A DNA stretch of 64,000 nucleotides from an uncultured Acidimicrobiales bacterium (GTDB taxonomy: Bacteria; Actinomycetota; Acidimicrobiia; Acidimicrobiales; SZUA-35): NCBI GenBank assembly GCA_937922805.1, contig CALAJV010000004.1, positions 62,001 to 126,000 on the forward strand. The letters run 5' to 3'. The position numbers were made by a program, and so were the translations under genes. A model generated the notes under the pieces. That model did not search any database and was not told the DNA's origin. It worked only from the letters and a program-made list of their open reading frames with translations. Of this stretch, positions 1 through 64,000 are shown piece after piece; position 1 is the first letter of the stretch; each line of letters begins with the position of its first letter.

Positions 1-488
1 GAGGCGACTTAACTGAACGCTGCCAGTTGACCAAACCGGTGGCATCGTGAAAAGAAGCTTCCGGCAGGTTGTCGACCAGTGACTGATGGGCTCGGGGCGA
101 GTAGTAGTAGCCGTCCAGTTCGACTGCCACTCGGCTGGAGCCCCAGTCTCGTTCGAGGAGCTTCTCGGCTAGGTATTCGCTTGCGTGTCTCTCGGTCGAC
201 ATTACATAGTGGTCGGGGTAGCCGATGATGTCGTCAGCTGGCAGGTATGTGGTCCGAAGCGCTCCCAGCGAATCCATATAGCGCCCAAACCAGACCGGAC
301 CACCCGATGGGCCAACGATGACGCATTGTGGGGTATAGAACGACCACCCGTCATACCCCGTCAACCAAGCCATGTTCGATGGGTCGGTGACGATAAGTAC
401 TTCGATAGTGGAAGCCGCCATGGCGGTACGAGTTCGGGTTAGCCTGTCGGCGAACTCTTCCCGAGTGAAGTGCAGTGTTGGTTCCATG
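1..488 (-). CDS. doeA: Ectoine hydrolase (M24 family), 3' end outside window
   Basis: The visible 162 residues are the N-terminal creatinase-like domain of an M24-fold hydrolase. They resemble DoeA/EutD, which opens the ectoine ring as the first step of using ectoine as carbon and nitrogen source. Seen: TDPSNMAWLTGYDGWSFY near residues 30-50, GYPDHYVMSTERH near 90-105, and DATGLVNWQRSVKSP at the cut edge, all as I recall them from DoeA. The catalytic pita-bread domain lies beyond the left edge. Start is the ATG at 488. Ordinary Xaa-Pro aminopeptidase is the alternative, but the GYDGWSFY and YPDHYV blocks favour ectoine hydrolase. The eutABC or doeB partners would have to lie outside the window. 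Confidence 0.8.
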
Positions 489-656
489 CCAAACCGATCC
501 TAGTGGGTCCCGGAGACGCCCAAGAGCCAACCTTTCAACCGTCAAGCTCAGATAGCGAACGGGCCAGCGTGGATCTCGAACCGATGCCTCGGACGTGCGA
601 ATTAGACCAACGAATTCGGCGTGCCATCCCAGAAATGTCATGACTGGCGGTGGCCA

Positions 657-1835
657 CTAGATCGATTCCAACGCTTGATCGAGGTCGGCTAGAAGATCAT
701 CGATGTCTTCGATGCCAGCGCTGTACCGGATCAGTCCTTCGGGGATACCAAGCGCTTCACGTTCGGCCGCGGTGCATTCAACATGGCTTGTTGTAGCGGG
801 CGGCCCGACGATTGTTTCTACTGCGCCGAGATTAGCGGCTCGGTGAGCGAAACGAAGTCGGGGCAAAAACCCTCGAACGGAGTTGAGATCGTTGCCGAGG
901 CTGAAGCTCAACATGCCACCGAAGCCGCTCATTTGTTTCGCCGCCACCGAGTGACTGGGATGAGAGGCCAAACCCGGGTAATTCACCGCGGTAACCTTGG
1001 GGTGGTTAGCCAAGTATTCGGCAACGGCTAGGGCGTTGGCGTTCTGTCTCTCTATGCGGAGGCTGAGTGTCTTCATGCCTCGCAACAGCAAGTAGGCGGC
1101 CTCGGGGTGGAGGGTGGCTCCGTTTATCTCTCGATAGCCGTAGATAGTTTTGATCAGTTCTTTGCTTCCCACAGCGACACCGCCGAGGGCGTCAGCGTGA
1201 CCGCCCAAGAACTTCGTAGCTGAATGGACGACGAGGTCGGCCCCGTACGCCAACGGCAACTGATTGATCGGCGTAGCAAACGTATTGTCAACCATGACCG
1301 TTGCCCCGACAGCGTGGCCTGCCGCAGTCAGCCGAGCCAGGTCGAGAACTTTTAGCGTCGGGTTTGTAGGTGTTTCAAGGTAAAGCAGGTCGCAGCCATC
1401 GGCGATAGCGGCCTCGATGGCTTCGGTTTGGTTGGTGTCAACCAGTACACACTCATATCCCATTCGAGGTAGATGATTGGTGAACAGCTGACTGGTGCCG
1501 CCATAGGTGTCTTTGACACTGACGATACGTTGGCCCGGCGAAACGATCGAGTGTAATGCGTTGCTGATAATGGCCATGCCAGTAGATGCCGAAGTGGCCG
1601 CCTCCCCACCCTCGAGGAGGCGGACCTTCTCTTCGAATACCTCAACGGTTGGATTGGTGTTTCGGCCGTAAATGTGGCCGTCTGTTTTGCCGAGTGCTAC
1701 ATCTAGCCACGAGTCAAGATCGGGATAGCCAAACGACACGCTATGCACAACAGGAACTTGGGTTGCTCCGTCAAGAAGATGGCGTTCTTCGCCACCCCAA
1801 ATAGTGATCGTCGACTGCTTTGGCTCAGTGGTCAT
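657..1835 (-). CDS. Cystathionine gamma-synthase/gamma-lyase family PLP enzyme
   Basis: This cytosolic fold-type I PLP enzyme of the trans-sulfuration (Cys/Met metabolism) family acts on cystathionine, homocysteine precursors or methionine. Seen: YGRNTNPT near residue 57, the phosphate-loop region SASTGMAI, DNTFATP, and the PLP lysine in SATKFLGGH. The C-terminal block RYSAGIEDIDDL is typical. Length of 392 residues is normal for the family. The ATG at 1835 is preferred; an in-frame TTG six bases earlier also exists. It lies 168 bp upstream of the ectoine hydrolase start on the same strand, so co-transcription is possible. The sequence does not separate synthase from lyase. Confidence 0.85.
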   Translation of the reverse strand: MTTEPKQSTITIWGGEERHLLDGATQVPVVHSVSFGYPDLDSWLDVALGKTDGHIYGRNTNPTVEVFEEKVRLLEGGEAATSASTGMAIISNALHSIVSPGQRIVSVKDTYGGTSQLFTNHLPRMGYECVLVDTNQTEAIEAAIADGCDLLYLETPTNPTLKVLDLARLTAAGHAVGATVMVDNTFATPINQLPLAYGADLVVHSATKFLGGHADALGGVAVGSKELIKTIYGYREINGATLHPEAAYLLLRGMKTLSLRIERQNANALAVAEYLANHPKVTAVNYPGLASHPSHSVAAKQMSGFGGMLSFSLGNDLNSVRGFLPRLRFAHRAANLGAVETIVGPPATTSHVECTAAEREALGIPEGLIRYSAGIEDIDDLLADLDQALESI

Positions 1836-1876
1836 TCTCAAAGCGTAGTGTCAGCGCATCTTCGCCGCCCAGATAG

Positions 1877-2632
1877 CTACGGCTGAGTCGGCAACGAGGA
1901 TGGGTCGGTGCCAACGATGAAGGTGTTGCCCTTGGTGTTAGACATCTCCTGCAACAGCCGAAGCTGATAGAGCGCTGGATTATCGTTCATCATCGACGCC
2001 GCGTTAGCCAGGCTTCGAACAGCTGCTGTCTCGGCTCGGGCTCGCTCCAAGGCTGCTCGGCCGGCAAGCTGAGCATTGACAACTTGGGCCAATAACGCTC
2101 GCTGTTCTCCTGGAACCACAAGATCACGCAACGCCAAACTAGAAACAGTCACGCCGAGCGGTTCAGCCGCGAGTTTGGTTGCAGCCAGTAGTGGTTCGTC
2201 GACTTCGGAGCGCGCTGTTATCAACTCCTCAAGAGTTCGGTTTGTAACCTCGGCTCTAAGCGCGAGTTGCAAGGCCAGGTGAAGCTGCTCGTTCCAGTTA
2301 CCAGATCTAAGGGCAACCACCGGGTCGTGAATTTGGACGATCACGGAAACGGTAGCTCGAGCGGTTACCCCGTCGGAGGTTAGAATCTCTTGGCTCCGAA
2401 TAGCGAGGCTCTGGGGAACCGCAGACTGGAACACGATTCGGTCTCGGTTTGGGCGGAGACGGTGCATGCCCGGAGGGAGCACTTGCTCAATCCGACCGTC
2501 GCGAAAGAGCACTGCGTGTTCGAGTTCATCAACCATGATTTTGCTGGCAAACAGCCCCGCTCCCGTTGCTTCCCGGTTGCGGCCCGCCAGGTAATACTGG
2601 GTGCCCGTTGTGCGATTTCGTTTTCGGAACAT
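1877..2632 (-). CDS. SPFH/prohibitin-domain (slipin-like) protein
   Basis: An SPFH (stomatin/prohibitin/flotillin) domain protein. Relatives form oligomeric scaffolds on the inner face of the membrane. Seen: the core from about residue 35 to 200 with VLPPGMHRL, the SQEILTSDGVTARATVSVIVQI strand pair, and an Ala/Glu-rich helix containing LERARAETAAVRSLANAA. The start is set by a GGAGG Shine-Dalgarno seven bases before the ATG at 2632. The frame stays open about 140 bases further upstream, but that part looks non-coding. No clear N-terminal transmembrane helix is seen, so membrane attachment is uncertain. No NfeD partner sits beside it; the NfeD gene in this window is 33 kb away. Confidence 0.75.
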   Translation of the reverse strand: MFRKRNRTTGTQYYLAGRNREATGAGLFASKIMVDELEHAVLFRDGRIEQVLPPGMHRLRPNRDRIVFQSAVPQSLAIRSQEILTSDGVTARATVSVIVQIHDPVVALRSGNWNEQLHLALQLALRAEVTNRTLEELITARSEVDEPLLAATKLAAEPLGVTVSSLALRDLVVPGEQRALLAQVVNAQLAGRAALERARAETAAVRSLANAASMMNDNPALYQLRLLQEMSNTKGNTFIVGTDPSSLPTQP

Positions 2633-2995
2633 GATTCCTCCGACTGTTGGTCGGCGTGGTTGTTTGTAATTTCGGACTGACCCAAAAGAGGGGTGCGGAT
2701 AGCGAGCGTAAGATGTGGCGGGGGCCCAAAACCCGCAAAGCCACATAACCACGTTGCCGCTAGGCGAACCCAACAGCGCCTCACTATCTCACACCCATCC
2801 TGGTCATGGGATTCGAACCCACATCAATTATGAGTTGATGTTGCCGGATGACGGGGCCAACGAGCACAGCAACCCAAAATCTGGGCTGGCCGTCTCAGAC
2901 ATCCGTCGAACACGACCCTAACAGCTATCCGGTTTCGGGGTCGAGCGAATTACCGCTCAGTTTGGCTATGGAACAGACCGAGTCAGTCAGAAATG
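2633..2995. other. Gene-free stretch with a tRNA-like fragment
   Basis: No credible coding sequence is seen in these 363 bases, which lie between the end of yaaA and the start of the SPFH gene. The only structured part is the tRNA-like fragment on the minus strand at 2798-2841. A leader or promoter for the SPFH gene must lie here, but I see no clear -10/-35 pair. Confidence 0.5.
2798..2841 (-). other. tRNA-like fragment (T-arm plus CAU-type anticodon hairpin)
   Basis: Read on the minus strand, 2806-2822 forms a T-arm with stem GTGGG/CCCAT and loop TTCGAAT. Directly before it, 2821-2841 forms a perfect 7-bp hairpin ACATCAA/TTGATGT with loop CTCATAA, the usual loop of CAU-anticodon tRNAs. No variable loop separates the two arms, and no 5' acceptor strand matching GACCAGG is found upstream. 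It does not fold as a complete tRNA. It may be a decayed tRNA, an integration scar or chance. Confidence 0.3.
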
Positions 2996-3781
2996 TTAGT
3001 CAACTTTTCGGCGAGTGAATACCGGGCGGTCATCGGTGGAGCGTTTAGCATCGAACGCATAGCCCATTTCGTCGAACGCGCCGAGATCAGACACGGAGTC
3101 GATTTTGTTGCGGATCATCCAGCCCGCCATTGCCCCTCTTGCCCGCTTGGCAAAAAACGCAACTACTTTGTAGTCGCCATCACCTTTAGCGTCGAGAAAC
3201 GCGGGGGCAACTATGGGGGCAGCCAGGGCCGACTTCTTCACTGATTTGAAGTATTCATTGGAGGCTAGGTTCACGAGCACCTCATCGCCGGGGCTGGCTG
3301 CGATGTCGTTGTTGAGGACTTCGGTGATGGCCTCACCCCAGAATTGATAGAGGTCTTTGCCTCTGCTGGTTTTCAGTTTGGTCCCCATCTCTAACCGATA
3401 CGGCATCATCAGATCGAGCGGTCGTAACACGCCGTAGAGGCCGGACAGAATACGAAGCGACTTCTGGGCCCGGGTGAAGTCGGCTGCCTTGAATTGATTG
3501 CGGGCATCCATACCGGCATACACATCGCCGTCGAATGCGAGAATTGCTGCTCGCGAATTTTCCGCAGTAAATGGAATTTCCCAGTTTTGGAAGCGATCGA
3601 AGTTCAATTCAGCTAGCGACTCTGAGACGCCCATGAGTGAACCGATTTTTGCCGGCGATTTTTTGGCCATAACCTCAACCAGCGCAGCCGAATGCTCAAG
3701 CATCACAGGCTCGGAGGATTTTTTAGTAGCCAGAGGCGATTCGTAGTCGAGCGACTTAGCAGGGGAAAGAACAGCAAGCAC
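2996..3781 (-). CDS. yaaA: YaaA family peroxide-stress protein (DUF328)
   Basis: YaaA binds DNA and helps limit hydrogen-peroxide damage by affecting intracellular free iron in E. coli. The 261 residues match the family's usual length of about 255-260. Seen: the N-terminal LSPAKSLDYESP, the LNFDRFQNW region near residue 60, AFDGDVYAGMDA, LRILSGLYGVLRPLDLMMPYRLEMG, and VNLASNEYFKSV. The C-terminal KRARGAMAGWMIRNKI block is also typical. The gene stands alone, with a strong terminator for the neighbouring lipoprotein gene at its 5' side. Assignment rests on several conserved blocks and is firm; function here is inferred from the family. Confidence 0.9.
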   Translation of the reverse strand: MLAVLSPAKSLDYESPLATKKSSEPVMLEHSAALVEVMAKKSPAKIGSLMGVSESLAELNFDRFQNWEIPFTAENSRAAILAFDGDVYAGMDARNQFKAADFTRAQKSLRILSGLYGVLRPLDLMMPYRLEMGTKLKTSRGKDLYQFWGEAITEVLNNDIAASPGDEVLVNLASNEYFKSVKKSALAAPIVAPAFLDAKGDGDYKVVAFFAKRARGAMAGWMIRNKIDSVSDLGAFDEMGYAFDAKRSTDDRPVFTRRKVD

Positions 3782-3827
3782 GCTTCCATTGTTACTCGAT
3801 AAGCGTCAATTTGCGCCTATCAAGTGG

Positions 3828-3874
3828 AGAAAACGAAAACGATAATGGGGCCTGCTGAACCAGCAGACCCCATT
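3828..3874 (-). terminator. Rho-independent terminator of the acidic lipoprotein gene
   Basis: On the minus strand 3844-3874 forms AATGGGG/CCCCATT plus an inner CTGCT/AGCAG stem with one mismatch and a 5-nt loop. It is followed by the T-rich run ATCGTTTTCGTTTTC. It begins about 50 bases after the lipoprotein stop codon. Confidence 0.8.
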
Positions 3875-3922
3875 GATCGAAACAGTTTCCTTGGTGGCAC
3901 CGAGGTGCCTGAACCAGGGTGC

Positions 3923-4498
3923 TTACTTGATTATCATGCCCTTGACGATTTCGAAGGTTGCATCGTCAACGTCTGGCAAAGCAGCCTTGAGAGCGTCAGC
4001 GTCAGCGTATGGTGCGCCAGCTTTGATGGCGTCAGCAACGGTTGCAGCGTCAGCTACACCAGCAGCTTCAAGAGCGGCGGTGATGTCCTCGACTGAAGCA
4101 GTCTCTGGGTCGAGATCTGAATGGTCGCCGTCTTCCATGGCGTCGTCTTCCATGGCGTCATCTTCCATGGCGTCGTCTTCCATGGCGTCATCGACCATTT
4201 CTTCGCCGTCTTCCATGACGTCTTCAGCAGCGTCAGTTGCTGCGTCGCCAGCGTCACCAGCTGCGTCGGTTACCTCTTCGGCAGCGTCGGTTGCTGCGTC
4301 GCCAGCGTCTTCAGCGAGGTCGCCAGCTACGTCACCAGCATCATCGGCAACATCAGCTGCTGCGTCGCCAGCGTCTTCGACAACGTCAGTCGCGCCGTCA
4401 ACAACGTCGGTTGCTTCGCCGCAGGCTACTGCACCAAAGGTGAGCATGGTGCCGAGGGCGAAGGTGATTGCGGTCTTTTTGAGTGTTTCAGCTTGCAT
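3923..4498 (-). CDS. Acidic repeat lipoprotein with C-terminal helix-hairpin-helix-like region
   Basis: I do not recognise this as a named family. The 191-residue product starts with a signal peptide ending in a lipobox (GAVAC, Cys near residue 26), so it should be anchored outside the membrane. Residues about 30-105 are low-complexity Ala/Asp/Thr/Glu repeats such as AADVADDAGD. Four MEDDA-type repeats follow. The last 55 residues (SVEDITAALEAAG...DVDDATFEIVKG) look like the ComEA-type helix-hairpin-helix fold. The start is set by GGAGAG seven bases before the ATG at 4498; a further in-frame extension to 4549 is not credible. A GCGACC/GGTCGC hairpin lies in the leader and a strong terminator follows. 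Confidence 0.75.
   Translation of the reverse strand: MQAETLKKTAITFALGTMLTFGAVACGEATDVVDGATDVVEDAGDAAADVADDAGDVAGDLAEDAGDAATDAAEEVTDAAGDAGDAATDAAEDVMEDGEEMVDDAMEDDAMEDDAMEDDAMEDGDHSDLDPETASVEDITAALEAAGVADAATVADAIKAGAPYADADALKAALPDVDDATFEIVKGMIIK
4131..4190 (-). repeat. 15-bp tandem repeat encoding MEDDA units
   Basis: CCATGG recurs exactly every 15 bp at 4135, 4150, 4165 and 4180. The linkers alternate between CGTCGTCTT and CGTCATCTT. The repeat lies inside the acidic lipoprotein gene and encodes four copies of an AMEDD-like pentapeptide. Such a repeat can change copy number by slippage without breaking the frame. Confidence 0.9.
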
Positions 4499-4868
4499 TT
4501 GAATTCTCTCCATTTGTTGAGATAGAAGCGACCGATCTGGTCGCGGCATCTCGCTTACTTGAATTTCTTGTTTACTTGCTCTTGCTCTTTATGTGATTTT
4601 TCGCTCGTTCAATGGCATCACAATTATCTGAGACCATGTTTTGTCTCAGAGCCTGTTCCACCATTTGACGTGCCCGAAGCATGGTAGTGAGCTTTCGAGG
4701 TATCACACTGTGGCTCATGCCACCTGAAAATTGCCGACTCCGCGCCAGCCATGATGGCACGATCTGCTAGCAACACTTGCCCATTGGCTGCTGGTCTAGA
4801 ACTATGGGTCTGATCAGGCCTATACGCCCAAATCGAACTGTTAGATAGTCGAATTATCCTGGAAGGAA
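4499..4868. other. Intergenic stretch with two hairpins
   Basis: The leader of the minus-strand lipoprotein gene contains a 6-bp hairpin at 4528-4544 (GCGACC/GGTCGC). A second, perfect 8-bp hairpin TCTGAGAC/GTCTCAGA with an 8-nt loop lies at 4627-4650. A 62-codon minus-strand frame (4572-4760) is open but has no ribosome-binding site or recognisable domain, so I do not call it. The 3' part must hold the promoter of the amidohydrolase operon. Confidence 0.5.
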
Positions 4869-6536
4869 TTGTTGTCGAATAGTCTAGAAACGTCACCTTT
4901 AACTGTCTTTACGGCCCGCTCGGTCCGAACAATGGAAGCGTCGATGCCAACAGCGGAGGCCATAGCGGTCCGTGATGGTCGGATCGTCGAAGTAGGAACC
5001 CTAGAGACGTTACGGCCCTGGCTCGATCGCTATGAGCACGAGATCGACGATACGTTCGCAGACCATGTGATCTTGCCGGGTTTCATCGATCCCCATCTAC
5101 ATCCGTCGATGGCCGCCATTCTGTTGCCTATGAACTTCACTACGGCGGTCGATTGGGATCTGCCGTGGTCAAAGATTGACGCGGTTCGGACACCAGCCGA
5201 GTTCCACAAACGACTGGTTCAACTCAACCGTGAGATGGAGTCGGGCGAGCCGTTGTTTGCTTGGGGACATCACCCACTTTGGCACGGACCGGTCAACCGT
5301 CAGGCTCTCAACGAGATTTCGGCTGAGCGTCCGATTGTCGTTTGGCATCGCGGGTATCACTCGTTGGTTGTTAATGATGCCTGCCTGGATTGGATGAACC
5401 TCGACCTAGAGGCGGCAGCAAGACACCCTCATATCGATCTTGATCGCGGCACATTCTTTGAAACGGGACTCAGCGTCGCCAATCGTCAAATGAGAGCCTT
5501 CCTTCTTGAGCCCGCACGGTTCCGATCGGGTCTTGAACGAATGCGAGAAGTAATTCATCACGGGGGTCACACAACTATTGGCGACGCCGCCATGGGCATG
5601 TACGGCTTTGAACAAGAGTGGGATGATCTGCAAGCGGTCATGGAACAACCCGACACGCCTTTCCGTATTCAGTTAATGGCGTTTCCGTCTGGCTCTCCCC
5701 GAGCCAAGCTCACCGATGAGCAGATGGTTGAGCGAATTCTGTCCTACCCGACCCGCAATACCCACCGGCTTCGTTTCAGCGACCACGTGAAAATGTTCGC
5801 CGACGGTGGTTTCTTCGCCGAACTACTCATGTTGAAACCACCAGGCCATCTAGACGGACGGCATGGTGAATGGTTGACGTCACCCGAACGATTCGAGCAA
5901 CTGGCCAGAGTGATGTGGAACGCTGGTCTCAAGATCCATGTCCATAGCACCGGAGACCTTGGTGCTGAGCTAATTCTGACTACCTTAGAAAAGCTGATGT
6001 GGGAGCGACCACGTTTTGATCACCGGTTTACGTTCGAGCACTTTGGACTGTCGACGTCGCAACAGGTTGATCGGATGGCCCAACTGGGGGCGTTGGCTTC
6101 GGTCAACTCATATTACGTCCACGAGATCTCTCGAGCGTTCGCCGACAATGTTCTTGGATATGAGCGAGCATCTCAAATGTCGCGGATGGGTTCATTGGAG
6201 CGAGCCGGTGTCCGATTCGCCATCCATTCCGATTTCACCATGTCACCGGCAAAGCCACTATTCAACGCCTGGGTCGCCGCAAACCGGCGTACAGAGTCGG
6301 GCGAGATCATGGCACCAAACGAACGGGTATCGCTTGACGCAGCGATGCGGGCCATCACCGCTAATGCGGCTTTCGTACTTGGCCTCGAGGATGAGGTGGG
6401 CTCGTTGCGATGGGGCAAACAGGCCGACTTCACCATCCTGGAAGCCGACCCCTATGAGGTTGGGGTCGAGGGTCTGCGTGATATTCCACTTTGGGGAACC
6501 GTCTTCGAAGGTCAGAAGTTTCCGATTCGCTCATGA
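4869..6536 (+). CDS. Amidohydrolase family protein (YtcJ-like, amidohydrolase 3)
   Basis: A metal-dependent hydrolase of the amidohydrolase superfamily, close to the YtcJ/LAF3 group; the substrate is unknown. Seen: the metal ligands in GFIDPHLHPS (His76 and His78), the C-terminal half with KIHVHSTGD, FTFEHFG, the acid in FAIHSDF, and the closing block GSLRWGKQADFTILEADPY. The 555-residue length is usual. The start is a TTG at 4869 or the adjacent TTG at 4872, behind GGAAGGAA; no better ATG exists nearby. Its stop codon overlaps the start of the CobW gene by ATGA, so the two are translationally coupled. That suggests the GTPase may supply metal, perhaps zinc, to this enzyme. Confidence 0.85.
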   Translation: MLSNSLETSPLTVFTARSVRTMEASMPTAEAIAVRDGRIVEVGTLETLRPWLDRYEHEIDDTFADHVILPGFIDPHLHPSMAAILLPMNFTTAVDWDLPWSKIDAVRTPAEFHKRLVQLNREMESGEPLFAWGHHPLWHGPVNRQALNEISAERPIVVWHRGYHSLVVNDACLDWMNLDLEAAARHPHIDLDRGTFFETGLSVANRQMRAFLLEPARFRSGLERMREVIHHGGHTTIGDAAMGMYGFEQEWDDLQAVMEQPDTPFRIQLMAFPSGSPRAKLTDEQMVERILSYPTRNTHRLRFSDHVKMFADGGFFAELLMLKPPGHLDGRHGEWLTSPERFEQLARVMWNAGLKIHVHSTGDLGAELILTTLEKLMWERPRFDHRFTFEHFGLSTSQQVDRMAQLGALASVNSYYVHEISRAFADNVLGYERASQMSRMGSLERAGVRFAIHSDFTMSPAKPLFNAWVAANRRTESGEIMAPNERVSLDAAMRAITANAAFVLGLEDEVGSLRWGKQADFTILEADPYEVGVEGLRDIPLWGTVFEGQKFPIRS

Positions 6537-7525
6537 CTCAAACCACATCATCGGCGCTGGTGCCGGTATCAATAATCGGCGGCTACCTCGGGGCCGGGAA
6601 GACAACCTACATAAATCGGATTCTCACCGGGGATCACGGTCAGCGTCTTGCTGTGTTAGTGAACGACTTTGGCGCAATCAACATTGATGCATCGCTTATC
6701 GCTTCGACTGATGCCGAAATGGTGACCTTGGAAAACGGATGTGTCTGTTGTTCGATCGCTGACTCGTTGGGCGACAGCCTTGATTTCGTTTTGGACACCC
6801 AAAAGCCAGATCACATTGTGATCGAAGCGAGCGGGGTAGCCGACCCGGCCAAAATTGCGAACTACGGTCTTGGCTGGCCTGGTTGTCGGCTCGGAGCTGT
6901 AGTGGTTTTGGCCGATGCCGACGCTATACGCAACCAAGCACAAGACCAGTTCGTTGGTGAACTTGTCGTCCGCCAGTTACGCAGCGCTGATCGTGTTTTG
7001 TTGAGTAAAGCCGACATCGCTGGTACAGCTCAAACTGAAGCAACGGTCGATTGGATCTACGACCTGACGGGCCTTACTCCAATCGTCGTCAACAACGGCA
7101 GCGCCAGCGACGAGTTGGACAATGTGCACGCCGACCCCTCGATCTTGTCGGCGTTGCGACAGCCTGACTTTGAAAACTATTCGATGGCAACGTTATCGAT
7201 CAACTCAGAAATCAGTAAGGGCGGACAAGATGCGAATCAAATGTTTGAGACGTTCGAAGTTCTGGTTCCGCCAGCGATGTCTAGAGAAAAGATGGAGGCC
7301 ACGTTGTCGAAGTGGCCGGAGTCGGTGGTACGGGTCAAGGGAATCGTTGAACTTTGCGATGCGAACAATTCCGAGAGAAGGCCTTGTGTTGTTCAACGAG
7401 TTGGCGTTCGGGTAACAACCGATTGGTGGACTGGAGTAGAACGGCCGCCGACCAACAACGAGCTTTCTGTCGTCGTGCTGCGAGGCCAGGCAAACGAGCT
7501 CAAAACGGACATTGATTGGTACTAG
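6533..7525 (+). CDS. CobW/COG0523 family GTPase, putative metallochaperone
   Basis: A G3E-family GTPase; relatives deliver Zn, Co or nitrile-hydratase metals to client enzymes. Seen: P-loop GGYLGAGKTT at residues 16-25, the metal-binding C-x-C-C motif at Cys70, Cys72 and Cys73 in ENGCVCC, switch region EASGVADPA, SKADIAG for base recognition, and a C-terminal CobW_C-like domain with VVRVKGIV. Length is 330 residues from the ATG at 6533, which overlaps the amidohydrolase stop by 4 nt. The coupling makes that amidohydrolase its likely client. No Zur-like operator is apparent to me. Confidence 0.88.
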   Translation: MTQTTSSALVPVSIIGGYLGAGKTTYINRILTGDHGQRLAVLVNDFGAINIDASLIASTDAEMVTLENGCVCCSIADSLGDSLDFVLDTQKPDHIVIEASGVADPAKIANYGLGWPGCRLGAVVVLADADAIRNQAQDQFVGELVVRQLRSADRVLLSKADIAGTAQTEATVDWIYDLTGLTPIVVNNGSASDELDNVHADPSILSALRQPDFENYSMATLSINSEISKGGQDANQMFETFEVLVPPAMSREKMEATLSKWPESVVRVKGIVELCDANNSERRPCVVQRVGVRVTTDWWTGVERPPTNNELSVVVLRGQANELKTDIDWY

Positions 7526-7653
7526 GGCACCGAAACTTCGGCCGTGAAATCCCCGAAAAAGGCTACTACTTAGGCCTGGGTGCGGATCCCCTAGTGGTTT
7601 TGGGGGAAAGTCCTGATTCGCCCGTTGCGGTAACGTCTTTACAGTAGGTTCGT

Positions 7654-8340
7654 ATGACCGCTTCTCGGACCAACACCGATGCTTCGTTCGCCGGCGATAA
7701 GAAACATGGACAGTCGATGCTTTCCCGGTGGGAAAAACCGTTCATCGATCGCAACGTTGCCAAGCTGCCAAAGTGGATGATGAGCCACCATCTCACGATG
7801 TTCACGTTGGTTTGGTCTGCCGCAGTTTTGGGTTTCGGCTGGCTTGCCGGAAGCAACCCGCTGTGGTTGTTCGCTATGTCGGCGGTCGTAGCTGGCCAAT
7901 GGTTGACCGATTCGTTCGATGGATCTCTGGGCAAGCACCGGAAACAAGGATTGGTCAAGTGGGGATTCTTCATGGACCATTTCCTTGATCTGGTATTCGC
8001 CGGTTGTGTCGTGATTGCGTACTCGTTTTTGGCGCCAGAGGGCATGGGTTTCATGTTCCAGCTGCTGCTGTTGGCAACGACTGTCATGATGGGCCTGTCG
8101 TTCCTGGCCTTCGCCGCCACTAACCAGTTCAAAATTGCGTTTCTAGGGGTTGGCCCGACCGAGATTCGAATTGCCTACATCATGATCAACACTGCGCTGT
8201 TCTTCACCGGATCGGCCGTGTACGCCTGGGCTGTTCCGCTCGCCGTGATCGGCCATGTGGTAGCCATCGCCTTTATTGCCTGGCGGCTACAGCTCCAATT
8301 GTGGAACCAAGATAAGGCCGCCAACGTCGACGCCGCTTAG
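7654..8340 (+). CDS. CDP-alcohol phosphatidyltransferase family membrane protein
   Basis: An integral membrane enzyme of the family that joins a CDP-activated lipid to an alcohol, as in phospholipid synthesis. The 228-residue protein has about six hydrophobic segments. The catalytic motif is visible as DSFDGSLGK, a nine-residue gap, then GFFMDHFLD, giving all four aspartates. The usual Ala-Arg after DG is replaced by Gly-Lys, which is atypical. An AGTAGG ribosome-binding site precedes the ATG. The gene converges with the CcdA-like gene. The acceptor alcohol cannot be told from sequence. Confidence 0.78.
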   Translation: MTASRTNTDASFAGDKKHGQSMLSRWEKPFIDRNVAKLPKWMMSHHLTMFTLVWSAAVLGFGWLAGSNPLWLFAMSAVVAGQWLTDSFDGSLGKHRKQGLVKWGFFMDHFLDLVFAGCVVIAYSFLAPEGMGFMFQLLLLATTVMMGLSFLAFAATNQFKIAFLGVGPTEIRIAYIMINTALFFTGSAVYAWAVPLAVIGHVVAIAFIAWRLQLQLWNQDKAANVDAA

Positions 8341-8376
8341 CTACTGGCTAGTGGTGCCCCGGCAGTAGTCATACCC

Positions 8377-8994
8377 CTAAACGTTGTCGACGCTCCACTC
8401 AAACAACTTGCTTATCAGGCTCTCATGAAGGCCGAACGCAGTAGCGAAAGCTAGGAGCGCCAATATGCCCCCACCTATTGCAACCCAAACTGTCTCGACC
8501 TTGTCCAGAATCCGTTCAGGGAGAAGATGGTCAATAGCGCCAAGAACAACCAACGGCGATAGTGCGCCGATCAAGTAGACGCCCATAAGTCCGAAGCCGG
8601 AGACTCCTCGGTCAGGGAGTTCGTTTAAGAGCACGCCGAACTCGGCACCAACACAAGGTCGCCATAGCTCGGCTGCCGCGGCGCCAGCCAGTAGCCCGGC
8701 TGGAACGCTTGATAGTTCTGCATCCTTAGCGAACGACGTAACGATGAACGGAATAGCGATGGCGATGACGGCCAGTGCTAGTACCGCGGCGATAAGTAAA
8801 TCTGGGTAGCCGCCGCCCCGATCGCTGAACCGGAGCCAAGACAAGGCAAGCACGGCAACTCCGAATGCGGCCAGTCCGGGGATTACCGCTCTCCGGGCGG
8901 CAAGGGCTAGCGCCGCTCCCGGGACTAACAAAACCAAAGAACAGGAGAGCAGCGCGGCTTCGAATCCTTCCCCGAATAGTGCGGAAATCGACAT
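8377..8994 (-). CDS. CcdA/DsbD-type transmembrane thiol transporter
   Basis: A 205-residue polytopic membrane protein with about six hydrophobic helices. Two cysteines, LLSCS near residue 17 and RPCVG near residue 113, sit where CcdA proteins carry the redox pair that moves electrons from cytoplasmic thioredoxin to extracytoplasmic proteins. It lies 12 nt downstream of a secreted thioredoxin-like gene on the same strand. That pairing is the usual layout of a reductant-export module, as in DipZ where both are fused. Family identity is inferred mainly from topology, cysteines and partner. Confidence 0.65.
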   Translation of the reverse strand: MSISALFGEGFEAALLSCSLVLLVPGAALALAARRAVIPGLAAFGVAVLALSWLRFSDRGGGYPDLLIAAVLALAVIAIAIPFIVTSFAKDAELSSVPAGLLAGAAAAELWRPCVGAEFGVLLNELPDRGVSGFGLMGVYLIGALSPLVVLGAIDHLLPERILDKVETVWVAIGGGILALLAFATAFGLHESLISKLFEWSVDNV

Positions 8995-9006
8995 TGGGCG
9001 AACTAC

Positions 9007-9702
9007 CTACGGGCCGTTCTCGATGAGGTAGGCCACCGTTTCTTCGAGGCCGTCGTAGTCGCCCTCGCCAATGTGGTCGTAACGCACATCACCGTTTTGA
9101 TCCAGCACATACACCCGAGGCCAGAATCGGCGGCTCTCCTGCCATGCTCGGAAGTTCGTTTTGCTAGTGTCGAGCGCTACTGGCCAGGTAACACCTAGGT
9201 CGACAGTTGCTTGTTCAACTGCCGCTGGGTCACGCTCACGTTCGAACTCTGGGGCATGAACTCCGATTATTTCCAAACCTTGGGGTTGAAACTCGGCGTA
9301 AAGCTCTTGGGTGTGGGAGATCCGATTACGGCAGTTGAAACAGCCGAAGGTCCAGAACTCAACAACGCGTACTTGGCCGTCAAAGTCGTCGAGGCTGGTC
9401 GCATCAGTGTTGATCCAGCCATCGAGGTTGGCCAGCGCAGGTTTGGGGTCGAGCACTGGGGGAGCGTCGGCGCTTTCTACTTCGGCTTCTTCGTTGTTTG
9501 CCGTATCGTCGCTAGACGTTTCGCTGCTAGTCGCGTCATCGCTAGTCGTGTCGTCGTTGGTTGCTGAGTCGGTTTGTTGTGAAGATGGTGACGCCTCGCT
9601 GGTAGCGGAATCGTTTTCGGACCCAAGTTGGATACGTGTCGCCACCAAGGCACCTAGGACACCTATCACGACGAGAATGGCGAAGAACTGGCTGCGGTTC
9701 AT
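9007..9702 (-). CDS. Membrane-anchored thioredoxin-like protein (TlpA/DipZ C-terminal type)
   Basis: An extracytoplasmic thiol-disulfide protein. The 231 residues comprise an N-terminal membrane anchor (FFAILVVIGVLGALVA), a Ser/Thr/Asp/Glu-rich linker of about 60 residues, and a redoxin domain with the CxxC site in FWTFGCFNCRNRI and PRVYVLDQNGDVRYDHIGEGDYD. The TFxCxNC context is that of the DipZ C-terminal domain. The start is placed at the ATG at 9702, which gives a proper signal anchor. The frame is open further upstream but that part is implausible. It likely takes electrons from the CcdA-like protein encoded 12 nt downstream. Confidence 0.82.
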   Translation of the reverse strand: MNRSQFFAILVVIGVLGALVATRIQLGSENDSATSEASPSSQQTDSATNDDTTSDDATSSETSSDDTANNEEAEVESADAPPVLDPKPALANLDGWINTDATSLDDFDGQVRVVEFWTFGCFNCRNRISHTQELYAEFQPQGLEIIGVHAPEFERERDPAAVEQATVDLGVTWPVALDTSKTNFRAWQESRRFWPRVYVLDQNGDVRYDHIGEGDYDGLEETVAYLIENGP

Positions 9703-9915
9703 TGAAAGCTCACAATCTGCTCTCGACCGGACCGGGAAATCCGGGTTAGTCGAGTTACCTACAGGGTAGATCTGTAACCCGTTCAGTGATCTGTCGCATT
9801 CCATTAACAACCACGAAACTCTGATTGGGAGACGCAGGTCTTCTCTATCTTGATGCCCACTGCAAAAACAGGCCACAAGCCAAACAAGAACAAATTGCGA
9901 ATGGATTGGAATTTG

Positions 9916-10695
9916 CTAGCCGGTTCGGACTCTTTTGTTCAGAGCTTGAAATGCCATAGTGAATGTGATCATGGCGATAACAATTACGGCTCCGAATGCT
10001 TTCGCTAAATCTTCCGCAACCCATCCTTCGCTAATGAGGGACCGCAGCCCTTCAAGTAGATAGGTGACTGGGTTGTAGGTAGCGATGGTTCGCAGCCAAC
10101 TAGTCAACGCCTCCAATGGAAGGAACGAAGATGTTAGGAAAGCGAACGGGAAGAAAATGAGAAACGCAGAGTTGACTGCGGCTGGGTTTCCAGTTCTCAG
10201 AGCCACCGTATAAGGGAATCCAGTGAACGCTAATCCCCATAGCGCTGACAGCAGCAAGAAAACTACAACGCCAAGCGGTCCGCTTTCGAACCGGACGCCA
10301 ACAATGAAGCCAAGGATGGCCACCAAGCTCGACAAGCCGAGCACAAGCGTTAGATCAGCCACCATCATCCCCAGCAGCAGGGCCGCTCGACGGACCGGCG
10401 TGATCAACATTTTGTCGAGATAGCCCGATTGAATATCGGTCACGACCAAGTTGGCCCTTGACACGCCGGTGACGGCAAAGATGATGGCCACGGGGAGCTG
10501 GAAGGCCTTGTAGTCAAGGTTTCCTGGAGCGGCTTCAGCTACATCTTGCAATGCGCCGATGTTGACGGCGTAAAAGAACACCGGAATGGTCAACGCCGGA
10601 ATAATAGCTTCCGGTTCTCGGAGCAAAGAGCGGAGTGCTCGTCGGGCCACGGTTGAAACGTCGCCAAAGAACCCGAGCGGTCGAGCGAGACTCAT
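9916..10695 (-). CDS. ABC-2 type transporter permease (DrrB-like)
   Basis: Membrane component of an ABC exporter. The 259-residue product has about six hydrophobic segments and the ABC-2 family layout, with the conserved block FLTSSFLPLEALTSWLRTIATYNPVTYLLEGLRSL near the C-terminus. Its ATG overlaps the stop codon of the ATPase gene by one base (TAATG), so the two subunits are co-translated. The pair resembles daunorubicin-type DrrA/DrrB exporters, but such pairs in actinobacteria also export lipids or other compounds. Substrate unknown. Confidence 0.85.
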   Translation of the reverse strand: MSLARPLGFFGDVSTVARRALRSLLREPEAIIPALTIPVFFYAVNIGALQDVAEAAPGNLDYKAFQLPVAIIFAVTGVSRANLVVTDIQSGYLDKMLITPVRRAALLLGMMVADLTLVLGLSSLVAILGFIVGVRFESGPLGVVVFLLLSALWGLAFTGFPYTVALRTGNPAAVNSAFLIFFPFAFLTSSFLPLEALTSWLRTIATYNPVTYLLEGLRSLISEGWVAEDLAKAFGAVIVIAMITFTMAFQALNKRVRTG

Positions 10696-11681
10696 TAGCT
10701 ATCTCCAGTCTGGGTGGCACTAGCTTCTACGTGGTCTGCGTCTGCCCCTGGTTCGATTCGGTGGCCAGTGGCGGCGAGAAAAACGTCGTCGAGTGTGGGC
10801 GTTCGGAGGGTCAAGCTTTGAACGGTGGTATCAGAATCGTTCAAGGTCACTACCAGGTCGCTAACGAGGGCGGCACCGTCGGTGCTCGAAACACTTAGCT
10901 CGCTTCCGTGGAACGAAACGTCGGTAACAGTTGCGGTCTGGCGGACCCGTTGCAAAGTTGTTTCTGACACGGAGTCGGTCTTAACTATCACCACGTCGCT
11001 GCCGACGCCTCGTTTCAATTCGGTCGGGGTGCCATCGGCGATAATAAGACCAGCGTCGATAATGCCAACCCGATCTGCTAGAGCATCTGCTTCTTCCAAA
11101 TACTGGGTGGTGAGGAAGATGGTCACATTCAACTCAGTATTTAGCCGGCGAACTTCTTCCCACACCAACGAGCGACTTACTGGATCCAATCCCGTCGTTG
11201 GCTCATCCAAGAACAGGATTTCGGGTTCATGGAGTAGCGAACTGGCTAGATCGACTCGGCGTCGCATGCCGCCCGAATACGTGCCAACCCGACGATCAAT
11301 AGCGTCGCCAATATCAACAAAGTCAAGAACGGCCTTGATCCGATCAGCCAGAACTTGGCCTTTCATTCCGTACATTCGACCTTGTAGTTCAAGGATCTCC
11401 CGGCCTGTTTGTTTATCGTCTAATGCCGCTTCTTGCAGTGCGACACCGATTCGTAGCCGGATCTCCGCTGAGTGGTCTCTGACATCATGACCAAGAACGG
11501 TGGCCGACCCGCCAGTGGGTTTCAGGAGGGTACACAGCATCCGAACCGTGGTGCTCTTACCGGCACCGTTCGGGCCAAGGAAGCCGTAAATCTCGCCTTG
11601 CTCGATGTCGAGATCTACCCCTGCTACCGCCAGCTCATCGCCAAAGCTCCGCTGAAGATTCCTTGCTTCGATCGCTCTCAC
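10695..11681 (-). CDS. ABC transporter ATP-binding protein (DrrA-like)
   Basis: ATPase subunit of the exporter encoded with the following permease. Seen in order: Walker A GPNGAGKST near residue 36, Q-loop in GVALQEAALD, signature YSGGMRRR, Walker B EILFLDEPTTGLDP, and the switch region in FLTTQYLEEAD. The C-terminal 90 residues, including TLRTPTLDDVFLAATGH, form the extra domain typical of DrrA. Length of 328 residues is normal. The start at 11681 is divergent from the small zinc-ribbon gene, so promoters for both lie in the 88-bp gap. Confidence 0.9.
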   Translation of the reverse strand: MRAIEARNLQRSFGDELAVAGVDLDIEQGEIYGFLGPNGAGKSTTVRMLCTLLKPTGGSATVLGHDVRDHSAEIRLRIGVALQEAALDDKQTGREILELQGRMYGMKGQVLADRIKAVLDFVDIGDAIDRRVGTYSGGMRRRVDLASSLLHEPEILFLDEPTTGLDPVSRSLVWEEVRRLNTELNVTIFLTTQYLEEADALADRVGIIDAGLIIADGTPTELKRGVGSDVVIVKTDSVSETTLQRVRQTATVTDVSFHGSELSVSSTDGAALVSDLVVTLNDSDTTVQSLTLRTPTLDDVFLAATGHRIEPGADADHVEASATQTGDS

Positions 11682-11769
11682 TAGGTCGAGGCTAGCCGGT
11701 CAAGACACTAGCCGGAACCGAATATTGGAGTGGTCTTAAGAAGATGAGACTCCAGGTCGATCATTGGCT

Positions 11770-12129
11770 ATGGCCCATTTCACCAGTCCCGGAATGAAGG
11801 CAGTCATCGGTTTGCAGCGAGCAGGTCATCTGCAAGATCAAGCTGCTCGGCGAAAGCAGCGCAACAACATTGATGACCTCGAAGCGCGAGTTGCGGAACT
11901 CTCGTTAGTTTGCGAAGCGCTGTGGACCTTGCTGGCAGAAACGACGGGCCTAACCGATGCCCACCTAATGGCCCGGATTCGAGATCTTGATCTTCAAGAT
12001 GGAGTCATCGATCGTCGTAAAGCCCACTTGCCGGTCGATTGTCTTGAGTGCAAGTCGAAAGTGTCGAACCGGGCCACCATGTGCACGTTCTGTGGAGCTC
12101 CCGCGCCGTCCAAAAGCCCGTTCAGCTAG
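11770..12129 (+). CDS. Small protein with coiled-coil region and C-terminal zinc ribbon
   Basis: I do not recognise a named family. The roughly 119-residue product has a predicted helical, possibly coiled-coil, region (NNIDDLEARVAELSLVCEALWTLLAET, residues about 35-60). It ends with a zinc ribbon made of two CxxC pairs (DCLECKS and MCTFCGAP). No signal peptide or membrane segment is seen. The start is uncertain: the ATG at 11770 is used, but an in-frame ATG at 11800 would also fit and neither has a strong Shine-Dalgarno. It converges with the ABC-F gene. Confidence 0.6.
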   Translation: MAHFTSPGMKAVIGLQRAGHLQDQAARRKQRNNIDDLEARVAELSLVCEALWTLLAETTGLTDAHLMARIRDLDLQDGVIDRRKAHLPVDCLECKSKVSNRATMCTFCGAPAPSKSPFS

Positions 12130-12158
12130 AAGCTGGCCGAAACGGCACCATCAGTTGG

Positions 12159-13799
12159 CTAGGTAGCAGTCAGTGATTTTGCATGCTTGATTTGCTGGAC
12201 CGACTCCGGGTCAGCCAATGCAGCTAAGGCCACTTCGAAGTCCGGGATCGAGTAAACCTCACCGTCGTCATTGATCATAATGAACCGATCGAGCCCATCG
12301 AGAAATGTCCGATCGTGGCTCACAGCCAGGACCGTACCTTGGAAACCGTCGAGAGCTAGTTCAAGTGCTTCCGACGACTCAATATCAAGGTTGTCGGTTG
12401 GTTCATCGAGTAACAACACGTTGTGGCCTTCTAGTTCAAGACAGACCACTTCCAGTCGGGCCTTCTGCCCACCCGACAATGTTTCGAATGGTTGGTTTGA
12501 ATGATCGGCAAGCCCATAGCGAGCTAGCGATTGCATTGCCTTTTCGTAATCGCTGACGCGTTCGCCAATGATGTCCACGGTGGTTCGGCCAAGGAAATCG
12601 GGTCGGTCATTGATTTGGGTAAAGGTTCCAACTGATGTTCGTGGGCCAAATCCAATCGAACCCTCTGATGTTTTGATTTCGCCTGCTAGCGCTCTGAGTA
12701 GGTGACTTTTGCCGGTTCCGTTCGGTCCGATTAGGCCCACCCGTTCACCGAAGTAAATCTCGTCAGAGAAAGGAAAGAAAAGATCATCGATGGCAACGCT
12801 CTCCATCTTGACGACTCGCCGAGCCGAGTCAGCCCCACGGAGATTCACATAGATTTGTTGATCAGGAACCGGTGGCGGTGGCGGGCCAGCAGCAACAAAT
12901 CGTTCCCATCTAGTTTCCGCCGCGTTGGCCTTGGTGGCGTTCTTGAAGTTAGAGGCGGCGCGATCTTTCATCACTTTCATATGTTTGAACAAACGACGTT
13001 CTTCGTCGTTCCACCGTTTCAGGGCGTCGCCGAGCAATGCTTGGCGTCGTTCTCGTTCCTCCGGGAACGTCTTGTAGCTTCCTCCGTGCACCCAACACCG
13101 AGAACCTTCAAGTACTACTAACTTGGTCGCCACTTGTTCGAGCAACGATCGGTCGTGACTAACCATCAGAATGGTGCTTGAGCAACTCTTTATCCGTTGC
13201 TCCAGCCACACTCGGGTTGGGATATCGAGGTAGTTGTCTGGCTCATCAAGAAGGAGAACGTCGGCCTCGGACGAGAGTAGCATGTCGAGAACCAGACGTT
13301 TACGCTCGCCACCAGAGAGCTCGCCCACTAGCCGGGTTGCGACATCTTTGACCGGGGATTTGATACTTCGATCGATCGACGCGGCCCACTGCGCTTCAAG
13401 ATCGTAACCACCAAGATCGCCCCATTCAGTGAGAGCAGTGGCATAACCAATGCCGTCATCCTCTCCAGCGGCCATAGCCTTCTCGGCAGCCACAAGAGTT
13501 TGACCGGCCGTTCTCAGCTCCGATGGAGCAACCGTGAGCAGCAGATCTCGTAGAGAATCCTCGGGTCGGGCCATTCCAACATCTTGAGTCATGGTGAGAA
13601 CTGTTCCGGTAACAGTGGCGTCGCCACCGTCTGGGACTAGCTCTCCCGACAGAATACGCAAGATCGTGCTTTTGCCGACCCCGTTCGGGCCGACGATTGC
13701 CGCGTGGTCACCGGCCGAAATGCCAAAGTTGACATCGAAGAATAACGGCTCAGCGCCCGGCGGGGCGTAGTCAAGTTCGCTAACGACAATGCTACTCAC
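12159..13799 (-). CDS. ABC-F family ATPase
   Basis: A soluble protein with two ABC domains and no membrane part. ABC-F proteins bind the ribosomal E site and act in translation or antibiotic protection. Seen: Walker A GPNGVGKST (about residue 38) and GPNGTGKSH (about 363), signatures LSGGERKRL and LSGGQKARL, Walker B VLLLDEPDNYLD and VLLLDEPTDNLD, and between them the charged linker typical of the family. Length of 546 residues is normal. The EQ2-type catalytic glutamates are present in both halves. Housekeeping (EttA/Uup-like) and resistance roles cannot be separated by eye. Confidence 0.9.
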   Translation of the reverse strand: MSSIVVSELDYAPPGAEPLFFDVNFGISAGDHAAIVGPNGVGKSTILRILSGELVPDGGDATVTGTVLTMTQDVGMARPEDSLRDLLLTVAPSELRTAGQTLVAAEKAMAAGEDDGIGYATALTEWGDLGGYDLEAQWAASIDRSIKSPVKDVATRLVGELSGGERKRLVLDMLLSSEADVLLLDEPDNYLDIPTRVWLEQRIKSCSSTILMVSHDRSLLEQVATKLVVLEGSRCWVHGGSYKTFPEERERRQALLGDALKRWNDEERRLFKHMKVMKDRAASNFKNATKANAAETRWERFVAAGPPPPPVPDQQIYVNLRGADSARRVVKMESVAIDDLFFPFSDEIYFGERVGLIGPNGTGKSHLLRALAGEIKTSEGSIGFGPRTSVGTFTQINDRPDFLGRTTVDIIGERVSDYEKAMQSLARYGLADHSNQPFETLSGGQKARLEVVCLELEGHNVLLLDEPTDNLDIESSEALELALDGFQGTVLAVSHDRTFLDGLDRFIMINDDGEVYSIPDFEVALAALADPESVQQIKHAKSLTAT

Positions 13800-13887
13800 G
13801 GAAATTCTCCTACGACGTAAAGAGTCTGTGTCTGTTCTAGAGCCGACCGGAAGTGAGTGATGCCACTGTGATCAGTAGGACGAGTCA

Positions 13888-13919
13888 GAACCGTCTACCA
13901 TACGAACCGTCTACCATAC
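13888..13919 (+). promoter_or_regulatory. Tandem 16-bp direct repeat, possible operator
   Basis: GAACCGTCTACCATAC occurs twice head to tail with no spacer. It lies in the 193-bp divergent gap between the ABC-F gene and the cupredoxin lipoprotein gene, 74 bp before the latter's start. Two binding sites at 16-bp spacing would fall on nearly the same helix face only roughly, so this could be an operator or a simple duplication. Confidence 0.4.
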
Positions 13920-13992
13920 ATGGTGTGCTCGGAGCTGCGCAGGCGGCCAAAAGCATGCTCCGAGTTAGTAAGAAAAGGCGCGTTGTAAAGCA

Positions 13993-14553
13993 ATGTCAAC
14001 TAGAAACCCATCAAACCTCCGAGCCGTTACCGGCAAATCCGTCGCCGCTGCTGTAGTAGCCATAGCACTCGTCGGGTGCAACTCGACAGAGGATGCTGCG
14101 TTGACTGACGCCGAACAGACAACTCAAACAACAAACACATCGGTTGTCACCAGTGCGCCAGAGAGCACCACGGCCGAAGCTGTTGAAGCAGAACAAGAAG
14201 CAGAAGAAACCGAAACTGAAGACATCGAAGTTGTTCCCCCAACTGAGACGTTCGGTAGCGGTACTGCGTTGACCACTCCAACAGCAGACGCCGACAAGGT
14301 AGTTGAGGTGACGGTCGCAAACGGCGAGGTTGAGGTTGAAGACCTGCGAATCAAAGTGGATGTTGGTTCGACCGTCGGTGTCGTCATCGAGTCGGACGAA
14401 GTCGAACACCTCCACCTGCACGGTTACGATATCTTGGTCGACATCGCTCCTGGCGAGACCGCCAACTTCTCGTTCCTCGCCGATCAAGCGGGAGTGTTCG
14501 AAATTGAGTTGGAAGAGTCTGGTCGGTTCTTGTTCGAAATCCAAGTGAGCTAG
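13993..14553 (+). CDS. Cupredoxin-like lipoprotein
   Basis: The 186-residue product has a signal peptide with a lipobox (IALVGC, Cys near residue 29), then a 45-residue Thr/Glu-rich linker. A C-terminal beta domain of about 90 residues follows, with VDVGSTVGVVIESDEVEHLHLHGYDI and PGETANFSFLADQAGVFEIELEESGRFLFEIQV. The HLHGYD and the closing F-x-I/L strand pattern are those of a cupredoxin fold. The full Cys-Met copper site is not present, so copper binding is unproven. The next gene, three bases downstream, encodes a polytopic membrane protein; such pairs recur in actinobacteria as far as I recall. Confidence 0.75.
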   Translation: MSTRNPSNLRAVTGKSVAAAVVAIALVGCNSTEDAALTDAEQTTQTTNTSVVTSAPESTTAEAVEAEQEAEETETEDIEVVPPTETFGSGTALTTPTADADKVVEVTVANGEVEVEDLRIKVDVGSTVGVVIESDEVEHLHLHGYDILVDIAPGETANFSFLADQAGVFEIELEESGRFLFEIQVS

Positions 14554-14556
14554 TCG

Positions 14557-15852
14557 GTGATTTTCGCGCATGGAGTTGGAGAACGAGGCGACCTGCCGCT
14601 TCCTCTCTACCTGTTCGCCTGGGGCCTCGGACTAGCTCTTGTCATATCGTTTTTTGCCCTCGGCGTTTTGTGGACCGAACCAAGGCTCGAAAAAGCTAGT
14701 GAGGGCAAAGCACTAGCATCTGGGGGAGGGCTTCGAGCCGTCTCAATTGTCGCTCGAACGATTGGATTTGCTCTCTACGCTCTTTGCTTGGCCGCCGCCT
14801 TCTTTGGTACAAACCAGCCGAGTCAAAATCTCATGCCGGTTACGTTCTACGTGGTTGTGTGGGTCGGAGCACAACTCATAGGTGGGTTGATCGGGGACGT
14901 GTGGGGTTTGTTTAACCCCATCGAAACCTTAGCCAAAGGCGGAGAACGATTCGGCCAAATCATCGGACGCCCGGTTGGCCACGGGCCGACCAATTGGGGT
15001 CATTGGCCAGCCACAATCGGACTCCTCATCTTCTTGTTTTATGAGCTTTCCCATCCAACTGGGGCCCGACCCCGGACGTTGGCTTGGGTCATCGGAGCCC
15101 ATGCCGTGTTTACCCTTTTGATGGGCATGGCGTGGGGGGCCGATTGGGTTCGAGAACACGAACCGTTCACCGTCTTTTTCGCCAAGATTGGGGCGATGGC
15201 TCCGTTGTTCGTCGAAGACGGCAAGCTACGAGTCCGATCCCCAATTTCAGGCTTGGCTCGAATGCCAGTCCGTACCGGTTCAGTTGCCCTTGTTCTGACT
15301 GCCATTGGCGGCACCTCATTCGATGGGTTTAGCGAGTCTGAGACTGGCCGCGATGTTTTCGGCTCGTTTTTCGATTGGGAGTTGGCAGCGTGGGAATCGA
15401 TTGGCCTCATTGTGTCGATCGCTATCGCCATCGGACTTTATGCCATCGCTATCGCTTGGACGAACAGCGTCACCAAGATCGGCTTTGGCCGGGCTTGGCG
15501 AGAATTCGCCCCCTCGTTAGTGCCAATCGCCTTCGGCTACGCCGGCGCTCACTACTTCCAGCTCTTTTCGGATGAAGTACAGTCGTTTTTCTTTCGACTC
15601 TCCGACCCCTTTGGGGTTGGCTGGAACGTGCTTGGAGTTTCCGCCGATAGTCGTTGGCTAATCGGAACCACTGCGGTGGCGTGGATTCAGGTCGGCGCGA
15701 TGCTGATTGGTCACGTCGGCGGAGTAGTTGTCGCCCACGACCGAGCAGTCGACATCTTCCCAGTCGGCAAGTCGTTGCAAAGTCAATTTGCCATGCTCAT
15801 TGTGATGGTCGCTTACAGCAGCTTGGGATTGTTGTTGCTCCTTACGGCCTAA
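14557..15852 (+). CDS. Polytopic membrane protein, partner of cupredoxin lipoprotein
   Basis: An integral membrane protein of 431 residues with roughly ten to twelve hydrophobic helices. The N-terminal HGVGERGDLPLPLYLFAWG block matches a family of actinobacterial membrane proteins that databases often label fenitrothion hydrolase. That label is probably not informative about function. The start is a GTG three bases after the lipoprotein stop, so the two genes form one operon. Conserved-looking motifs include GDVWGLFNP (about residue 114) and FGYAGAHYFQLF (about 325). A role in copper handling or redox is a guess from the neighbour only. Confidence 0.75.
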   Translation: MIFAHGVGERGDLPLPLYLFAWGLGLALVISFFALGVLWTEPRLEKASEGKALASGGGLRAVSIVARTIGFALYALCLAAAFFGTNQPSQNLMPVTFYVVVWVGAQLIGGLIGDVWGLFNPIETLAKGGERFGQIIGRPVGHGPTNWGHWPATIGLLIFLFYELSHPTGARPRTLAWVIGAHAVFTLLMGMAWGADWVREHEPFTVFFAKIGAMAPLFVEDGKLRVRSPISGLARMPVRTGSVALVLTAIGGTSFDGFSESETGRDVFGSFFDWELAAWESIGLIVSIAIAIGLYAIAIAWTNSVTKIGFGRAWREFAPSLVPIAFGYAGAHYFQLFSDEVQSFFFRLSDPFGVGWNVLGVSADSRWLIGTTAVAWIQVGAMLIGHVGGVVVAHDRAVDIFPVGKSLQSQFAMLIVMVAYSSLGLLLLLTA

Positions 15853-15908
15853 AAGGCGGCCAAAAGTAGTCAACCGCTCGATAACCGTTCATTCTCACTG
15901 GGAATCAC

Positions 15909-16130
15909 GTAGCCTCGACCAAGCACATTGGGCCAGACGAACTACGTATCGGAGCCAAGATACTGTTCGATCCTGACCTCACGGTTGCAGGGCTGGCCGA
16001 ATCGGTGAACGAGGTTGAGCGGACCACTCGAGTCGACGTAGCGTATGCTCGCCCAATCTAAATAGGCCCTGATTTGCTGCGAGCTCCGGAAGATTTGACT
16101 GAACCGGTCGACCTCGGAAGCTCACGTTGA
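15909..16130 (+). pseudogene. Decayed C-terminal fragment of a cation diffusion facilitator
   Basis: In frame from 15918, TKHIGPDELRIGAKILFDPD followed by LTVAGLAESVNEVE matches the cytoplasmic C-terminal domain of CDF-type cation efflux proteins. A TAA at 16059 falls where the family has the Tyr of IYxEPDL. After it the frame continues IGPDLLRAPEDLTEP, then stops at 16128. The whole transmembrane domain is missing. The rest of the 15853-16304 gap contains no other gene that I can see. Confidence 0.6.
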
Positions 16131-16304
16131 AGAACCTGGCCCCGCAGAGTTGGTCTAGTAGCGCTAGAGAGTCGCCGATGGCAAGATCTAGCCAACAGCA
16201 GCCCGGCCAGCCATAGTGCACTAGACTCACTACAGTCGTGAAAAAAACAGCCGATCTAACTTATGTGCGAGACGTGGCGGCCCGAGCCTTTAACGAGCAA
16301 TGTG

Positions 16305-17087
16305 ATGAATAGCCGAGGAGCGTTACCTGGTTTTGTTGCTGGCGTTCTTGGCCTTGCCGCGGGAATGATTGGGTTAGGGCTGAACAGCCCGAGTCTCGGT
16401 GTAGTCGCCGGAATCTTGGCCCTTGCCGCTGGTGTCGCCGGTATCCGAACCGCTCAAGATCTCCACGAACAGGCGGCGGTGCAAACGCTTATCGAAGAAG
16501 AACTGCGAAATGTTCGAGCTGAAGCCAAAGAAGCCGAAGGGCGACTACAGCAAGAACAGGCAGGGTCCGGCGGTGCCGCCGGTTCTGGTCAAGATACCGA
16601 CGCAGACAACGAAGTCGATCCCCTGCTCGATACCGATACCGGGCTCTTTAGTGAGAGCTTTTTTAATGTCGCCCTTGAGTCTCGCATCGCCGTTGCTCGC
16701 AGACACTTACGACCAGTGGCAGTAGTGCTACTCGAAGTTGTTGAAGGCCTGCCATCGAACGACCCGATAGCTACCGCCGCCGATAAGGTTGCAGCCGCGG
16801 TTAGCGAAACGTTGAGAGAAGCCGACACTGCTTGCCGGATGCGGAACGGGATCTTTGCCCTTCTTCTGGAAGACACTCCCGAGAACGGCGCAATTTGGAC
16901 GGTTGAAAGAATCCGCCGGTGCTTAGCTACATCGGGTGATGAGCTCACCCTGTGGGCTGGTATCGCTTGCTACCCGGCGCACGCCTTCGGACCAAAAGAA
17001 GTTGTCACAGCAGCAGAGTCAGCGCTTGTTTCTGCCCGTGAATGGCGTCAAGATCGAATTGAAGTAGCTGCAACAGCCGCTGACTAG
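16305..17087 (+). CDS. Membrane protein with degenerate GGDEF-like domain
   Basis: The product starts with two hydrophobic helices (LPGFVAGVLGLAAGMIGLGL and LGVVAGILALAAGVAGI), then a coiled-coil segment to about residue 85. A C-terminal domain of about 150 residues is laid out like a diguanylate cyclase: DTDTGLFSESFFNVALESRIAVARR, RMRNGIFALLLEDT and GIACYPAHA. Where an active cyclase has GGDEF, this has RNGIF, so the catalytic site is lost. The ATG at 16305 is preferred because it puts the membrane helix at the N-terminus; an ATG at 16263 is also open. A role as a c-di-GMP-independent signalling or scaffold protein is inference. Confidence 0.65.
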   Translation: MNSRGALPGFVAGVLGLAAGMIGLGLNSPSLGVVAGILALAAGVAGIRTAQDLHEQAAVQTLIEEELRNVRAEAKEAEGRLQQEQAGSGGAAGSGQDTDADNEVDPLLDTDTGLFSESFFNVALESRIAVARRHLRPVAVVLLEVVEGLPSNDPIATAADKVAAAVSETLREADTACRMRNGIFALLLEDTPENGAIWTVERIRRCLATSGDELTLWAGIACYPAHAFGPKEVVTAAESALVSAREWRQDRIEVAATAAD

Positions 17088-17152
17088 GGCCACCTTTAGT
17101 TCAATTGCAGCTGATCTCAGTTCTACCAGTTCAGTCCCGGTAGTTTGGACCT

Positions 17153-17656
17153 GTGTTGTCGTATCTACCTCCGTCGAGCTTGGCCGAAGCACGAGGCCAG
17201 GTTGAGATGCGGATCGAATTGTTCCGTAGCGGCAGCGACACTGATCGAGAAGGCTTCCAGCAGGCTGACTCCCAATCAGGCAAAACTGGCGTTGCCCGAC
17301 TTGGTAGTGGGTCCCCGGCTGAGGAGCTAGCCAAGATTGATGTTGACCAGGTTGGTTGTGTCGTCGCCGACTTCGTTCTCTGGCACCCGAAGTGGGAACC
17401 TCAGCACTTCGAACAGCTCAGTGAGATCCTTCGGCCTCAGGGACGAGTGGTTTTCTTGGAGCCAGTAGCCACCTATGGGTGGCGTCGTCGCCTACATCGC
17501 CGGATGCAAGCTAGATTTCGTAGAGACTTACGCTACGACTTCGAAAAAGACGTGCCGGCAGACCTTCGCCGCTCAGGTTTGATTCTTACCACCGTCGATC
17601 GGTTCGATTTGGCCCGCACGCAGAGCTACGCCTGGGGACAAGCCCAGCATTTCTAA
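17153..17656 (+). CDS. Methyltransferase-like protein, N-terminal SAM region missing or divergent
   Basis: The second half resembles the C-terminal part of class I SAM-dependent methyltransferases: FEQLSEILRPQGRVVFLEPV, then a charged Arg-rich stretch (GWRRRLHRRMQARFRRD), DLRRSGLILTTVDRFDL and a closing SYAWGQAQ. The N-terminal glycine-rich SAM-binding motif (GxGxG) is not seen, and the 167-residue length is short. It may be a shortened gene or a divergent family. The start is GTG at 17153 with no strong Shine-Dalgarno. It converges with the cyclophilin gene. Confidence 0.5.
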   Translation: MLSYLPPSSLAEARGQVEMRIELFRSGSDTDREGFQQADSQSGKTGVARLGSGSPAEELAKIDVDQVGCVVADFVLWHPKWEPQHFEQLSEILRPQGRVVFLEPVATYGWRRRLHRRMQARFRRDLRYDFEKDVPADLRRSGLILTTVDRFDLARTQSYAWGQAQHF

Positions 17657-17696
17657 ACTGCAATCGAAACCAGCTAATCGTTGCTGGATCTACGGA

Positions 17697-18575
17697 TTAG
17701 CTTTCGGTGATCGTGACCGACTCGATGACGATTTCTTCGGTCGGAGCGTCGGCCGGTGTGGTCGGAATGCCTTCGATGGACTCGACCACTTCCATGCCTT
17801 CAGTAACTTCACCAAACAACGAGTACTGAGGAGGAAGCGCTTCGCCTTGGGCGCCGGTCACGATGAAAAACTGCGAGCCCGTGCTTTTCGGTGCCGCCGT
17901 TTTAGCCATCGCTAGCGACCCAACTTTGTATTCGCCAGCCTCGGGAGGCTCTTCGTCGATCGCATAACCAGGACTACCAGTACCTGGGGCTGGTCCAACT
18001 GCGTCGCCGCCTTGGATCATGAAATCTTCGATTATCCGATGGAAGGGAGCGCCTTCGTAGTAGTGATACCGGCTGAGGAACACAAAGTTGTTCACTGTTG
18101 ACGGGGCCTTGTCGGCGAACAGATCGACCGCGATGTCGCCGAGGTTCGTCTCGATAACAGCAGAGTAGCTCTTGGTCGCATCGATACACATTGGTGGTTC
18201 AGCGTTGAAACTGGTGATGCGTTCCGACGAACCATCGTCGGCTGGGCACTCGGCTTCGCCGTCGATTGTTCCACCAGGCTCGGGCAACGAAACCGCAGAC
18301 TCCAGAACTGGTTCGCCAGTCGTGGTGGCAGTGGCCTCGTCGGCCAGTTCATCGGTTGTCTCGTCGACTATTTCTTGGTCGTCGGTGCCGGTAACTTCTG
18401 GGTTGTCGTCTCTTGTGGCGAACCAGAAAAGGGCTGCTCCGCCAAGAATGGCCAGAGCAATAATTGCTCCGGTATATATAACGCCCCGACGCTGATCGCT
18501 TTGCTCGGCCTTCTCTTGTCGCTCAAGCTTGGCTTGTCGGTTGGCGCGCTGTCGTTCTCTTTTATCTGTGGCCAC
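17697..18575 (-). CDS. Membrane-anchored cyclophilin-type peptidyl-prolyl isomerase
   Basis: Catalyses cis-trans isomerisation of prolyl bonds, probably outside the membrane. The 292 residues begin with a charged cytoplasmic region (MATDKRERQRANRQAKLER), then a transmembrane helix (VIYTGAIIALAILGGAALFWF), a Thr/Asp/Glu linker, and a cyclophilin domain from about residue 130: GDIAVDLFADKAPSTVNNFVFL, YYEGAPFHRIIEDFMIQGGD, SQFFIVTG and YSLFGEVTEGMEVV. FHRIIxxFMIQGGD contains the catalytic Arg. Start is GTG at 18575. This architecture is common in actinobacteria. Confidence 0.92.
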   Translation of the reverse strand: MATDKRERQRANRQAKLERQEKAEQSDQRRGVIYTGAIIALAILGGAALFWFATRDDNPEVTGTDDQEIVDETTDELADEATATTTGEPVLESAVSLPEPGGTIDGEAECPADDGSSERITSFNAEPPMCIDATKSYSAVIETNLGDIAVDLFADKAPSTVNNFVFLSRYHYYEGAPFHRIIEDFMIQGGDAVGPAPGTGSPGYAIDEEPPEAGEYKVGSLAMAKTAAPKSTGSQFFIVTGAQGEALPPQYSLFGEVTEGMEVVESIEGIPTTPADAPTEEIVIESVTITES

Positions 18576-18809
18576 GGCTCAATAAACTACCAACGATTGG
18601 GCAGAACTTGACGTCAATAGGGGCAACGAGCCCAAGATGTTAAGAATTTGGCGGCAACCACCGTGGTAACTACAGCGGTATGTCACAGCAGCATCTGGTG
18701 CCAGAATTTCTTGCTCGCCGAAACCTGGCCAGTAGCAGAATAAGCAACCGGCCAAGAAGTGATCGGAAACTCTCAGAATCTTGCGAGTTGTGCCGCTACC
18801 TTTAGAGGT

Positions 18810-20033
18810 ATGGCTCTTGTGGTCCAAAAATACGGAGGTACGTCGGTCGCCGATCCGGATCGGATGCGCGCTGTAGCCGATCATGTCGCAAGGTGTCGTC
18901 GTCGCGGCGACGACGTAACGCTTGTCGTCTCGGCTATGGGTAAAGAAACTGACGATCTGCTGCACCTGGCGTCGCAGGTTTCGAAGGCGCCGATGGGCCG
19001 AGAAATGGACATGCTTATTACAGCAGGTGAACGCAAAGCGATTGCGTTGGTGTCGATGGCCTTAGCCGAGCTTGGGGTGCCCGCTCACTCGTTCACCGGC
19101 AGCCAAGCTGGATTCTTAACCGACACCAATCACCGCAACGCCAAAATCCTTGAGATCAATCCGTATCGGGTAAAGGAGGCGTTGGCCAACGGGGTAGTTC
19201 CTGTGGTCGCTGGGTCACAAGGTGTTTCAACCGACAAAGACGTCACGTTTCTTGGACGAGGTGGCAGCGACACCACAGCGGTTGCGTTAGCCCACGCTCT
19301 TGAGGCCGATAGCTGCGAACTCTACACCGATGTGAGCGGCGTGTTTTCAGCCGACCCTCGAGTAGTACCGGCTGCCACCAAGATGGCGACGATCACGTTC
19401 GATGAGCTCTTGGAAATGACGGCTACCGGTTGTCCGAAACCGGCAATGCGTTCAGTTGAAGTAGCCCATAATTATCGAGTCCCGTTGCATATCAGATCGG
19501 CGTTTACCTGGGAGCCAGGAACGCTAGTCATCGAAGAGGAGCCTTCCGTGGAGCAACCAATAATCAGAGCGGTCACCCACGATCTTTCAGAATCAAAGAT
19601 CACCGTGCTTGATGTAGCCGACAAGCCTGGCGTATCGGCATCGCTGTTTCGAGCAATGGCCGATGCCAACATCAATGTTGACATGATCGTGCAAAACGTC
19701 TCCGAAGATGGCACGACCGACATCTCCTTCACTTGCCCAACCGAAGATTTGGAACGAGCCGAGCAGCTGCTAGGCGAGAGCGGTGGAACCATCCCCTCAA
19801 TCGGGGCTCGAACAATAACGAGTCGCCGGACTATCGGCCGGGTTGCGGTCGTGGGCGCCGGCATGAAGTCAAACCCCGGGGTGGCGGCCAAGATGTTCGA
19901 AACGTTGGCCGATGCCGGAATCAACATCGACATGATCTCGACGTCAGCCATCCGGGTGAGCTGTGTGGTGGCAGCTGAGCAAGCAGAAGAAGCGGTCCAG
20001 CGTTTACACACTGCGTTCGGACTCGACGGCTAG
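18810..20033 (+). CDS. lysC: Aspartokinase
   Basis: Phosphorylates aspartate, the first step to lysine, threonine, methionine and diaminopimelate. Seen: the N-terminal KYGGTSVADPDRM, STDKDVTFLGRGGSDTTAVALA, ELYTDVSGVFSADPR, then two ACT domains (ESKITVLDVADKPGVSASLF and GRVAVVGAGMKSNPGVAAKMF) that bind feedback inhibitors. The 407-residue length matches actinobacterial aspartokinase. The ATG at 18810 places KYGGTS near residue 7; the open frame upstream is not homologous. Aspartate-semialdehyde dehydrogenase follows 130 bp downstream on the same strand, so the next enzyme of the pathway is adjacent. Confidence 0.95.
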   Translation: MALVVQKYGGTSVADPDRMRAVADHVARCRRRGDDVTLVVSAMGKETDDLLHLASQVSKAPMGREMDMLITAGERKAIALVSMALAELGVPAHSFTGSQAGFLTDTNHRNAKILEINPYRVKEALANGVVPVVAGSQGVSTDKDVTFLGRGGSDTTAVALAHALEADSCELYTDVSGVFSADPRVVPAATKMATITFDELLEMTATGCPKPAMRSVEVAHNYRVPLHIRSAFTWEPGTLVIEEEPSVEQPIIRAVTHDLSESKITVLDVADKPGVSASLFRAMADANINVDMIVQNVSEDGTTDISFTCPTEDLERAEQLLGESGGTIPSIGARTITSRRTIGRVAVVGAGMKSNPGVAAKMFETLADAGINIDMISTSAIRVSCVVAAEQAEEAVQRLHTAFGLDG

Positions 20034-20091
20034 AGATTCGCCTAAATCTGGCAATTTCGGCTCGGTCCATCGAAAACACTGTGTCCGATGA

Positions 20092-21189
<1,098 letters not shown>

Positions 21190-21317
21190 CCAGCGGTGAG
21201 CCACGACGCCATCGGGCCTCGTTGGCTGCCCCAATTCGCTTGCTTTTCGAATTCACTTTCGCGTTGTTTGAGCCCCTTTCGGGGGATCCTATTGGTTGAG
21301 TTGGGCCAAAGTCGGAT

Positions 21318-21578
21318 CTACGGCGGGTTGGTGATATAACGAGCGGCCGCTTGCTCAAGTGAGACATCCATTTGGTTCGCCAAGGACGCAAGCCAGGCCA
21401 GCACGTCGCCAAACTCGTGAAGCTGTTCGTCTTTCGTCCCTTTGCGAACTGCTTGAGCCAACTCGCCGACCTCTTCGCACAGCCAAGCCACGGTAGCCGG
21501 AACGCCCCGCTCCCGATCCTTGGTTCCGTAGAGCTGTTCCATGAGTTCTTGAAAAGCGGCAATGTCCATCCGAGTCAC
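21318..21578 (-). CDS. MazG-like nucleotide pyrophosphohydrolase
   Basis: A small all-alpha NTP pyrophosphatase of the MazG type, hydrolysing (d)NTPs to monophosphates as house-cleaning. The 86-residue single-domain product carries the metal-binding ExxE...ExxD pattern in WLCEEVGELAQAVRKG and LHEFGDVLAWLASLANQ. Short single-domain MazG proteins are common. The gene lies convergent to asd; between them (21190-21317) I see only weak GC hairpins. Its start at 21578 overlaps open frame leading into the aquaporin gene on the other strand. Confidence 0.8.
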   Translation of the reverse strand: MTRMDIAAFQELMEQLYGTKDRERGVPATVAWLCEEVGELAQAVRKGTKDEQLHEFGDVLAWLASLANQMDVSLEQAAARYITNPP

Positions 21579-21651
21579 GGTAACAGCTCAGAACGTAGCG
21601 GTGAACGTTCGGATGAGCCAGGCTTGCTTCACCAGATATCCTGGCGGTGAT

Positions 21652-22410
21652 ATGGCAGCGAACCAGCCAAAGCGGCAACCGAATGAATGTACGGGCCCAA
21701 AGTCAGTTGAAGCGTCTGTGAGTGGGGACACGCTCAACGCAAATTCATTGACCGGCCAAGTGCTGGCCGAGTTTCTCGGCACCGCATTCTTGCTGATGGC
21801 TATCGTTGGGTCTGGGATCATGGCGACGTCGCTCACCGATGATGTTGGTCTGCAGCTGACGATGAACATTATGGCGACGGCAGCCAGCCTCGGCTGCTTG
21901 ATCCTGACCTTCATCTCGATTTCGGGCGCTCACTTCAACCCAGCGGTTTCACTCGTCGATGTGCTGCTCGGCAATTTGAAGCCGACCATCGCGGCAGCCT
22001 ATGTCTCGGCCCAGCTCGCCGGTGGGGTTGTTGGCGTGATTTTGGCCAACCTTATGTTTGATCTTGATGCCGTCAACTGGTCCACCAAGCAGCGATCAGG
22101 GCCCAACCAGTTGTTGGGTGAAGCAGTGGCAACGCTTGGGCTCCTCTTAGTCATCCACGGTGTTTCGAGCCGCCACAGCAAAGCCGCTACTGCGTTCTCT
22201 GTGGCTGCCTTTATTGCCGGGGCCTTTGCCTTCACGTCGAGCACAAGTTTCGCCAATCCAGCGGTCACCGTGGCCCGGACGCTGTCCGATTCGTTCGCCG
22301 GAATTGAACCGTCATCGGCTCCTGGATTTATCCTTGTTCAACTTGTTGTTGCGGTGTGTTCGGTCCCTCTAGTGCGACTGCTGTTTCCTGGCCACAACAC
22401 GCAGAGCTAG
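21652..22410 (+). CDS. MIP/aquaporin family channel
   Basis: A membrane channel for water or small neutral solutes. About six helices are visible, with both family half-helix motifs: HFNPAVS near residue 103 and FANPAVT near residue 205. The 252-residue length is usual. The N-terminal 30 residues are hydrophilic. Start ATG 21652 follows GGCGGTGAT; the open frame upstream is unlikely to be translated. The selectivity filter cannot be assigned confidently by eye, so water, glycerol and arsenite are all possible substrates. Confidence 0.88.
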   Translation: MAANQPKRQPNECTGPKSVEASVSGDTLNANSLTGQVLAEFLGTAFLLMAIVGSGIMATSLTDDVGLQLTMNIMATAASLGCLILTFISISGAHFNPAVSLVDVLLGNLKPTIAAAYVSAQLAGGVVGVILANLMFDLDAVNWSTKQRSGPNQLLGEAVATLGLLLVIHGVSSRHSKAATAFSVAAFIAGAFAFTSSTSFANPAVTVARTLSDSFAGIEPSSAPGFILVQLVVAVCSVPLVRLLFPGHNTQS

Positions 22411-22563
22411 TAGTCGTCGCCCGAAGAAACTGAGAGATTCGGTTGGGGTCCGATGCGCCCGTAGCCTCGAACGTCAATGCGAGCTCGATTGGGGTGTAGT
22501 AGCCGTTGGTTAAGAGTTCGTGTTGGGGTAGATCCGTCGCCTTACCTCTTCTACACTCTGCCG

Positions 22564-23076
22564 ATGGCAACTGTGGTACTTACAGCAATTGGAGACGATC
22601 AGTCGGGACTGGTCGATGCGTTGGCTCAAGTCATCGCTACTCACGGCGGTAGCTGGAAAGAAAGCCACATGGCTCATATGGCCGGCAAGTTCGCCGGCAT
22701 AGTGGTTGCCACTGTTCCTGACAGTCGGTCTGACGAACTGGTGGCGGCGTTGGGCCCGCTTGAAGATCAGGGCCTACTCGACATCACCGTCGAGGTAACG
22801 ATGGTGGAGCCGAGTGAGCCTGCGGTTCACTTCATTGTCGAGCTGCTTGGGCAGGATCGCACCGGCATCATTCGCGACCTCAGCCGAGTTCTAGCTGCGG
22901 CTCGAATAAATATTGTTGAGCTGCACACCGAGACTCGAAGCGCCCCAATGGCTGGCGGATTGTTGTTCGAGGCCAATGCCGAGCTCTCGGTTCCTCACGG
23001 CACGACGTTGGCTGAGGTCGACGCTGCTCTTGAGCAATTGGGTCACGAATTCGATATCACTGTGTCTGAAGTCTGA
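22564..23076 (+). CDS. Tandem ACT-domain protein, GcvR-like
   Basis: A 170-residue protein of two ACT domains (residues about 3-80 and 87-165). The blocks TAIGDDQSGLVDALAQVIATHGGSW and ELLGQDRTGIIRDLSRVLAAARINIVEL are those of GcvR, the accessory repressor of glycine cleavage genes in E. coli. In other bacteria such proteins sense amino acids without a known partner. A gcvH gene with a glycine riboswitch lies 3.6 kb downstream, which makes a link to glycine metabolism attractive but unproven. Start ATG 22564; the upstream open frame lacks homology. Confidence 0.75.
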   Translation: MATVVLTAIGDDQSGLVDALAQVIATHGGSWKESHMAHMAGKFAGIVVATVPDSRSDELVAALGPLEDQGLLDITVEVTMVEPSEPAVHFIVELLGQDRTGIIRDLSRVLAAARINIVELHTETRSAPMAGGLLFEANAELSVPHGTTLAEVDAALEQLGHEFDITVSEV

Positions 23077-23108
23077 TCGGGCTTGATTCTCGGGTTATAG
23101 TCTCGCCC

Positions 23109-23723
23109 ATGAACCGCAAAATTCTGTTCGCTTTTGGTGGTGTGGTCGGGCTAGCCGTTCTTGGCTTTCTCGCCTTTGGAGTATTTGGCATTCAGACCAA
23201 GTTCACCAATACCACAGTGGACGAGGCCGGCCCGGTGTTTGCGTCGGCTGGAGCGTCAGGTCTTCCGTCCGATGACGTTGATGAACAAACCGTTGACGAC
23301 ATGAACGAGTTCATGGCCGACAACGACATGCCGGCTGAAGTCTCGGTTGACGAAGGCATGCCTTCAATGCCGGAGCCAGAGATCATCACGTTAGTCTCGG
23401 GCTCGTTTGTTGATCGAAGCCACCCGGCAGTTGGAACGATCAACGTTCTTAGTGATGGCACGGAGCAGCGATTTCTTCGGTTCGAGAATGACTTTGCCAC
23501 CGACAACGGTCCCGATCTGAACGTATATCTATCCGCGGGCGCCACCGCTGACGGAGATGCCGGGTTGTTCGACGATGACTTCATCGACCTCGGCGATATG
23601 AAGGGCAATCAAGGGGCTCAAAACTACGAGATTCCGACTGATGTCGATCTAAGCGTCTACGACACCGTTGTGATCTGGTGTGTTCGTTTCGGTGTTGCCT
23701 TCGGCGCAGCCGATATTAGCTAG
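23109..23723 (+). CDS. Membrane-anchored DM13-domain protein
   Basis: The 204-residue protein has an N-terminal signal anchor (ILFAFGGVVGLAVLGFLAFGVFGI), an acidic linker, and a C-terminal DM13 domain: SGSFVDRSHPAVGTINVL, RFLRFENDFATDNGPDLNVYLS, FIDLGDMKGNQGAQNYEIP and YDTVVIWCVRFGVAFGAAD. DM13 has been proposed to be an extracellular redox domain with a conserved cysteine; that Cys is in IWCVRF. It may be co-transcribed with the ACT-domain gene 32 bp upstream, though the functions seem unrelated. Confidence 0.85.
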   Translation: MNRKILFAFGGVVGLAVLGFLAFGVFGIQTKFTNTTVDEAGPVFASAGASGLPSDDVDEQTVDDMNEFMADNDMPAEVSVDEGMPSMPEPEIITLVSGSFVDRSHPAVGTINVLSDGTEQRFLRFENDFATDNGPDLNVYLSAGATADGDAGLFDDDFIDLGDMKGNQGAQNYEIPTDVDLSVYDTVVIWCVRFGVAFGAADIS

Positions 23724-23735
23724 CCCGAGGCAACG

Positions 23736-24755
23736 CTACTCGACGGGGCGCTTCGACAGCATGTTGTCGTCAAGACGCATGTGTTCGGGCGCGGTTAGAA
23801 GCCACCCAAGCGCTCGGGTTAACACTGTTGCCGCTGGCCGGATTGCAAAAAGATCGGCTCCGGGCGGAAGTGGGAGTCGAAGCATCGATCGGGCCCAGTC
23901 AGGCAATAGCGTGACCGCGCCAGCACTAATAAGCGCGTAGGCACCGGCGGTGGCTACCGGCACCGGGGGTCGGAGTAAGAAACGTACGGTCTCTTTCGTT
24001 ATTTCGGTGTATTCACATTCGGCTCGGAACATCTCAATCGTTTCGTTCAGGGCCGCTCTTGTCTTTGGAACGTTTTCGGCCCCGAGCCGCTCGGCTACTT
24101 CCGCCATCTCATTCACGTAGCTGTCTTTTTCAGCGTCGGTCAGTTTGCCTTTGCCGAATCGTTCGAAGGCTCGGAGAAAACTATCGACTTCGGTGACATG
24201 GACCCACAGTAAAAGGTGTGGGTCGTTGGCAGAATAGGGGCGACCGTCGGGAGCAGTTCCTTGCACTCGATTGTGGACCTTGCGCACGATCGAGATCCAC
24301 TTTTCAGCAGTCGATGTCTTTCCGAACGTGGTGGCGCCGATGAACCGACCGGTTCGGTGTAGCCGACCCCACGGGTCGTTCCGATAATCAGAGTGTTGAG
24401 CTACCCCGGCCATGGCTAGCGGGTGAAGAGTTTGCAGCATCAGGGCTCGAAGGCCGCCGATTAGCATCGCCGAGTCAGAATGAACTCGCCACGCGCTGCT
24501 AGCCGGTCCGAACAAACCATGATCGTCTTGGTCGGCCATCTCCGACTGGTCGAGTTGCTCATCACCAGAAAGTGCTGTCCGTAGCATTGTCGCCCCTTGC
24601 AGACGAACGATTGCGATTGCTTCAGTTAGAACCATGGCGTTTGTTGTCGTTTTCTGTTGGATGAGCGCGAGGATTGTTTTTTGGCTGGTGGCCGCTCGCT
24701 CCCTCAGTGGCATTTCAGGGTGAGAATCGGTGAAGGTATAACAATAGATGGCCAA
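23736..24755 (-). CDS. Oxygenase MpaB/latex-clearing protein family (DUF2236)
   Basis: A member of the DUF2236 family, which contains haem-dependent MpaB oxygenases and rubber oxygenase Lcp. Seen: GPASSAWRVHSDSAMLIGGLRALMLQTLHPLAMAGVAQHS, the DPWGRLHRTGRFI block, VHNRVQG, DPHLLLWVHVTEVDSFLRAFERFG and ALGWLLTAPEHMRLDD. His residues in LHPLAMAGVAQH and LLWVHVT are the likely haem or catalytic histidines by family analogy. Start is uncertain: the first 60 residues of the 339 lack clear homology. Substrate unknown. Confidence 0.8.
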   Translation of the reverse strand: MAIYCYTFTDSHPEMPLRERAATSQKTILALIQQKTTTNAMVLTEAIAIVRLQGATMLRTALSGDEQLDQSEMADQDDHGLFGPASSAWRVHSDSAMLIGGLRALMLQTLHPLAMAGVAQHSDYRNDPWGRLHRTGRFIGATTFGKTSTAEKWISIVRKVHNRVQGTAPDGRPYSANDPHLLLWVHVTEVDSFLRAFERFGKGKLTDAEKDSYVNEMAEVAERLGAENVPKTRAALNETIEMFRAECEYTEITKETVRFLLRPPVPVATAGAYALISAGAVTLLPDWARSMLRLPLPPGADLFAIRPAATVLTRALGWLLTAPEHMRLDDNMLSKRPVE

Positions 24756-24854
24756 ACCTTTGAGCGACTGATCAAGGCTCGAAAACTGTGACGGCCGACG
24801 AAATACGCTGCAATTGCACCAAATCTTGAATCATGTCGACTACAGCTAGTAACG

Positions 24855-26210
24855 ATGAGCTCTCAAGAAATCCGAGACCTGGGCCGATGGGACCACGTGA
24901 GTGTTCGAAGATCGATCGGGTTGTTCATTGCGCTTGTAGTTGCCGCCTCGGTGGCTTCGACTCTGAGCCCGCCCGCGAGCGCCAACCCAGCGCAGCATCA
25001 GATCTTGTTCCCCGTCGCCCAAGAAGATATCGATGGGCTTCGCTGGAGTGATACCTGGGGTGCACCTCGAAGCGGAGGACGAAGCCATATCGGGGTTGAC
25101 CTGCTTGGCGAGAAGATGATGAAACTGATCGCAGTTCGGGATAGCACAGTGACTTGGGGGCGATTCGATAATGGGCGAGGTTCCATTGTTAAGTTGCGAG
25201 ATTCAGACGGGTGGGAATATCAGTACATTCATCTGAACAATGACACGCCTGGTACCGACAATGGGAGAGCAACCTGTGAACAGGTGCTGTCGGCCAAACT
25301 ATGCGGCGCCCGCGATGGGACTAGCCTGAAAAAGGGCACAACGGTTTTGGCTGGCGAACTCATCGGCTACCTGGGCGATAGCGGCAATGCCGAATGGACA
25401 ACTCCCCACCTTCACTTTGAGATCTACCAGCCCGATGGTCGGGCCGTAAACCCAACGCCTTACGTCGACGCCGCCATCGAACGCAATGACGTTGCGTCCG
25501 GAACGGAGTCTGGGGTCGACGTTGACTCTGGATCAGAGGATCTTGACCTCGAGAAGCACTCGCCGGAGGAACGAGACGCTGCTCGCACCGACCTCGAAGC
25601 CAATGTCGTCGACGGAGCCGAAAAGATCAGTGTCCGACTGAATGGTCGGACTGGAGCCGAAAGCGACGTTCGAGCCATCGCTGATTCGATCGAAGCCGAA
25701 GGCCTTGCCCAAGCAATTGCCGATGTGGCTGAAGCAAACCCTGCAGTGGCGATGATCGACCGGCTATACCTCACCTTTTTTCAACGCTTTCCCGATGAAG
25801 ACGGACTCAACTATTGGCTGAACCTCGTAGGTGAGGGAGCCAACCTGGAAGACGTTGCCGAATGGTTTGCCATGTCCGATGAATTTCAGAGAAGGTACCA
25901 AGGCCGAGACTTCGGGCAGTTTCTCGACAAACTCTATGTCGACGTTCTCAACCGAGAACCGGACACGAAGGGCAAAGTCTATTGGCTCGGTCAACTCGAA
26001 ACCGGTGCCGTTACCAGAGGTACGATCGTTGTCTACTTTACCGAGGGCGAAGAACTAGTGAGAGCACACCAGTATCGTACTGAGCTCACTGTCGCCCATA
26101 GAGCGCTAGGGCTACGTCGGCCTAGTGCTGATGAGGTTGAGCACTGGCGAGCCGAGCGAGAAGCTAAGGATTTGGTCGAAGCTTTAGCCGGGTGGCTGCA
26201 AACTTCGTGA
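24855..26210 (+). CDS. Secreted M23 metallopeptidase with DUF4214 domain
   Basis: A 451-residue exported protein. An N-terminal signal (IGLFIALVVAASVASTLSPPASA) leads into an M23/LytM peptidase domain at about residues 60-200. Zinc ligands are visible in GRSHIGVDLLG (H and D) and THLHFEIYQ-like TPHLHFEIYQ (HxH), so the site looks intact and it may cut peptidoglycan. After a charged linker, residues about 295-430 match DUF4214: YLTFFQRFPDEDGLNYWLN, LDKLYVDVLNREPDTKGKVYWLGQLETG. DUF4214 is found on secreted and surface proteins. A 7-bp hairpin TCGCTCA/TGAGCGA follows at 26216-26235. Confidence 0.88.
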   Translation: MSSQEIRDLGRWDHVSVRRSIGLFIALVVAASVASTLSPPASANPAQHQILFPVAQEDIDGLRWSDTWGAPRSGGRSHIGVDLLGEKMMKLIAVRDSTVTWGRFDNGRGSIVKLRDSDGWEYQYIHLNNDTPGTDNGRATCEQVLSAKLCGARDGTSLKKGTTVLAGELIGYLGDSGNAEWTTPHLHFEIYQPDGRAVNPTPYVDAAIERNDVASGTESGVDVDSGSEDLDLEKHSPEERDAARTDLEANVVDGAEKISVRLNGRTGAESDVRAIADSIEAEGLAQAIADVAEANPAVAMIDRLYLTFFQRFPDEDGLNYWLNLVGEGANLEDVAEWFAMSDEFQRRYQGRDFGQFLDKLYVDVLNREPDTKGKVYWLGQLETGAVTRGTIVVYFTEGEELVRAHQYRTELTVAHRALGLRRPSADEVEHWRAEREAKDLVEALAGWLQTS

Positions 26211-26365
26211 ATCAATCGCTCATCTGATTGAGCGAAACAGTAAACAACTAGTTGATTCGATTGTGTGAACCTATGCATTCGTTGGAATCAGTTTGTCGAT
26301 CCTGCTGTTAGGTGTTAGTACAGACGTGTGCTGTTAGGACGACACCAAACAACTAGGGAGCAGAC

Positions 26366-26527
26366 ATGAAAGATATGAAGATTGCTGGCGTAGGCCTTGG
26401 AGGAATTCTTACTCTCCTCGGAATCGTGTTGATCTGGCCTATCACCGGATGGAACTTTGTCGGCATCGTAATTTTGCTGATCGGCCTAATCGGCTTCGGC
26501 GGCTTTGCTAAAGGCAAGTGGTACTAG
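26366..26527 (+). CDS. Small two-helix membrane protein (53 aa)
   Basis: A short gene starting at the ATG at 26366, five bases after AGGGAG, and ending at a TAG. The product MKDMKIAGVGLGGILTLLGI continues into a second hydrophobic stretch, WNFVGIVILLIGLIGFGG, and ends KGKWY. Two membrane helices separated by a short PITGW turn are likely. The Shine-Dalgarno and codon pattern support translation. I do not recognise the family. A long hairpin follows about 55 bases after the stop. Confidence 0.7.
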   Translation: MKDMKIAGVGLGGILTLLGIVLIWPITGWNFVGIVILLIGLIGFGGFAKGKWY

Positions 26528-26580
26528 TTCCTCACGTTCGCCTCACGTAATGGTGAGTCGAGACGAATGAACTGATGGTT

Positions 26581-26622
26581 GGGCGTTCGTGCGCTCTGCA
26601 ACGTAAGGCGCACGAACGGCCC
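26581..26622. other. Long GC-rich hairpin between convergent genes
   Basis: GTTCGTGCGC and GCGCACGAAC pair perfectly around a 12-13 nt loop, extended by GGGC/GCCC with one bulged base. It lies between the small membrane protein gene and gcvH, which converge. There is no adjacent T-run on either strand, so it may terminate transcription poorly or protect a 3' end. Confidence 0.5.
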
Positions 26623-26674
26623 AGACGACGTACTGAATATCGGACCTTATATCAAAGCCAACTACTTGAGCTGA

Positions 26675-27079
26675 CTATGAGGACTCGATAAGAGCGCGAT
26701 ACGCGCTGGCGTCGAGAAGCTGTCCGATCTGCGTTTGATCTGTGATCTCAAGTTTGAACAGCCACCCTGATCCGTACGGATCAGAGTTAACGACGCTGGG
26801 GTCAGCCGCTAGAGCAGAATTGATTTCTGTTACCCGTCCATCGAGCGGGGCGATGATGTCCGACACCGACTTGGTTGATTCGATTTCACACACGGACTGA
26901 CCGGACGTGGCAGAATCGTCCATTTCTGGAAGCTCGACATACACGATGTCGCCCAGCGATGATTGAGCGAAGTCGGTGATGCCGATAGTGGCAACCATTC
27001 CCTCAACCCGGATCCACTCATGATCCGGGGAATAGTCGAGATCGTCGACAATCTGGCTATTTGGGGCATTTTCAGGCAC
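26675..27079 (-). CDS. gcvH: Glycine cleavage system H protein
   Basis: Carries the lipoyl arm that shuttles the aminomethyl group in glycine cleavage. Seen: DHEWIRVEGMVATIGITDFAQSSLGDIVYVELPE, the lipoylation lysine in CEIESTKSVSDI, then PLDGRVTEINSALAADPSVVNSDPYGSGWLFKLE. The 134-residue length is normal. Start is a GTG at 27079 preceded by AGGAG at six bases. The upstream leader is a tandem glycine riboswitch. No gcvT or gcvP is in the window, so gcvH is apparently transcribed alone here. Confidence 0.95.
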   Translation of the reverse strand: MPENAPNSQIVDDLDYSPDHEWIRVEGMVATIGITDFAQSSLGDIVYVELPEMDDSATSGQSVCEIESTKSVSDIIAPLDGRVTEINSALAADPSVVNSDPYGSGWLFKLEITDQTQIGQLLDASAYRALIESS

Positions 27080-27094
27080 AAGGTTCTCCTAGTT

Positions 27095-27303
27095 TCGTCG
27101 GTATCTTGTACCCCCTCTGTCCGTGAGCCTGAGAGTCTTGCGATCGGCACAGCCTTTCGCTTACTCCTTCGGCGGTCGACCGGTGTCTTTGTGGCCAACA
27201 CTCTCCAGAGCGGACAAACCGAGACGGTACGGGTACCTGAGAGTTTCCGGGGTGGTTGCTCCTTCGGTGGGCTGGTTGCCCAGCCGCTCTCCCATCTCGC
27301 TAT
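27095..27303 (-). promoter_or_regulatory. Tandem glycine riboswitch
   Basis: On the minus strand two glycine aptamers lie in series before gcvH. Aptamer 1 has GGGAGAG, CCGAAGGAGCAA (CCGAAGGAG at 27259-27267) and AAACTCTCAGG. Aptamer 2 has GGAGAG, CCGAAGGAGTAAGC (27164-27172) and GACTCTCAGGC. These are the conserved cores of the glycine riboswitch class. It probably turns gcvH on when glycine is high. The gcvH Shine-Dalgarno begins about 10 bases after the second aptamer, so control of translation is possible; no separate intrinsic terminator is obvious. Confidence 0.93.
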
Positions 27304-27442
27304 GAGTCCGTAGATTGAGGGTACAACCTGAGCGGCAGATAACGGCCGAGAATGGCTTGGCTACTGCGATTTAGCGCAAAGTGGTCGTTTCTTGAGAAAG
27401 TCTTGACTCGAGTATTTTCCTGTTTTGAACGATGTATTCACT

Positions 27443-29122
27443 ATGCAACAGATCAACCAGAAAAACCGAAAAAGTCGCCCTCTCCGCAACGCAGCCGTAT
27501 TCGCAGTAGCCGCCGCTACCGCAATGGTCGGCGTCTCCGTCCCCGCTGGTGCTGCCGGAGCCGAATTTGCCTGCGACCCTGGCTTCTACCAAGTCATAAC
27601 CGGGCAGCTCGCCGAGCTCGATCCAGCTAACGAAACGTACGCCACTATTGGCCCGGACAACCCAAACTACAACGCAATGGGGTATCGAATCGCCGACGGT
27701 TACTTGTATGGGATGCGGGGCAAGGTGCTCCAACGAACCGACAACACAGGAACCGTCACTGATGTTGCCCAACTAGACGTTCCAAGCGGAGCCTACACCG
27801 GAGACTTCGATGACGAAGGACTATTGAACATTTCCCGAGGGGGTCGAGACTGGCACAAGGTTAACGTCGACACGCTCGAAATTACCCCAGTTCCAGAGTT
27901 CAGCGCCTACACCGCGGTAGCAGATATCACGAACGTTCACGGCGTCTTCTTCGGCGTGAGTAGCGACGGCACGCTCTACTCATACGACCAAACAAGCCTT
28001 GAAACGAAAGAGATCGCAATGATCTCCGGTTTGCCTGAAACGTTGAAGGCCTATGGCGCGGCATGGTCTACTGCCGGCGGCAACCTCTACGTTGGTCGAA
28101 ATTCGGGCGAGATCTATCAGATCACCGGCTATACAACGACAACCCCGACGGCAACTTTGGTTGGCCGAGCTCCATCTACCTCGTCTAACGACGGTGCTTC
28201 TTGCTCGTTGGCCGTGCCGATTCCTGGTCTAAACGACGTCGACGGGCCGGAGTCCGAGAGCCCTCCCCGCACTGAAGAGGCGACGAAAGCATCCGAATAC
28301 TACACCGAGAACTACGACGAAATTTCTGAGACCTTCGCTCCAACCCCTGAGCCAGAAGCGGAGCCAGAGCCAGAGCCAGAGCCGGATGGCTCGACCTACG
28401 CATTCCAAGATGCCGGCCTTGGCACCGGCCCAAGCTGTGAGCCTGGAGCCGACGTTGATCGACCCGAACGAGGGCCAGTAAACGACCTTGTGTCGGTTTC
28501 CGACCAGACCGTGCTCTACCAATCAAGTTTCGATGGGAACTCTCTCAGCGACTGGATTGTCCGATCTGGAAGTTGGAGCTCTACCGATGGTGCTCTGATC
28601 CAGCACAACATATGCGGCTACGACTACACAGTTCTACTCGATGGTTACTCGGTCGACAACTTCCGAATGGAAGCGACGTTTAGCGCCCTATCGGATGTAA
28701 ACAACGGTGGAATTCTCTTCAATCATGCTTCAACCAGGTCACGAAGCGGTGCAGCCGTTATTGACCTTGCTGATGATGGTCGAACGCTTCGGTGGGGCGA
28801 ATACGACAAGCTCGGCTATTACCAACAAATCGGGTCGACCCCAATCACCGCTCCGGCCGCTAACCAGCAGGTCAAGCTAGCCGCCGTCGTCCACGGCAAC
28901 CAGGTATCAGTGTTGTTCAACGGTGCCGAGGTCGGAACGTTCACTACGACCGAAACCGGCGGCATGGTCGGACTAATCACGAGCGTCTCGCAGATTTCTT
29001 ACAGCGACGTCTCGTTGACCGCTCTGCCTTCAACCAGCGAATCAACCAGCGAATCAACCAGCGAATCTGCTGGAGCTTCTAAAACTTCTTCCACAACCGT
29101 TGGTGCAGAGGGGACGTCGTGA
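27443..29122 (+). CDS. Secreted protein with propeller-like and LamG/3-keto-disaccharide-hydrolase-like domains
   Basis: A 559-residue exported protein, not a named family to me. Signal peptide: AAVFAVAAATAMVGVSVPAGAAGA. Residues about 35-260 resemble a DUF6923-type propeller, with QLAELDPANETYATIG, GYLYGMRGK and LYVGRNSGEIYQI. A Pro/Glu linker (PEPEAEPEPEPEPEP) follows. Residues about 355-520 form a beta-sandwich resembling LamG or DUF1080 (YQSSFDGNSLSDWIVRSGSW, GGILFNHAST, GTFTTTETGGMVGL). The tail has three STSE repeats encoded by a 12-bp tandem repeat. Start is ATG 27443 rather than the TTG at 27425. Its stop overlaps the next gene's GTG. Confidence 0.72.
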   Translation: MQQINQKNRKSRPLRNAAVFAVAAATAMVGVSVPAGAAGAEFACDPGFYQVITGQLAELDPANETYATIGPDNPNYNAMGYRIADGYLYGMRGKVLQRTDNTGTVTDVAQLDVPSGAYTGDFDDEGLLNISRGGRDWHKVNVDTLEITPVPEFSAYTAVADITNVHGVFFGVSSDGTLYSYDQTSLETKEIAMISGLPETLKAYGAAWSTAGGNLYVGRNSGEIYQITGYTTTTPTATLVGRAPSTSSNDGASCSLAVPIPGLNDVDGPESESPPRTEEATKASEYYTENYDEISETFAPTPEPEAEPEPEPEPDGSTYAFQDAGLGTGPSCEPGADVDRPERGPVNDLVSVSDQTVLYQSSFDGNSLSDWIVRSGSWSSTDGALIQHNICGYDYTVLLDGYSVDNFRMEATFSALSDVNNGGILFNHASTRSRSGAAVIDLADDGRTLRWGEYDKLGYYQQIGSTPITAPAANQQVKLAAVVHGNQVSVLFNGAEVGTFTTTETGGMVGLITSVSQISYSDVSLTALPSTSESTSESTSESAGASKTSSTTVGAEGTS

Positions 29123-29805
29123 GTCGTTCGAAGTCTGCATCGATAGCCCTTGGCCTCGCAGTAATGTTCATTTCGGTTGGTTGCGCCGGGGTCAGGGGCG
29201 AGTTAGTCGAGACCGGGATTGCCGAAACGGCCGAGACCGATTTCGCCGCAGCCGGTGGATCGCTATCGGGCACGAACGTAGATTCCAGCTCGTTGTCAGC
29301 GGACGAGTGGTGGGCCGCCCCGGCTGATGAGCGAGAGCGAGTCCGGTCGGCCTCAGGCTTGGCTGCGGAATGGACTGCAGTGCCGGAGGCGTGGGACTTC
29401 CACTCTCCCGAGCTCTTCTCTGGGGCGCCGCTCGCCGGTAAGGACTTGTTTGAATCAGGTTCGGTGCTGGTGAATTTCGTTTCGCCCGGATGTCCGATTT
29501 CGGTTGAAGATGCAGAGGCCTTCGCTGCGGCCGCAGAGCGAAACCCTTCGGTCACGTTCGTCTTTGCTCATACCGATGGTGCTACCGCAGAGTATGAACA
29601 GTTTGTTGAAGATAGCGATCTGTTCCAGCAGAACGTAGTCCACGTAAACGACTCAGACCTTGCCCTATGGAATCGATTTGGAATAGCGGATCAGCCATCG
29701 ACCATCCTGATTAAGGGCGATGGTTCTGCCAGCGTTACTACTGGCGGCCTCGGCCACGAAGGCGTCGCCAATGCCGTCGACCTTGTCAGTGACGGATTAA
29801 CCTAG
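29119..29805 (+). CDS. Thioredoxin-like lipoprotein lacking the resolving cysteine
   Basis: The 228-residue product has a lipobox signal (MFISVGC, Cys near residue 22). Residues about 110-225 form a thioredoxin-like domain with GSVLVNFVSPGCPISVEDA, VTFVFAHTDG and FGIADQPSTILIKGDGS. The usual CxxC is reduced to Cys-Pro-Ile-Ser, keeping only the first cysteine. The GTG start overlaps the stop of the preceding secreted protein gene by GTGA, so the two are co-translated and probably work together outside the membrane. A peroxidase-like or purely structural role is possible. Confidence 0.72.
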   Translation: MSRSKSASIALGLAVMFISVGCAGVRGELVETGIAETAETDFAAAGGSLSGTNVDSSSLSADEWWAAPADERERVRSASGLAAEWTAVPEAWDFHSPELFSGAPLAGKDLFESGSVLVNFVSPGCPISVEDAEAFAAAAERNPSVTFVFAHTDGATAEYEQFVEDSDLFQQNVVHVNDSDLALWNRFGIADQPSTILIKGDGSASVTTGGLGHEGVANAVDLVSDGLT

Positions 29806-29827
29806 GAATTCCATTCTAGCTGCCAGG

Positions 29828-30547
29828 CTATTTGAGCCTAAGGCGGTAACCGATACCTCTAATGGTCTCGACAAGTCCAGTTCCATCATGGTCAATCTTC
29901 TTTCGAAGGTTGGCCATGTGCACGCTTATCACATGATCATCGCCTACCCAGTCTGGTCCCCATAGCGAGGTCATGAGCTCGGCTCTTGTTACCGCTTGAT
30001 CGTGTGAAGCCACTAGCCGCTCCAGAAGTTTGAACTCAATCTTGGTTAGATGAATGTCAGTTCCGTTAACCGCGACGGTTCGAGCCGGCCGATTGATCGA
30101 GAGCGGGCCAAGCTCGACAAGGTCGGGTAAGCCCCCTTGGGGGGAAGCCCGCCGTAGAAGGATCTCGATCGTCAGAAGAAGCTCTCGCTTGTCGAAGGGC
30201 TTGGTCAGGTAGGCATCGGCACCAATCTCAAGTCCGCCAAGTCTGCTTTCATCATCAGACCTTCCGGTGAGCATGATGATGAACGTTTCGCTGGTTGCCC
30301 TGATCCGCTCACAGACATCGGTGCCATCAATGTCGGGGAGACCGAGGTCGAGGAGTACCAAATCCGGTTGCCACTGACTGGCGAGTGCCAACCCGTCGAG
30401 ACCGTTACCAGCAACATCGACTTGAAACCCTTCACCCTCAAGTAGAGAACGAGTCGCTATCTGGAGAGTGGGGGCATCTTCGATGAGGAGTATGCGCCAT
30501 TCGGCGGCCGGGTGCCCGGCAATACGAAGCTCGTGGTTCGTCTCCAT
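29828..30547 (-). CDS. OmpR/PhoB-family response regulator, orphan
   Basis: A DNA-binding response regulator of 239 residues. The receiver domain has the acidic pair in LLIEDAP, the phospho-acceptor Asp in PDLVLLDLGLPDIDG, Thr in IMLTGRSDD and Lys in LTKPFDK. The C-terminal winged helix has LTKIEFKLLERLV, VTRAELMTSLWG, ISVHMANLRKKID and TIRGIGYRL. No sensor kinase is adjacent, so the partner is unknown. The N-terminal 15 residues before RILLIED are longer than usual; the start could be later. Confidence 0.92.
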   Translation of the reverse strand: METNHELRIAGHPAAEWRILLIEDAPTLQIATRSLLEGEGFQVDVAGNGLDGLALASQWQPDLVLLDLGLPDIDGTDVCERIRATSETFIIMLTGRSDDESRLGGLEIGADAYLTKPFDKRELLLTIEILLRRASPQGGLPDLVELGPLSINRPARTVAVNGTDIHLTKIEFKLLERLVASHDQAVTRAELMTSLWGPDWVGDDHVISVHMANLRKKIDHDGTGLVETIRGIGYRLRLK

Positions 30548-30622
30548 CCCGTCCTATCGGACGAGCGCCGTGGCAAATCAAGGCAGATGAACATTACTAA
30601 ACGTACACCGAGGACCACGCTA

Positions 30623-30639
30623 TGGCAGATTTGAACTGT
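30623..30639 (-). repeat. Duplicated T-arm-like segment beside tRNA-Pro
   Basis: Directly after the tRNA-Pro 3' end on the minus strand, GACAG-TTCAAAT-CTGCC can form a T-arm with one mismatch. AGATTTGAACT (plus strand) is identical to the segment in the real T-arm 23 bp away. No other tRNA part is present. It may be a partial duplication or an integration scar. Confidence 0.4.
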
Positions 30640-30711
30640 CGGGTTGGGGAGATTTGAACTCCCGACCTCCTCGTCCCGAACGAGGCGCGCTACCAAGCTG
30701 CGCCACAACCC
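30638..30711 (-). tRNA. tRNA-Pro (CGG)
   Basis: All arms fold on the minus strand: acceptor CGGGTTG/CAACCCG, D-arm GCGC...GCGC, anticodon stem CCTCG/CGAGG with loop TTCGGGA (anticodon CGG, plus-strand positions 30675-30677), and T-arm GGGAG-TTCAAAT-CTCCC. The 3' CCA is not encoded; the discriminator base is A. It reads CCG proline codons. Confidence 0.95.
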
Positions 30712-30793
30712 GTGAAGTCGTGAACTGATTCTAGCTGAAGTGGTATTTCCTTCGCTGCAGATTTTGGCAGCGGGGTATCCGTTTGACTAAAAG

Positions 30794-31990
30794 CTAATCG
30801 ACTAAATCGGCAAGAGCTTCTACTAAGGCTGATAGCTCCGATTCAGTATTGAAATAGTGAACGCCTGCTCGTAGCACCTGTTGGATGGACCGAGCGCCGA
30901 TGTCGAGCTGAGCGTTGGTACACATCGGAGCCGAAAGGTTTATTCCTCGTTGGCCCAGCGCAGCTTGGATTTCGGAAAGATCTGTCGGTTCGGAACCACC
31001 GGTCAAGGGTTCTAGAGTGAAAGTTACAATGCCGGACTGGTGCCCGCCCTCGTCGACAACGACGACCGATGGCACAGACGCTAGCTGTTCTCGCAGCGAC
31101 GTCGCCAACGAACGTATCCGAGCAGCGATAGCGTCAATGCCGATATCGAGCATGTAGTTGGTGGCAACACCCAGTCCAACTTTCGCCCCGTAGCTGAACT
31201 CGCCCATTTCAAACCGGCGAGCATGATCGTGGTATCGGTAGCTGGTCTGGTCCGACCACAAGGCCGAGCGACCGTCAACGAACGGGGTTGGACCCAACTT
31301 GTCGATTACCGACTCTCGGGCGTACAAGATGCCGGTTCCGCGGGGCCCTCGCATGAACTTGCGGCCGGTGTAGGCCAGAAAATCGCACTTTATTTCGTCA
31401 ACAGAAAGTGGGAGTTGTCCGGCTGCTTGGCAGGCATCTAGCAAGAAAATTGCGTTCGTGTTTTCGACCAGTTCGCCGACAGCGGCCGCTGGTTGAACAG
31501 CGCCATTGCTCATGGAGATCATTGTCATCGAGATCAACTTGACCTGTTCGTCGAGCATGGCCGACAAAGCATCAAGGTCGATCAAGCCCTCAGCAGTGTT
31601 GGGAACCACTTCGACGTCGACGCCACGCTCTTTGGCTTGGAGCCAGCCAAAGGCATTGGCTTGGAACTCACTTCGGTTGACCAGAATCTTGTCGCCAACC
31701 GTCAGCGGGACCGAGGAAAACGCTCGCCACCAGCCCTCAGAAGCGTTAGTAGTAAAGGCAACCTCGTGAACCTGACAACTAAGGTATTTGCTAGTTGCCC
31801 GATAGACCTCATCAAGATCATCGATTCGAGTTGCTGCCGTTTCGTATCCTCCGGCAAGTTCTTCCTGTCGAAGATACTCAACAACCGCGTCCACCACCTG
31901 GCGAGGAGGCAGCGATGCTCCGGCGTTGTTTAGATGATTGACGGTTTGAACGCCAGAGGTTTCAGCCCGAATCGTTTCAATATCGATCAT
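30794..31990 (-). CDS. Class V aminotransferase-fold PLP enzyme (paralogue 1)
   Basis: A PLP enzyme of the NifS/isopenicillin-N-epimerase branch, 398 residues. Seen: LNNAGASLPPRQVVDA near the N-terminus, FLLDACQAAGQLPLSVDEI, the PLP lysine in LAYTGRKFMRGPRGTG, and a C-terminal block around VHYFNTESEL. The family includes cysteine desulfurases, Sec lyases and epimerases; none can be chosen here. A close paralogue of the same layout is encoded at 52011-53198. No SufBCD or IscU partner is adjacent. Confidence 0.82.
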   Translation of the reverse strand: MIDIETIRAETSGVQTVNHLNNAGASLPPRQVVDAVVEYLRQEELAGGYETAATRIDDLDEVYRATSKYLSCQVHEVAFTTNASEGWWRAFSSVPLTVGDKILVNRSEFQANAFGWLQAKERGVDVEVVPNTAEGLIDLDALSAMLDEQVKLISMTMISMSNGAVQPAAAVGELVENTNAIFLLDACQAAGQLPLSVDEIKCDFLAYTGRKFMRGPRGTGILYARESVIDKLGPTPFVDGRSALWSDQTSYRYHDHARRFEMGEFSYGAKVGLGVATNYMLDIGIDAIAARIRSLATSLREQLASVPSVVVVDEGGHQSGIVTFTLEPLTGGSEPTDLSEIQAALGQRGINLSAPMCTNAQLDIGARSIQQVLRAGVHYFNTESELSALVEALADLVD

Positions 31991-32200
31991 TCACAGACAC
32001 TACTTGGCCGCTACTCAAATCAAGGATCGGCAGTTGAAGCCTCGCAGCAGCGCCCACTCCGGAGTTGTCAAGTGATGATCAGATGACGAATCCGCTCGCT
32101 CAGGTAGTGATGTCAAACGACTATCTAACCGGCTAGAAACGTCGCAAGTCTGCGAACAACAACGAGCAATGGACTGGTTTTGACCAGAACGAGTTATTTC

Positions 32201-32614
32201 TCAGGTTATTGAGGTCGAGTCCGAGTAGTCGCCCTCAAATAGTGACTTTCCGGCCAACAACGTGGTGTAAAGCCGACGTAGTCGTAGCGAGTCAATTGGC
32301 TTAATTAGCCAGCCATCAGCGCGGCTTTGGCTCGCAAGATACCCGTCGGCGTCTCGGTCGAGAAGCAGCGCTATAGGGCGCTTCTCGAGCCTGCCAGCGC
32401 CTTCCTCTTGTCTGACCCCCATACAGGCCGCAAATCCGCCCATAGCGCCGATTTGGAGGTCAAGCAGTACTAAATCGGGCGATTTTGCCTGAACTATTGG
32501 CAAAACGTCCTTCCCTTTCCGTATGCGCAAGACATTGCAGTCGTCACTGGCTAAGGTGGCATCGACTTCAGCAAAAACTTGGTCTGAATCACTGGCAAGA
32601 AGGACAGTAGTCAC
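32201..32614 (-). CDS. Single-domain response-regulator receiver protein
   Basis: A stand-alone receiver domain of 137 residues with no output domain. The phospho-acceptor Asp is in PDLVLLDLQIGAMGG and the conserved Lys in WLIKPI. The usual Thr/Ser position is Leu/Asp (ALLLDRD), so signalling may be altered. It diverges from a STAS-domain gene 127 bp away. A receiver next to an anti-anti-sigma protein suggests a partner-switching path, but no kinase or phosphatase is adjacent. A weak hairpin CTGGT/ACCAG lies just after its stop. Confidence 0.75.
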   Translation of the reverse strand: MTTVLLASDSDQVFAEVDATLASDDCNVLRIRKGKDVLPIVQAKSPDLVLLDLQIGAMGGFAACMGVRQEEGAGRLEKRPIALLLDRDADGYLASQSRADGWLIKPIDSLRLRRLYTTLLAGKSLFEGDYSDSTSIT

Positions 32615-32741
32615 CCTGACATGCTACAAACTTGCGGCTAAGGCACGACCTAAGATCTCGCTTACCCCGAATGAGCGATAACATTCGGATCGTCGAACTG
32701 TTCAAATTGGCAGCTGCGGCAGAAGGGGAGAACACATCCCA

Positions 32742-33101
32742 ATGTTAGAAATACATGTCGAAGAGTTCGAGAACTACACGCTTTGCCGGCCCGCCGGCGA
32801 GCTAGACGCCTACACCGTGGGCGCATTTAGAGAAGCGCTTTCGAAGCTGGCTGGGCACAGCCATTTGCTGATCGATCTTTCAGAGGTTCCTTTTATGGAC
32901 TCTGCTGGCCTGGGTGCTCTTATCGGCGGTATTCGTCGAGCTCGTGAAGCCGACGGCGCAGTCGCTGTTGCTTGTACTCGGCCTGCACTCACCCGACTTC
33001 TTCACACCACTGGATTCGATCGGATCGTTCCGGTTACAGAATCAGTTGAAGAAGCTGAGACCGCTCTCGAAACAGGTCTGCCTGAGGACGCTGGCAACTG
33101 A
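32742..33101 (+). CDS. STAS-domain anti-sigma factor antagonist
   Basis: A 119-residue STAS protein of the SpoIIAA/RsbV type, which binds anti-sigma kinases when unphosphorylated. Seen: GELDAYTVGAFREALSKL, LLIDLSEVPFMDSAGLGALIGGIRRAR with the phosphorylatable Ser in MDSAG, and a C-terminal helix LTRLLHTTGFDRIVP. GGGGAG precedes the ATG. No cognate RsbW-like kinase lies next to it; the ECF sigma/anti-sigma pair at 57 kb is of a different type. A hairpin overlaps its stop codon and a tandem repeat follows. Confidence 0.9.
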   Translation: MLEIHVEEFENYTLCRPAGELDAYTVGAFREALSKLAGHSHLLIDLSEVPFMDSAGLGALIGGIRRAREADGAVAVACTRPALTRLLHTTGFDRIVPVTESVEEAETALETGLPEDAGN

Positions 33102-33265
33102 TCAACTCGAAGAGTTGACCAGTTGCTGCGAGTTTCGACGTTGTCGAAACTCGGGACCGTTTGGGGTGGGTGGCTTTTCGAGTTGATCAGTTGCTGCGGG
33201 TTTCGATGTTGTCGAAACTCGGGTCCGTTTGGGGTGGGTGGCTTTTCGAGTTGACTGGCTGGCTA
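33101..33265 (+). repeat. Two-unit 68-bp tandem repeat with internal hairpins
   Basis: Units start with GAGTTGA at 33112 and 33180; a third GAGTTGA at 33248 starts a truncated unit. Each unit holds a 10-bp hairpin with loop GTT: 33130-33152 and 33198-33220. The stem changes between units (A to G, C to T) turn Watson-Crick pairs into G-T wobbles and keep the fold. Each unit ends with GTTTGGGGTGGGTGGC. A further 7-bp hairpin TCAACTC/GAGTTGA lies at 33102-33118, over the STAS stop codon. The repeat lies between convergent genes. Confidence 0.85.
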
Positions 33266-33266
33266 G

Positions 33267-34412
33267 CTAGCTTGGTTTGTTTGAGGTTGTGAGCGTTGAT
33301 GCTAGGTGGGCTAGACCGGGTAGGTCGGTTACTGGTTCGTCTTGTTCGGGTAGCACCGTTACGAACGATCCCGTTAGCGATTTGACCAATGTCGCTTGGT
33401 GGTCAGCGAGAATCGAGAGCTGAGCGAAGTTAGCCGCCAGCGGATCCTTCGAAGATGGTTCACCCCCGAGCGAACTGGGTCCGTCGCCGCGGGCCCTCGA
33501 CGAACCAGTTTCGACATTGATCGGAAGCGCCCGGTTTACGATGATGGCATGAGCATCAAGCGACCGCTGATTGAGGTTTTCTAGAATCCACTGTGCTTCG
33601 TTGATTGGTTCAGAGCGTGGGCTCGTAATCAGAACGTAGGCCGAACGATCCGATGAAAGCAGGTCAGAAATGGTAGTGGCCCGCCGCTCGAAACCTTCGT
33701 CCAAACCGTCGAAGTCAGAGAAGAAAGAAACGACGTCATCGACAAGGTCACTACCGACAAGTCGGCCGAGGAGGCCGAGCAGCCGTTGACTACCGACCGA
33801 GAGAGTTTTCAGGAACCCGGATTTTGGAGCGAACACCGACCGGTATAGCCGGTGATTGACGAATCGGCTGAGCCGCCCCGGACTGTCCAAGAAATCGATG
33901 GCATGGCGAGACGGGGGAGTGTCGACGATTACTCGATCAAACCGATCGTCGAGCACTAGTTGGAAGAGACGCTCGGTGGCCATGTATTCGTTAGTGCCGG
34001 ACAAAGATGTAGTGAGGTTTGTGAACAGCCTGTTGCTCAAAATTCGTTTGGCGGTTGCCGGGTCTGAGACCTCTGATTCAACAATTGCGGTCAACGTTTC
34101 GGTTGGGTCTAACATGGTCGCCCAGACCGCCCCCGAGGTGTCTGGTACAGACTCCCCAGCGTTTGGCTGACGCCAGCCTTCGCCGACCAACTGAGGTTCG
34201 TTGCTCAGACCGCCAGCTTGGCCGAGAGCATCAGCCAATCGCCGCGCCGGGTCGATCGTCAGAACTACAACCCGTTCGCCTTGTCCGGCCAACGCAATGG
34301 CAAGAGCGGCGGCAGTCGTTGTTTTACCAACCCCACCCGAACCGAGACACAAGATCACCTCTGCGGTACCAATAGCGTCGACAACGTTTGACGGTGAGGT
34401 TGGAGTCGGCAT
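33267..34412 (-). CDS. ArsA/GET3-like ATPase, second of pair
   Basis: A deviant Walker-A P-loop ATPase of the ArsA/GET3 group, 381 residues. Seen: GSGGVGKTTTAAALAIAL near residue 19, VVVLTIDPARRLADALG, the switch-like region VIVDTPPSRHAIDFLDSPGRL, and a C-terminal HQATLVKSL block. The arsenite-binding cysteines of true ArsA are not seen, so arsenic transport is unlikely. Its ATG overlaps the stop of the upstream ArsA-like gene (TGATG). The paired layout resembles the Rv3679-Rv3680 locus of mycobacteria, which is also near WhiB and envelope genes. Confidence 0.85.
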   Translation of the reverse strand: MPTPTSPSNVVDAIGTAEVILCLGSGGVGKTTTAAALAIALAGQGERVVVLTIDPARRLADALGQAGGLSNEPQLVGEGWRQPNAGESVPDTSGAVWATMLDPTETLTAIVESEVSDPATAKRILSNRLFTNLTTSLSGTNEYMATERLFQLVLDDRFDRVIVDTPPSRHAIDFLDSPGRLSRFVNHRLYRSVFAPKSGFLKTLSVGSQRLLGLLGRLVGSDLVDDVVSFFSDFDGLDEGFERRATTISDLLSSDRSAYVLITSPRSEPINEAQWILENLNQRSLDAHAIIVNRALPINVETGSSRARGDGPSSLGGEPSSKDPLAANFAQLSILADHQATLVKSLTGSFVTVLPEQDEPVTDLPGLAHLASTLTTSNKPS

Positions 34413-35437
34413 CAGGAACCCCCAGCCTGATCCGACAATTCGGATACCGCAGCGGTGAAATGGTCGGCTAACTCAGCCAGATGCTCTGCCGACAACTCAG
34501 TCGTGAAAAGAAACGGCAGTTGGATTTGGGGCAACGGCAGTTCTACCTCCAACCGTCGAACCTGACGTTCCTGAGATGCCTGTCGTTGAAGCCGAAACGC
34601 AGCCGCCTCTAACTGGTGTTGCTTAGCAGCAGCTTGCGCAGTCTGCCTTTTTCTCGCCTGCTTTTTGCTTGTCTGCTCCTCACCTACGCTGCTTTGTGTC
34701 GACGCGTCGGTTGCTTGGTCGAGCGCTTCGGCTAGTCCGGGGATCTCGGGCCAAAGCCCATTAACTACGATGGGTCCGAGCTTCATATCTACGGTGTCTT
34801 CCAAACTGAAAGCAGTCTCGACAGTTTCGCTGATCGGTGTTTCCTCCGGCACCGTTACGAGCAACACCTGGCATCGTTTGTCGTCTGCCATCATTTCGAT
34901 CGCCAGATCCGCCTGCTCTCGCAACGGTCCACTTGACGTTGAGCTAGCAATTGCCGCTGGAGCAGCCAGAAACGTTAAAGCGTGGCCAGAGGCAGGAGCG
35001 TCGACTATTACTAAGTCGGCCGTGGCAGCCTGCTCGATCTGGCGGATTTTGCCTAGCGCCAGCAGATCTCGGATTCCAGGGGCGGCAGTAGCAACAATCT
35101 CTACTGCCCCGGTCGACCCCAGCGCCCGGGCCACGGGGCCGACGATTGACGCGTCTAGATATTCGTTCAAGGCGCTGTCGGCTACGATTTGGCGGGCTCG
35201 GAGGCGACCGTTCCCAGTAAGGGCTGGACTTGTGACGACGGTCTCCTCATAGCCCAAAGAATCGGTGCTGAGCAGGGCTCCAAGGCTGCTATAACCTTCC
35301 AACTCCACTACGAGAACGTCATATCCGGAATTTGCTGCCGCGACGCCAATCGTTGCCCCTACCGTAGACTTTCCGACTCCGCCTTTACCGGCCACGATAA
35401 GGACATTGGATGCGGCGAAGAAATCAGCAGCGGACAC
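34412..35437 (-). CDS. ArsA/GET3-like ATPase, first of pair
   Basis: A P-loop ATPase with the ArsA/MinD-type motif KGGVGKSTVGATIGVAAANSG, then VLVVELEGYSSLGALL and LVIVDAPASGHALTFLAAP. The C-terminal part has an unusual Gln/Lys/Ala-rich stretch (SKKQARKRQTAQAAAKQHQ) of about 40 residues. The start is probably GTG at 35437; a TTG at 35461 is also open. Either way its 5' end overlaps the start of the divergent NfeD gene, so the two promoters lie inside each other's coding sequence. It is translationally coupled to the second ArsA-like gene. Confidence 0.82.
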   Translation of the reverse strand: MSAADFFAASNVLIVAGKGGVGKSTVGATIGVAAANSGYDVLVVELEGYSSLGALLSTDSLGYEETVVTSPALTGNGRLRARQIVADSALNEYLDASIVGPVARALGSTGAVEIVATAAPGIRDLLALGKIRQIEQAATADLVIVDAPASGHALTFLAAPAAIASSTSSGPLREQADLAIEMMADDKRCQVLLVTVPEETPISETVETAFSLEDTVDMKLGPIVVNGLWPEIPGLAEALDQATDASTQSSVGEEQTSKKQARKRQTAQAAAKQHQLEAAAFRLQRQASQERQVRRLEVELPLPQIQLPFLFTTELSAEHLAELADHFTAAVSELSDQAGGS

Positions 35438-36810
35438 TACTAACGAGACTACTTGCAGCAACGCTCCTCGTGGGTGCCTTGCTTAGCTTTGTTTTCTCCA
35501 ACGGCCAAGCTAGTGCCCAAGACAGCACCGAAGACAACACCGAAGACAGCCCAGATAGCACTGGAAATGCGGAAGAGCTGACCGATTGCCCCGCCGATCG
35601 GACAACAGTCCCAGTCGCCGATTCTGCTATCCGCATTGTCAAGGTAGCTGGTTTGATCGATCCCGCTGTGCGGGGCAACTTGATGTCGAAGCTGGAAGCG
35701 GCAGAAGCCGATCCCGATGTGTTCGCACTAATCATTTGGACAAACAGCCAAGGGTCAGTGCTCAACGAAGACGAATATCTCGAGATGGCCACCGCCTTGC
35801 ACGAGTCGCCCCTGCAGATTGGCTTATGGGTTGGTCAGCCCGGTTCTACTGCCCAAGGCGGCGCAGCTGAGTTAGCAACAGTGGCCGACATCGTTGGGGT
35901 GACGCCAAACTCAACGATCGGCAACACCGGTCCTCGACGCTTGCCCGCCGAGTGGGGAACTCCGTTCGGAGATGCCACCGAGCGCCTGGAAACAGCACTA
36001 TTCGACGCAGAAGAATCGATTCAAGCCGGAATTTCGATTGGTCCAAGCCAAGACACCGTCCCGGTCGGATCATTTGCGCTAAACCTCGACGGGTTCGAAT
36101 CGCTCCGTTGTTTGGACGAGTCCGGATCCATCGAAACTATCCCGCAAAGCCAAGCTCAGCTATCAGGGCTTTCGTTACCAGCTCAAATGTTTCACTCAGT
36201 TGCGAGTCCAGAAGTGGCGTATCTTTTCTTCGCCCTCGGACTAAGTTTGCTGGTCTTTGAATTGTTCACCGCTGGTATCGGGGTTGCTGGCCTGACCGGA
36301 GTGGGCTTCCTAGCGTTGGGGTGTTACGGCCTGGCGGTACTGCCAACCAGATGGTGGGCCATCGGCTTGCTCTTGCTCGGAATTTTCTTCATGGCCATCG
36401 ATATCCAAACCAATATTCCCAGACACTATACGGTGGCCGGTCTGGTCTGTTTTACGGTCGGAACGCTCACGCTATATGAGGGCGTTTCGATGTCGTGGCT
36501 CACGATCGGGGTTGGACTTATCGGCGCGGCTCTTTATGCCTACACCGGTATGCCGTCAATGGTTCGAACCCGATTCTCGACCCCCACAATTGGCAGAAAG
36601 TGGATGATTGGTTCGATGGGTGAAGCTACCACCGAAGTGGCTCCAGAGGGCACGGTCAAGATCCGCGATGCCACCTGGCGAGCAATAACTAATCGAGCTA
36701 CGCCCATCAAACAAGGCGAAGCGGTCCGAGTCGTTGGCATTGATCGGCTGATCCTGGAAGTCGAACCAGAAGAGGGCGCCGCGGTTGACTATCGGGAGCG
36801 ACGGTCCTAG
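35410..36810 (+). CDS. NfeD-family membrane protein with ClpP-like domain
   Basis: A 466-residue membrane protein. A signal peptide (TRLLAATLLVGALLSFVFSNGQASA) is followed by a ClpP-like domain (about residues 70-260, with IRIVKVAGLIDPAVRGNL and DVFALIIWTNSQGSVL). About five transmembrane helices come next (285-400), then a C-terminal OB-fold typical of NfeD. Where related 1510-type proteases have the catalytic Ser (AASAG), this has STAQGG, so proteolysis is doubtful. Start ATG 35410 follows AAGGA. The glycoside hydrolase gene begins 8 bp after its stop. Confidence 0.82.
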   Translation: MRRRNQQRTLLTRLLAATLLVGALLSFVFSNGQASAQDSTEDNTEDSPDSTGNAEELTDCPADRTTVPVADSAIRIVKVAGLIDPAVRGNLMSKLEAAEADPDVFALIIWTNSQGSVLNEDEYLEMATALHESPLQIGLWVGQPGSTAQGGAAELATVADIVGVTPNSTIGNTGPRRLPAEWGTPFGDATERLETALFDAEESIQAGISIGPSQDTVPVGSFALNLDGFESLRCLDESGSIETIPQSQAQLSGLSLPAQMFHSVASPEVAYLFFALGLSLLVFELFTAGIGVAGLTGVGFLALGCYGLAVLPTRWWAIGLLLLGIFFMAIDIQTNIPRHYTVAGLVCFTVGTLTLYEGVSMSWLTIGVGLIGAALYAYTGMPSMVRTRFSTPTIGRKWMIGSMGEATTEVAPEGTVKIRDATWRAITNRATPIKQGEAVRVVGIDRLILEVEPEEGAAVDYRERRS

Positions 36811-36817
36811 ACCCGCT

Positions 36818-39613
36818 ATGGCGGCCGATCAGAATCGCACCCCGAAAAAGCTGGCAGTTGCGGGCATCGTCGTAGCTGGGCTCGCAGTCGGCGGGCTGCT
36901 ACTAGGTCCTAAGGTCTGGCAGCGGCTTCAACCAGGGTCCGACGATTTGGCCCGTCGAGCGGTGGTGGCACCGTTCGTTGAGCCAGCGTCGGTCTCGACC
37001 TCCACTCCAATAACGGTTGAGTCCGACATTGATGTTGAGCCAAGCAACCAACCGGTAGTGCCGATCGCAACCAGCATGACCGTCTCGGTTGTGATCTCCG
37101 GGCCCGACAACGTGAGAGCCATGCAGCTCTCACAAGACCCGTCATTTGTCGACGCTGAATGGCAACGGGTAGATAGCCGACTCGACTTCGTTACTGCTGG
37201 CACCGGGTATCAGTCGATCTTCGTTCGGTTCTTAGGCGACGATGGCGAGCCAGGGCCCACGAGTGTCACCGGAGTCCAGGTCGATCCGACCTATCAAGCC
37301 GCCACCTCTTCGGCCTCAGGCCAGCACCAGCCCTCGTGGGTCAGGCCGCTAACGACCTCGGAATTAGTGGTCCGGGTCGAAGCCGGTCGTCTGTTGTACG
37401 GATCTCAAGAGCCTTACAACCTTGATGAGCTTGTAGACGGCGACAAAATTATTACCCTCGGAGGCCGCAAGGCGGTTGAGCGCAACGGCGAAACGTACGG
37501 TTTTCAAGTTTCGCAACGTCGAGACGCGATTAAGCGTCCAGACCGCCTCATCGGCCGGCCGCTCCCAATCGATGATGTTGTCGCTGGAAGTTGGGCTATC
37601 TCGAACAGCGAAGAATCCGCGGTCGCGATCGAGGTCGACGACGTTCGATATCTTGGTCGGCCCAGCGGTGGTGGCATCGACCAAGATCAAGCTCGGATCT
37701 TCCCCGTCGTTTACGACATCGTATTGGCCTTGTCTGCGCCCATCGAGCAAGGCCAGAGCTACGTTGTTCAAGGTCCAGAGCTTGCCCCAATCGAGTTTGT
37801 TTACGAGCCAGACATAACCACCTCTCCTGCTATCCGAGTTAACCAGGTGGGCTTCGCCCCGAACGACCAGCTCAAAGTGGCGTACTTGTCCGGGTGGTTC
37901 GATGGACTAGGGGCAACCGTCGATGAACGTATTGCCCAGTCCGACGAGCTTGCGTTCCGAGTCGTCGATATCGAGACGGGCGTTGTGGCCTTTCGTGGAA
38001 TGGGGCAAGTTCGCTTGGCCGACGCCGCCGATCGAGACGAAATGGGTAAGGGCGACCTTACTGGTGCTTCGGTTGCTGAGTTCGATTTCGGCCAACTGAC
38101 AACGCCAGGTACATATCGGCTGTGCGTCGACGACGTCGGATGCTCATATGAGTTTGCGATCAAAGACTTCGTTTGGGATGGACTGGCGGCGCAGATTTCA
38201 CGAGCGATGTATCACCAGCGGAGCGGAACCGATCTGGGCCCGCCTTACACCTCGATCGTAAGACCACGCCCCTACCACCCCGACGAAGATACCGGCGTAA
38301 CCGCTTCAGACTATTCGCTGATAGCGGCCCAGACAGAAACAAACAACACCAACTTTGCCAAGTTGGCTGATGAATCAACCGGCATCGAGGTTCCACAAGC
38401 CTGGGGCGGTCATTTTGACGCCGGTGATTGGGATCGACGTATTCAACATTTGTGGTATGCCCGCACGGCAGCGGAAATGGTGCTCCAGTTTCCCGGAACG
38501 TTCGACCAGTTCGAAATGAACATCCCAGAAAGCGGAGATGAGATTCCCGATCTGCTTGACGAGGCACTTTGGACGGTAGATCTGTTTCATCGGATGCAGC
38601 GCGATGATGGAGCGATCCGGGGCGGCATCGAAGCAAGCGAACACCCCCTGCCCTATTCATCTTCTTGGTCCGACGATCTAGCCGTCTACGCCTATGAGCC
38701 CGACGCATACTCAAGCTATATCTATGCCGGCACCGCCGCCGAAGTAGCGCACGCCTTAAAGCCATACGACTCGGACCGGGCCCAGGAGCTGCTGACCTCA
38801 GCCCAACGAGCTATGGCTTGGGCCGAAAGCCGCTCTGATGAAGATCACCCTCTGGACGCCGATGGGAACGACCCAACGGCCCAACAGCGACACGTAGCGG
38901 CCGCCGGACTATTGCTAGCCACCGGCGACCAGAAGTGGCACGATCTATTTGTAGAGACCGCCGACTACCTCGACAACGGCGGCCCTTTCATGTCGTGTCA
39001 CGCTCATTACGAGTGCGACGGGGCGTGGATGTATCTCCTGGCCGATCCAGCGACGACCGACGCTGATCTTCGAGCCGATCTTGGTAGTAGATTCATCGAG
39101 TCCGCCGATGGTCTGTTGGTAGTGGCGGCTAGTACCGGTTACGGATGGTCACCAGAAAATCCGTTCGTCCCGCTTATCTGGGGCCTTGGCGCCGGCGGAT
39201 CGCCTCATACCTCCGGGTTAATGAAAGCCCACTATCTAACCAACGACGACCGATACCGGAATGCAGCGGTGAGGGCAGCCAGCGTGACGTTAGGAGCGAA
39301 CCCCATGAACCGCTCGATGATCACCGGACTGGGGCACGAGCCGCCAGCTCACCCATTGATTGTCGACGTCGCTAACGGCGGACTACCGCTTTGGTCGGGA
39401 ACACCAGTCTACGGCTACCACTCTTTGGGGCCTAGCGACGAGTGGGTTGTTGATGTGTTGCTACCAGCTGGAGCTTTCCCACACCCGAACGACCAGCCCT
39501 ACCTTTGGCAATGGTATGACGTTGTGCCAGTGGCCCAATTCAACGAGTTCACGGTGCACCAAAGCCACGCCGATGCACTCAGTACGTTTGCCTCATTAGC
39601 GGCAACGTCTTAG
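36818..39613 (+). CDS. Membrane-anchored glycoside hydrolase family 9 enzyme
   Basis: A 931-residue protein. An N-terminal anchor (LAVAGIVVAGLAVGGLLLG) precedes about 330 residues with no clear domain, then the Ig-like domain found before GH9 catalytic modules (INVNQVGF-like IRVNQVGFAPNDQ, about residue 345). The GH9 catalytic domain follows from about 470: the nucleophile/base Asp in HFDAGDWDRR, PDLLDEALWTVDLF, LGANPMNRSMITGLG and the acid Glu in QFNEFTVHQS. It probably cleaves beta-1,4-glucan or a related glycan at the cell surface. Start ATG 36818, eight bases after the NfeD stop; the TTG at 36785 is unlikely. Confidence 0.85.
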   Translation: MAADQNRTPKKLAVAGIVVAGLAVGGLLLGPKVWQRLQPGSDDLARRAVVAPFVEPASVSTSTPITVESDIDVEPSNQPVVPIATSMTVSVVISGPDNVRAMQLSQDPSFVDAEWQRVDSRLDFVTAGTGYQSIFVRFLGDDGEPGPTSVTGVQVDPTYQAATSSASGQHQPSWVRPLTTSELVVRVEAGRLLYGSQEPYNLDELVDGDKIITLGGRKAVERNGETYGFQVSQRRDAIKRPDRLIGRPLPIDDVVAGSWAISNSEESAVAIEVDDVRYLGRPSGGGIDQDQARIFPVVYDIVLALSAPIEQGQSYVVQGPELAPIEFVYEPDITTSPAIRVNQVGFAPNDQLKVAYLSGWFDGLGATVDERIAQSDELAFRVVDIETGVVAFRGMGQVRLADAADRDEMGKGDLTGASVAEFDFGQLTTPGTYRLCVDDVGCSYEFAIKDFVWDGLAAQISRAMYHQRSGTDLGPPYTSIVRPRPYHPDEDTGVTASDYSLIAAQTETNNTNFAKLADESTGIEVPQAWGGHFDAGDWDRRIQHLWYARTAAEMVLQFPGTFDQFEMNIPESGDEIPDLLDEALWTVDLFHRMQRDDGAIRGGIEASEHPLPYSSSWSDDLAVYAYEPDAYSSYIYAGTAAEVAHALKPYDSDRAQELLTSAQRAMAWAESRSDEDHPLDADGNDPTAQQRHVAAAGLLLATGDQKWHDLFVETADYLDNGGPFMSCHAHYECDGAWMYLLADPATTDADLRADLGSRFIESADGLLVVAASTGYGWSPENPFVPLIWGLGAGGSPHTSGLMKAHYLTNDDRYRNAAVRAASVTLGANPMNRSMITGLGHEPPAHPLIVDVANGGLPLWSGTPVYGYHSLGPSDEWVVDVLLPAGAFPHPNDQPYLWQWYDVVPVAQFNEFTVHQSHADALSTFASLAATS

Positions 39614-39643
39614 TCGAGGTCGGTCGGGCAAATTCGTCGGGTA

Positions 39644-40420
39644 TTAGTCGGCGGAGTTCACGACGGCAGGTTGATCTGCCCCAAAGAGTGCGCCTACAGC
39701 GATTGTGGTGACATAGACCAGGCCGATGGCAAGGAACAGCGGGTTTGTGTTCAACAAGGCGGCCAAGGGTATGCCAAGACCGGCTGCGGCCACGATCGAA
39801 AACCAAAACAGAAATCGCTTGGTTTGACTGACGGTTCTTGAACGAGCCAAGGTCACCGCTGGTTCTCCGTACCATCGTTCAAGTCGGTTTGTTCGGCTTA
39901 TGAAAACCAGCGCCACCACAAAAGCTAGCGATCCGACCGAATGAGATAAATATTGCAAGACACGAGCAGCGGTGAATTCACGGCCCAACGGGTCGGTGAA
40001 CAAGGGGTCGTTTAAACCAAGCCAGTTCGATCCCCATCGGTTCTCGTGGGTAAACGCATCGAAGAAGATATGGCTGGCCGAACCTAGCGCCGCGCTGGCA
40101 ACGGTAATGGCAATATTCGGAGATCTTGAGCCGAGTACCCGATAGGAGTGGATTCGCAGTGGGCCAAGATCGGGGAGCAATCCGAAGACCCCATCAGCGG
40201 CTCGCCAGCGAACGATCACGGTCGAAACCAGCGTCAGAGGAATGGCCCAAATCACCAAGCCGATTAGGCTGTGGCTTCTAACTCCAACCCAGTTGCTGAA
40301 TCCGTAAGCCAGATCGGGAGCAGTAGCTGCAATACAAAGCGCAGTTCCATCGATCCATCTTGGAGCAGCCAACTTTGCGCCGACAATGAGTGCCTGATGG
40401 GCAGGGAACGATACTGGCAC
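39644..40420 (-). CDS. DUF4184 family membrane protein
   Basis: A 258-residue protein beginning MPVSFPAHQALIVGAKLAAP, with IAATAPDLAYGF near residue 35 and SHIFFDAFTHENRWGSNW near residue 125. These match the DUF4184 family, whose function is unknown; the conserved His and Asp residues suggest a metal site in the membrane, similar to other LexA-independent membrane hydrolase families. About five to six helices are visible. It converges with the GH9 gene (30-bp gap). Confidence 0.75.
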   Translation of the reverse strand: MPVSFPAHQALIVGAKLAAPRWIDGTALCIAATAPDLAYGFSNWVGVRSHSLIGLVIWAIPLTLVSTVIVRWRAADGVFGLLPDLGPLRIHSYRVLGSRSPNIAITVASAALGSASHIFFDAFTHENRWGSNWLGLNDPLFTDPLGREFTAARVLQYLSHSVGSLAFVVALVFISRTNRLERWYGEPAVTLARSRTVSQTKRFLFWFSIVAAAGLGIPLAALLNTNPLFLAIGLVYVTTIAVGALFGADQPAVVNSAD

Positions 40421-40475
40421 CCCTACTTGTTAGCGCTAAAAGCGGCCCAAGAGTATCTATTGTCCAAAAATCCCA

Positions 40476-41609
40476 CTAGCCGAGAATCTTGTTGAGGGCA
40501 CCTATAAGGGCGACGCTGGTTTCGTTGCCGACTAGCCCGGCCTGCATCCGGTTCATCATGTAGGTGAACGTGACCTTTTGGTCGAGGTCGTTCAAAACGA
40601 TCGACCCTCCCCACCCGCCCCAATAGCATTTCTTACCGGATGTGATGCCCGCCAAATTGTTAGGGTCGGCCAGCCCGTAGCCGAGTCCGAATCGGTTCGG
40701 CGTCATCAGTACCTGGTCGACTCCGTCCGACTGCTGTTCGAAAATTCGGTCGATGGTCTCGGCCGAGAGCAGCTCGATGCCGTGTGAGGATCCGCCGTTC
40801 GAGACCGCAGCCTGAATTTTGGCCACTGATCGGGCGTTCCCGTGGCCGTTGGCTGCGCCGATGGTAGCGGCTCGCCAGCGGTCGGTGTGGGCCACTTCAG
40901 CGTCGGGCAGCGGTGAGCTAAACGTTTTCAGCATGACGCCGTCCGGATCTAGATCGGGGGGAAAGGCCATAGGCGGGGGAGGCGTGACGTTGCTGATTCG
41001 GTGATGGTTTTCTGGTGGCGACCCGATGGTGAAGTCGGCGTCTAACCGGTTCGCTATTTCCTCGGCAAAGAACTGCTTGAGCCCGCGGCCGTCAATACGT
41101 TTGATTACTTCGCCTACTAGGTGACCTTGGTTTAACGCGTGGTATCCAGATGCGGTGCCTGGCTCCCACCATGGTGTTTGAGTAGCCAGGCGAGCGGTTG
41201 CGGCGTCATCGTCGAGAATGTCTTCGGTTGTTACTGGCTGCTCCCAGGCTGACACCCCTGAGGTGTGAGACATGATGTGGCGAACCCGAATATCTTCCTT
41301 CCCGTTCTGGGCGAACTCAGGCCAGTAACTGGCCACAGTCGCATCAGGGTCGAGGGTTCCCCGATCTACCAACAACAACGCTGACAGCGCTGTCATCGTT
41401 TTCGTTGTAGACCAGACGTTCGTGACCGTGTCGGCCTCCCACGGTTTCGTCTTTTCTTCATCAGCCCAGCCGCCCCAAACGTCAAGGACTATCTCGCCTT
41501 CAACAGCAACAGCCATGGAGGCCCCAAGGTCGTAGCCAGCTTCTAGTTGGTCGGCCAAGATCTGGCTTAGTGAATCAAATCTGTCGTCGGTTTTGCCGTT
41601 CAGCTGCAT
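40476..41609 (-). CDS. Serine hydrolase, beta-lactamase/EstB family
   Basis: A penicillin-binding-protein-fold hydrolase of 377 residues, likely an esterase. Seen: the nucleophile motif S-x-x-K in VWSTTKTMTALSALLL near residue 69, ASGYHALNQGHLVGEVI carrying the Tyr motif near 160, and the C-terminal CYWGGWGGSIVLND. SHTSGVSAW precedes the lid. No signal peptide is visible, so it is probably cytosolic. The true beta-lactamase KTG motif is absent; carboxylesterase activity is inferred from EstB-like relatives. Confidence 0.88.
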   Translation of the reverse strand: MQLNGKTDDRFDSLSQILADQLEAGYDLGASMAVAVEGEIVLDVWGGWADEEKTKPWEADTVTNVWSTTKTMTALSALLLVDRGTLDPDATVASYWPEFAQNGKEDIRVRHIMSHTSGVSAWEQPVTTEDILDDDAATARLATQTPWWEPGTASGYHALNQGHLVGEVIKRIDGRGLKQFFAEEIANRLDADFTIGSPPENHHRISNVTPPPPMAFPPDLDPDGVMLKTFSSPLPDAEVAHTDRWRAATIGAANGHGNARSVAKIQAAVSNGGSSHGIELLSAETIDRIFEQQSDGVDQVLMTPNRFGLGYGLADPNNLAGITSGKKCYWGGWGGSIVLNDLDQKVTFTYMMNRMQAGLVGNETSVALIGALNKILG

Positions 41610-41902
41610 TTGGTCCCCTTAGGGTGAGGAAGTCGTAGTCGCTCGTCGGTATCGACCCTAACGCCAGCCGGGCATGGGGATCAAAGTGGCAGCCGGAGAG
41701 CGAGCAGGTCAATCGCCGAAAGCGAAGGTGGTGGCATCCGCTATCGGAAAACAAGCTAACAAGAACCTTGTGCAAACACCTGCGCTGTGCAACAGTGCGG
41801 GTTACGCCTGTACGAGGGCTAGGACGGTCAGGCCAATTTGCGTTTGAAATTTTAGTTTCTGCGAGTTTCTCGGATTGTTTTCTACATTGGTGGAGGGCCA
41901 GC

Positions 41903-42274
41903 GTGAGCACCGAAACAGTTGTACCGTCACAATCAAATTCCCAAAGAAGCGAGGTCGCCGACTCGGTCAGAGTTCTCACTCCAACCGATTCTACGATTGA
42001 CCGGCGCGAGCCTGAACGGGTGTGGCATGTGCGGGCGGCGTGCCGAGGGCCTCACCAAGAGATCTTTTATCCACCCACTCGATTCGAACGGCGGGTCGAC
42101 AAACGCCGGCGAGAAGCACGAGCAAAGGAAATTTGCCGAACGTGCTCTGTGGTCGAGATCTGTCTAGACCAAGCGATAGAGCGACGAGAGCCATACGGCA
42201 TCTGGGGCGGTCTGACCGAGCACGAACGCCGCGACTACGCGGAGCTAAAGCCTCAAACGAAAGCCACGCTGTAG
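41903..42274 (+). CDS. WhiB-family [4Fe-4S] transcriptional regulator
   Basis: Actinobacteria-specific regulator that senses redox or NO with an iron-sulfur cluster and binds sigma-A. The 123-residue product has four cysteines (Cys47, Cys78, Cys81, Cys87) in the pattern C...CxxCxxxxxC, followed by the EPYGIWGGLTEHER turn. The start is GTG 41903, seven bases after GGAGG; the frame open to 41768 is not needed. It diverges from the serine hydrolase gene. Which WhiB subgroup it belongs to cannot be told by eye. Confidence 0.93.
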   Translation: MSTETVVPSQSNSQRSEVADSVRVLTPTDSTIDRREPERVWHVRAACRGPHQEIFYPPTRFERRVDKRRREARAKEICRTCSVVEICLDQAIERREPYGIWGGLTEHERRDYAELKPQTKATL

Positions 42275-42332
42275 CACCGAAACAGAGCCGGGAGCTGGGC
42301 TCGAGCAGCGTCGGTTTGAACCAGACACTCGT

Positions 42333-44051
42333 TTACTGGGCTGGCATTCGGGGTCCGGCGATTCTCAGGTCTTCCCGGCGTCGAGTAATGCCGTTGCCAT
42401 CCATGTAGGCCAGGATGGGAAGCACATATTTCCTCGTGGTTCCTAGCGCGTCACGCGCTTCGGCCACGGTGATTCCACTTGGTTGTGCCGCCAAGATGGC
42501 GCCGAGCTTGCCGACCGCCAGATCGATCGCATCGCGAGAAAAGTACACCCCTTCTTGTTCAACCACGGTCCCTCGTCTGATCAACTCACGAATCTCGGCC
42601 CGGTCGATGCCTTCTGGCGACGGCGGAGTGAACGGTTCGGCGGTTAGCGCTTGTACCCACGGGTGGTCGGCTAGCGGATCGACTGGTTCCCCGATTGTGA
42701 CCTTGCCGGCGTCGACCGAGACATCGTCCAACGATTCCAGTACCGCCCGGTCGTAGTCGTCCAGCCCGGCGATGTCGAGTCCGAGTGGCCCGGCCGTGGA
42801 GATACTCTCCAGCAACGCCTGAGCTCTTTGCTCCAGCGCTTCGGGGTCTGCTACCCACTTCCCAACTGTTGGTTCGATGCGTTGGCCGGTTAGCCGTTCC
42901 AGCTCTTCGGCTTCAACCCACCCCCGTTCCGCTACCACCCGTTCAATTGAGAGGTCAGGGGTCGCGGTGGCTGCGGTCAGAACCGGGGAAACGTCGAGCA
43001 GTAATCCTCCGCCAACCGTTTCATCCCGACCGCTTTCTCGAAGAATAAATCGATCTCCTGGGATTACTGGGATGTTCCGGTCGAGGTAGAGCCGGATGCT
43101 CCCGGTCGCTCCCGGCTGGATGCTGTCTTGAGTAAGTACTCGTACCTTGACTGCGAGTTCGCACGAGCCGATGTAGGCCGAATACGCTCCTCGACGAGTC
43201 ACCGGGTGTCCCAAACTCTCTAAGACCGCCAGCTCGGCGTCGACCATGGCGCTGTGATGCCACCGGTTGGCGTCGATTAGTACATGACCTCGCTTGATGT
43301 CGGTATGGTTCACACCGGTCAGGTTCACGGCGACGCGGTTGCCAGGCTCGACTGTTGCCACCGATCGATGATGCGATTGCAGGCTACGAATTCGGGCTTT
43401 CGTTGAGCCAGGAACGATAGACACTTCTTCGCCTTCGCTTAATGCACCCCCGGTTAGGGTTCCGGTCACTACTGTGCCGGCACCGGCAGGAGCGAATGAT
43501 CTATCGACCCATAACCGAAAGTTACCGCCGTGGTCGCGGGCGGGGATGTCTGATATCAGATTGTCGATGGCGGAACGCAAGTCGTCCATTCCTAGATTTT
43601 CCAACGCCGAGACCCCAACGATTGGCGCTGACTCAAGAAACGTTCCAGTGACATGTTCCTCAACGTCCATCTTCGCTAACTCGAACAAATCATCGTCGAC
43701 CTGGTCCACCTTGGTTAGGGCAACAATCCCTCGTTGAAGTCCGAGTAACGACAGAATCCGAAGATGTTCCTCCGACTGAGGTTTCCACCCTTCGGTGGCA
43801 GCTACGACAAACAAGCACCCGTCGACTGCCCCAACGCCTGACAACATATTGCGTAGGAACCGGATGTGGCCTGGAACGTCGATGAAAGAGAACTCGGCTC
43901 CCGAGGGCAATGTTGCGTTGGCGAACCCGAGATCGATTGTTAATCCTCGTGACTTTTCTTCCGCCCACCGATCAGGGTCGGTTCCAGTGAGCACTTTGAC
44001 CAACGTCGACTTGCCGTGGTCGACGTGGCCAGCGGTGGCGATAACGGTCAA
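42333..44051 (-). CDS. selB: Selenocysteine-specific elongation factor SelB
   Basis: GTPase that brings Sec-tRNA to UGA codons at a SECIS hairpin. Seen: G1 GHVDHGKSTLVKVLTG near residue 8, DVPGHIRFLRNML, LTKVDQVDDD for guanine binding, domains II-III with GTGTVVTGTLTGG-like GAGTVVTGTLTGG, and C-terminal winged-helix repeats (IRELIRRGTVVEQEGVYF) that bind SECIS RNA. The 572-residue length is slightly short for the family. Start is TTG 44051, overlapping the selA stop by TTGA, with GGAG upstream. It is co-translated with selA. Confidence 0.95.
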   Translation of the reverse strand: MTVIATAGHVDHGKSTLVKVLTGTDPDRWAEEKSRGLTIDLGFANATLPSGAEFSFIDVPGHIRFLRNMLSGVGAVDGCLFVVAATEGWKPQSEEHLRILSLLGLQRGIVALTKVDQVDDDLFELAKMDVEEHVTGTFLESAPIVGVSALENLGMDDLRSAIDNLISDIPARDHGGNFRLWVDRSFAPAGAGTVVTGTLTGGALSEGEEVSIVPGSTKARIRSLQSHHRSVATVEPGNRVAVNLTGVNHTDIKRGHVLIDANRWHHSAMVDAELAVLESLGHPVTRRGAYSAYIGSCELAVKVRVLTQDSIQPGATGSIRLYLDRNIPVIPGDRFILRESGRDETVGGGLLLDVSPVLTAATATPDLSIERVVAERGWVEAEELERLTGQRIEPTVGKWVADPEALEQRAQALLESISTAGPLGLDIAGLDDYDRAVLESLDDVSVDAGKVTIGEPVDPLADHPWVQALTAEPFTPPSPEGIDRAEIRELIRRGTVVEQEGVYFSRDAIDLAVGKLGAILAAQPSGITVAEARDALGTTRKYVLPILAYMDGNGITRRREDLRIAGPRMPAQ

Positions 44052-45358
44052 GAGGAGGCTCCATCATTTGATTGAGGATTCTTACTAGTCGGTGACGTCG
44101 ACGCGGTCATCAGCGCTTGGATCAATTCGTCGTCGTCATTGGGGTCGACGGTTCGTAGATCGACGTAGGTTCGATTCTGTTCGACTCGAGCAATGATCGG
44201 ACGATCGTTTGATCGGAGGGCGGAGGTAATGTCGCCTTCTACCGTTACCCCATAGCTCGGGAACGTCACCGTAGGAAGCGTCCCGCCGCCGGGCACAGCT
44301 TTAGTTTCAACAGCGGTAACTTTGTCGTTCGTTGAGTTGGCGACCCGTTCGGCACGGTCAACTAAATCGGACTGTTTGGTTGCCACCATCCGCCAGAATG
44401 GGATCTCGTCGCCTTGCCGGTCAAGGTAGCTCATCGCAACTGACTGCAGCGCGTGCATTACCAAGCTGCCAGGCCGAAGGGCTCGAGCCAGGGGATGGCT
44501 GCTGCATCGCTGTACGAGCTCTTTGCTGCCAGCGATAATTCCGGCTTGCGGACCTCCGAACAGTTTGTCGCCGCTAAACAAAACCAGGTCGGCGCCTGCT
44601 TCTAAGGTTTGTTTGGCCGCTGGCTCATCCGCCAACCAGATTGGCGGAGGCCCAGCAAGCCACGGACACGCGGCGTCGAGCAACCCCGATCCGATATCGG
44701 CGATCACGGGAACCCCGACACTTGTGAGAGCCTCCACCGACACATCCTCGGTGAAGCCAACAATTTCATAGTTCGACCGGTGGACTTTCAAGACCATAGC
44801 CATATCGGGGTTGGTCTCATAGGCAGTGGTGAAGTCGGATAGTCGGGATCGGTTTGTTGTTCCAACCTCAACTAGTCGAGCGCCGGATTGGTTCATGACA
44901 TCGGGGATTCGGAAGCCTCCGCCGATCTCAACCATCTCGCCGCGGCTCACTGCTACTCCCTTACCGGCCGCTAAAGCAGCCAGGGTTAGTAAGACCGCCC
45001 CGGCACAGTTGTTAACCACCATCGCCGCCTCCGCGCCACAGAGCGTGGCCAGAGTGTCACCAATCGTTTGCTGGCGGCTGCCGCGCTGACCGGTTTCCAG
45101 GTTTAGCTCCAAGTTGGAATAGCGTGGTTCCACCTCGACCCCGACGGGAGCTCGGCCAAGATTGGTATGTAGAAGTACCCCAGTTGCATTGATTACTGGC
45201 ATCAGCAGTCGGCGTTTCCGCTGATTAACGAGCGCGTCGATGTTTCCAACCTGGTCGGAGGCGATGGCGGATCTGGCTATCTCAACCAAAATTGGGTGAG
45301 GAAGACCGTGGTGTTTAAGGGATCTTGCGAGTTGATCAACCGAAGGGGGATGGGTCAC
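44048..45358 (-). CDS. selA: L-seryl-tRNA(Sec) selenium transferase SelA
   Basis: PLP enzyme that converts Ser-tRNA(Sec) to Sec-tRNA(Sec) using selenophosphate. The 436 residues include the N-terminal SVDQLARSLKHHGLP, INATGVLLHTNLGRAP, EAAMVVNNCAGAVLLTLAALA, RGEMVEIGGGFRIPDVMNQSGA, and the PLP lysine in LVLFSGDKLFGGPQAG. The C-terminal RTVDPNDDDELIQAL block is typical. selB overlaps its 3' end. selD and the tRNA-Sec gene are not in the window, so they must be elsewhere. Confidence 0.95.
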   Translation of the reverse strand: MTHPPSVDQLARSLKHHGLPHPILVEIARSAIASDQVGNIDALVNQRKRRLLMPVINATGVLLHTNLGRAPVGVEVEPRYSNLELNLETGQRGSRQQTIGDTLATLCGAEAAMVVNNCAGAVLLTLAALAAGKGVAVSRGEMVEIGGGFRIPDVMNQSGARLVEVGTTNRSRLSDFTTAYETNPDMAMVLKVHRSNYEIVGFTEDVSVEALTSVGVPVIADIGSGLLDAACPWLAGPPPIWLADEPAAKQTLEAGADLVLFSGDKLFGGPQAGIIAGSKELVQRCSSHPLARALRPGSLVMHALQSVAMSYLDRQGDEIPFWRMVATKQSDLVDRAERVANSTNDKVTAVETKAVPGGGTLPTVTFPSYGVTVEGDITSALRSNDRPIIARVEQNRTYVDLRTVDPNDDDELIQALMTASTSPTSKNPQSNDGASS

Positions 45359-45428
45359 AGCTTGAGGCTACCGCTGCAGGAAAAAAGCCGAAAGTTCGGC
45401 TTGAGGCGCCTGCCGGTAGACTAAGAGG

Positions 45429-45989
45429 GTGCGTTTGAAGGTTCTCGTGGCAGTTTCGGTCATTTTCGCCGAGATAATTGCGTTCGTCTTTGCTGTGAGA
45501 TCATTCAACCCTTTCCTTGTTACCGCGGTTGTAATGGCGGCTTCCGGCTTTGGCTTGTGGATGGCGCTGCGGCGCGGTCCTTCTCTCGTTGGTCAAGCGA
45601 TCAACGAATTTACCTCGACACTCCTCGTCGGCGAATCGCTCGACGGTAGCGATCCAAAGACTAATGCCCATGCCGCTTTAAGCGATCGAACCTTGCGGCT
45701 CTTCGGTATCGCTATGCTGGTTGTACCCGGTTTATTAACAGCGGCCATTGGCCTCGCGTTGCTGGTTGCGCCAATTCGGGCGTTGCTGATTCCAATCGCC
45801 GGGTCGAAGGTAAATTCTCTGTTTCCGAACGATCTAAAAGATGGTTTGTTCGGGCCATCGTTTCGAACCATCTTGGGCGGCATCGACCCGACGTTTCGTC
45901 GTGGTGATGTTGTCGACGTCAGTTCCGTAAAGAAAGATTCCGCAGAGGAATCAACTAGGGACACTCCGGCTCGCCCGGAGTTGAACTAA
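45429..45989 (+). CDS. FxsA-family membrane protein
   Basis: A 186-residue cytoplasmic membrane protein. FxsA overproduction relieves phage-F exclusion of T7 in E. coli; its normal role is unknown. Seen: two N-terminal helices, the LVVPGLLTAAIGLALLVAPIRALL segment typical of the family, and a hydrophilic tail. Start is GTG 45429. The MBL-fold gene follows 24 bp downstream on the same strand, but no functional link is visible. Confidence 0.82.
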   Translation: MRLKVLVAVSVIFAEIIAFVFAVRSFNPFLVTAVVMAASGFGLWMALRRGPSLVGQAINEFTSTLLVGESLDGSDPKTNAHAALSDRTLRLFGIAMLVVPGLLTAAIGLALLVAPIRALLIPIAGSKVNSLFPNDLKDGLFGPSFRTILGGIDPTFRRGDVVDVSSVKKDSAEESTRDTPARPELN

Positions 45990-46013
45990 GAGTTAGTGTT
46001 CAGGAGATAAGTT

Positions 46014-46592
46014 GTGACTGTAGCTGAAGAACCGATTCCACTACCGCCGATCACGCCTGGCGTTGCCCGGGCGTTGAATCCACTAGTTCGGCGGATCGCC
46101 GCCGAGGGTGATGGCGATGAGCCAGGTCTGAATACGTATCTGATTGGGATTGATGAAATTGTCATCATCGACCCTGGCCCTCAAGACGAAAGCCACCTCG
46201 ATGTTCTTTGTGGGTGTGGTGGCGATCGTATTCGCTGGATCGTGTTCACCGACACAGCTTCTGCTTACTCGGCTGGGGCGCAAGAGCTTAAAGAACGTAC
46301 AGGTGCCGAGTTGGTTGCACCCGCTGGCTTTGACGGCGCCGATCAGGTGCTCGGCGATGGCTACAAGATTGACGCCACCGAGTTCCGAATTACCGCAGTC
46401 GCCATCGACGACGGTTCCGACGGTCGATTCTCGTTCGTGTTAGAACAAGAACGAACCTTGCTCGCCGGTGACCACGTAACGGAGGACACTTGCCCGGATG
46501 GACTTGCTGAGAAGGTTAAGTCATACCGGATCAAGTCGGTTGCTCCAGGCCATGGTCAATATATAGAAAACGCTTCTGGCATTCTGTCTTAG
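46014..46592 (+). CDS. Metallo-beta-lactamase-fold protein lacking metal ligands
   Basis: The 192 residues follow the MBL-fold order: GLNTYLIGIDEIVIIDPGP near residue 38, then the loop that should hold HxHxDH, then LAGDHV and a closing GHGQ. At the loop the sequence is FTDTASAYSAGAQELKERTGA instead of THTHxDHSGGA, so the first three metal ligands are missing. The later AGDHV Asp remains. The protein is probably catalytically dead and may act as a binding or structural protein. It begins 24 bp after the FxsA gene, so the two may be co-transcribed. Start GTG 46014. Confidence 0.72.
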   Translation: MTVAEEPIPLPPITPGVARALNPLVRRIAAEGDGDEPGLNTYLIGIDEIVIIDPGPQDESHLDVLCGCGGDRIRWIVFTDTASAYSAGAQELKERTGAELVAPAGFDGADQVLGDGYKIDATEFRITAVAIDDGSDGRFSFVLEQERTLLAGDHVTEDTCPDGLAEKVKSYRIKSVAPGHGQYIENASGILS

Positions 46593-46627
46593 CTGGTAGA
46601 ACCGTTGTCTCCATACTGTTGCAGCCG

Positions 46628-47149
46628 ATGAAACGATCGACTGAGCGGTGGACCTGCCCAGATTGTCAGCGGGTCTTCGGAAAGAAGAATCAGAGTCATT
46701 TGAAGTGCGAGCCTGCGATCTCGCTCGATCAGTACTTCGCTCAAGCTCGGCCATTCGAGAGGCCAATCTTCGACGCGGTTTACCTCCGTCTTGGACATCT
46801 CGATGGGCTAATTGTCGATCCAATAGGCGTAGGCATCTTGTTGAAGAATGGTCCGATGTTCGCCGAGCTTCGGCCCAAGACGAAATGGACTGCTCTTGGA
46901 TTCTCACTTGGACGCAAAGTGAACAGCGGTCGATTGTCGCGGAAAGTCGTTAGCTACGGAAAAAAGTACTTCCACGTGATCAACATCGATGACCCAACCA
47001 TTATCGACCAGGAAATTGCAGACTGGTTGATCGAGGCATATCACCTTGCTGGCGGAACCTCTATGCCGGACCGGGCTGCCAGCGACGGAACCGATTCTGG
47101 TAGCAGCAGTGGAATGGTTCCTGATGATGTTGAAGACCCGCTAGCGTAA
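46628..47149 (+). CDS. Zinc-ribbon and DUF5655-like domain protein
   Basis: A 173-residue cytosolic protein. An N-terminal ribbon (TERWTCPDCQRVFGKKNQSH) precedes a domain with LDQYFAQARPFERPIFDAVYL, MFAELRPKTKWTALGFSLGR, YFHVINIDDPTIIDQEIADWLIEAYHLA. This order matches small proteins with DUF5655, of unknown function, sometimes near DNA repair genes. Start ATG 46628 is preferred over TTG 46619. The Asp/Ser-rich tail is likely disordered. Confidence 0.65.
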   Translation: MKRSTERWTCPDCQRVFGKKNQSHLKCEPAISLDQYFAQARPFERPIFDAVYLRLGHLDGLIVDPIGVGILLKNGPMFAELRPKTKWTALGFSLGRKVNSGRLSRKVVSYGKKYFHVINIDDPTIIDQEIADWLIEAYHLAGGTSMPDRAASDGTDSGSSSGMVPDDVEDPLA

Positions 47150-47261
47150 CGCCGCCTACTTGTTCGCTTGCTACGGCCTGCGGGAACTAGCTACGTTCAG
47201 CTTGGGGAACCCCCAAAAAGAACTTGGAGGCAACGAGCACGCAGCAGGCCCCAGGCGGCAA

Positions 47262-47870
47262 TCACAGCCCACGTCGCCCTCGGGATCGAGACCGACTCAA
47301 TCGAGGGGTTGTACGACGACTGCCATCTACTTGAGCTAGCCAGCGGCGAACCTGGCTCCGCGATCGCAAACGAACGACGTCGGCATGGGTCCAAGTGCCG
47401 TCGATGTTCCGCTGCTCGCTTTCGTCTCGACGTTTTTGGTAGACCGACCATGCCCACAAAACGACATTTTTGTCTTTGTCGAGCGAGAAGAGGTTCGAGA
47501 CCTGTTCTCGATTTCCGTTCCAAAGTTCCTGATTCCATATCACCCGTTTGAGCGTTCTTTTCACTACCCGAATGGTTACAACTAGCCGTGGTAGATCAAG
47601 CCAGACGATCGTGTCAGCTGCTGGACTTCGGATGTGATCGATTCGGGAGTTGTACTCCCCGCACATTACCCAACCACCGGTATCACGGCTCGCATCTTCC
47701 ATGGCCACCTGAACCGCAGCGACGAACTCTGGAGCCGGACTCTGCTCCCAATTTGAAAGATGAAAAAGTGCATCGAGCTCAATATGGGTTAGGCCAAGAA
47801 CCTCAGCTAGACATCTGGCCAACGTTGTCTTGCCCGAGCCTGCGGGGCCAATAACTGCGACACGGTGCAC
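47262..47870 (-). CDS. P-loop NTPase of the adenylate-kinase-like / topology-modulation group
   Basis: A 202-residue protein starting RVAVIGPAGSGKTTLARCLAEVL (Walker A), followed by HIELDALFH and WVMCGEYN, then an Asp/Leu-rich Walker-B-like strand (TIVWLDLPRLVVTIRVVKRTL). The C-terminus is Arg-rich (TPRLSRSRSRGRRGL). It resembles small kinases annotated as topology modulation protein or FlaR-like; the phosphate acceptor is unknown. Divergent from the phosphotransferase gene downstream. Confidence 0.72.
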   Translation of the reverse strand: MHRVAVIGPAGSGKTTLARCLAEVLGLTHIELDALFHLSNWEQSPAPEFVAAVQVAMEDASRDTGGWVMCGEYNSRIDHIRSPAADTIVWLDLPRLVVTIRVVKRTLKRVIWNQELWNGNREQVSNLFSLDKDKNVVLWAWSVYQKRRDESEQRNIDGTWTHADVVRLRSRSQVRRWLAQVDGSRRTTPRLSRSRSRGRRGL

Positions 47871-47956
47871 TCGGCCAGCCTAGGTGGTCTGCCGATTAGT
47901 TTCTTGTGAAGATGCGTCTTGGTAGCCATCAACCATTCGCTATCTATAGTTAAATC

Positions 47957-48838
47957 ATGAGCAACCGGCCGGCCCCAGAACTAGCCATCTCTCCGGACCT
48001 GGTGAGCTCGTTACTTCAGCGTCAGCACCCCGACCTGGCTTCACAACCGGTGTCGGTCCTGGATCGCGGCTGGGACAATACAAATCTTCGCCTCGGCGAT
48101 GAGCTACTGGTGCGGATGCCGCATCGAAAAGCCGCGGCTGAACTGATCTTGAATGAGCAGCGGTGGTTGCCCGAGCTAGCGCCCGTTCTGCCGTGGCCAA
48201 TTTCTGACCCCGAACGAGTTGGTCAACCAGACCTCGGGTTTCCTTGGAACTGGTCCGTTTCTCGTTGGTACCCCGGCGAGGTGGCGGCCAGATCGGCTCT
48301 CGCTAACGAGACGCAAACGGCGGGTGAACTCGGCCGGTTTTTGGCTGCGCTCCATCACCCGGCGCCGGCCCAAGCACCAGAGAACCCGTATCGAGGCGTG
48401 GCCATCAAAAGTCGCAAAGAGTCGTTCTACCAAAATCTCGCAGCTCTTGACGCCGCCGACTCTTCGCTCTCGTGGGACCCTGAAGCCATCAGACGACTGT
48501 TTGACCAAGCAGTGTTGGCCACCGAAACCCATGAACGAGTTTGGTTACACGGAGATCTCCACGGCAAAAACGTAATCGTAGACGACGGCCAAATCGCCGC
48601 GGTCATTGACTGGGGCGATATTTGTTGCGGAGATCGCGCTACCGACTTGGCGTCGGCGTGGATGCTGGTCCCCTCAGCGGTGACCGAGGTTGCTGAAGTT
48701 GCCGGTGCTGACGAGCAGGCCTGGATAAGAGCTAAAGGTTGGGCTGTGCATTTCGCCGTACTCTATTTACTCCACAGCGATGATGACCAAACGATGGGAT
48801 CGGTCGGAGCTAGGTTGATGAACGCTTTGATCGACTGA
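47957..48838 (+). CDS. Aminoglycoside phosphotransferase-family kinase
   Basis: A 293-residue APH-fold kinase. Seen: the N-terminal lobe with RGWDNTNLRLGDELLVRMPHRKAA, the catalytic loop HGDLHGKNVIVDDG near residue 200 and the metal-binding Asp in AAVIDWGDICCGDRATDLASAW. Family members phosphorylate aminoglycosides, macrolides or sugars and small metabolites. Substrate cannot be assigned; resistance is only one possibility. No transfer marks flank it. Confidence 0.85.
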   Translation: MSNRPAPELAISPDLVSSLLQRQHPDLASQPVSVLDRGWDNTNLRLGDELLVRMPHRKAAAELILNEQRWLPELAPVLPWPISDPERVGQPDLGFPWNWSVSRWYPGEVAARSALANETQTAGELGRFLAALHHPAPAQAPENPYRGVAIKSRKESFYQNLAALDAADSSLSWDPEAIRRLFDQAVLATETHERVWLHGDLHGKNVIVDDGQIAAVIDWGDICCGDRATDLASAWMLVPSAVTEVAEVAGADEQAWIRAKGWAVHFAVLYLLHSDDDQTMGSVGARLMNALID

Positions 48839-49032
48839 TCGACCGATTTGCAGTGTAAGGCATGGCGCGTTCAGATGGCCTCTAAACCCCTTAACCGGTA
48901 GCAATATCGCTGCGCCGCTGCCTCACGTCAAAAAGAAACGAACTAGTTATGCCTCGACCCGTATCCACGTGGGTGATTCGGACGTGTATATAGGTGAGTC
49001 GATGGTGGGCTTGCTAACAAGGTGACTGCTTT

Positions 49033-52014
49033 ATGCAGTCGTTTGGCAACGTATTCGAACGGGGTTCGGTGATGAGATCTTCAGTACGGGATAGGTTTTT
49101 AGTTGACACCTTGGACCTCCTGAGGGAACGATTCGGATTCCGGCGCCTGTCTTGTGTATTCGTCACAATTATCGTGGCGATTGGCGTCCTAGTTGCGGTG
49201 GAGAACACGGCCTCGGACGCTGAGGTGTCGTGTGCATCGGCCGCTTCTGATCCCGATGGCGACGGTTGGGGGTGGGAAGGTAACGCTTCGTGCCGAGTTG
49301 TCAGCGATGAGGGCCAGATAGTCGAGCTTACGCAAACTCCCTCCGCTGGTAATGAGGCGGCAAGTGAGCAAGACGCTTCCGGTCGACCAATCTGTTTGTA
49401 TCCTGATTCTGATCCCGATGGCGATGGCTTCGGGTGGGAGAACAATTTCACCTGCGTTGTTGATCAGTCCGGAACCCCGTATCCAACGCAAGCCTCGCCC
49501 GGTTCGGTTCCTGGTTCACCAGGAAACCAAGGAGTAGACGATACCTCCACCGTTCTGGATCAAGAGTCGGAAGCGATTCGCCAAGCCGGGCTCTATAGAA
49601 CTCAAGTCAATCTTCGTTTAGGCGAACAGCGAGCGCAGCTACTCGGGGGCCTAATCGAAGCCGTCGGCGTCATGGTCGACGTTGCGGTGATATCGAGCGG
49701 TGATGGCGATTGGCTCGCGTCAACCCTGCCAGCGGTGCACGCCCAACTAGATCCTCTGGTTGAATGTCCAGCGCAACGTGCGGCAATCGGAGTGCTGCTG
49801 GTCGAGACGATGGAACGCTCGTTTCAAAGCGCTCCAAATTCAGTTGGGCGAGTAGCAGCTGACTTTTTGAGCGACATGATGTCGACCTTGGACGGAAACG
49901 GCCTAATCGTCGTTCAACGAGATATTTGCGTCGAGAACTCGCCGGTGCCACCCGACAGTGACCCTGGTGAACAAGTTGTCGATCAAGAGCAATCCGATCT
50001 ACCGACAGAGGCAGATCCTATACTTGATCCGGCCCCGGAAGCCACAGTGGCTATGGTCTCGCTGGCCTTAGGCGTGTTCGGCGCCGACGCCGAGCTATTG
50101 GCCGCTCGGATCCATCAGATTCAGACGCTGCTTGCTGCCGATGCAACCACGGTCGAAATGGTGGTGTCGCTGAACGAGGGAATCAAGAATACGCCGGGCG
50201 TCAGATTGGCCTTGGCCGAAGCCGAGTTAGCGGCGCTGTCCGCTCGAGATGCAAGCACCGAACTTATCCGACGAATAACTGCGGCAGGAACAATTGAGAT
50301 TCCTACGAATGTCGGCGGACGCGACGGCGAAGACGAGAGACAGCGACTGAGATCAGAACAATATCGAGCCACCGCAAATTTCAATCAGACGGCAATATTC
50401 CAGAACTGGCTCGAACCAGCTGGCGAATCAAACGAAGTCCGAGCTCAGTCGGTAGTCGACGCAGTGCGTGTGATTCAGGCTAACGAGGCCACGCTCCAAC
50501 GGATGGCTCAGGGCTCAAGACCGTCAGAGGCTGCTGTCTCTCAGGTCGAGAACGCTGCGGCACAGGTATGGCGAGGATTACTCGACACAAAGTCGAGTGG
50601 AAGCCGCGTTCGGGAGATGTATACAAACATAACCACTGGATTCGACCCCCAAGCCAACGTGCCAGCGCGGGATCGAGTCGACAACGGTCACCAGTTGCAG
50701 CCATTTGCCAATTGGTTCAATGCTGCATCGACCACGCAACGAGCTGAAGCCTACGGAATTGACGCCACGACCTGGGAGCTGACGCAGCCCTTTATGGATC
50801 TATACGTCAGCACCCGAAAATTCCGAAAGTCGAACTATGGGTCGGGCAAGATAAAGGCTCAGCTCCTTGATTTGGTGAAGATCGGTTTCACGATTCTTCT
50901 AGCCAGTCAGCTTGGCCCCCAAATCGCTGCTGCCATGCAACTCACTGAAGGTACTGCTGCCTTCTACATCGCCGCCGGTGGCACAGGAAGCGCCGCGGCA
51001 AACCTACTCGTCAGCGGTGACCTTGATGCTGCGATCAACGGTGGTATCGCTGGTGCCGTAACCGGCGGACTCCGTTACTTCCAGACGCTCGGGGCGCTGA
51101 CAAATACCCAAAAGGTGATGAAGGCACTCCTGCTGTCTGAAATCGCCGGAGGCTCTGGCACGTTCGGGCAAAACCTCGTAAGAGTATTTGCTGGAGAGTA
51201 CCTTCGAGGATTCGGCGAACGGGTCGCTGAATTGGATGGGGTTTCTCCGTTCACTGGCGATCTATTAGAGAAAATTCTTACCTCGGCCGTGATCCACGGT
51301 GGCGACTGGGACAAGATCAACGAAGATGTCGAGAACTATCTTTCAAATCTGCTCGGTGGTGAGGTAGCTAGCTTCATCAGCGAAACGTTGCCCCAGGAAT
51401 GGCACGCTCCGGCCAAGGCGCTAAGCACCTTTGCTGTCCTCGCTCACACCCCAAATCGCAGCGATTCAGAGCTGAGGTCGTTCTTCTTCACCCATGTGAT
51501 TCCGCAGTTAGAGCTAACCGGAGGGGATATCTCGAGTTGGTTCGAGAGCGAGAACGAAATGTACAACGTTATTGGTAGGGCGATTCTGGAAATCTCGGTG
51601 AATGCTCTGACCGCTGAAGGGCCCGACGCTCTCGAACAGGGCGTTACCCAATATGTACATCGGTTGGCCGGCGACTGGGCTTCACAGAAGCTTGTCGGTG
51701 CGTTCACTCCTGCTGGGCAACGACCTTCTCCTGGCGTCTCGATGCTGGCTCGTGTTCTCAATACCTATATCAGAACGGCATACGACCCAGTACTTCAAGA
51801 GAGAATGTTCTTGTCTGAGAGCATGACGGTTGTTGCCGATGCGTTCATCTTGCTGGCGCCGAACTGCGGCCAGGCGGCGTCGGTTCGGAGCGTCGCTAGC
51901 ATCAACAATCAGCTCAAGAAGGCAAACAGCCCCGAGAAGTTCGAGGAAATCCTAGCGAACACCCTCACTGATGTGTACGCATCCGAAGGTACGCACAGGC
52001 TCTGTCGGTCCTAA
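49033..52014 (+). CDS. Large exported protein with two DPDGDG repeats, function unknown
   Basis: A 993-residue protein with an N-terminal signal anchor (VFVTIIVAIGVLVAV). Two copies of a roughly 35-residue cysteine-containing module follow (DPDGDGWGWEGNASC and DPDGDGFGWENNFTC), typical of marine secreted proteins and possibly glycan-binding. The remaining 800 residues are mostly helical. A glycine-rich hydrophobic part near residues 615-690 (GKIKAQLLDLVKIGFTILLA; DLDAAINGGIAGAVTGGL) resembles the glycine-zipper pre-toxin regions of contact-dependent toxins. No toxin domain or immunity gene is recognised. Start ATG 49033 follows AAGGTG; ATG 49072 is the alternative. Its stop overlaps that of the convergent aminotransferase gene. 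Confidence 0.7.
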   Translation: MQSFGNVFERGSVMRSSVRDRFLVDTLDLLRERFGFRRLSCVFVTIIVAIGVLVAVENTASDAEVSCASAASDPDGDGWGWEGNASCRVVSDEGQIVELTQTPSAGNEAASEQDASGRPICLYPDSDPDGDGFGWENNFTCVVDQSGTPYPTQASPGSVPGSPGNQGVDDTSTVLDQESEAIRQAGLYRTQVNLRLGEQRAQLLGGLIEAVGVMVDVAVISSGDGDWLASTLPAVHAQLDPLVECPAQRAAIGVLLVETMERSFQSAPNSVGRVAADFLSDMMSTLDGNGLIVVQRDICVENSPVPPDSDPGEQVVDQEQSDLPTEADPILDPAPEATVAMVSLALGVFGADAELLAARIHQIQTLLAADATTVEMVVSLNEGIKNTPGVRLALAEAELAALSARDASTELIRRITAAGTIEIPTNVGGRDGEDERQRLRSEQYRATANFNQTAIFQNWLEPAGESNEVRAQSVVDAVRVIQANEATLQRMAQGSRPSEAAVSQVENAAAQVWRGLLDTKSSGSRVREMYTNITTGFDPQANVPARDRVDNGHQLQPFANWFNAASTTQRAEAYGIDATTWELTQPFMDLYVSTRKFRKSNYGSGKIKAQLLDLVKIGFTILLASQLGPQIAAAMQLTEGTAAFYIAAGGTGSAAANLLVSGDLDAAINGGIAGAVTGGLRYFQTLGALTNTQKVMKALLLSEIAGGSGTFGQNLVRVFAGEYLRGFGERVAELDGVSPFTGDLLEKILTSAVIHGGDWDKINEDVENYLSNLLGGEVASFISETLPQEWHAPAKALSTFAVLAHTPNRSDSELRSFFFTHVIPQLELTGGDISSWFESENEMYNVIGRAILEISVNALTAEGPDALEQGVTQYVHRLAGDWASQKLVGAFTPAGQRPSPGVSMLARVLNTYIRTAYDPVLQERMFLSESMTVVADAFILLAPNCGQAASVRSVASINNQLKKANSPEKFEEILANTLTDVYASEGTHRLCRS

Positions 52015-53198
52015 GAAGACAGATCGGCCACCGCGGTAACGAACCGGGCGATCTCGTCATCGTTGTTGTAATAGTGTGGTGACGCTCGAACCAGCTCGGT
52101 TAGTCCCCGTTCGGGGAAATCGAGTCGGGCCGACGACGCGTCGGTAACTGAAACATTGATCGATCTGGCACCCAACGTGTGCTTCACCTCGGGAGCCGTA
52201 ACTCCCTCGACGGCAAATGTTACTAGTGCGCCTTGGTGCTCGCCCTTGTCGTGAACGCTTACACCAGATAGTTTTTGTAGCCCTGATCGCAACGATTCGG
52301 CGAGATGAAGGTTGCGCTCAGCGATGTGGTCTATACCGATTTTGGTGGTGTATCGCAAGGCAACTGCAAGGCCGACCTTGCCAGCAAAGAAGGTCTCAAA
52401 TGGTTGGAATCGAGAGGCTTTTGGGTGAGGAGCGATCTCCATGGGGGCGGACCAATCCGATCCCGACATGTCGACGCCGGCCGGGTTTCCCATTTGGTTG
52501 AGAGCAGCATCGTTAACCCAAACCATTCCGGTGCCTCTGGGTCCACGGACAAATTTCCGGCCCGTGAATGAGAGGATGTCGCAGCCGAGTTCGTCGACGT
52601 TGACGGGGAGTTGCCCAACCGACTGACAGGCATCGACTTGAAACAACACTGAGGAGTCGCGAAGGAGTTCACCAACGGCAGCTACCGGATTGACCAGACC
52701 ACCTTGAGTGGGGATATGGGTAACCGAAACCAGCCGGGTCCGACCGTCGATCATTGATTCAAGGGCGTCAATGTCGAGTTGGCCATGCTTATCGTCGGGG
52801 ATGACCTCTATCTCAATCCCTTGTAGCTCCTTGGCTCGTAGTAGTCCGGCCATGTTGCTCGGGTATTCGGCCCGGGTCGTTAACACCCGATCGCCGGGCG
52901 AGAATCGGAGAGCGCTAAACGCCGCGTTCCATGCTCGAGTAGCCGACTCGACGTAGGCCCAATTACCGGGATCGCCCCCTACCAATTCGCTGGCAGCGGT
53001 GTAGACGCCTGCCAGATCGTCGGCTCGGGAAGCTGCAGTTTCGTAGCCACCGAACGTTGCCTCAGCCTGTAGATAGTCGATAAGAGCATCGGTCACCGGT
53101 TGCGGGGGCAAGGCCGACCCAGCGTTGTTGAAGTGCAGAACACTTTGCACTCCTGGCGTGTCGCTTCGTACTTGATCTATGTCGATAGTCATCTGCAA
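52011..53198 (-). CDS. Class V aminotransferase-fold PLP enzyme (paralogue 2)
   Basis: A 395-residue PLP enzyme of the same subgroup as the gene at 30794-31990. Shared order: LHFNNAGSALPPQPVTDALIDYLQ, FQVDACQSVGQLPVNVDELGCD, LSFTGRKFVRGPRGTGMVW with the PLP lysine, and VRASPHYYNNDDEI. Start is ATG 53198 or the ATG six bases later. Its 3' end overlaps that of the large exported protein by 4 nt. The reaction is unknown; cysteine or selenocysteine lyase, epimerase and ergothioneine-type C-S lyase are all in the family. Confidence 0.82.
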   Translation of the reverse strand: MQMTIDIDQVRSDTPGVQSVLHFNNAGSALPPQPVTDALIDYLQAEATFGGYETAASRADDLAGVYTAASELVGGDPGNWAYVESATRAWNAAFSALRFSPGDRVLTTRAEYPSNMAGLLRAKELQGIEIEVIPDDKHGQLDIDALESMIDGRTRLVSVTHIPTQGGLVNPVAAVGELLRDSSVLFQVDACQSVGQLPVNVDELGCDILSFTGRKFVRGPRGTGMVWVNDAALNQMGNPAGVDMSGSDWSAPMEIAPHPKASRFQPFETFFAGKVGLAVALRYTTKIGIDHIAERNLHLAESLRSGLQKLSGVSVHDKGEHQGALVTFAVEGVTAPEVKHTLGARSINVSVTDASSARLDFPERGLTELVRASPHYYNNDDEIARFVTAVADLSS

Positions 53199-53292
53199 CC
53201 AGTTTGCCCTAATCGGAGGCCACAGACGAATGAGTTGTGAAAGTTGTTAGTTCCGACTCGGTGGCACCGGTTGATTCAAATCCGAGAGTTCA

Positions 53293-53943
53293 ATGAGCTA
53301 CCCTCGACGGATGGGTTTTCACATCTCTGGTCGGTTAGTTCCGCTGGTCGCTATTTCTTCTGTGGGGGTGGGCTCGCCCCATATCTCGATGGCCTACGAC
53401 AACGCAGTGTCGTGGATCGACGACGAAGACAGAGCCGACAACCCCGAGGCCATAGCGCTATTTGAACAACAGGCGGCCGAGGCCCAGCAGTTCATCGAGC
53501 TCTGTGGTCAGCGGATGTCAGTAGCTGACATCGACTCTGGGAACCACGCTGATGAAGAGCTTGCGTCGGCGCAGCCGGAGCGTTCCTCGGGTGGGGCAGC
53601 GGTTACTTGGGAGCTACTCCAAATGTTGGGAACAGAGCTTCACTCCAATGCGTTCAATCCAATCGACGCTGGTGGGATCGAACTGATCAGAACCCAACTC
53701 GAAGATTGTGGTTCGCCTATTCGGCTCGATGGCGCTGGCGGATTTGGTCCCTGGGGTATCGCACAATTGTCGGCTGAACCACTGATGTGCGGAGGGTGGG
53801 ATCAACAGACTCTCCACACCGCTGTCGAATGTGTGTGGTCAACGACCTATAGCGACGCCGGTACGCCGTTGTCTGAGTTGGGGCTGTGGATGGAGCGAGC
53901 AGCTAACGCCGACGGCTCGACTCTTTGGATCGCCATACTCTGA
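53293..53943 (+). CDS. Hypothetical protein, 216 aa
   Basis: I do not recognise this gene. The product has a possible short N-terminal hydrophobic stretch (LVPLVAISSVGVGSPHISMAY) that could be a weak signal peptide. It then has an acidic region (SWIDDEDRADNPEAIALFEQ) and five cysteines spread over the rest. No repeat or catalytic motif stands out. The ATG at 53293 has no strong Shine-Dalgarno. The gene converges with erpA. Confidence 0.45.
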   Translation: MSYPRRMGFHISGRLVPLVAISSVGVGSPHISMAYDNAVSWIDDEDRADNPEAIALFEQQAAEAQQFIELCGQRMSVADIDSGNHADEELASAQPERSSGGAAVTWELLQMLGTELHSNAFNPIDAGGIELIRTQLEDCGSPIRLDGAGGFGPWGIAQLSAEPLMCGGWDQQTLHTAVECVWSTTYSDAGTPLSELGLWMERAANADGSTLWIAIL

Positions 53944-54012
53944 TAGCAGAAGTTGAACGCGTCCAAACAGACTTTCGACTCGTCGGTTGCCAGTTGAACT
54001 GTCGGCGAGAAG

Positions 54013-54333
54013 TTACGAGAACGATTGGCCGCAGCCGCAGCTGCGTTGAGCGTTCGGGTTATCGATTGAGAAGCCGGTTTGTTGGAGACCGTCTTTGTAA
54101 TCGAGGGTGGCGCCAACAAGAAGTTGAGCGCTCGTCGAGTCGACAACGACTCGAACGCCGTCGAAATCTTGCATGTTGTCTTCGTCATTCGAGTCGCTAT
54201 CAAAGAACATCTCGTAGCTGAAACCAGAACAGCCGCCTGGTCGCACAGCTACCCGGAGGGCAAGCGATTCGTCGTTCTCTTCTTCGAGAAGGGTCCGTAC
54301 TTTGGTTGCTGCTGATTCGGTTACTGTGATCAC
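54013..54333 (-). CDS. erpA: Iron-sulfur cluster insertion protein ErpA/IscA family
   Basis: A-type Fe-S carrier of 106 residues. Seen: ITVTESAATKVRTLLEEE, the first ligand Cys in RPGGCSGFSYEM and the closing pair in RSCGCGQSF. The length is typical. It diverges from the Mrp ATPase gene, another Fe-S carrier protein, with starts 220 bp apart, so this is a small Fe-S assembly locus. The scaffold and desulfurase genes are not adjacent. Confidence 0.92.
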   Translation of the reverse strand: MITVTESAATKVRTLLEEENDESLALRVAVRPGGCSGFSYEMFFDSDSNDEDNMQDFDGVRVVVDSTSAQLLVGATLDYKDGLQQTGFSIDNPNAQRSCGCGQSFS

Positions 54334-54553
54334 GTAGCGCTCCTGTGAACGTAGATAGACGTCTCAATTCTACCTTCGAAGCTGGTTACGAACACTATCG
54401 AGATTGGCTACTTACGCTATTGAAGCTGGCTGGAGGCCGAAATGTCACCATTTAGCGACCACAATTGCGTCCGTTGTGCCGGCCAACACAGTAAATCTCG
54501 CCGGTTTCGCTCCGACCACAGCCGAACTACGTCCAGGCGCTAGCCTGAAATTC

Positions 54554-55783
54554 ATGGCTACCGCACCGAGTTCGACGCCAACTGGAGAAGATGTAATGGC
54601 AGTGCTTCGTGGCGTAATCGACCCTGAGCTTGGAAGTAACATTGTCGAGCTTGGCATGGCCAAAGGAGCGACGGTCGATTCTGACGGGCTGGTTACCGTG
54701 AAGATCGCTCTGACCACATCGGGGTGCCCGCTTCGGGCTCAGATTCAAAATGATACGAAGACTCGAATTGGCTCTTTGCCAGGCGTGTCGAAAGTAAAGA
54801 TCGACTGGACCGAGCTTTCGGCTGAAGAAAAGTCGGCCACCATGGCAGTGGCCCGCCGTAACGCGGCCGAGTCGGCGGGCGAGACCGCAATCCCAGCTAC
54901 GGCCAAAGTTTTAGCTATTGCCTCAGGCAAAGGGGGCGTAGGGAAATCTTCGGTCACCGTGAACCTTGCCGCGGCGCTTGCGGCCCGCGGGCTCAATGTC
55001 GGCATAATCGATGCTGACATTTGGGGATTTTCGGTTCCTCGCATGCTTGGCATCGAAGGCCGGCTGCAAGCCGAAGGGGGCGACGAACGACCGGTGATTC
55101 GACCCCATTCGATCCCGGTGAAGAATCGAGACGCCGGTGGATCCGGTCAAGACGGTCGACTTGACGTTGTTTCAATGGGCTTCTTAGTTGAAGACGAAGA
55201 GTCGGCGTTGCTATGGCGGGGGCTGATGCTGAATAGAGCGGTTCAGCATTTCCTCGAAGATGTTTCGTGGGCTGAAGATCTTGAGTATGTGCTGATCGAT
55301 ATGCCGCCTGGTACCGGCGATGTAGCAATGGGTTTGGCTCGCATGATTCCCCGAGCCGAAATGATAGTTGTAACGACGCCGGCAACCGGAGCTCAAAAAG
55401 TAGCGGCCCGAGCGGTATCAATGGCTCGGAAGTCTTTTCTGCGAGTGGCCGGAGTAATCGAAAATATGTCAAAGTTCGTTGCTCCTGACGGTTCGGAGCA
55501 CGCTCTGTTTGGATCGGGCGGAGGTGAGAATTTGGCTCACGAGGCCGGCGTTCCATTGATCGGACAGATTCCGATTGAACCGAGTATCTCCGCAGGTGGC
55601 GACAACGGCAAACCGGTGGCTCTTGGCGACGGGCCCTCATCAGAAGCGTTCGCCGAGATCGCTCATCAGATCGTAACTGAGATTGCCCCGCCGATTGAGA
55701 TGGCGAGCTGTACTGCTCGGCTGTTTGAATTAGCCGATGCTGCTCTGGCCGAGTTCGACGCCGCTCAAGCGAGCACCGATTAG
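54554..55783 (+). CDS. mrp: Mrp/ApbC-type Fe-S carrier ATPase
   Basis: P-loop ATPase that carries Fe-S clusters in relatives. An N-terminal MIP18/DUF59 domain (VLRGVIDPELGSNIVELGMAKG, about residues 15-100) precedes the ATPase domain with IASGKGGVGKSSVTVNLAAALA, IIDADIWGFSVPRML, IDMPPGTGDVAMGL and VENMSKF-like IENMSKFVAPDG. Of the usual CxxC pair there is only a Cys in MASCTARL. Start ATG 54554; the frame stays open to 54404, but homology begins after this Met. Length 409 is normal. Confidence 0.9.
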   Translation: MATAPSSTPTGEDVMAVLRGVIDPELGSNIVELGMAKGATVDSDGLVTVKIALTTSGCPLRAQIQNDTKTRIGSLPGVSKVKIDWTELSAEEKSATMAVARRNAAESAGETAIPATAKVLAIASGKGGVGKSSVTVNLAAALAARGLNVGIIDADIWGFSVPRMLGIEGRLQAEGGDERPVIRPHSIPVKNRDAGGSGQDGRLDVVSMGFLVEDEESALLWRGLMLNRAVQHFLEDVSWAEDLEYVLIDMPPGTGDVAMGLARMIPRAEMIVVTTPATGAQKVAARAVSMARKSFLRVAGVIENMSKFVAPDGSEHALFGSGGGENLAHEAGVPLIGQIPIEPSISAGGDNGKPVALGDGPSSEAFAEIAHQIVTEIAPPIEMASCTARLFELADAALAEFDAAQASTD

Positions 55784-55867
55784 GCGAATGGGTTAGCGCC
55801 CCGGGCTCGGTCAGCCCGATGTGCAGCAGGGTTAGGTAAGCGGGTGTCTCTCGAGCCGCCGCCGCAG

Positions 55868-56608
55868 TTACAGGTTTGGCGACTTAGCGGTCTGATCTAC
55901 TCGTTGGATTGAGACCGAGTCAGCGATGAATCGAGATGACGGAACAAGGAACGTCTCGCCCGACTTGCTGGTCAGTTCGACTGCTGTCGGATGAACAGCA
56001 GCCACCACACCTTCGACGTTGCCGACCTCGACGGTGTCTCCGAGCTGAACAATCCTCTTGAGTACCCGCGTCGACGCCACTTCTCGAGCAACTCCGTTGC
56101 CTCCGAGCCCGACAAGAAGAGTAAGGCTGGCTGCCACTCCGAAGAACACAGCCCCTAAGGCCATATTGACGATTTCGGTGTCGACTCCCAGTTGGCTAAC
56201 CGCTAGGACGACGGCGAGCACCATTATCGTGCTTCGCACAACCAAGCTGGCCTGCCGTTGTACCTGGAGAGGCATCCGGCCAGTGGCCTGGGCCAGCGCT
56301 GTGGTGGCGAACGAAGCCAAGACGTTGGCGACGATCAAGATAAGCCCGGCGCTGAGGAGTTTCGGAATCCACGACACGAGATCTTTCGGAAGCTGCTCCA
56401 AAGAAGATGGCTGCAAGATGCCAAGAGCGATGACCAAACCCGCTATTAGACCTATCGACAAAGCCAAGCTGGCCAGCGGTTTTGCTACTTGTTGTAGCGG
56501 TGCTGGTCGCTTCGGAGAACCAATGAAACCATGAACTAAGCGCGACGCTACTAGGCCAACGAAGAGTCCACCAACGATGGCGATCACCACCAGGAGCCAA
56601 TCACTCAT
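55868..56608 (-). CDS. MscS-family mechanosensitive channel
   Basis: A small-conductance mechanosensitive channel subunit that opens on hypo-osmotic shock in relatives. Four hydrophobic helices are visible, the last with MALGAVFFGVAASLTLLVGLGGNGVAREV as the pore helix, followed by a beta domain with LGDTVEVGNVEGVVAAVHPTAVEL and VPSSRFI. The 246-residue length is compact. The start is ATG 56608, behind GAGGG; the frame upstream is not homologous. It is downstream of an ECF sigma/anti-sigma pair on the same strand. Confidence 0.85.
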   Translation of the reverse strand: MSDWLLVVIAIVGGLFVGLVASRLVHGFIGSPKRPAPLQQVAKPLASLALSIGLIAGLVIALGILQPSSLEQLPKDLVSWIPKLLSAGLILIVANVLASFATTALAQATGRMPLQVQRQASLVVRSTIMVLAVVLAVSQLGVDTEIVNMALGAVFFGVAASLTLLVGLGGNGVAREVASTRVLKRIVQLGDTVEVGNVEGVVAAVHPTAVELTSKSGETFLVPSSRFIADSVSIQRVDQTAKSPNL

Positions 56609-56831
56609 ATTGTTTCCCTCTCTGCTTGCATGTCGCCCACACAAACTACACTTCGTCGACGGGCTTCGCCGGTAGCGACAATTGTCACCCTATCGTCTGC
56701 TTGGCGATGGTTGCTCGGTGTCGTTCGTTTGATCCCAATTTGTTGCCGCTGTGCTTCCACGGTTTTGCGCTGTTGTTTACGCTGGCTTGTTCGAATATCA
56801 ATGACGGTTCGGCGCTGTCTTGTCGATGCTT

Positions 56832-57161
56832 CTACTCTGCTGGCTCATCGATTAGGAGGATTTTGCCTGTTTCGATTCCGGCGCCGAATAAGTCAGTTAC
56901 AACGTCAAATACTGCTCGTGAATCAAGTCGAGCTGCAACCTTGCGCTCGAGCCGGTCAGAAAGATCAGCGGGAGCGGTGAATACTGCTGCTAGCGCATCG
57001 CCGATAGCCAACGTGCCGGTATCGGCATCATCGATTGTTTCAAGGACGCCGGCACAACGCTGGCACGATCCTAGATGGGCGTCCAACTCGGCTCCGTGCT
57101 CGCCAGCGAGCCACTCTCGAAGCGCCTTTTTACTTGGGTGCCGTAAGACCATCATGCCCAT
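56832..57161 (-). CDS. Zinc-finger anti-sigma factor
   Basis: A 109-residue soluble protein that probably holds the ECF sigma factor inactive. The zinc-anti-sigma motif is visible as HGAELDAHLGSCQRCAGV (His-x3-Cys-x2-Cys). No membrane helix is seen, so it would be a cytosolic ZAS protein. It overlaps the sigma gene by 10 nt from the ATG at 57161, or by ATGA from the in-frame ATG at 57155; the second is a classic coupling. The signal sensed is unknown. Confidence 0.78.
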   Translation of the reverse strand: MGMMVLRHPSKKALREWLAGEHGAELDAHLGSCQRCAGVLETIDDADTGTLAIGDALAAVFTAPADLSDRLERKVAARLDSRAVFDVVTDLFGAGIETGKILLIDEPAE

Positions 57162-57757
57162 TCCCGCAATGCTGAACCTAGCCGCCGCCTTGAACGCAAC
57201 AGTCGTGTTTTTACTGTTGGCATTGGCACGTCGAGAATTTCCGCTATCTCGTCGTAGGCCAAGCCTTCAACTTCTCTGAGTACAACAATGCTCCGAGAAA
57301 GATCGTCAAGCAAGTCAAGAGCTTTGACGAAATCATCCATGACGGCGTCTGACTGGACTCTTGACTCTACTGATCGCTCAGGTCGAGTTTCTGCTTCTGG
57401 AAGATCGATCGGGTCGATAACAACTGCTTTTCGGGAACGCAGCGTTGATATGGCAGTGTTGTGAGCGATTCGTAGAACCCAGCTGCGTAGCGAAGACTCG
57501 CCTCGGAAGTTCGGCAAGGCCAGCCACGCCTTGACTAGAGTCTCTTGGGCAATATCTTCTGCCAATGATTTTTCCCGGACGACCGACATTGCCAGTCGGT
57601 AGATAGCTTCGCCGTGCTCCACAACTAACTTATGGAGCTCCTCGGGATCAGTCTCTTTATCTACGATGGCTCGAGTCGGCTGTTCAGTATCATTGAGTTT
57701 TGAATCAGTCGGCCGCGCTTGAGGAGTTCCATTTATATAGGAACTCGAAGTAGCCAT
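57152..57757 (-). CDS. ECF-family RNA polymerase sigma factor
   Basis: Alternative sigma factor. Seen: region 2 with HGEAIYRLAMSVVREKSLAEDIAQETLVKAWLALPNFRGESSLRSWVLRIAHNTA (residues about 60-115) and region 4 with LDDLSRSIVVLREVEGLAYDEIAEILDVPMPTVKTRLLRSRRRL. The ATG at 57757 is used, but ATG 57790 and GTG 57805 are also open and no start has a clear Shine-Dalgarno. An MscS gene lies downstream on the same strand and a second channel-like gene diverges upstream, which suggests control of an envelope or osmotic response. Confidence 0.9.
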   Translation of the reverse strand: MATSSSYINGTPQARPTDSKLNDTEQPTRAIVDKETDPEELHKLVVEHGEAIYRLAMSVVREKSLAEDIAQETLVKAWLALPNFRGESSLRSWVLRIAHNTAISTLRSRKAVVIDPIDLPEAETRPERSVESRVQSDAVMDDFVKALDLLDDLSRSIVVLREVEGLAYDEIAEILDVPMPTVKTRLLRSRRRLGSALREWA

Positions 57758-58077
57758 TCGTAGTCGCGGGAAGAATCGAAAGATTCTCATAGGAAAGATC
57801 CGCACATAGTCATGACGCTCAAAATGGTAGACGCGTCGCGAGGAATGTGGCCAAAAAGTCTCAGTATTGCTCGTTTGGGTCGCTCAGTTGGCTTAAACAG
57901 TGGAACTTAACGGCGGAAGAAAATTTCGATCTAAGTAGTTGAAGTTTGGATGAGCTAGTTCTGGGTTCGACAAAACATAACTTCTTAGGAGTTTCTCGGA
58001 AAAAGTCGAGAATTTCGCGACCGAATGCCGACTTAAACGTCAATCAATTGCTTACGACTTATAAGGGAGTTAATCAA
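57758..58077. other. Divergent regulatory gap between sigma and membrane-helix genes
   Basis: These 320 bases hold the starts of two opposite transcripts. On the plus strand GGAACTT at 57901-57907 is followed about 18 bases on by CGATCT, which would fit an ECF-type promoter (GGAAC...CGTC-like) ahead of the membrane-helix gene. On the minus side the alternative upstream starts of the sigma gene fall at 57790 and 57805. The promoter call is weak. Confidence 0.35.
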
Positions 58078-58815
58078 ATGCTCGCACAGGTTGATGATGG
58101 TCTCGACCTCATCTCTTCACTACAAACCGGTATCACCGATTTGTTCTCGTCACTCTTCAGCTTTCTGCCGAAGCTTGTCGGGTTTCTACTCATACTGCTC
58201 ATTGGCATGTTTGTCGCCAAGCTCATCGGACGTGTTATCCGGCGAGTCTTCAAGGCAATCAACCTTGACCACTACCTAGACAAGGCCGGCATCGGCGGTC
58301 CGCTCGAACGAGCTGGCTACGCTGACAGCGGCAAGTTTGTTGCCAAGATCATTTACTACATGATCATGCTGATCGTGTTGAAGCTTGCCTTCGGCGCCCT
58401 CGGTATCGACGCTCTCAACGAGCCGTTCGACAAACTAATTGCGTGGATTCCGCAACTTCTCGTTGCACTTATCCTCCTCGTCGTCGGTGGCATTGTTGCC
58501 AACGTAGTTTCAGATCTGGTTCGTGGCGCTACTGCTACCCAGAGCTGGGGCAACATGGCAGTGACCGCCGCCAAGGTTGGCGTCTGGTGGATCTTCGGCA
58601 TGGCAGCACTTGACCAAGCCGGAATCGCTACCGACCTCGTCGACACCCTCATGACAACCGTCTTCGCCAGCTTGGGTGCAATCCTCATCATCAAGTACGG
58701 CGTCGGTGGCATCTGGGCCGCACGTGACCGCTTCTGGCCAAACGTGTACGACACCGTTTCTTCTTCAACTGCTAGCAAGACCCCGGCGCCTGCGCCTCGT
58801 CCACCACAGCAGTAG
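58078..58815 (+). CDS. Membrane protein with conserved TM-helix repeats, mechanosensitive-channel-like
   Basis: A 245-residue protein with four hydrophobic segments arranged as two repeats of the TM-helix family that occurs beside MscS domains: LVGFLLILLIGMFVAKLIGRVIRRVF and IPQLLVALILLVVGGIVANVVSDLVRG. The MscS beta domain is absent, so it may be a channel accessory rather than a channel. The tail is Pro/Ala-rich. The start is ATG 58078 behind AGGGAG; the frame open to 57946 is unlikely to be used. A six-hairpin array begins 15 bases after its stop. Confidence 0.75.
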   Translation: MLAQVDDGLDLISSLQTGITDLFSSLFSFLPKLVGFLLILLIGMFVAKLIGRVIRRVFKAINLDHYLDKAGIGGPLERAGYADSGKFVAKIIYYMIMLIVLKLAFGALGIDALNEPFDKLIAWIPQLLVALILLVVGGIVANVVSDLVRGATATQSWGNMAVTAAKVGVWWIFGMAALDQAGIATDLVDTLMTTVFASLGAILIIKYGVGGIWAARDRFWPNVYDTVSSSTASKTPAPAPRPPQQ

Positions 58816-58830
58816 TCGAAACAAGATGTA

Positions 58831-59060
58831 CCGGCAGCTTCCTCGGGCGACGGAAGCTGCCGGAACGATCTCTTGGGAGTTGCACCCTCAGCTCTCCTAA
58901 GAACACTGGATTTGGAGGGGTCCCTCACCCCTCCAAATCCGATCAAGATCACTTGTAATGGTCCCTCACCATCACAAGCTGAAGTCTTGGGTGGGGCCCT
59001 CAGCCACCCAAGACACTAGGAACGGACCCGGGTGGGCGACTCGGGTTCGTTTCACTTTTT
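58831..59060. repeat. Six-hairpin array with conserved apical loops
   Basis: Six hairpins in a row. HP1 58831-58863, 12 bp, loop TCGGGCGAC. HP2 58871-58902, 9 bp with one wobble, loop containing CACCCTCAG. HP3 58908-58940, 13 bp, loop TCCCTCA. HP4 58952-58978, 10 bp with one mismatch, loop TCCCTCA. HP5 58984-59014, 11 bp, loop GGCCCTCAG. HP6 59021-59051, 10 bp with one wobble, loop GGTGGGCGACT. Stem sequences are unrelated, yet the four inner loops share CCCTCA and the outer two share GGGCGAC. The array fills the gap between two convergent genes. Confidence 0.9.
59021..59060 (+). terminator. Likely intrinsic terminator at the end of the hairpin array
   Basis: HP6 of the array (AACGGACCCG paired with CGGGTTCGTT) is followed by TCAC and then TTTTT at 59056-59060. 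This would end plus-strand transcripts from the membrane-helix gene after all six hairpins. It therefore suggests that the array is transcribed as a 3' UTR. Confidence 0.6.
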
Positions 59061-59083
59061 GCCGTCAGGTTTGAGATTCGACG

Positions 59084-60103
59084 TCAGGCAATCAAGTTGA
59101 GGGCGTCGACAGCCTCTGAGAAGTCGAACAAATTGTCGAGCCGGTCTAGCAAGACCCCATCAGCTGAAACTATGAACAGCGAAGGCTCGAACTCAAGACC
59201 GAGATCGACTACCGCTGGTGCTAGCTCAATGGCTGGGTCGGCGTAGTTACCGTTTACTTCACTGGTATTGGCGTATACCTCGACGTGAACGATCGCTGGT
59301 TTCGTCGCCAAAGAGGATTGGGCCTCAATCAACGTCTCAAGGACCGGGCCGCAATACGCAGTCGAGCACAGCGCCGGGGTGGCTACCAACAAGGCAAAGG
59401 GTTTTCGACCAACGAGGAGATCAGCCGCCGAGGTCGAATGAAACGAACACTGGTCAACTCGTGTGCACAACGTGTCGACCCCAGTTGGGTCAGACACGGT
59501 GGGGGTGCGAACCGAAGGAAACGGGTCACCGGTCAGGAGAACTCTGGCTTCGGCCGGATCGAAAATCTGGATTGGCATCGTTGCCTCGGCCGCCTGAAAG
59601 CCTTCTTGGTTGAACGTCGCAACCAAATCGTAGATACCAGGCTCATCGACCTCGACTCGCAACGGGTAGTAGCGAAATAGGTTGGCGTGTTGATGGTCTG
59701 GGTCGATTGTTTCGTCTACGTGATCGTGCGTGACAACTCGGCCAATAGTGGTTGTACTCGCAACCACTTGTCCGTCGCGCAGCAACCGAACCGGAACTTC
59801 AGCTCCGTCGGGGCCGAAGATAACGTCAAGTTCGGTGTCAGAACCGGTACTCGCCGTCGGAGCTACAGTCGCAAACGGAATCCGCTGTGGGCGTCCCGAG
59901 ACCAAGATGTGATCGGGCGAAAACAACGGAACCAGTGTTGGGGCCGAAACGGTTCGCGAAGAACACGCAGAAACGATGGCGCTGGCTGCGGTGATACTCC
60001 CGCCAGCTACCCACGGAGTGAGCGTCGTCGCCGACAAGCCAGATAAGAAGCGTCGACGCGAAAGCCTTGGGCCGGCCTCTGGCCGGTAATTCTTGTTGGC
60101 CAC
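59084..60103 (-). CDS. Tat-type lipoprotein with thioredoxin-like domain
   Basis: A 339-residue exported protein. The N-terminus has a twin-arginine motif (LSRRRFLSG) and a lipobox (AIVSAC, Cys near residue 47). A beta-rich domain follows (RIPFATVAPTAS, LRVEVDEPGIYDLVATFN). Residues about 240-335 look thioredoxin-like, with LVATPALCSTAYCGPVLETLIEAQ and FIVSADGVLLDRLDNLF. The C-x4-C spacing recalls SCO-type copper carriers. Folding before export fits a metal or cofactor. Start GTG 60103, divergent from the molybdenum-type fusion, 49 bp away. Confidence 0.75.
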   Translation of the reverse strand: MANKNYRPEAGPRLSRRRFLSGLSATTLTPWVAGGSITAASAIVSACSSRTVSAPTLVPLFSPDHILVSGRPQRIPFATVAPTASTGSDTELDVIFGPDGAEVPVRLLRDGQVVASTTTIGRVVTHDHVDETIDPDHQHANLFRYYPLRVEVDEPGIYDLVATFNQEGFQAAEATMPIQIFDPAEARVLLTGDPFPSVRTPTVSDPTGVDTLCTRVDQCSFHSTSAADLLVGRKPFALLVATPALCSTAYCGPVLETLIEAQSSLATKPAIVHVEVYANTSEVNGNYADPAIELAPAVVDLGLEFEPSLFIVSADGVLLDRLDNLFDFSEAVDALNLIA

Positions 60104-60152
60104 TCATTGGACAGTATCGGCTGATTGTCGTTTCTGCCCATATGATCGAACC

Positions 60153-61796
60153 GTGTCCGATGTGGGAAAGCAAACAGATGCCAACGATGTGACCGATAGC
60201 GCTCAGCCACTGGTCCAAGCAACCAATTCGACAACCGAGTCGAGCCCGGGTTACTCGGTAGTTGTAAACGGCGCCACCGTCCCGATTACCGATGAGTCCG
60301 GGTCGTTGCTTGACCTATTGAGAGACCAGTGCCAGATGCTGTCGGTCAAGGATGGGTGTAGCCCCCAAGGTCAATGCGGTTGCTGTACGGTCCTCGTCGA
60401 CGGCAAACCTCGTGTTGCCTGTGTCACCCCGGCCAAGCGGGTTCGAGGCCGAGATGTCACGACTCTCGAAGGACTAGATCCCGATCGGGTTCAACAGTGG
60501 GGAGATGCTTTCTGCCAGGCTGGCGGTAGCCAATGTGGGTTCTGTACCCCAGGAATAATCATGCGATTGAACAGCCTCGTTGTCGATGACGAGGAGCCTG
60601 CCGTACCAAAGGCTTCCATCGACCAGGCTTTGTTGGCTCACCTTTGTCGCTGTACAGGTTGGCAGACGATTCACGAAACGGTCGACTTGATGATTAGCGG
60701 AGTCGCCAAGTCCCAAGATCGAGACATGGCCGGAGCCAGTCGACGAGCTGCACTCGAAGGGCATGGTCCCCAAAAAGTTTCGGCTGACGTTGCGCTCGGT
60801 CGAGGCGGGTTTTCAGCTGACACCGCACCCAATAACGCCCTGATTGCAATCGCCAACTCGACTGGTGAATGGGTCGTCGCCGAGACACTGGCCGAGGCTC
60901 GCCGACTGGCGGGAAAGATCCAAGGGCGTCGAACAACGATAAGTCATCGTTGGCCCCTAGAGCTCCCGCCAGGAGACTGGACCCGTACCCTGAGAACCAC
61001 ATGGGTCGATCCGGGATACCTCGAGACGGACGCTAGTTGGTGCCAGCCGAACGGAGAGCCGTCATCGCTGGTAGAGAACGGCGGAGGTTTCGGCGGAAAA
61101 GTCGCCGACAGTCTCGGTCTGGGTCTGGTGGCGCGAACCTTAGCCGACCAGCACCAACGTCCGGTTCTGGTTTTGGCTAGTCGTGAAGACACGGCTCGAC
61201 TTGGCCCGAAACGCCCGCCGATAGCAGCTGGGATCAAAGCGGATGGAAGCGGAATAGTTCGGGTGGTAGCCACGCCCGGAATAGCCGAAGCGATCGCGTC
61301 AGTAGCTCCCGAACTCGAGGTCGAGGAGGTTAGCGTCGCTGGGCCACCAACATCGTCGGCTATTCGCGGCGCCGGATGGGTCGAGGCCACGGTCCTCAAG
61401 GCTGGACTGAGGGGAGAAGTCGGTGTCGTCACCTCTCCACTGGGGGCCGAAGCAACTGCTGAGTTCGTTGACGGGGTGATTCGGGTCGGCGTGCGCTGCG
61501 GTAAGCCTCTCGATCACATTGTGTTGCGTTCCTACTGCGTTGGAGCCGCTCACATGGCTTGGTCCTGGCTTACCAGCGAGGCCCAGACCATCGATGATGA
61601 AGGTGAGGTCCACGATCTCACTGTTCGAAGTTTCGGCATTCTACGTTCAGCCGATACTCCACCAATTGAGGTGCAGATACATGAAGACGACGGACCACCA
61701 GTTAACGGCTCCGATGCGGTATTCGCGGCCGTTGCCGCTGCCGGTTGGCTTGCGTTGGATTGTGAAACAGACTGGCCTTTGGAGGCTCCCCAATGA
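60153..61796 (+). CDS. Compact [2Fe-2S]/molybdopterin-domain fusion, xanthine-dehydrogenase-like
   Basis: A 547-residue protein joining a CoxS-like iron-sulfur domain to a short form of the molybdopterin subunit. The first domain has CSPQGQCGCC near residue 70 for one cluster, and CQAGGSQCGFC with LCRCTGW for the second, all eight cysteines. After a linker at about 190, the second part keeps VENGGGFGGK and SAIRGAGWVEATVLKAGL, which contact the cofactor in this family, and ends with a normal subunit C-terminus. It is about half the usual 750 residues and no FAD subunit is adjacent. Start GTG 60153 is preferred. The VOC gene overlaps its stop (ATGA). Confidence 0.75.
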   Translation: MSDVGKQTDANDVTDSAQPLVQATNSTTESSPGYSVVVNGATVPITDESGSLLDLLRDQCQMLSVKDGCSPQGQCGCCTVLVDGKPRVACVTPAKRVRGRDVTTLEGLDPDRVQQWGDAFCQAGGSQCGFCTPGIIMRLNSLVVDDEEPAVPKASIDQALLAHLCRCTGWQTIHETVDLMISGVAKSQDRDMAGASRRAALEGHGPQKVSADVALGRGGFSADTAPNNALIAIANSTGEWVVAETLAEARRLAGKIQGRRTTISHRWPLELPPGDWTRTLRTTWVDPGYLETDASWCQPNGEPSSLVENGGGFGGKVADSLGLGLVARTLADQHQRPVLVLASREDTARLGPKRPPIAAGIKADGSGIVRVVATPGIAEAIASVAPELEVEEVSVAGPPTSSAIRGAGWVEATVLKAGLRGEVGVVTSPLGAEATAEFVDGVIRVGVRCGKPLDHIVLRSYCVGAAHMAWSWLTSEAQTIDDEGEVHDLTVRSFGILRSADTPPIEVQIHEDDGPPVNGSDAVFAAVAAAGWLALDCETDWPLEAPQ

Positions 61797-62254
61797 CCGA
61801 TAATCCCCCGTCCCAAGTAAGCTCTGACTCGGCGGGAGGTGGTCTAGAGCGGCCAATTGCATCTCTTGGATACGTTATTTTTTATGTGCCAGATGTGGCC
61901 GCCGCTCTAGAGTTCTACGTCGCCGCCTTTGGCTTCACACAACGTTTCGTTACTCCCGAGAACGACTACGGCGAACTCGACACCGGCACGACCACCTTGG
62001 CTTTTGTTTCCCACGAGTTGGCAACCTCGAACTTGAGCGATGCTGGTGGCTTCGTCGCTCTCGATTCGGCGGAACGACCCTTTGGGGGGTCCATCACCGT
62101 GGTAACCCCAGACGTTGATGCTTCTCTAACGGCAGCGCTGTCGGCGGGGGCCCAGGTTTACGCCGAACCGAAACAAAAACCGTGGGGCCAAACAGTCGCT
62201 TACGCCCTTGATCCTTTTGGCCTTCTGATCGAAATTGCTACTGCGATGGGCTAG
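61793..62254 (+). CDS. VOC-family (glyoxalase/dioxygenase-like) protein
   Basis: A 153-residue vicinal-oxygen-chelate protein. Seen: LGYVIFYVPDVAAALEFYVAAFGFTQRF, TLAFVSHELA, ITVVTPDVDASLTAALSAGAQVYAEPKQKPWGQTVAYALDPFGLLIEI. The pattern of small residues and the final Glu suggests a metal site, though only some ligands are clear. Its ATG overlaps the stop of the fusion gene, so the two are co-translated. It may act on the same small-molecule pathway or in detoxification. Confidence 0.85.
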   Translation: MTDNPPSQVSSDSAGGGLERPIASLGYVIFYVPDVAAALEFYVAAFGFTQRFVTPENDYGELDTGTTTLAFVSHELATSNLSDAGGFVALDSAERPFGGSITVVTPDVDASLTAALSAGAQVYAEPKQKPWGQTVAYALDPFGLLIEIATAMG

Positions 62255-62304
62255 CGACGTGACCCGGATCATCAGATCAACGGGAATTTGGGTAGATTAG
62301 CGAC

Positions 62305-62655
62305 ATGACGAAACCAGTAGGACCTTACACCCCCATCGTTAAAGCTGGCCCATGGCTCGTGTCTTCCGGACAAATCGGGATTAAGGATGGAGCAGTGGTT
62401 GAAGGTGGAATTGCTGCTCAATGCACCCAAGCGTTGACAAACCTTAAAGAACTATTTGAAGGTCAAGGCTCGTCGCTAAGCGCGATCACCAAGACCACAG
62501 TGTTTCTCACCACGATGGATCACTACGCCGAAATGAATGAGCTGTACATGGCTGCGTTTGGAGATCATCGACCGGCTCGATCGGCCGTCGCGGTAGCGCA
62601 ATTACCTCTCGGTGCTTTAATGGAAATCGAAGCCACCGCCTACGTCGGAGAATAG
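62305..62655 (+). CDS. RidA/YjgF family enamine deaminase
   Basis: A 116-residue protein. RidA hydrolyses reactive enamines and imines made by PLP enzymes. Seen: YTPIVKAGPWLVSSGQIG, TTVFLTTMDHYAEMNELYMAAFG, and RPARSAVAVAQLPLGALMEIEATAYVG, with the substrate-binding Arg. The trimeric fold and length are typical. It follows the VOC gene by 50 bp and may share the operon, forming a small-molecule repair or catabolic cluster. Confidence 0.92.
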   Translation: MTKPVGPYTPIVKAGPWLVSSGQIGIKDGAVVEGGIAAQCTQALTNLKELFEGQGSSLSAITKTTVFLTTMDHYAEMNELYMAAFGDHRPARSAVAVAQLPLGALMEIEATAYVGE

Positions 62656-62657
62656 AA

Positions 62658-62816
62658 GTGCTCGAAATAGTCATCATCGCCGTCGTACTCGTTTTCGTGA
62701 TTCCTGTCGGCTTCATCATGAGCACCTCGATCGCAGCGGCCGCAATCGGCGCGCTGATGAAAGACAACGCCGAACTGATCGATCCTGAAAGCGAACTGAT
62801 CGAGACCAACATCTAG
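62658..62816 (+). CDS. Small single-helix membrane protein (52 aa)
   Basis: The reading frame starts at GTG 62658, just two bases after the RidA stop, and ends at TAG 62816. The product has one hydrophobic helix (LEIVIIAVVLVFVIPVGFIM) and a charged tail (KDNAELIDPESELIETNI). No Shine-Dalgarno distinct from the RidA coding end is clear; translational coupling may be used. I do not recognise the family. Confidence 0.55.
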   Translation: MLEIVIIAVVLVFVIPVGFIMSTSIAAAAIGALMKDNAELIDPESELIETNI

Positions 62817-62919
62817 CTCTAGTTCGGTCAGCGGGTCGGTAGTTGTCGGCCGTGGCCAACCCGGACTCGGCCGTAGTATTGGCCGATGAGGTCTCCTCTC
62901 GGCTGGTACATTTGTTGCC

Positions 62920-64000
62920 GTGATCGATCTACGTCGCCTTCGGGCAGAACAGGCATACCAAACCGGCATCGAAAGTAAGGGCGTAAGCTCTGATGTCATC
63001 AACCGAGTTCTCGAACTTGACGAGGCTCACCGGAGCGCTCTCGGCGCGGTTGAAGAGATGCGATCCGAAGCCAACGCTGCAGCCAAAGCAGTTGGCAAAC
63101 TAAAAGATAAAGATGAACGCGACGCCAAGATCGCCGAGAACAGTGTCTTCAAAGCCAAACTGGGTGAAGCCGAAGCCGCTCTGGCCACTCAGCAACAAGA
63201 GCTAACCGAGCTTGCGTTGACTATGCCAAACCCGTGCCATGAGTCTGTTCCGCTGGGAGGCGAAGAAGACTTCCGAGTTGAAAATACTGTCGGCGAGCAA
63301 TCTTCTGCTCCAGCCTACGACCATGGAGCAGTCGGGGAACTACTCGGTGTGGTCGACACGAAGCGAGCGGTGCGGATGTCGGGCAGTCGGTTCGCCTACG
63401 TCATGGGCGATGCGGTTCGGCTGCAAATGGCGTTGGTTCAGTGGACTCTGGCGAAGGTGGCCGAACACGGCTTCACCCCGGTTATAACGCCGGTACTGGT
63501 CCGCGAAGAGATGATGGAACTGGCTGGATTCTTTCCGACCGACCGAAACCAGGTCTATGAGGTAGCCGAGGATGAGCTATACCTAATTGGCACGTCAGAA
63601 ATAGCGTTAGCTGGTCTCCACCGAGAGGAGCGGATCGACGCTACGGATCTCCCCGTTCGCTATGCCGGTTATTCCAGCTGTTTCCGCCGAGAGGCAGGAA
63701 CCTACGGCAAAGACACAAGCGGTCTGTTCCGAGTCCATCAGTTCGACAAGGTTGAGATGTTTGTCTACGCCGACCCAGAGAAATCTTGGGAAGAGCTCGA
63801 ACTGCTACGCCAAATTGAAGAAGAGATTGTTGGTGGGCTTGAGCTTCCGTATCGAGTTATTACTGTGGCGTCGGGCGACCTTGGCGCTGCGGCAGCCAAG
63901 AAGTACGACCTTGAAGTGTGGCTTCCGTCAGAGCAGAGATACCGCGAGGTCACATCGTGCTCGAACTACACCGACTTCTCAGCCCGCAGGATGAACACCA
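62920..64000 (+). CDS. serS: Seryl-tRNA synthetase, 3' end outside window
   Basis: Charges tRNA-Ser, and in a Sec-using organism also tRNA-Sec, with serine. The visible 360 codons begin at GTG 62920 with VIDLRRLRAEQAYQTGIESK. The N-terminal coiled-coil arm (residues about 25-100) binds the long variable arm of tRNA. Class II motif 2 appears in SSCFRREAGTYGKDTSGLFRVHQFDKVEMF, preceded by YLIGTSEIALAGLH, and the window ends inside the active site (VTSCSNYTDFSARRMNT). Normal length is about 420, so roughly 60 residues are missing. Confidence 0.95.
   Translation, partial: MIDLRRLRAEQAYQTGIESKGVSSDVINRVLELDEAHRSALGAVEEMRSEANAAAKAVGKLKDKDERDAKIAENSVFKAKLGEAEAALATQQQELTELALTMPNPCHESVPLGGEEDFRVENTVGEQSSAPAYDHGAVGELLGVVDTKRAVRMSGSRFAYVMGDAVRLQMALVQWTLAKVAEHGFTPVITPVLVREEMMELAGFFPTDRNQVYEVAEDELYLIGTSEIALAGLHREERIDATDLPVRYAGYSSCFRREAGTYGKDTSGLFRVHQFDKVEMFVYADPEKSWEELELLRQIEEEIVGGLELPYRVITVASGDLGAAAAKKYDLEVWLPSEQRYREVTSCSNYTDFSARRMNT

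Follow-up and report, generated by a model that had tools for sequence, protein, structure and literature searches.

A conserved hairpin array with two loop classes downstream of an MscS/CmpX-like gene in uncultured Acidimicrobiales

Why should the gap between two convergent genes be filled by six hairpins whose stems are unrelated while their loops recur? The question was raised by a window of 64,000 nucleotides of genomic DNA from an uncultured bacterium of the Acidimicrobiales, and it concerns a class, the Acidimicrobiia, whose small RNAs are, to our knowledge, hardly known. The hairpins follow a gene for an MscS/CmpX-like membrane protein, hereafter the host gene.

The hairpin array and its gene neighbourhood

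Folding located the six hairpins that the initial annotation had described between the convergent genes, and they occupy positions 58827–59053 of the window (Table 1). The plus-strand fold of the array region amounted to -144.4 kcal/mol (z = -8.9 against dinucleotide shuffles, 0 of 200 shuffles being as stable), and the minus-strand fold to -131.2 kcal/mol (z = -5.4 against the same kind of null). The loops form two classes, with CCCTCA inside and GGGCGAC outside, just as had been claimed: class A reads GGGCGAC (units 1 and 6) and class B reads NCCCUCA (units 2–5), resulting in the order ABBBBA. A 7-nt loop, NCCCUCA, can be assigned to each of units 2–5, although in units 3 and 4 the folding program adds pairing that reduces the loop to CCCUC. 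The stems differ between units and bear no relation to each other. Furthermore, a terminator scan recovered the T-run noted 3' of hairpin 6, and hairpin and T-run together represent a terminator-like site on the plus strand. The array is a single locus in its own genome, where none of the remaining occurrences of GGNCCCTCANCC lies within a hairpin.

Table 1 Features of the array locus, in window coordinates
Feature	Position	Strand	Basis
Small cysteine-containing protein, probable anti-sigma factor (weak)	56832..57161	-	Position after sigma gene; NCBIfam antisigma E=0.008, below cut-off
ECF sigma factor gene, divergent from host gene	57152..57805	-	Pfam Sigma70_r2/r4_2; NCBIfam sigma70-ECF superfamily above cut-off
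ECF-type promoter of sigma gene, TCGCGAC-N17-CGTC	57814..57841	-	Motif search; relatives
ECF-type promoter of host gene, TCGCGAC-N16-CGTC	58015..58041	+	Motif search; relatives
Host gene, MscS/CmpX-like membrane protein	58078..58815	+	Pfam MS_channel_1st_1
Hairpin 1, class A, loop TCGGGCGAC	58827..58867	+	
Hairpin 2, class B, loop ACCCUCA	58871..58902	+	
Hairpin 3, class B, loop UCCCUCA	58908..58940	+	
Hairpin 4, class B, loop UCCCUCA	58952..58978	+	
Hairpin 5, class B, loop GCCCUCA, 5' half of conserved BA module	58984..59014	+	
Hairpin 6, class A, loop TGGGCGA, 3' half of BA module and terminator stem	59019..59053	+	Folding, terminator scan
U-rich tail ACTTTTTG, completes intrinsic terminator	59054..59061	+	Terminator scan

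The host gene lies divergent to an ECF sigma factor gene, and 47 of the 62 loci have an orthologue of this sigma gene in the vicinity of the MscS-like gene; this sigma-factor context was absent from the initial annotation. The small protein encoded after the sigma gene gave no Pfam match. It is followed on the minus strand by a second MscS-like gene (ATG at 56608), whose leader (56600–56650, minus strand) reads TGTGGGCGACATGCAAGCAGAGAGGGAAACAATATG and contains GGGCGAC as well as a Shine–Dalgarno sequence, GAGGGA, complementary to UCCCUC loops. As a target of the array this Shine–Dalgarno sequence was rejected, the variant not being kept in relatives. The longest open reading frame of the host gene begins at TTG 57946, upstream of its own ECF-type promoter; conservation favours ATG 58078, which is likely the true start. 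Upstream of the host gene, the promoter motif CGCGAC-N16/17-CGTC was present as an exact match in all 23 loci checked (among shuffled upstream sequences, 2.5–16% hold a one-mismatch match), and a second copy directed at the sigma gene was seen in about 18 of the 23. Genome-wide, the motif yielded 11 matches against 11 for the reversed control, and since it is thus not enriched, the regulon cannot be outlined. The convergent gene (59084–60103) was without a Pfam or NCBIfam match. Elsewhere in the window, a tandem glycine riboswitch with two RF00504 aptamers is located on the minus strand (27107–27304).

Conservation, distribution and strand

Of the 41 genomes searched, 25 contain an orthologue of the host gene, and the 62 named host-gene loci belong nearly all to metagenome-assembled genomes of uncultured Acidimicrobiales or Acidimicrobiia. 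Downstream of the orthologous gene at these 62 loci, we collected 124 strong hairpins chosen without regard to loop sequence. GGGCGA proved to be the top loop 6-mer (29 of 124; shuffled mean 0.6, maximum 4) and CCCTC occurred in 30 (shuffled mean 3.0, maximum 10), while the reverse complement TCGCCC was seen in none of the 124. In this genus, and also in a large part of the family, a pair of hairpins, class B before class A (BA module), comes after the host gene. In an alignment of BA modules from 15 genomes, both CCCTCA (CCCUCA) and GGGCGA were invariant, and two-sided compensatory changes were found in 18 of the 22 stem pairs. Paired cells made up 88.4% of this alignment versus 75.9% in shuffles, and the signal was lost when partners were slid. 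A class-A-only alignment, in which two stem registers are mixed, likewise covaried. Selection on both loop sequence and structure, as postulated in the initial annotation, is thus borne out by invariant loops, covarying stems and loop motifs far above shuffles. The outcomes that would have refuted the initial annotation did not occur: sister genomes carry related arrays whose stems covary and whose loops are kept. The hairpin array is a real, conserved RNA element.

The BA covariance model, R1, matches the window at 58981–59053 with 76.2 bits and detected the module in 25 of the 39 genomes of this Acidimicrobiales family. Under stricter filters it gave 0 matches outside the family among 347 genomes of the order (15 of them from the family) and 296 genomes of the phylum. 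At the array position, a plain hairpin of the UUCG type occurs in several relatives from outside the family. Unit number varies while the loops stay fixed, the order being BA in most of the genus and ABA, ABBBA or a longer mixed array in sister genera. There, the class-B loops read ACUCCCUCC or UUCCCUCC, and the class-A loop remains GGGCGAY. On a tree of the host protein the array was clustered, with 8 changes (losses or gains) versus 18.5 in shuffles; among the rows scored as lacking class A, some do carry it with longer loops. Two loci (L134 and L141) show a changed gene order, with the sigma gene downstream of the MscS-like gene and a lone class-A hairpin directly behind the latter.

In most genomes the array is single-copy. 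Extra BA copies were found in three genomes (G007, G009 and G017), and two of the copies flank a monooxygenase gene. Two of the genomes have their additional copies on either side of a flavin monooxygenase gene as well as at other places, and the third has one close to lysS. In two sister genomes, at L083 (5669–7600) and L085 (3850–5800), the flavin monooxygenase gene is preceded by a BA module and followed by a B hairpin with a terminator. At L086 (3950–4030), a BA module is situated between lysS and a TetR-type gene, away from MscS-like genes, and may possibly represent a free-standing small RNA. An exact ECF promoter was not found before the extra BA copies of the three genomes. Class-A hairpins elsewhere in 14 genomes were dismissed, since the few off-locus matches had E>0.1 and were chance-like.

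The composition of the stems bears on the strand. Under a scoring that did not favour G-T, stem oppositions of G-T outnumbered those of A-C by 58 to 20 (p = 2e-5, an approximate value as the sequences are related). This excess of G-U pairs over A-C mismatches indicates that the plus-strand RNA is under selection. Moreover, many genomes without a convergent gene in the flank retain the array together with the MscS-like and sigma genes. From G-U bias, promoter, terminator and gene linkage we infer that the array is transcribed, most likely as the 3' UTR of an ECF-controlled plus-strand transcript. It is almost certainly a conserved structured RNA of the plus strand that is tied to the ECF/MscS transcript. 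A structured plus-strand 3' UTR closed by a terminator had indeed been suggested in the initial annotation, and promoter, T-run, G-U bias and gene linkage agree with it. The Shine–Dalgarno-like loops that were read there on the minus strand are disfavoured, since all four of these lines of evidence speak for the plus strand.

Possible roles of the two loop classes

On the plus strand the class-B loops read CCCUCA and resemble an anti-Shine–Dalgarno sequence. In LhrC and other Gram-positive small RNAs, UCCC loops bind Shine–Dalgarno regions (PMC4132741). An unpaired UCCC or CU-rich seed is present in the array as well, namely UCCCUC in units 3 and 4 and CUCCCUCC in sister genera; units 2 and 5 carry ACCCUC and GCCCUC instead. 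We lean slightly towards a stress-induced, sigma-controlled transcript that would combine the channel with a 3'-UTR RNA whose C-rich loops are antisense to Shine–Dalgarno sites; the Shine–Dalgarno-directed mechanism of the class-B loops itself we consider an even call. Envelope or osmotic stress would cause the ECF sigma factor to activate its own operon and the divergent MscS/CmpX-like gene. The tail of the host mRNA would fold into independent hairpins and end at the last class-A hairpin and its U-run. Class-B loops (NCCCUCA in the window, ACUCCCUCC in sister genera) would mimic the anti-Shine–Dalgarno sequence and, either within the mRNA or as a released small RNA, could act in parallel as antisense seeds, keeping ribosomes off the target mRNAs. 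That loops are fixed while unit number varies is as expected of repeated seeds. Class-A hairpins (GGGCGAY) close and often open the array and form the terminator stem, and they probably offer a protein or RNase a further site of recognition.

In a pairing test on the window, pairing of class-B loops 2–4 was stronger at translation-start regions than in coding sequence (p 0.003–0.012) and the sister-genus loop preferred start regions even more (p 1e-4), in a rough comparison that is biased because start choice is itself guided by Shine–Dalgarno matches. In the same test, neither loop 5 (GGCCCUCAG) nor the class-A loops exhibited a start-region preference. For the GGGCGAY loop, which is invariant and G-rich, no antisense logic was found. 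Kissing of A loops (GGG) with B loops (CCC) was rejected, inspection having yielded 3–4 possible pairs and no covariation.

Fixed loops on variable stems with changing copy number are also a mark of CsrA-type sponges, and the two loop classes might bind one or two RNA-binding proteins, which would be titrated or would act in cis on the host mRNA. The lack of an obvious antisense use for GGGCGAY and the BA copies standing free beside unrelated genes fit such a sponge or protein-docked 3' UTR. However, no known loop consensus matches, the plus-strand loops hold no CsrA-type GGA, a single B and a single A, as in most genomes of the genus, provide few titration sites, and C-rich loops are the usual seed of small RNAs. 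We consider protein docking unlikely, and the sponge for a translational regulator, as initially put forward, is a possible but less economical explanation compared with C-rich-loop antisense RNA. Lower still is the likelihood that the hairpins mark only a transcript end, where stable stems would terminate transcription, separate the convergent genes and shield the mRNA 3' end from exonucleases. Neither termination nor protection would call for CCCUCA and GGGCGA loops that never vary, or for a fixed B-then-A order, and the array exists also without a convergent gene, even though the gap between convergent genes, the terminator with its T-run, the closure by a last class-A hairpin across the family and the plain UUCG-type hairpin at the same place in several relatives outside the family all suit such an element. 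A DNA-level element, that is, dispersed REP-like palindromic repeats or single-stranded hairpins recognised by a transposase or recombinase, appears highly improbable: the extra copies in three genomes, two of them flanking the monooxygenase gene, are opposed by a single locus in nearly all genomes, unrelated unit stems, a family-wide tie to one gene and an excess of G-T over A-C that would be meaningless in duplex DNA.

The Shine–Dalgarno-directed reading could be extended to a new family of RNAs that use a two-part code of loops: C-rich antisense loops would act together with invariant GGGCGAY loops, to which a dedicated protein or RNase would be recruited, in variable unit number on the ECF-controlled channel mRNA. 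This extension is tentative and its correctness doubtful; if true, one sigma factor would make a channel and silence other mRNAs via a tunable number of seeds.

Comparison with known RNAs and systems

The initial annotation knew of no described element of this kind, and our Rfam searches with the array region and its relatives are in line with that statement: no family matched, and only sub-threshold noise was returned (snoRNA models, SorY, ar14). CcsR and cuckoo RNAs share a C-rich motif, CCUCCUCCC, and RNase E releases them from a precursor. CcsR1–4 are tandem small RNAs in the 3' UTR of a small protein gene, with alternative sigma factors and an intrinsic terminator (PMC10253847, PMC8625941). 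Like these RNAs (CIN1 locus; Rhodobacter and other alphaproteobacteria), the array consists of 3'-UTR hairpins with C-rich loops under an alternative-sigma promoter, which is putative here. Nevertheless, the CcsR host gene is the DUF1127 gene ccaF1 whereas an MS_channel_1st_1 gene takes this position in our locus, the sigma factors are RpoHI/HII rather than of the ECF type, and CcsR has no counterpart of the GGGCGAY hairpin class.

LhrC of Listeria, which is induced by envelope stress, resembles the array in its repeated UCCC-containing loops, which pair with the Shine–Dalgarno region (PMC4132741). In contrast to the actinobacterial array in the 3' UTR of a protein gene, LhrC RNAs are encoded by free-standing, LisRK-controlled genes of Firmicutes, and Rfam showed no match to this family, whether at gathering score in the window or, for the array region, up to E=5. 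The actinobacterial 6C RNA (RF01066), likewise with two hairpins and C-rich loops, acts through these loops and binds several mRNAs, at least as outlined in PMC9569102. Its model matched 0 of the 39 family genomes at E<=0.01, and the Corynebacterium glutamicum control responded below cut-off. Both 6C loops have runs of about six C, whereas the array loops are CCCUCA or CUCCCUCC and GGGCGAY, so that every BA pair includes a hairpin whose loop is G-rich; host context and promoter differ as well. A CsrA/RsmA sponge was rejected since GGA (ANGGA) is absent from the plus-strand loops of the window array, and a REP or palindromic repeat since many dispersed copies with similar stems would be expected and the genome has one locus. 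In sum, the array is distinct from 6C (no RF01066 match), CcsR (host not DUF1127), LhrC (no Rfam match), CsrA sponges (no GGA) and REP elements (single locus).

We know of no conserved hairpin array described behind cmpX. In Pseudomonas, the ECF sigma factor gene sigX adjoins this MscS-like gene, which SigX controls in envelope homeostasis (PMC7641640). The array locus resembles the SigX–cmpX pair in having an ECF sigma gene beside an MscS-like gene. On our best reading, the array would work like the C-loop small RNA arrays, and would be new in its host gene, its type of promoter, its lineage and its second class of loop. No actinobacterial sigma-controlled 3'-UTR small RNA array comparable to the alphaproteobacterial CcsR locus is known to us. 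If the reading is correct, the same design of a stress sigma factor, a protein gene and tandem C-loop RNAs in its 3' UTR would have evolved independently, and the invariant GGGCGAY loop would add a new component whose binding partner is directly searchable.
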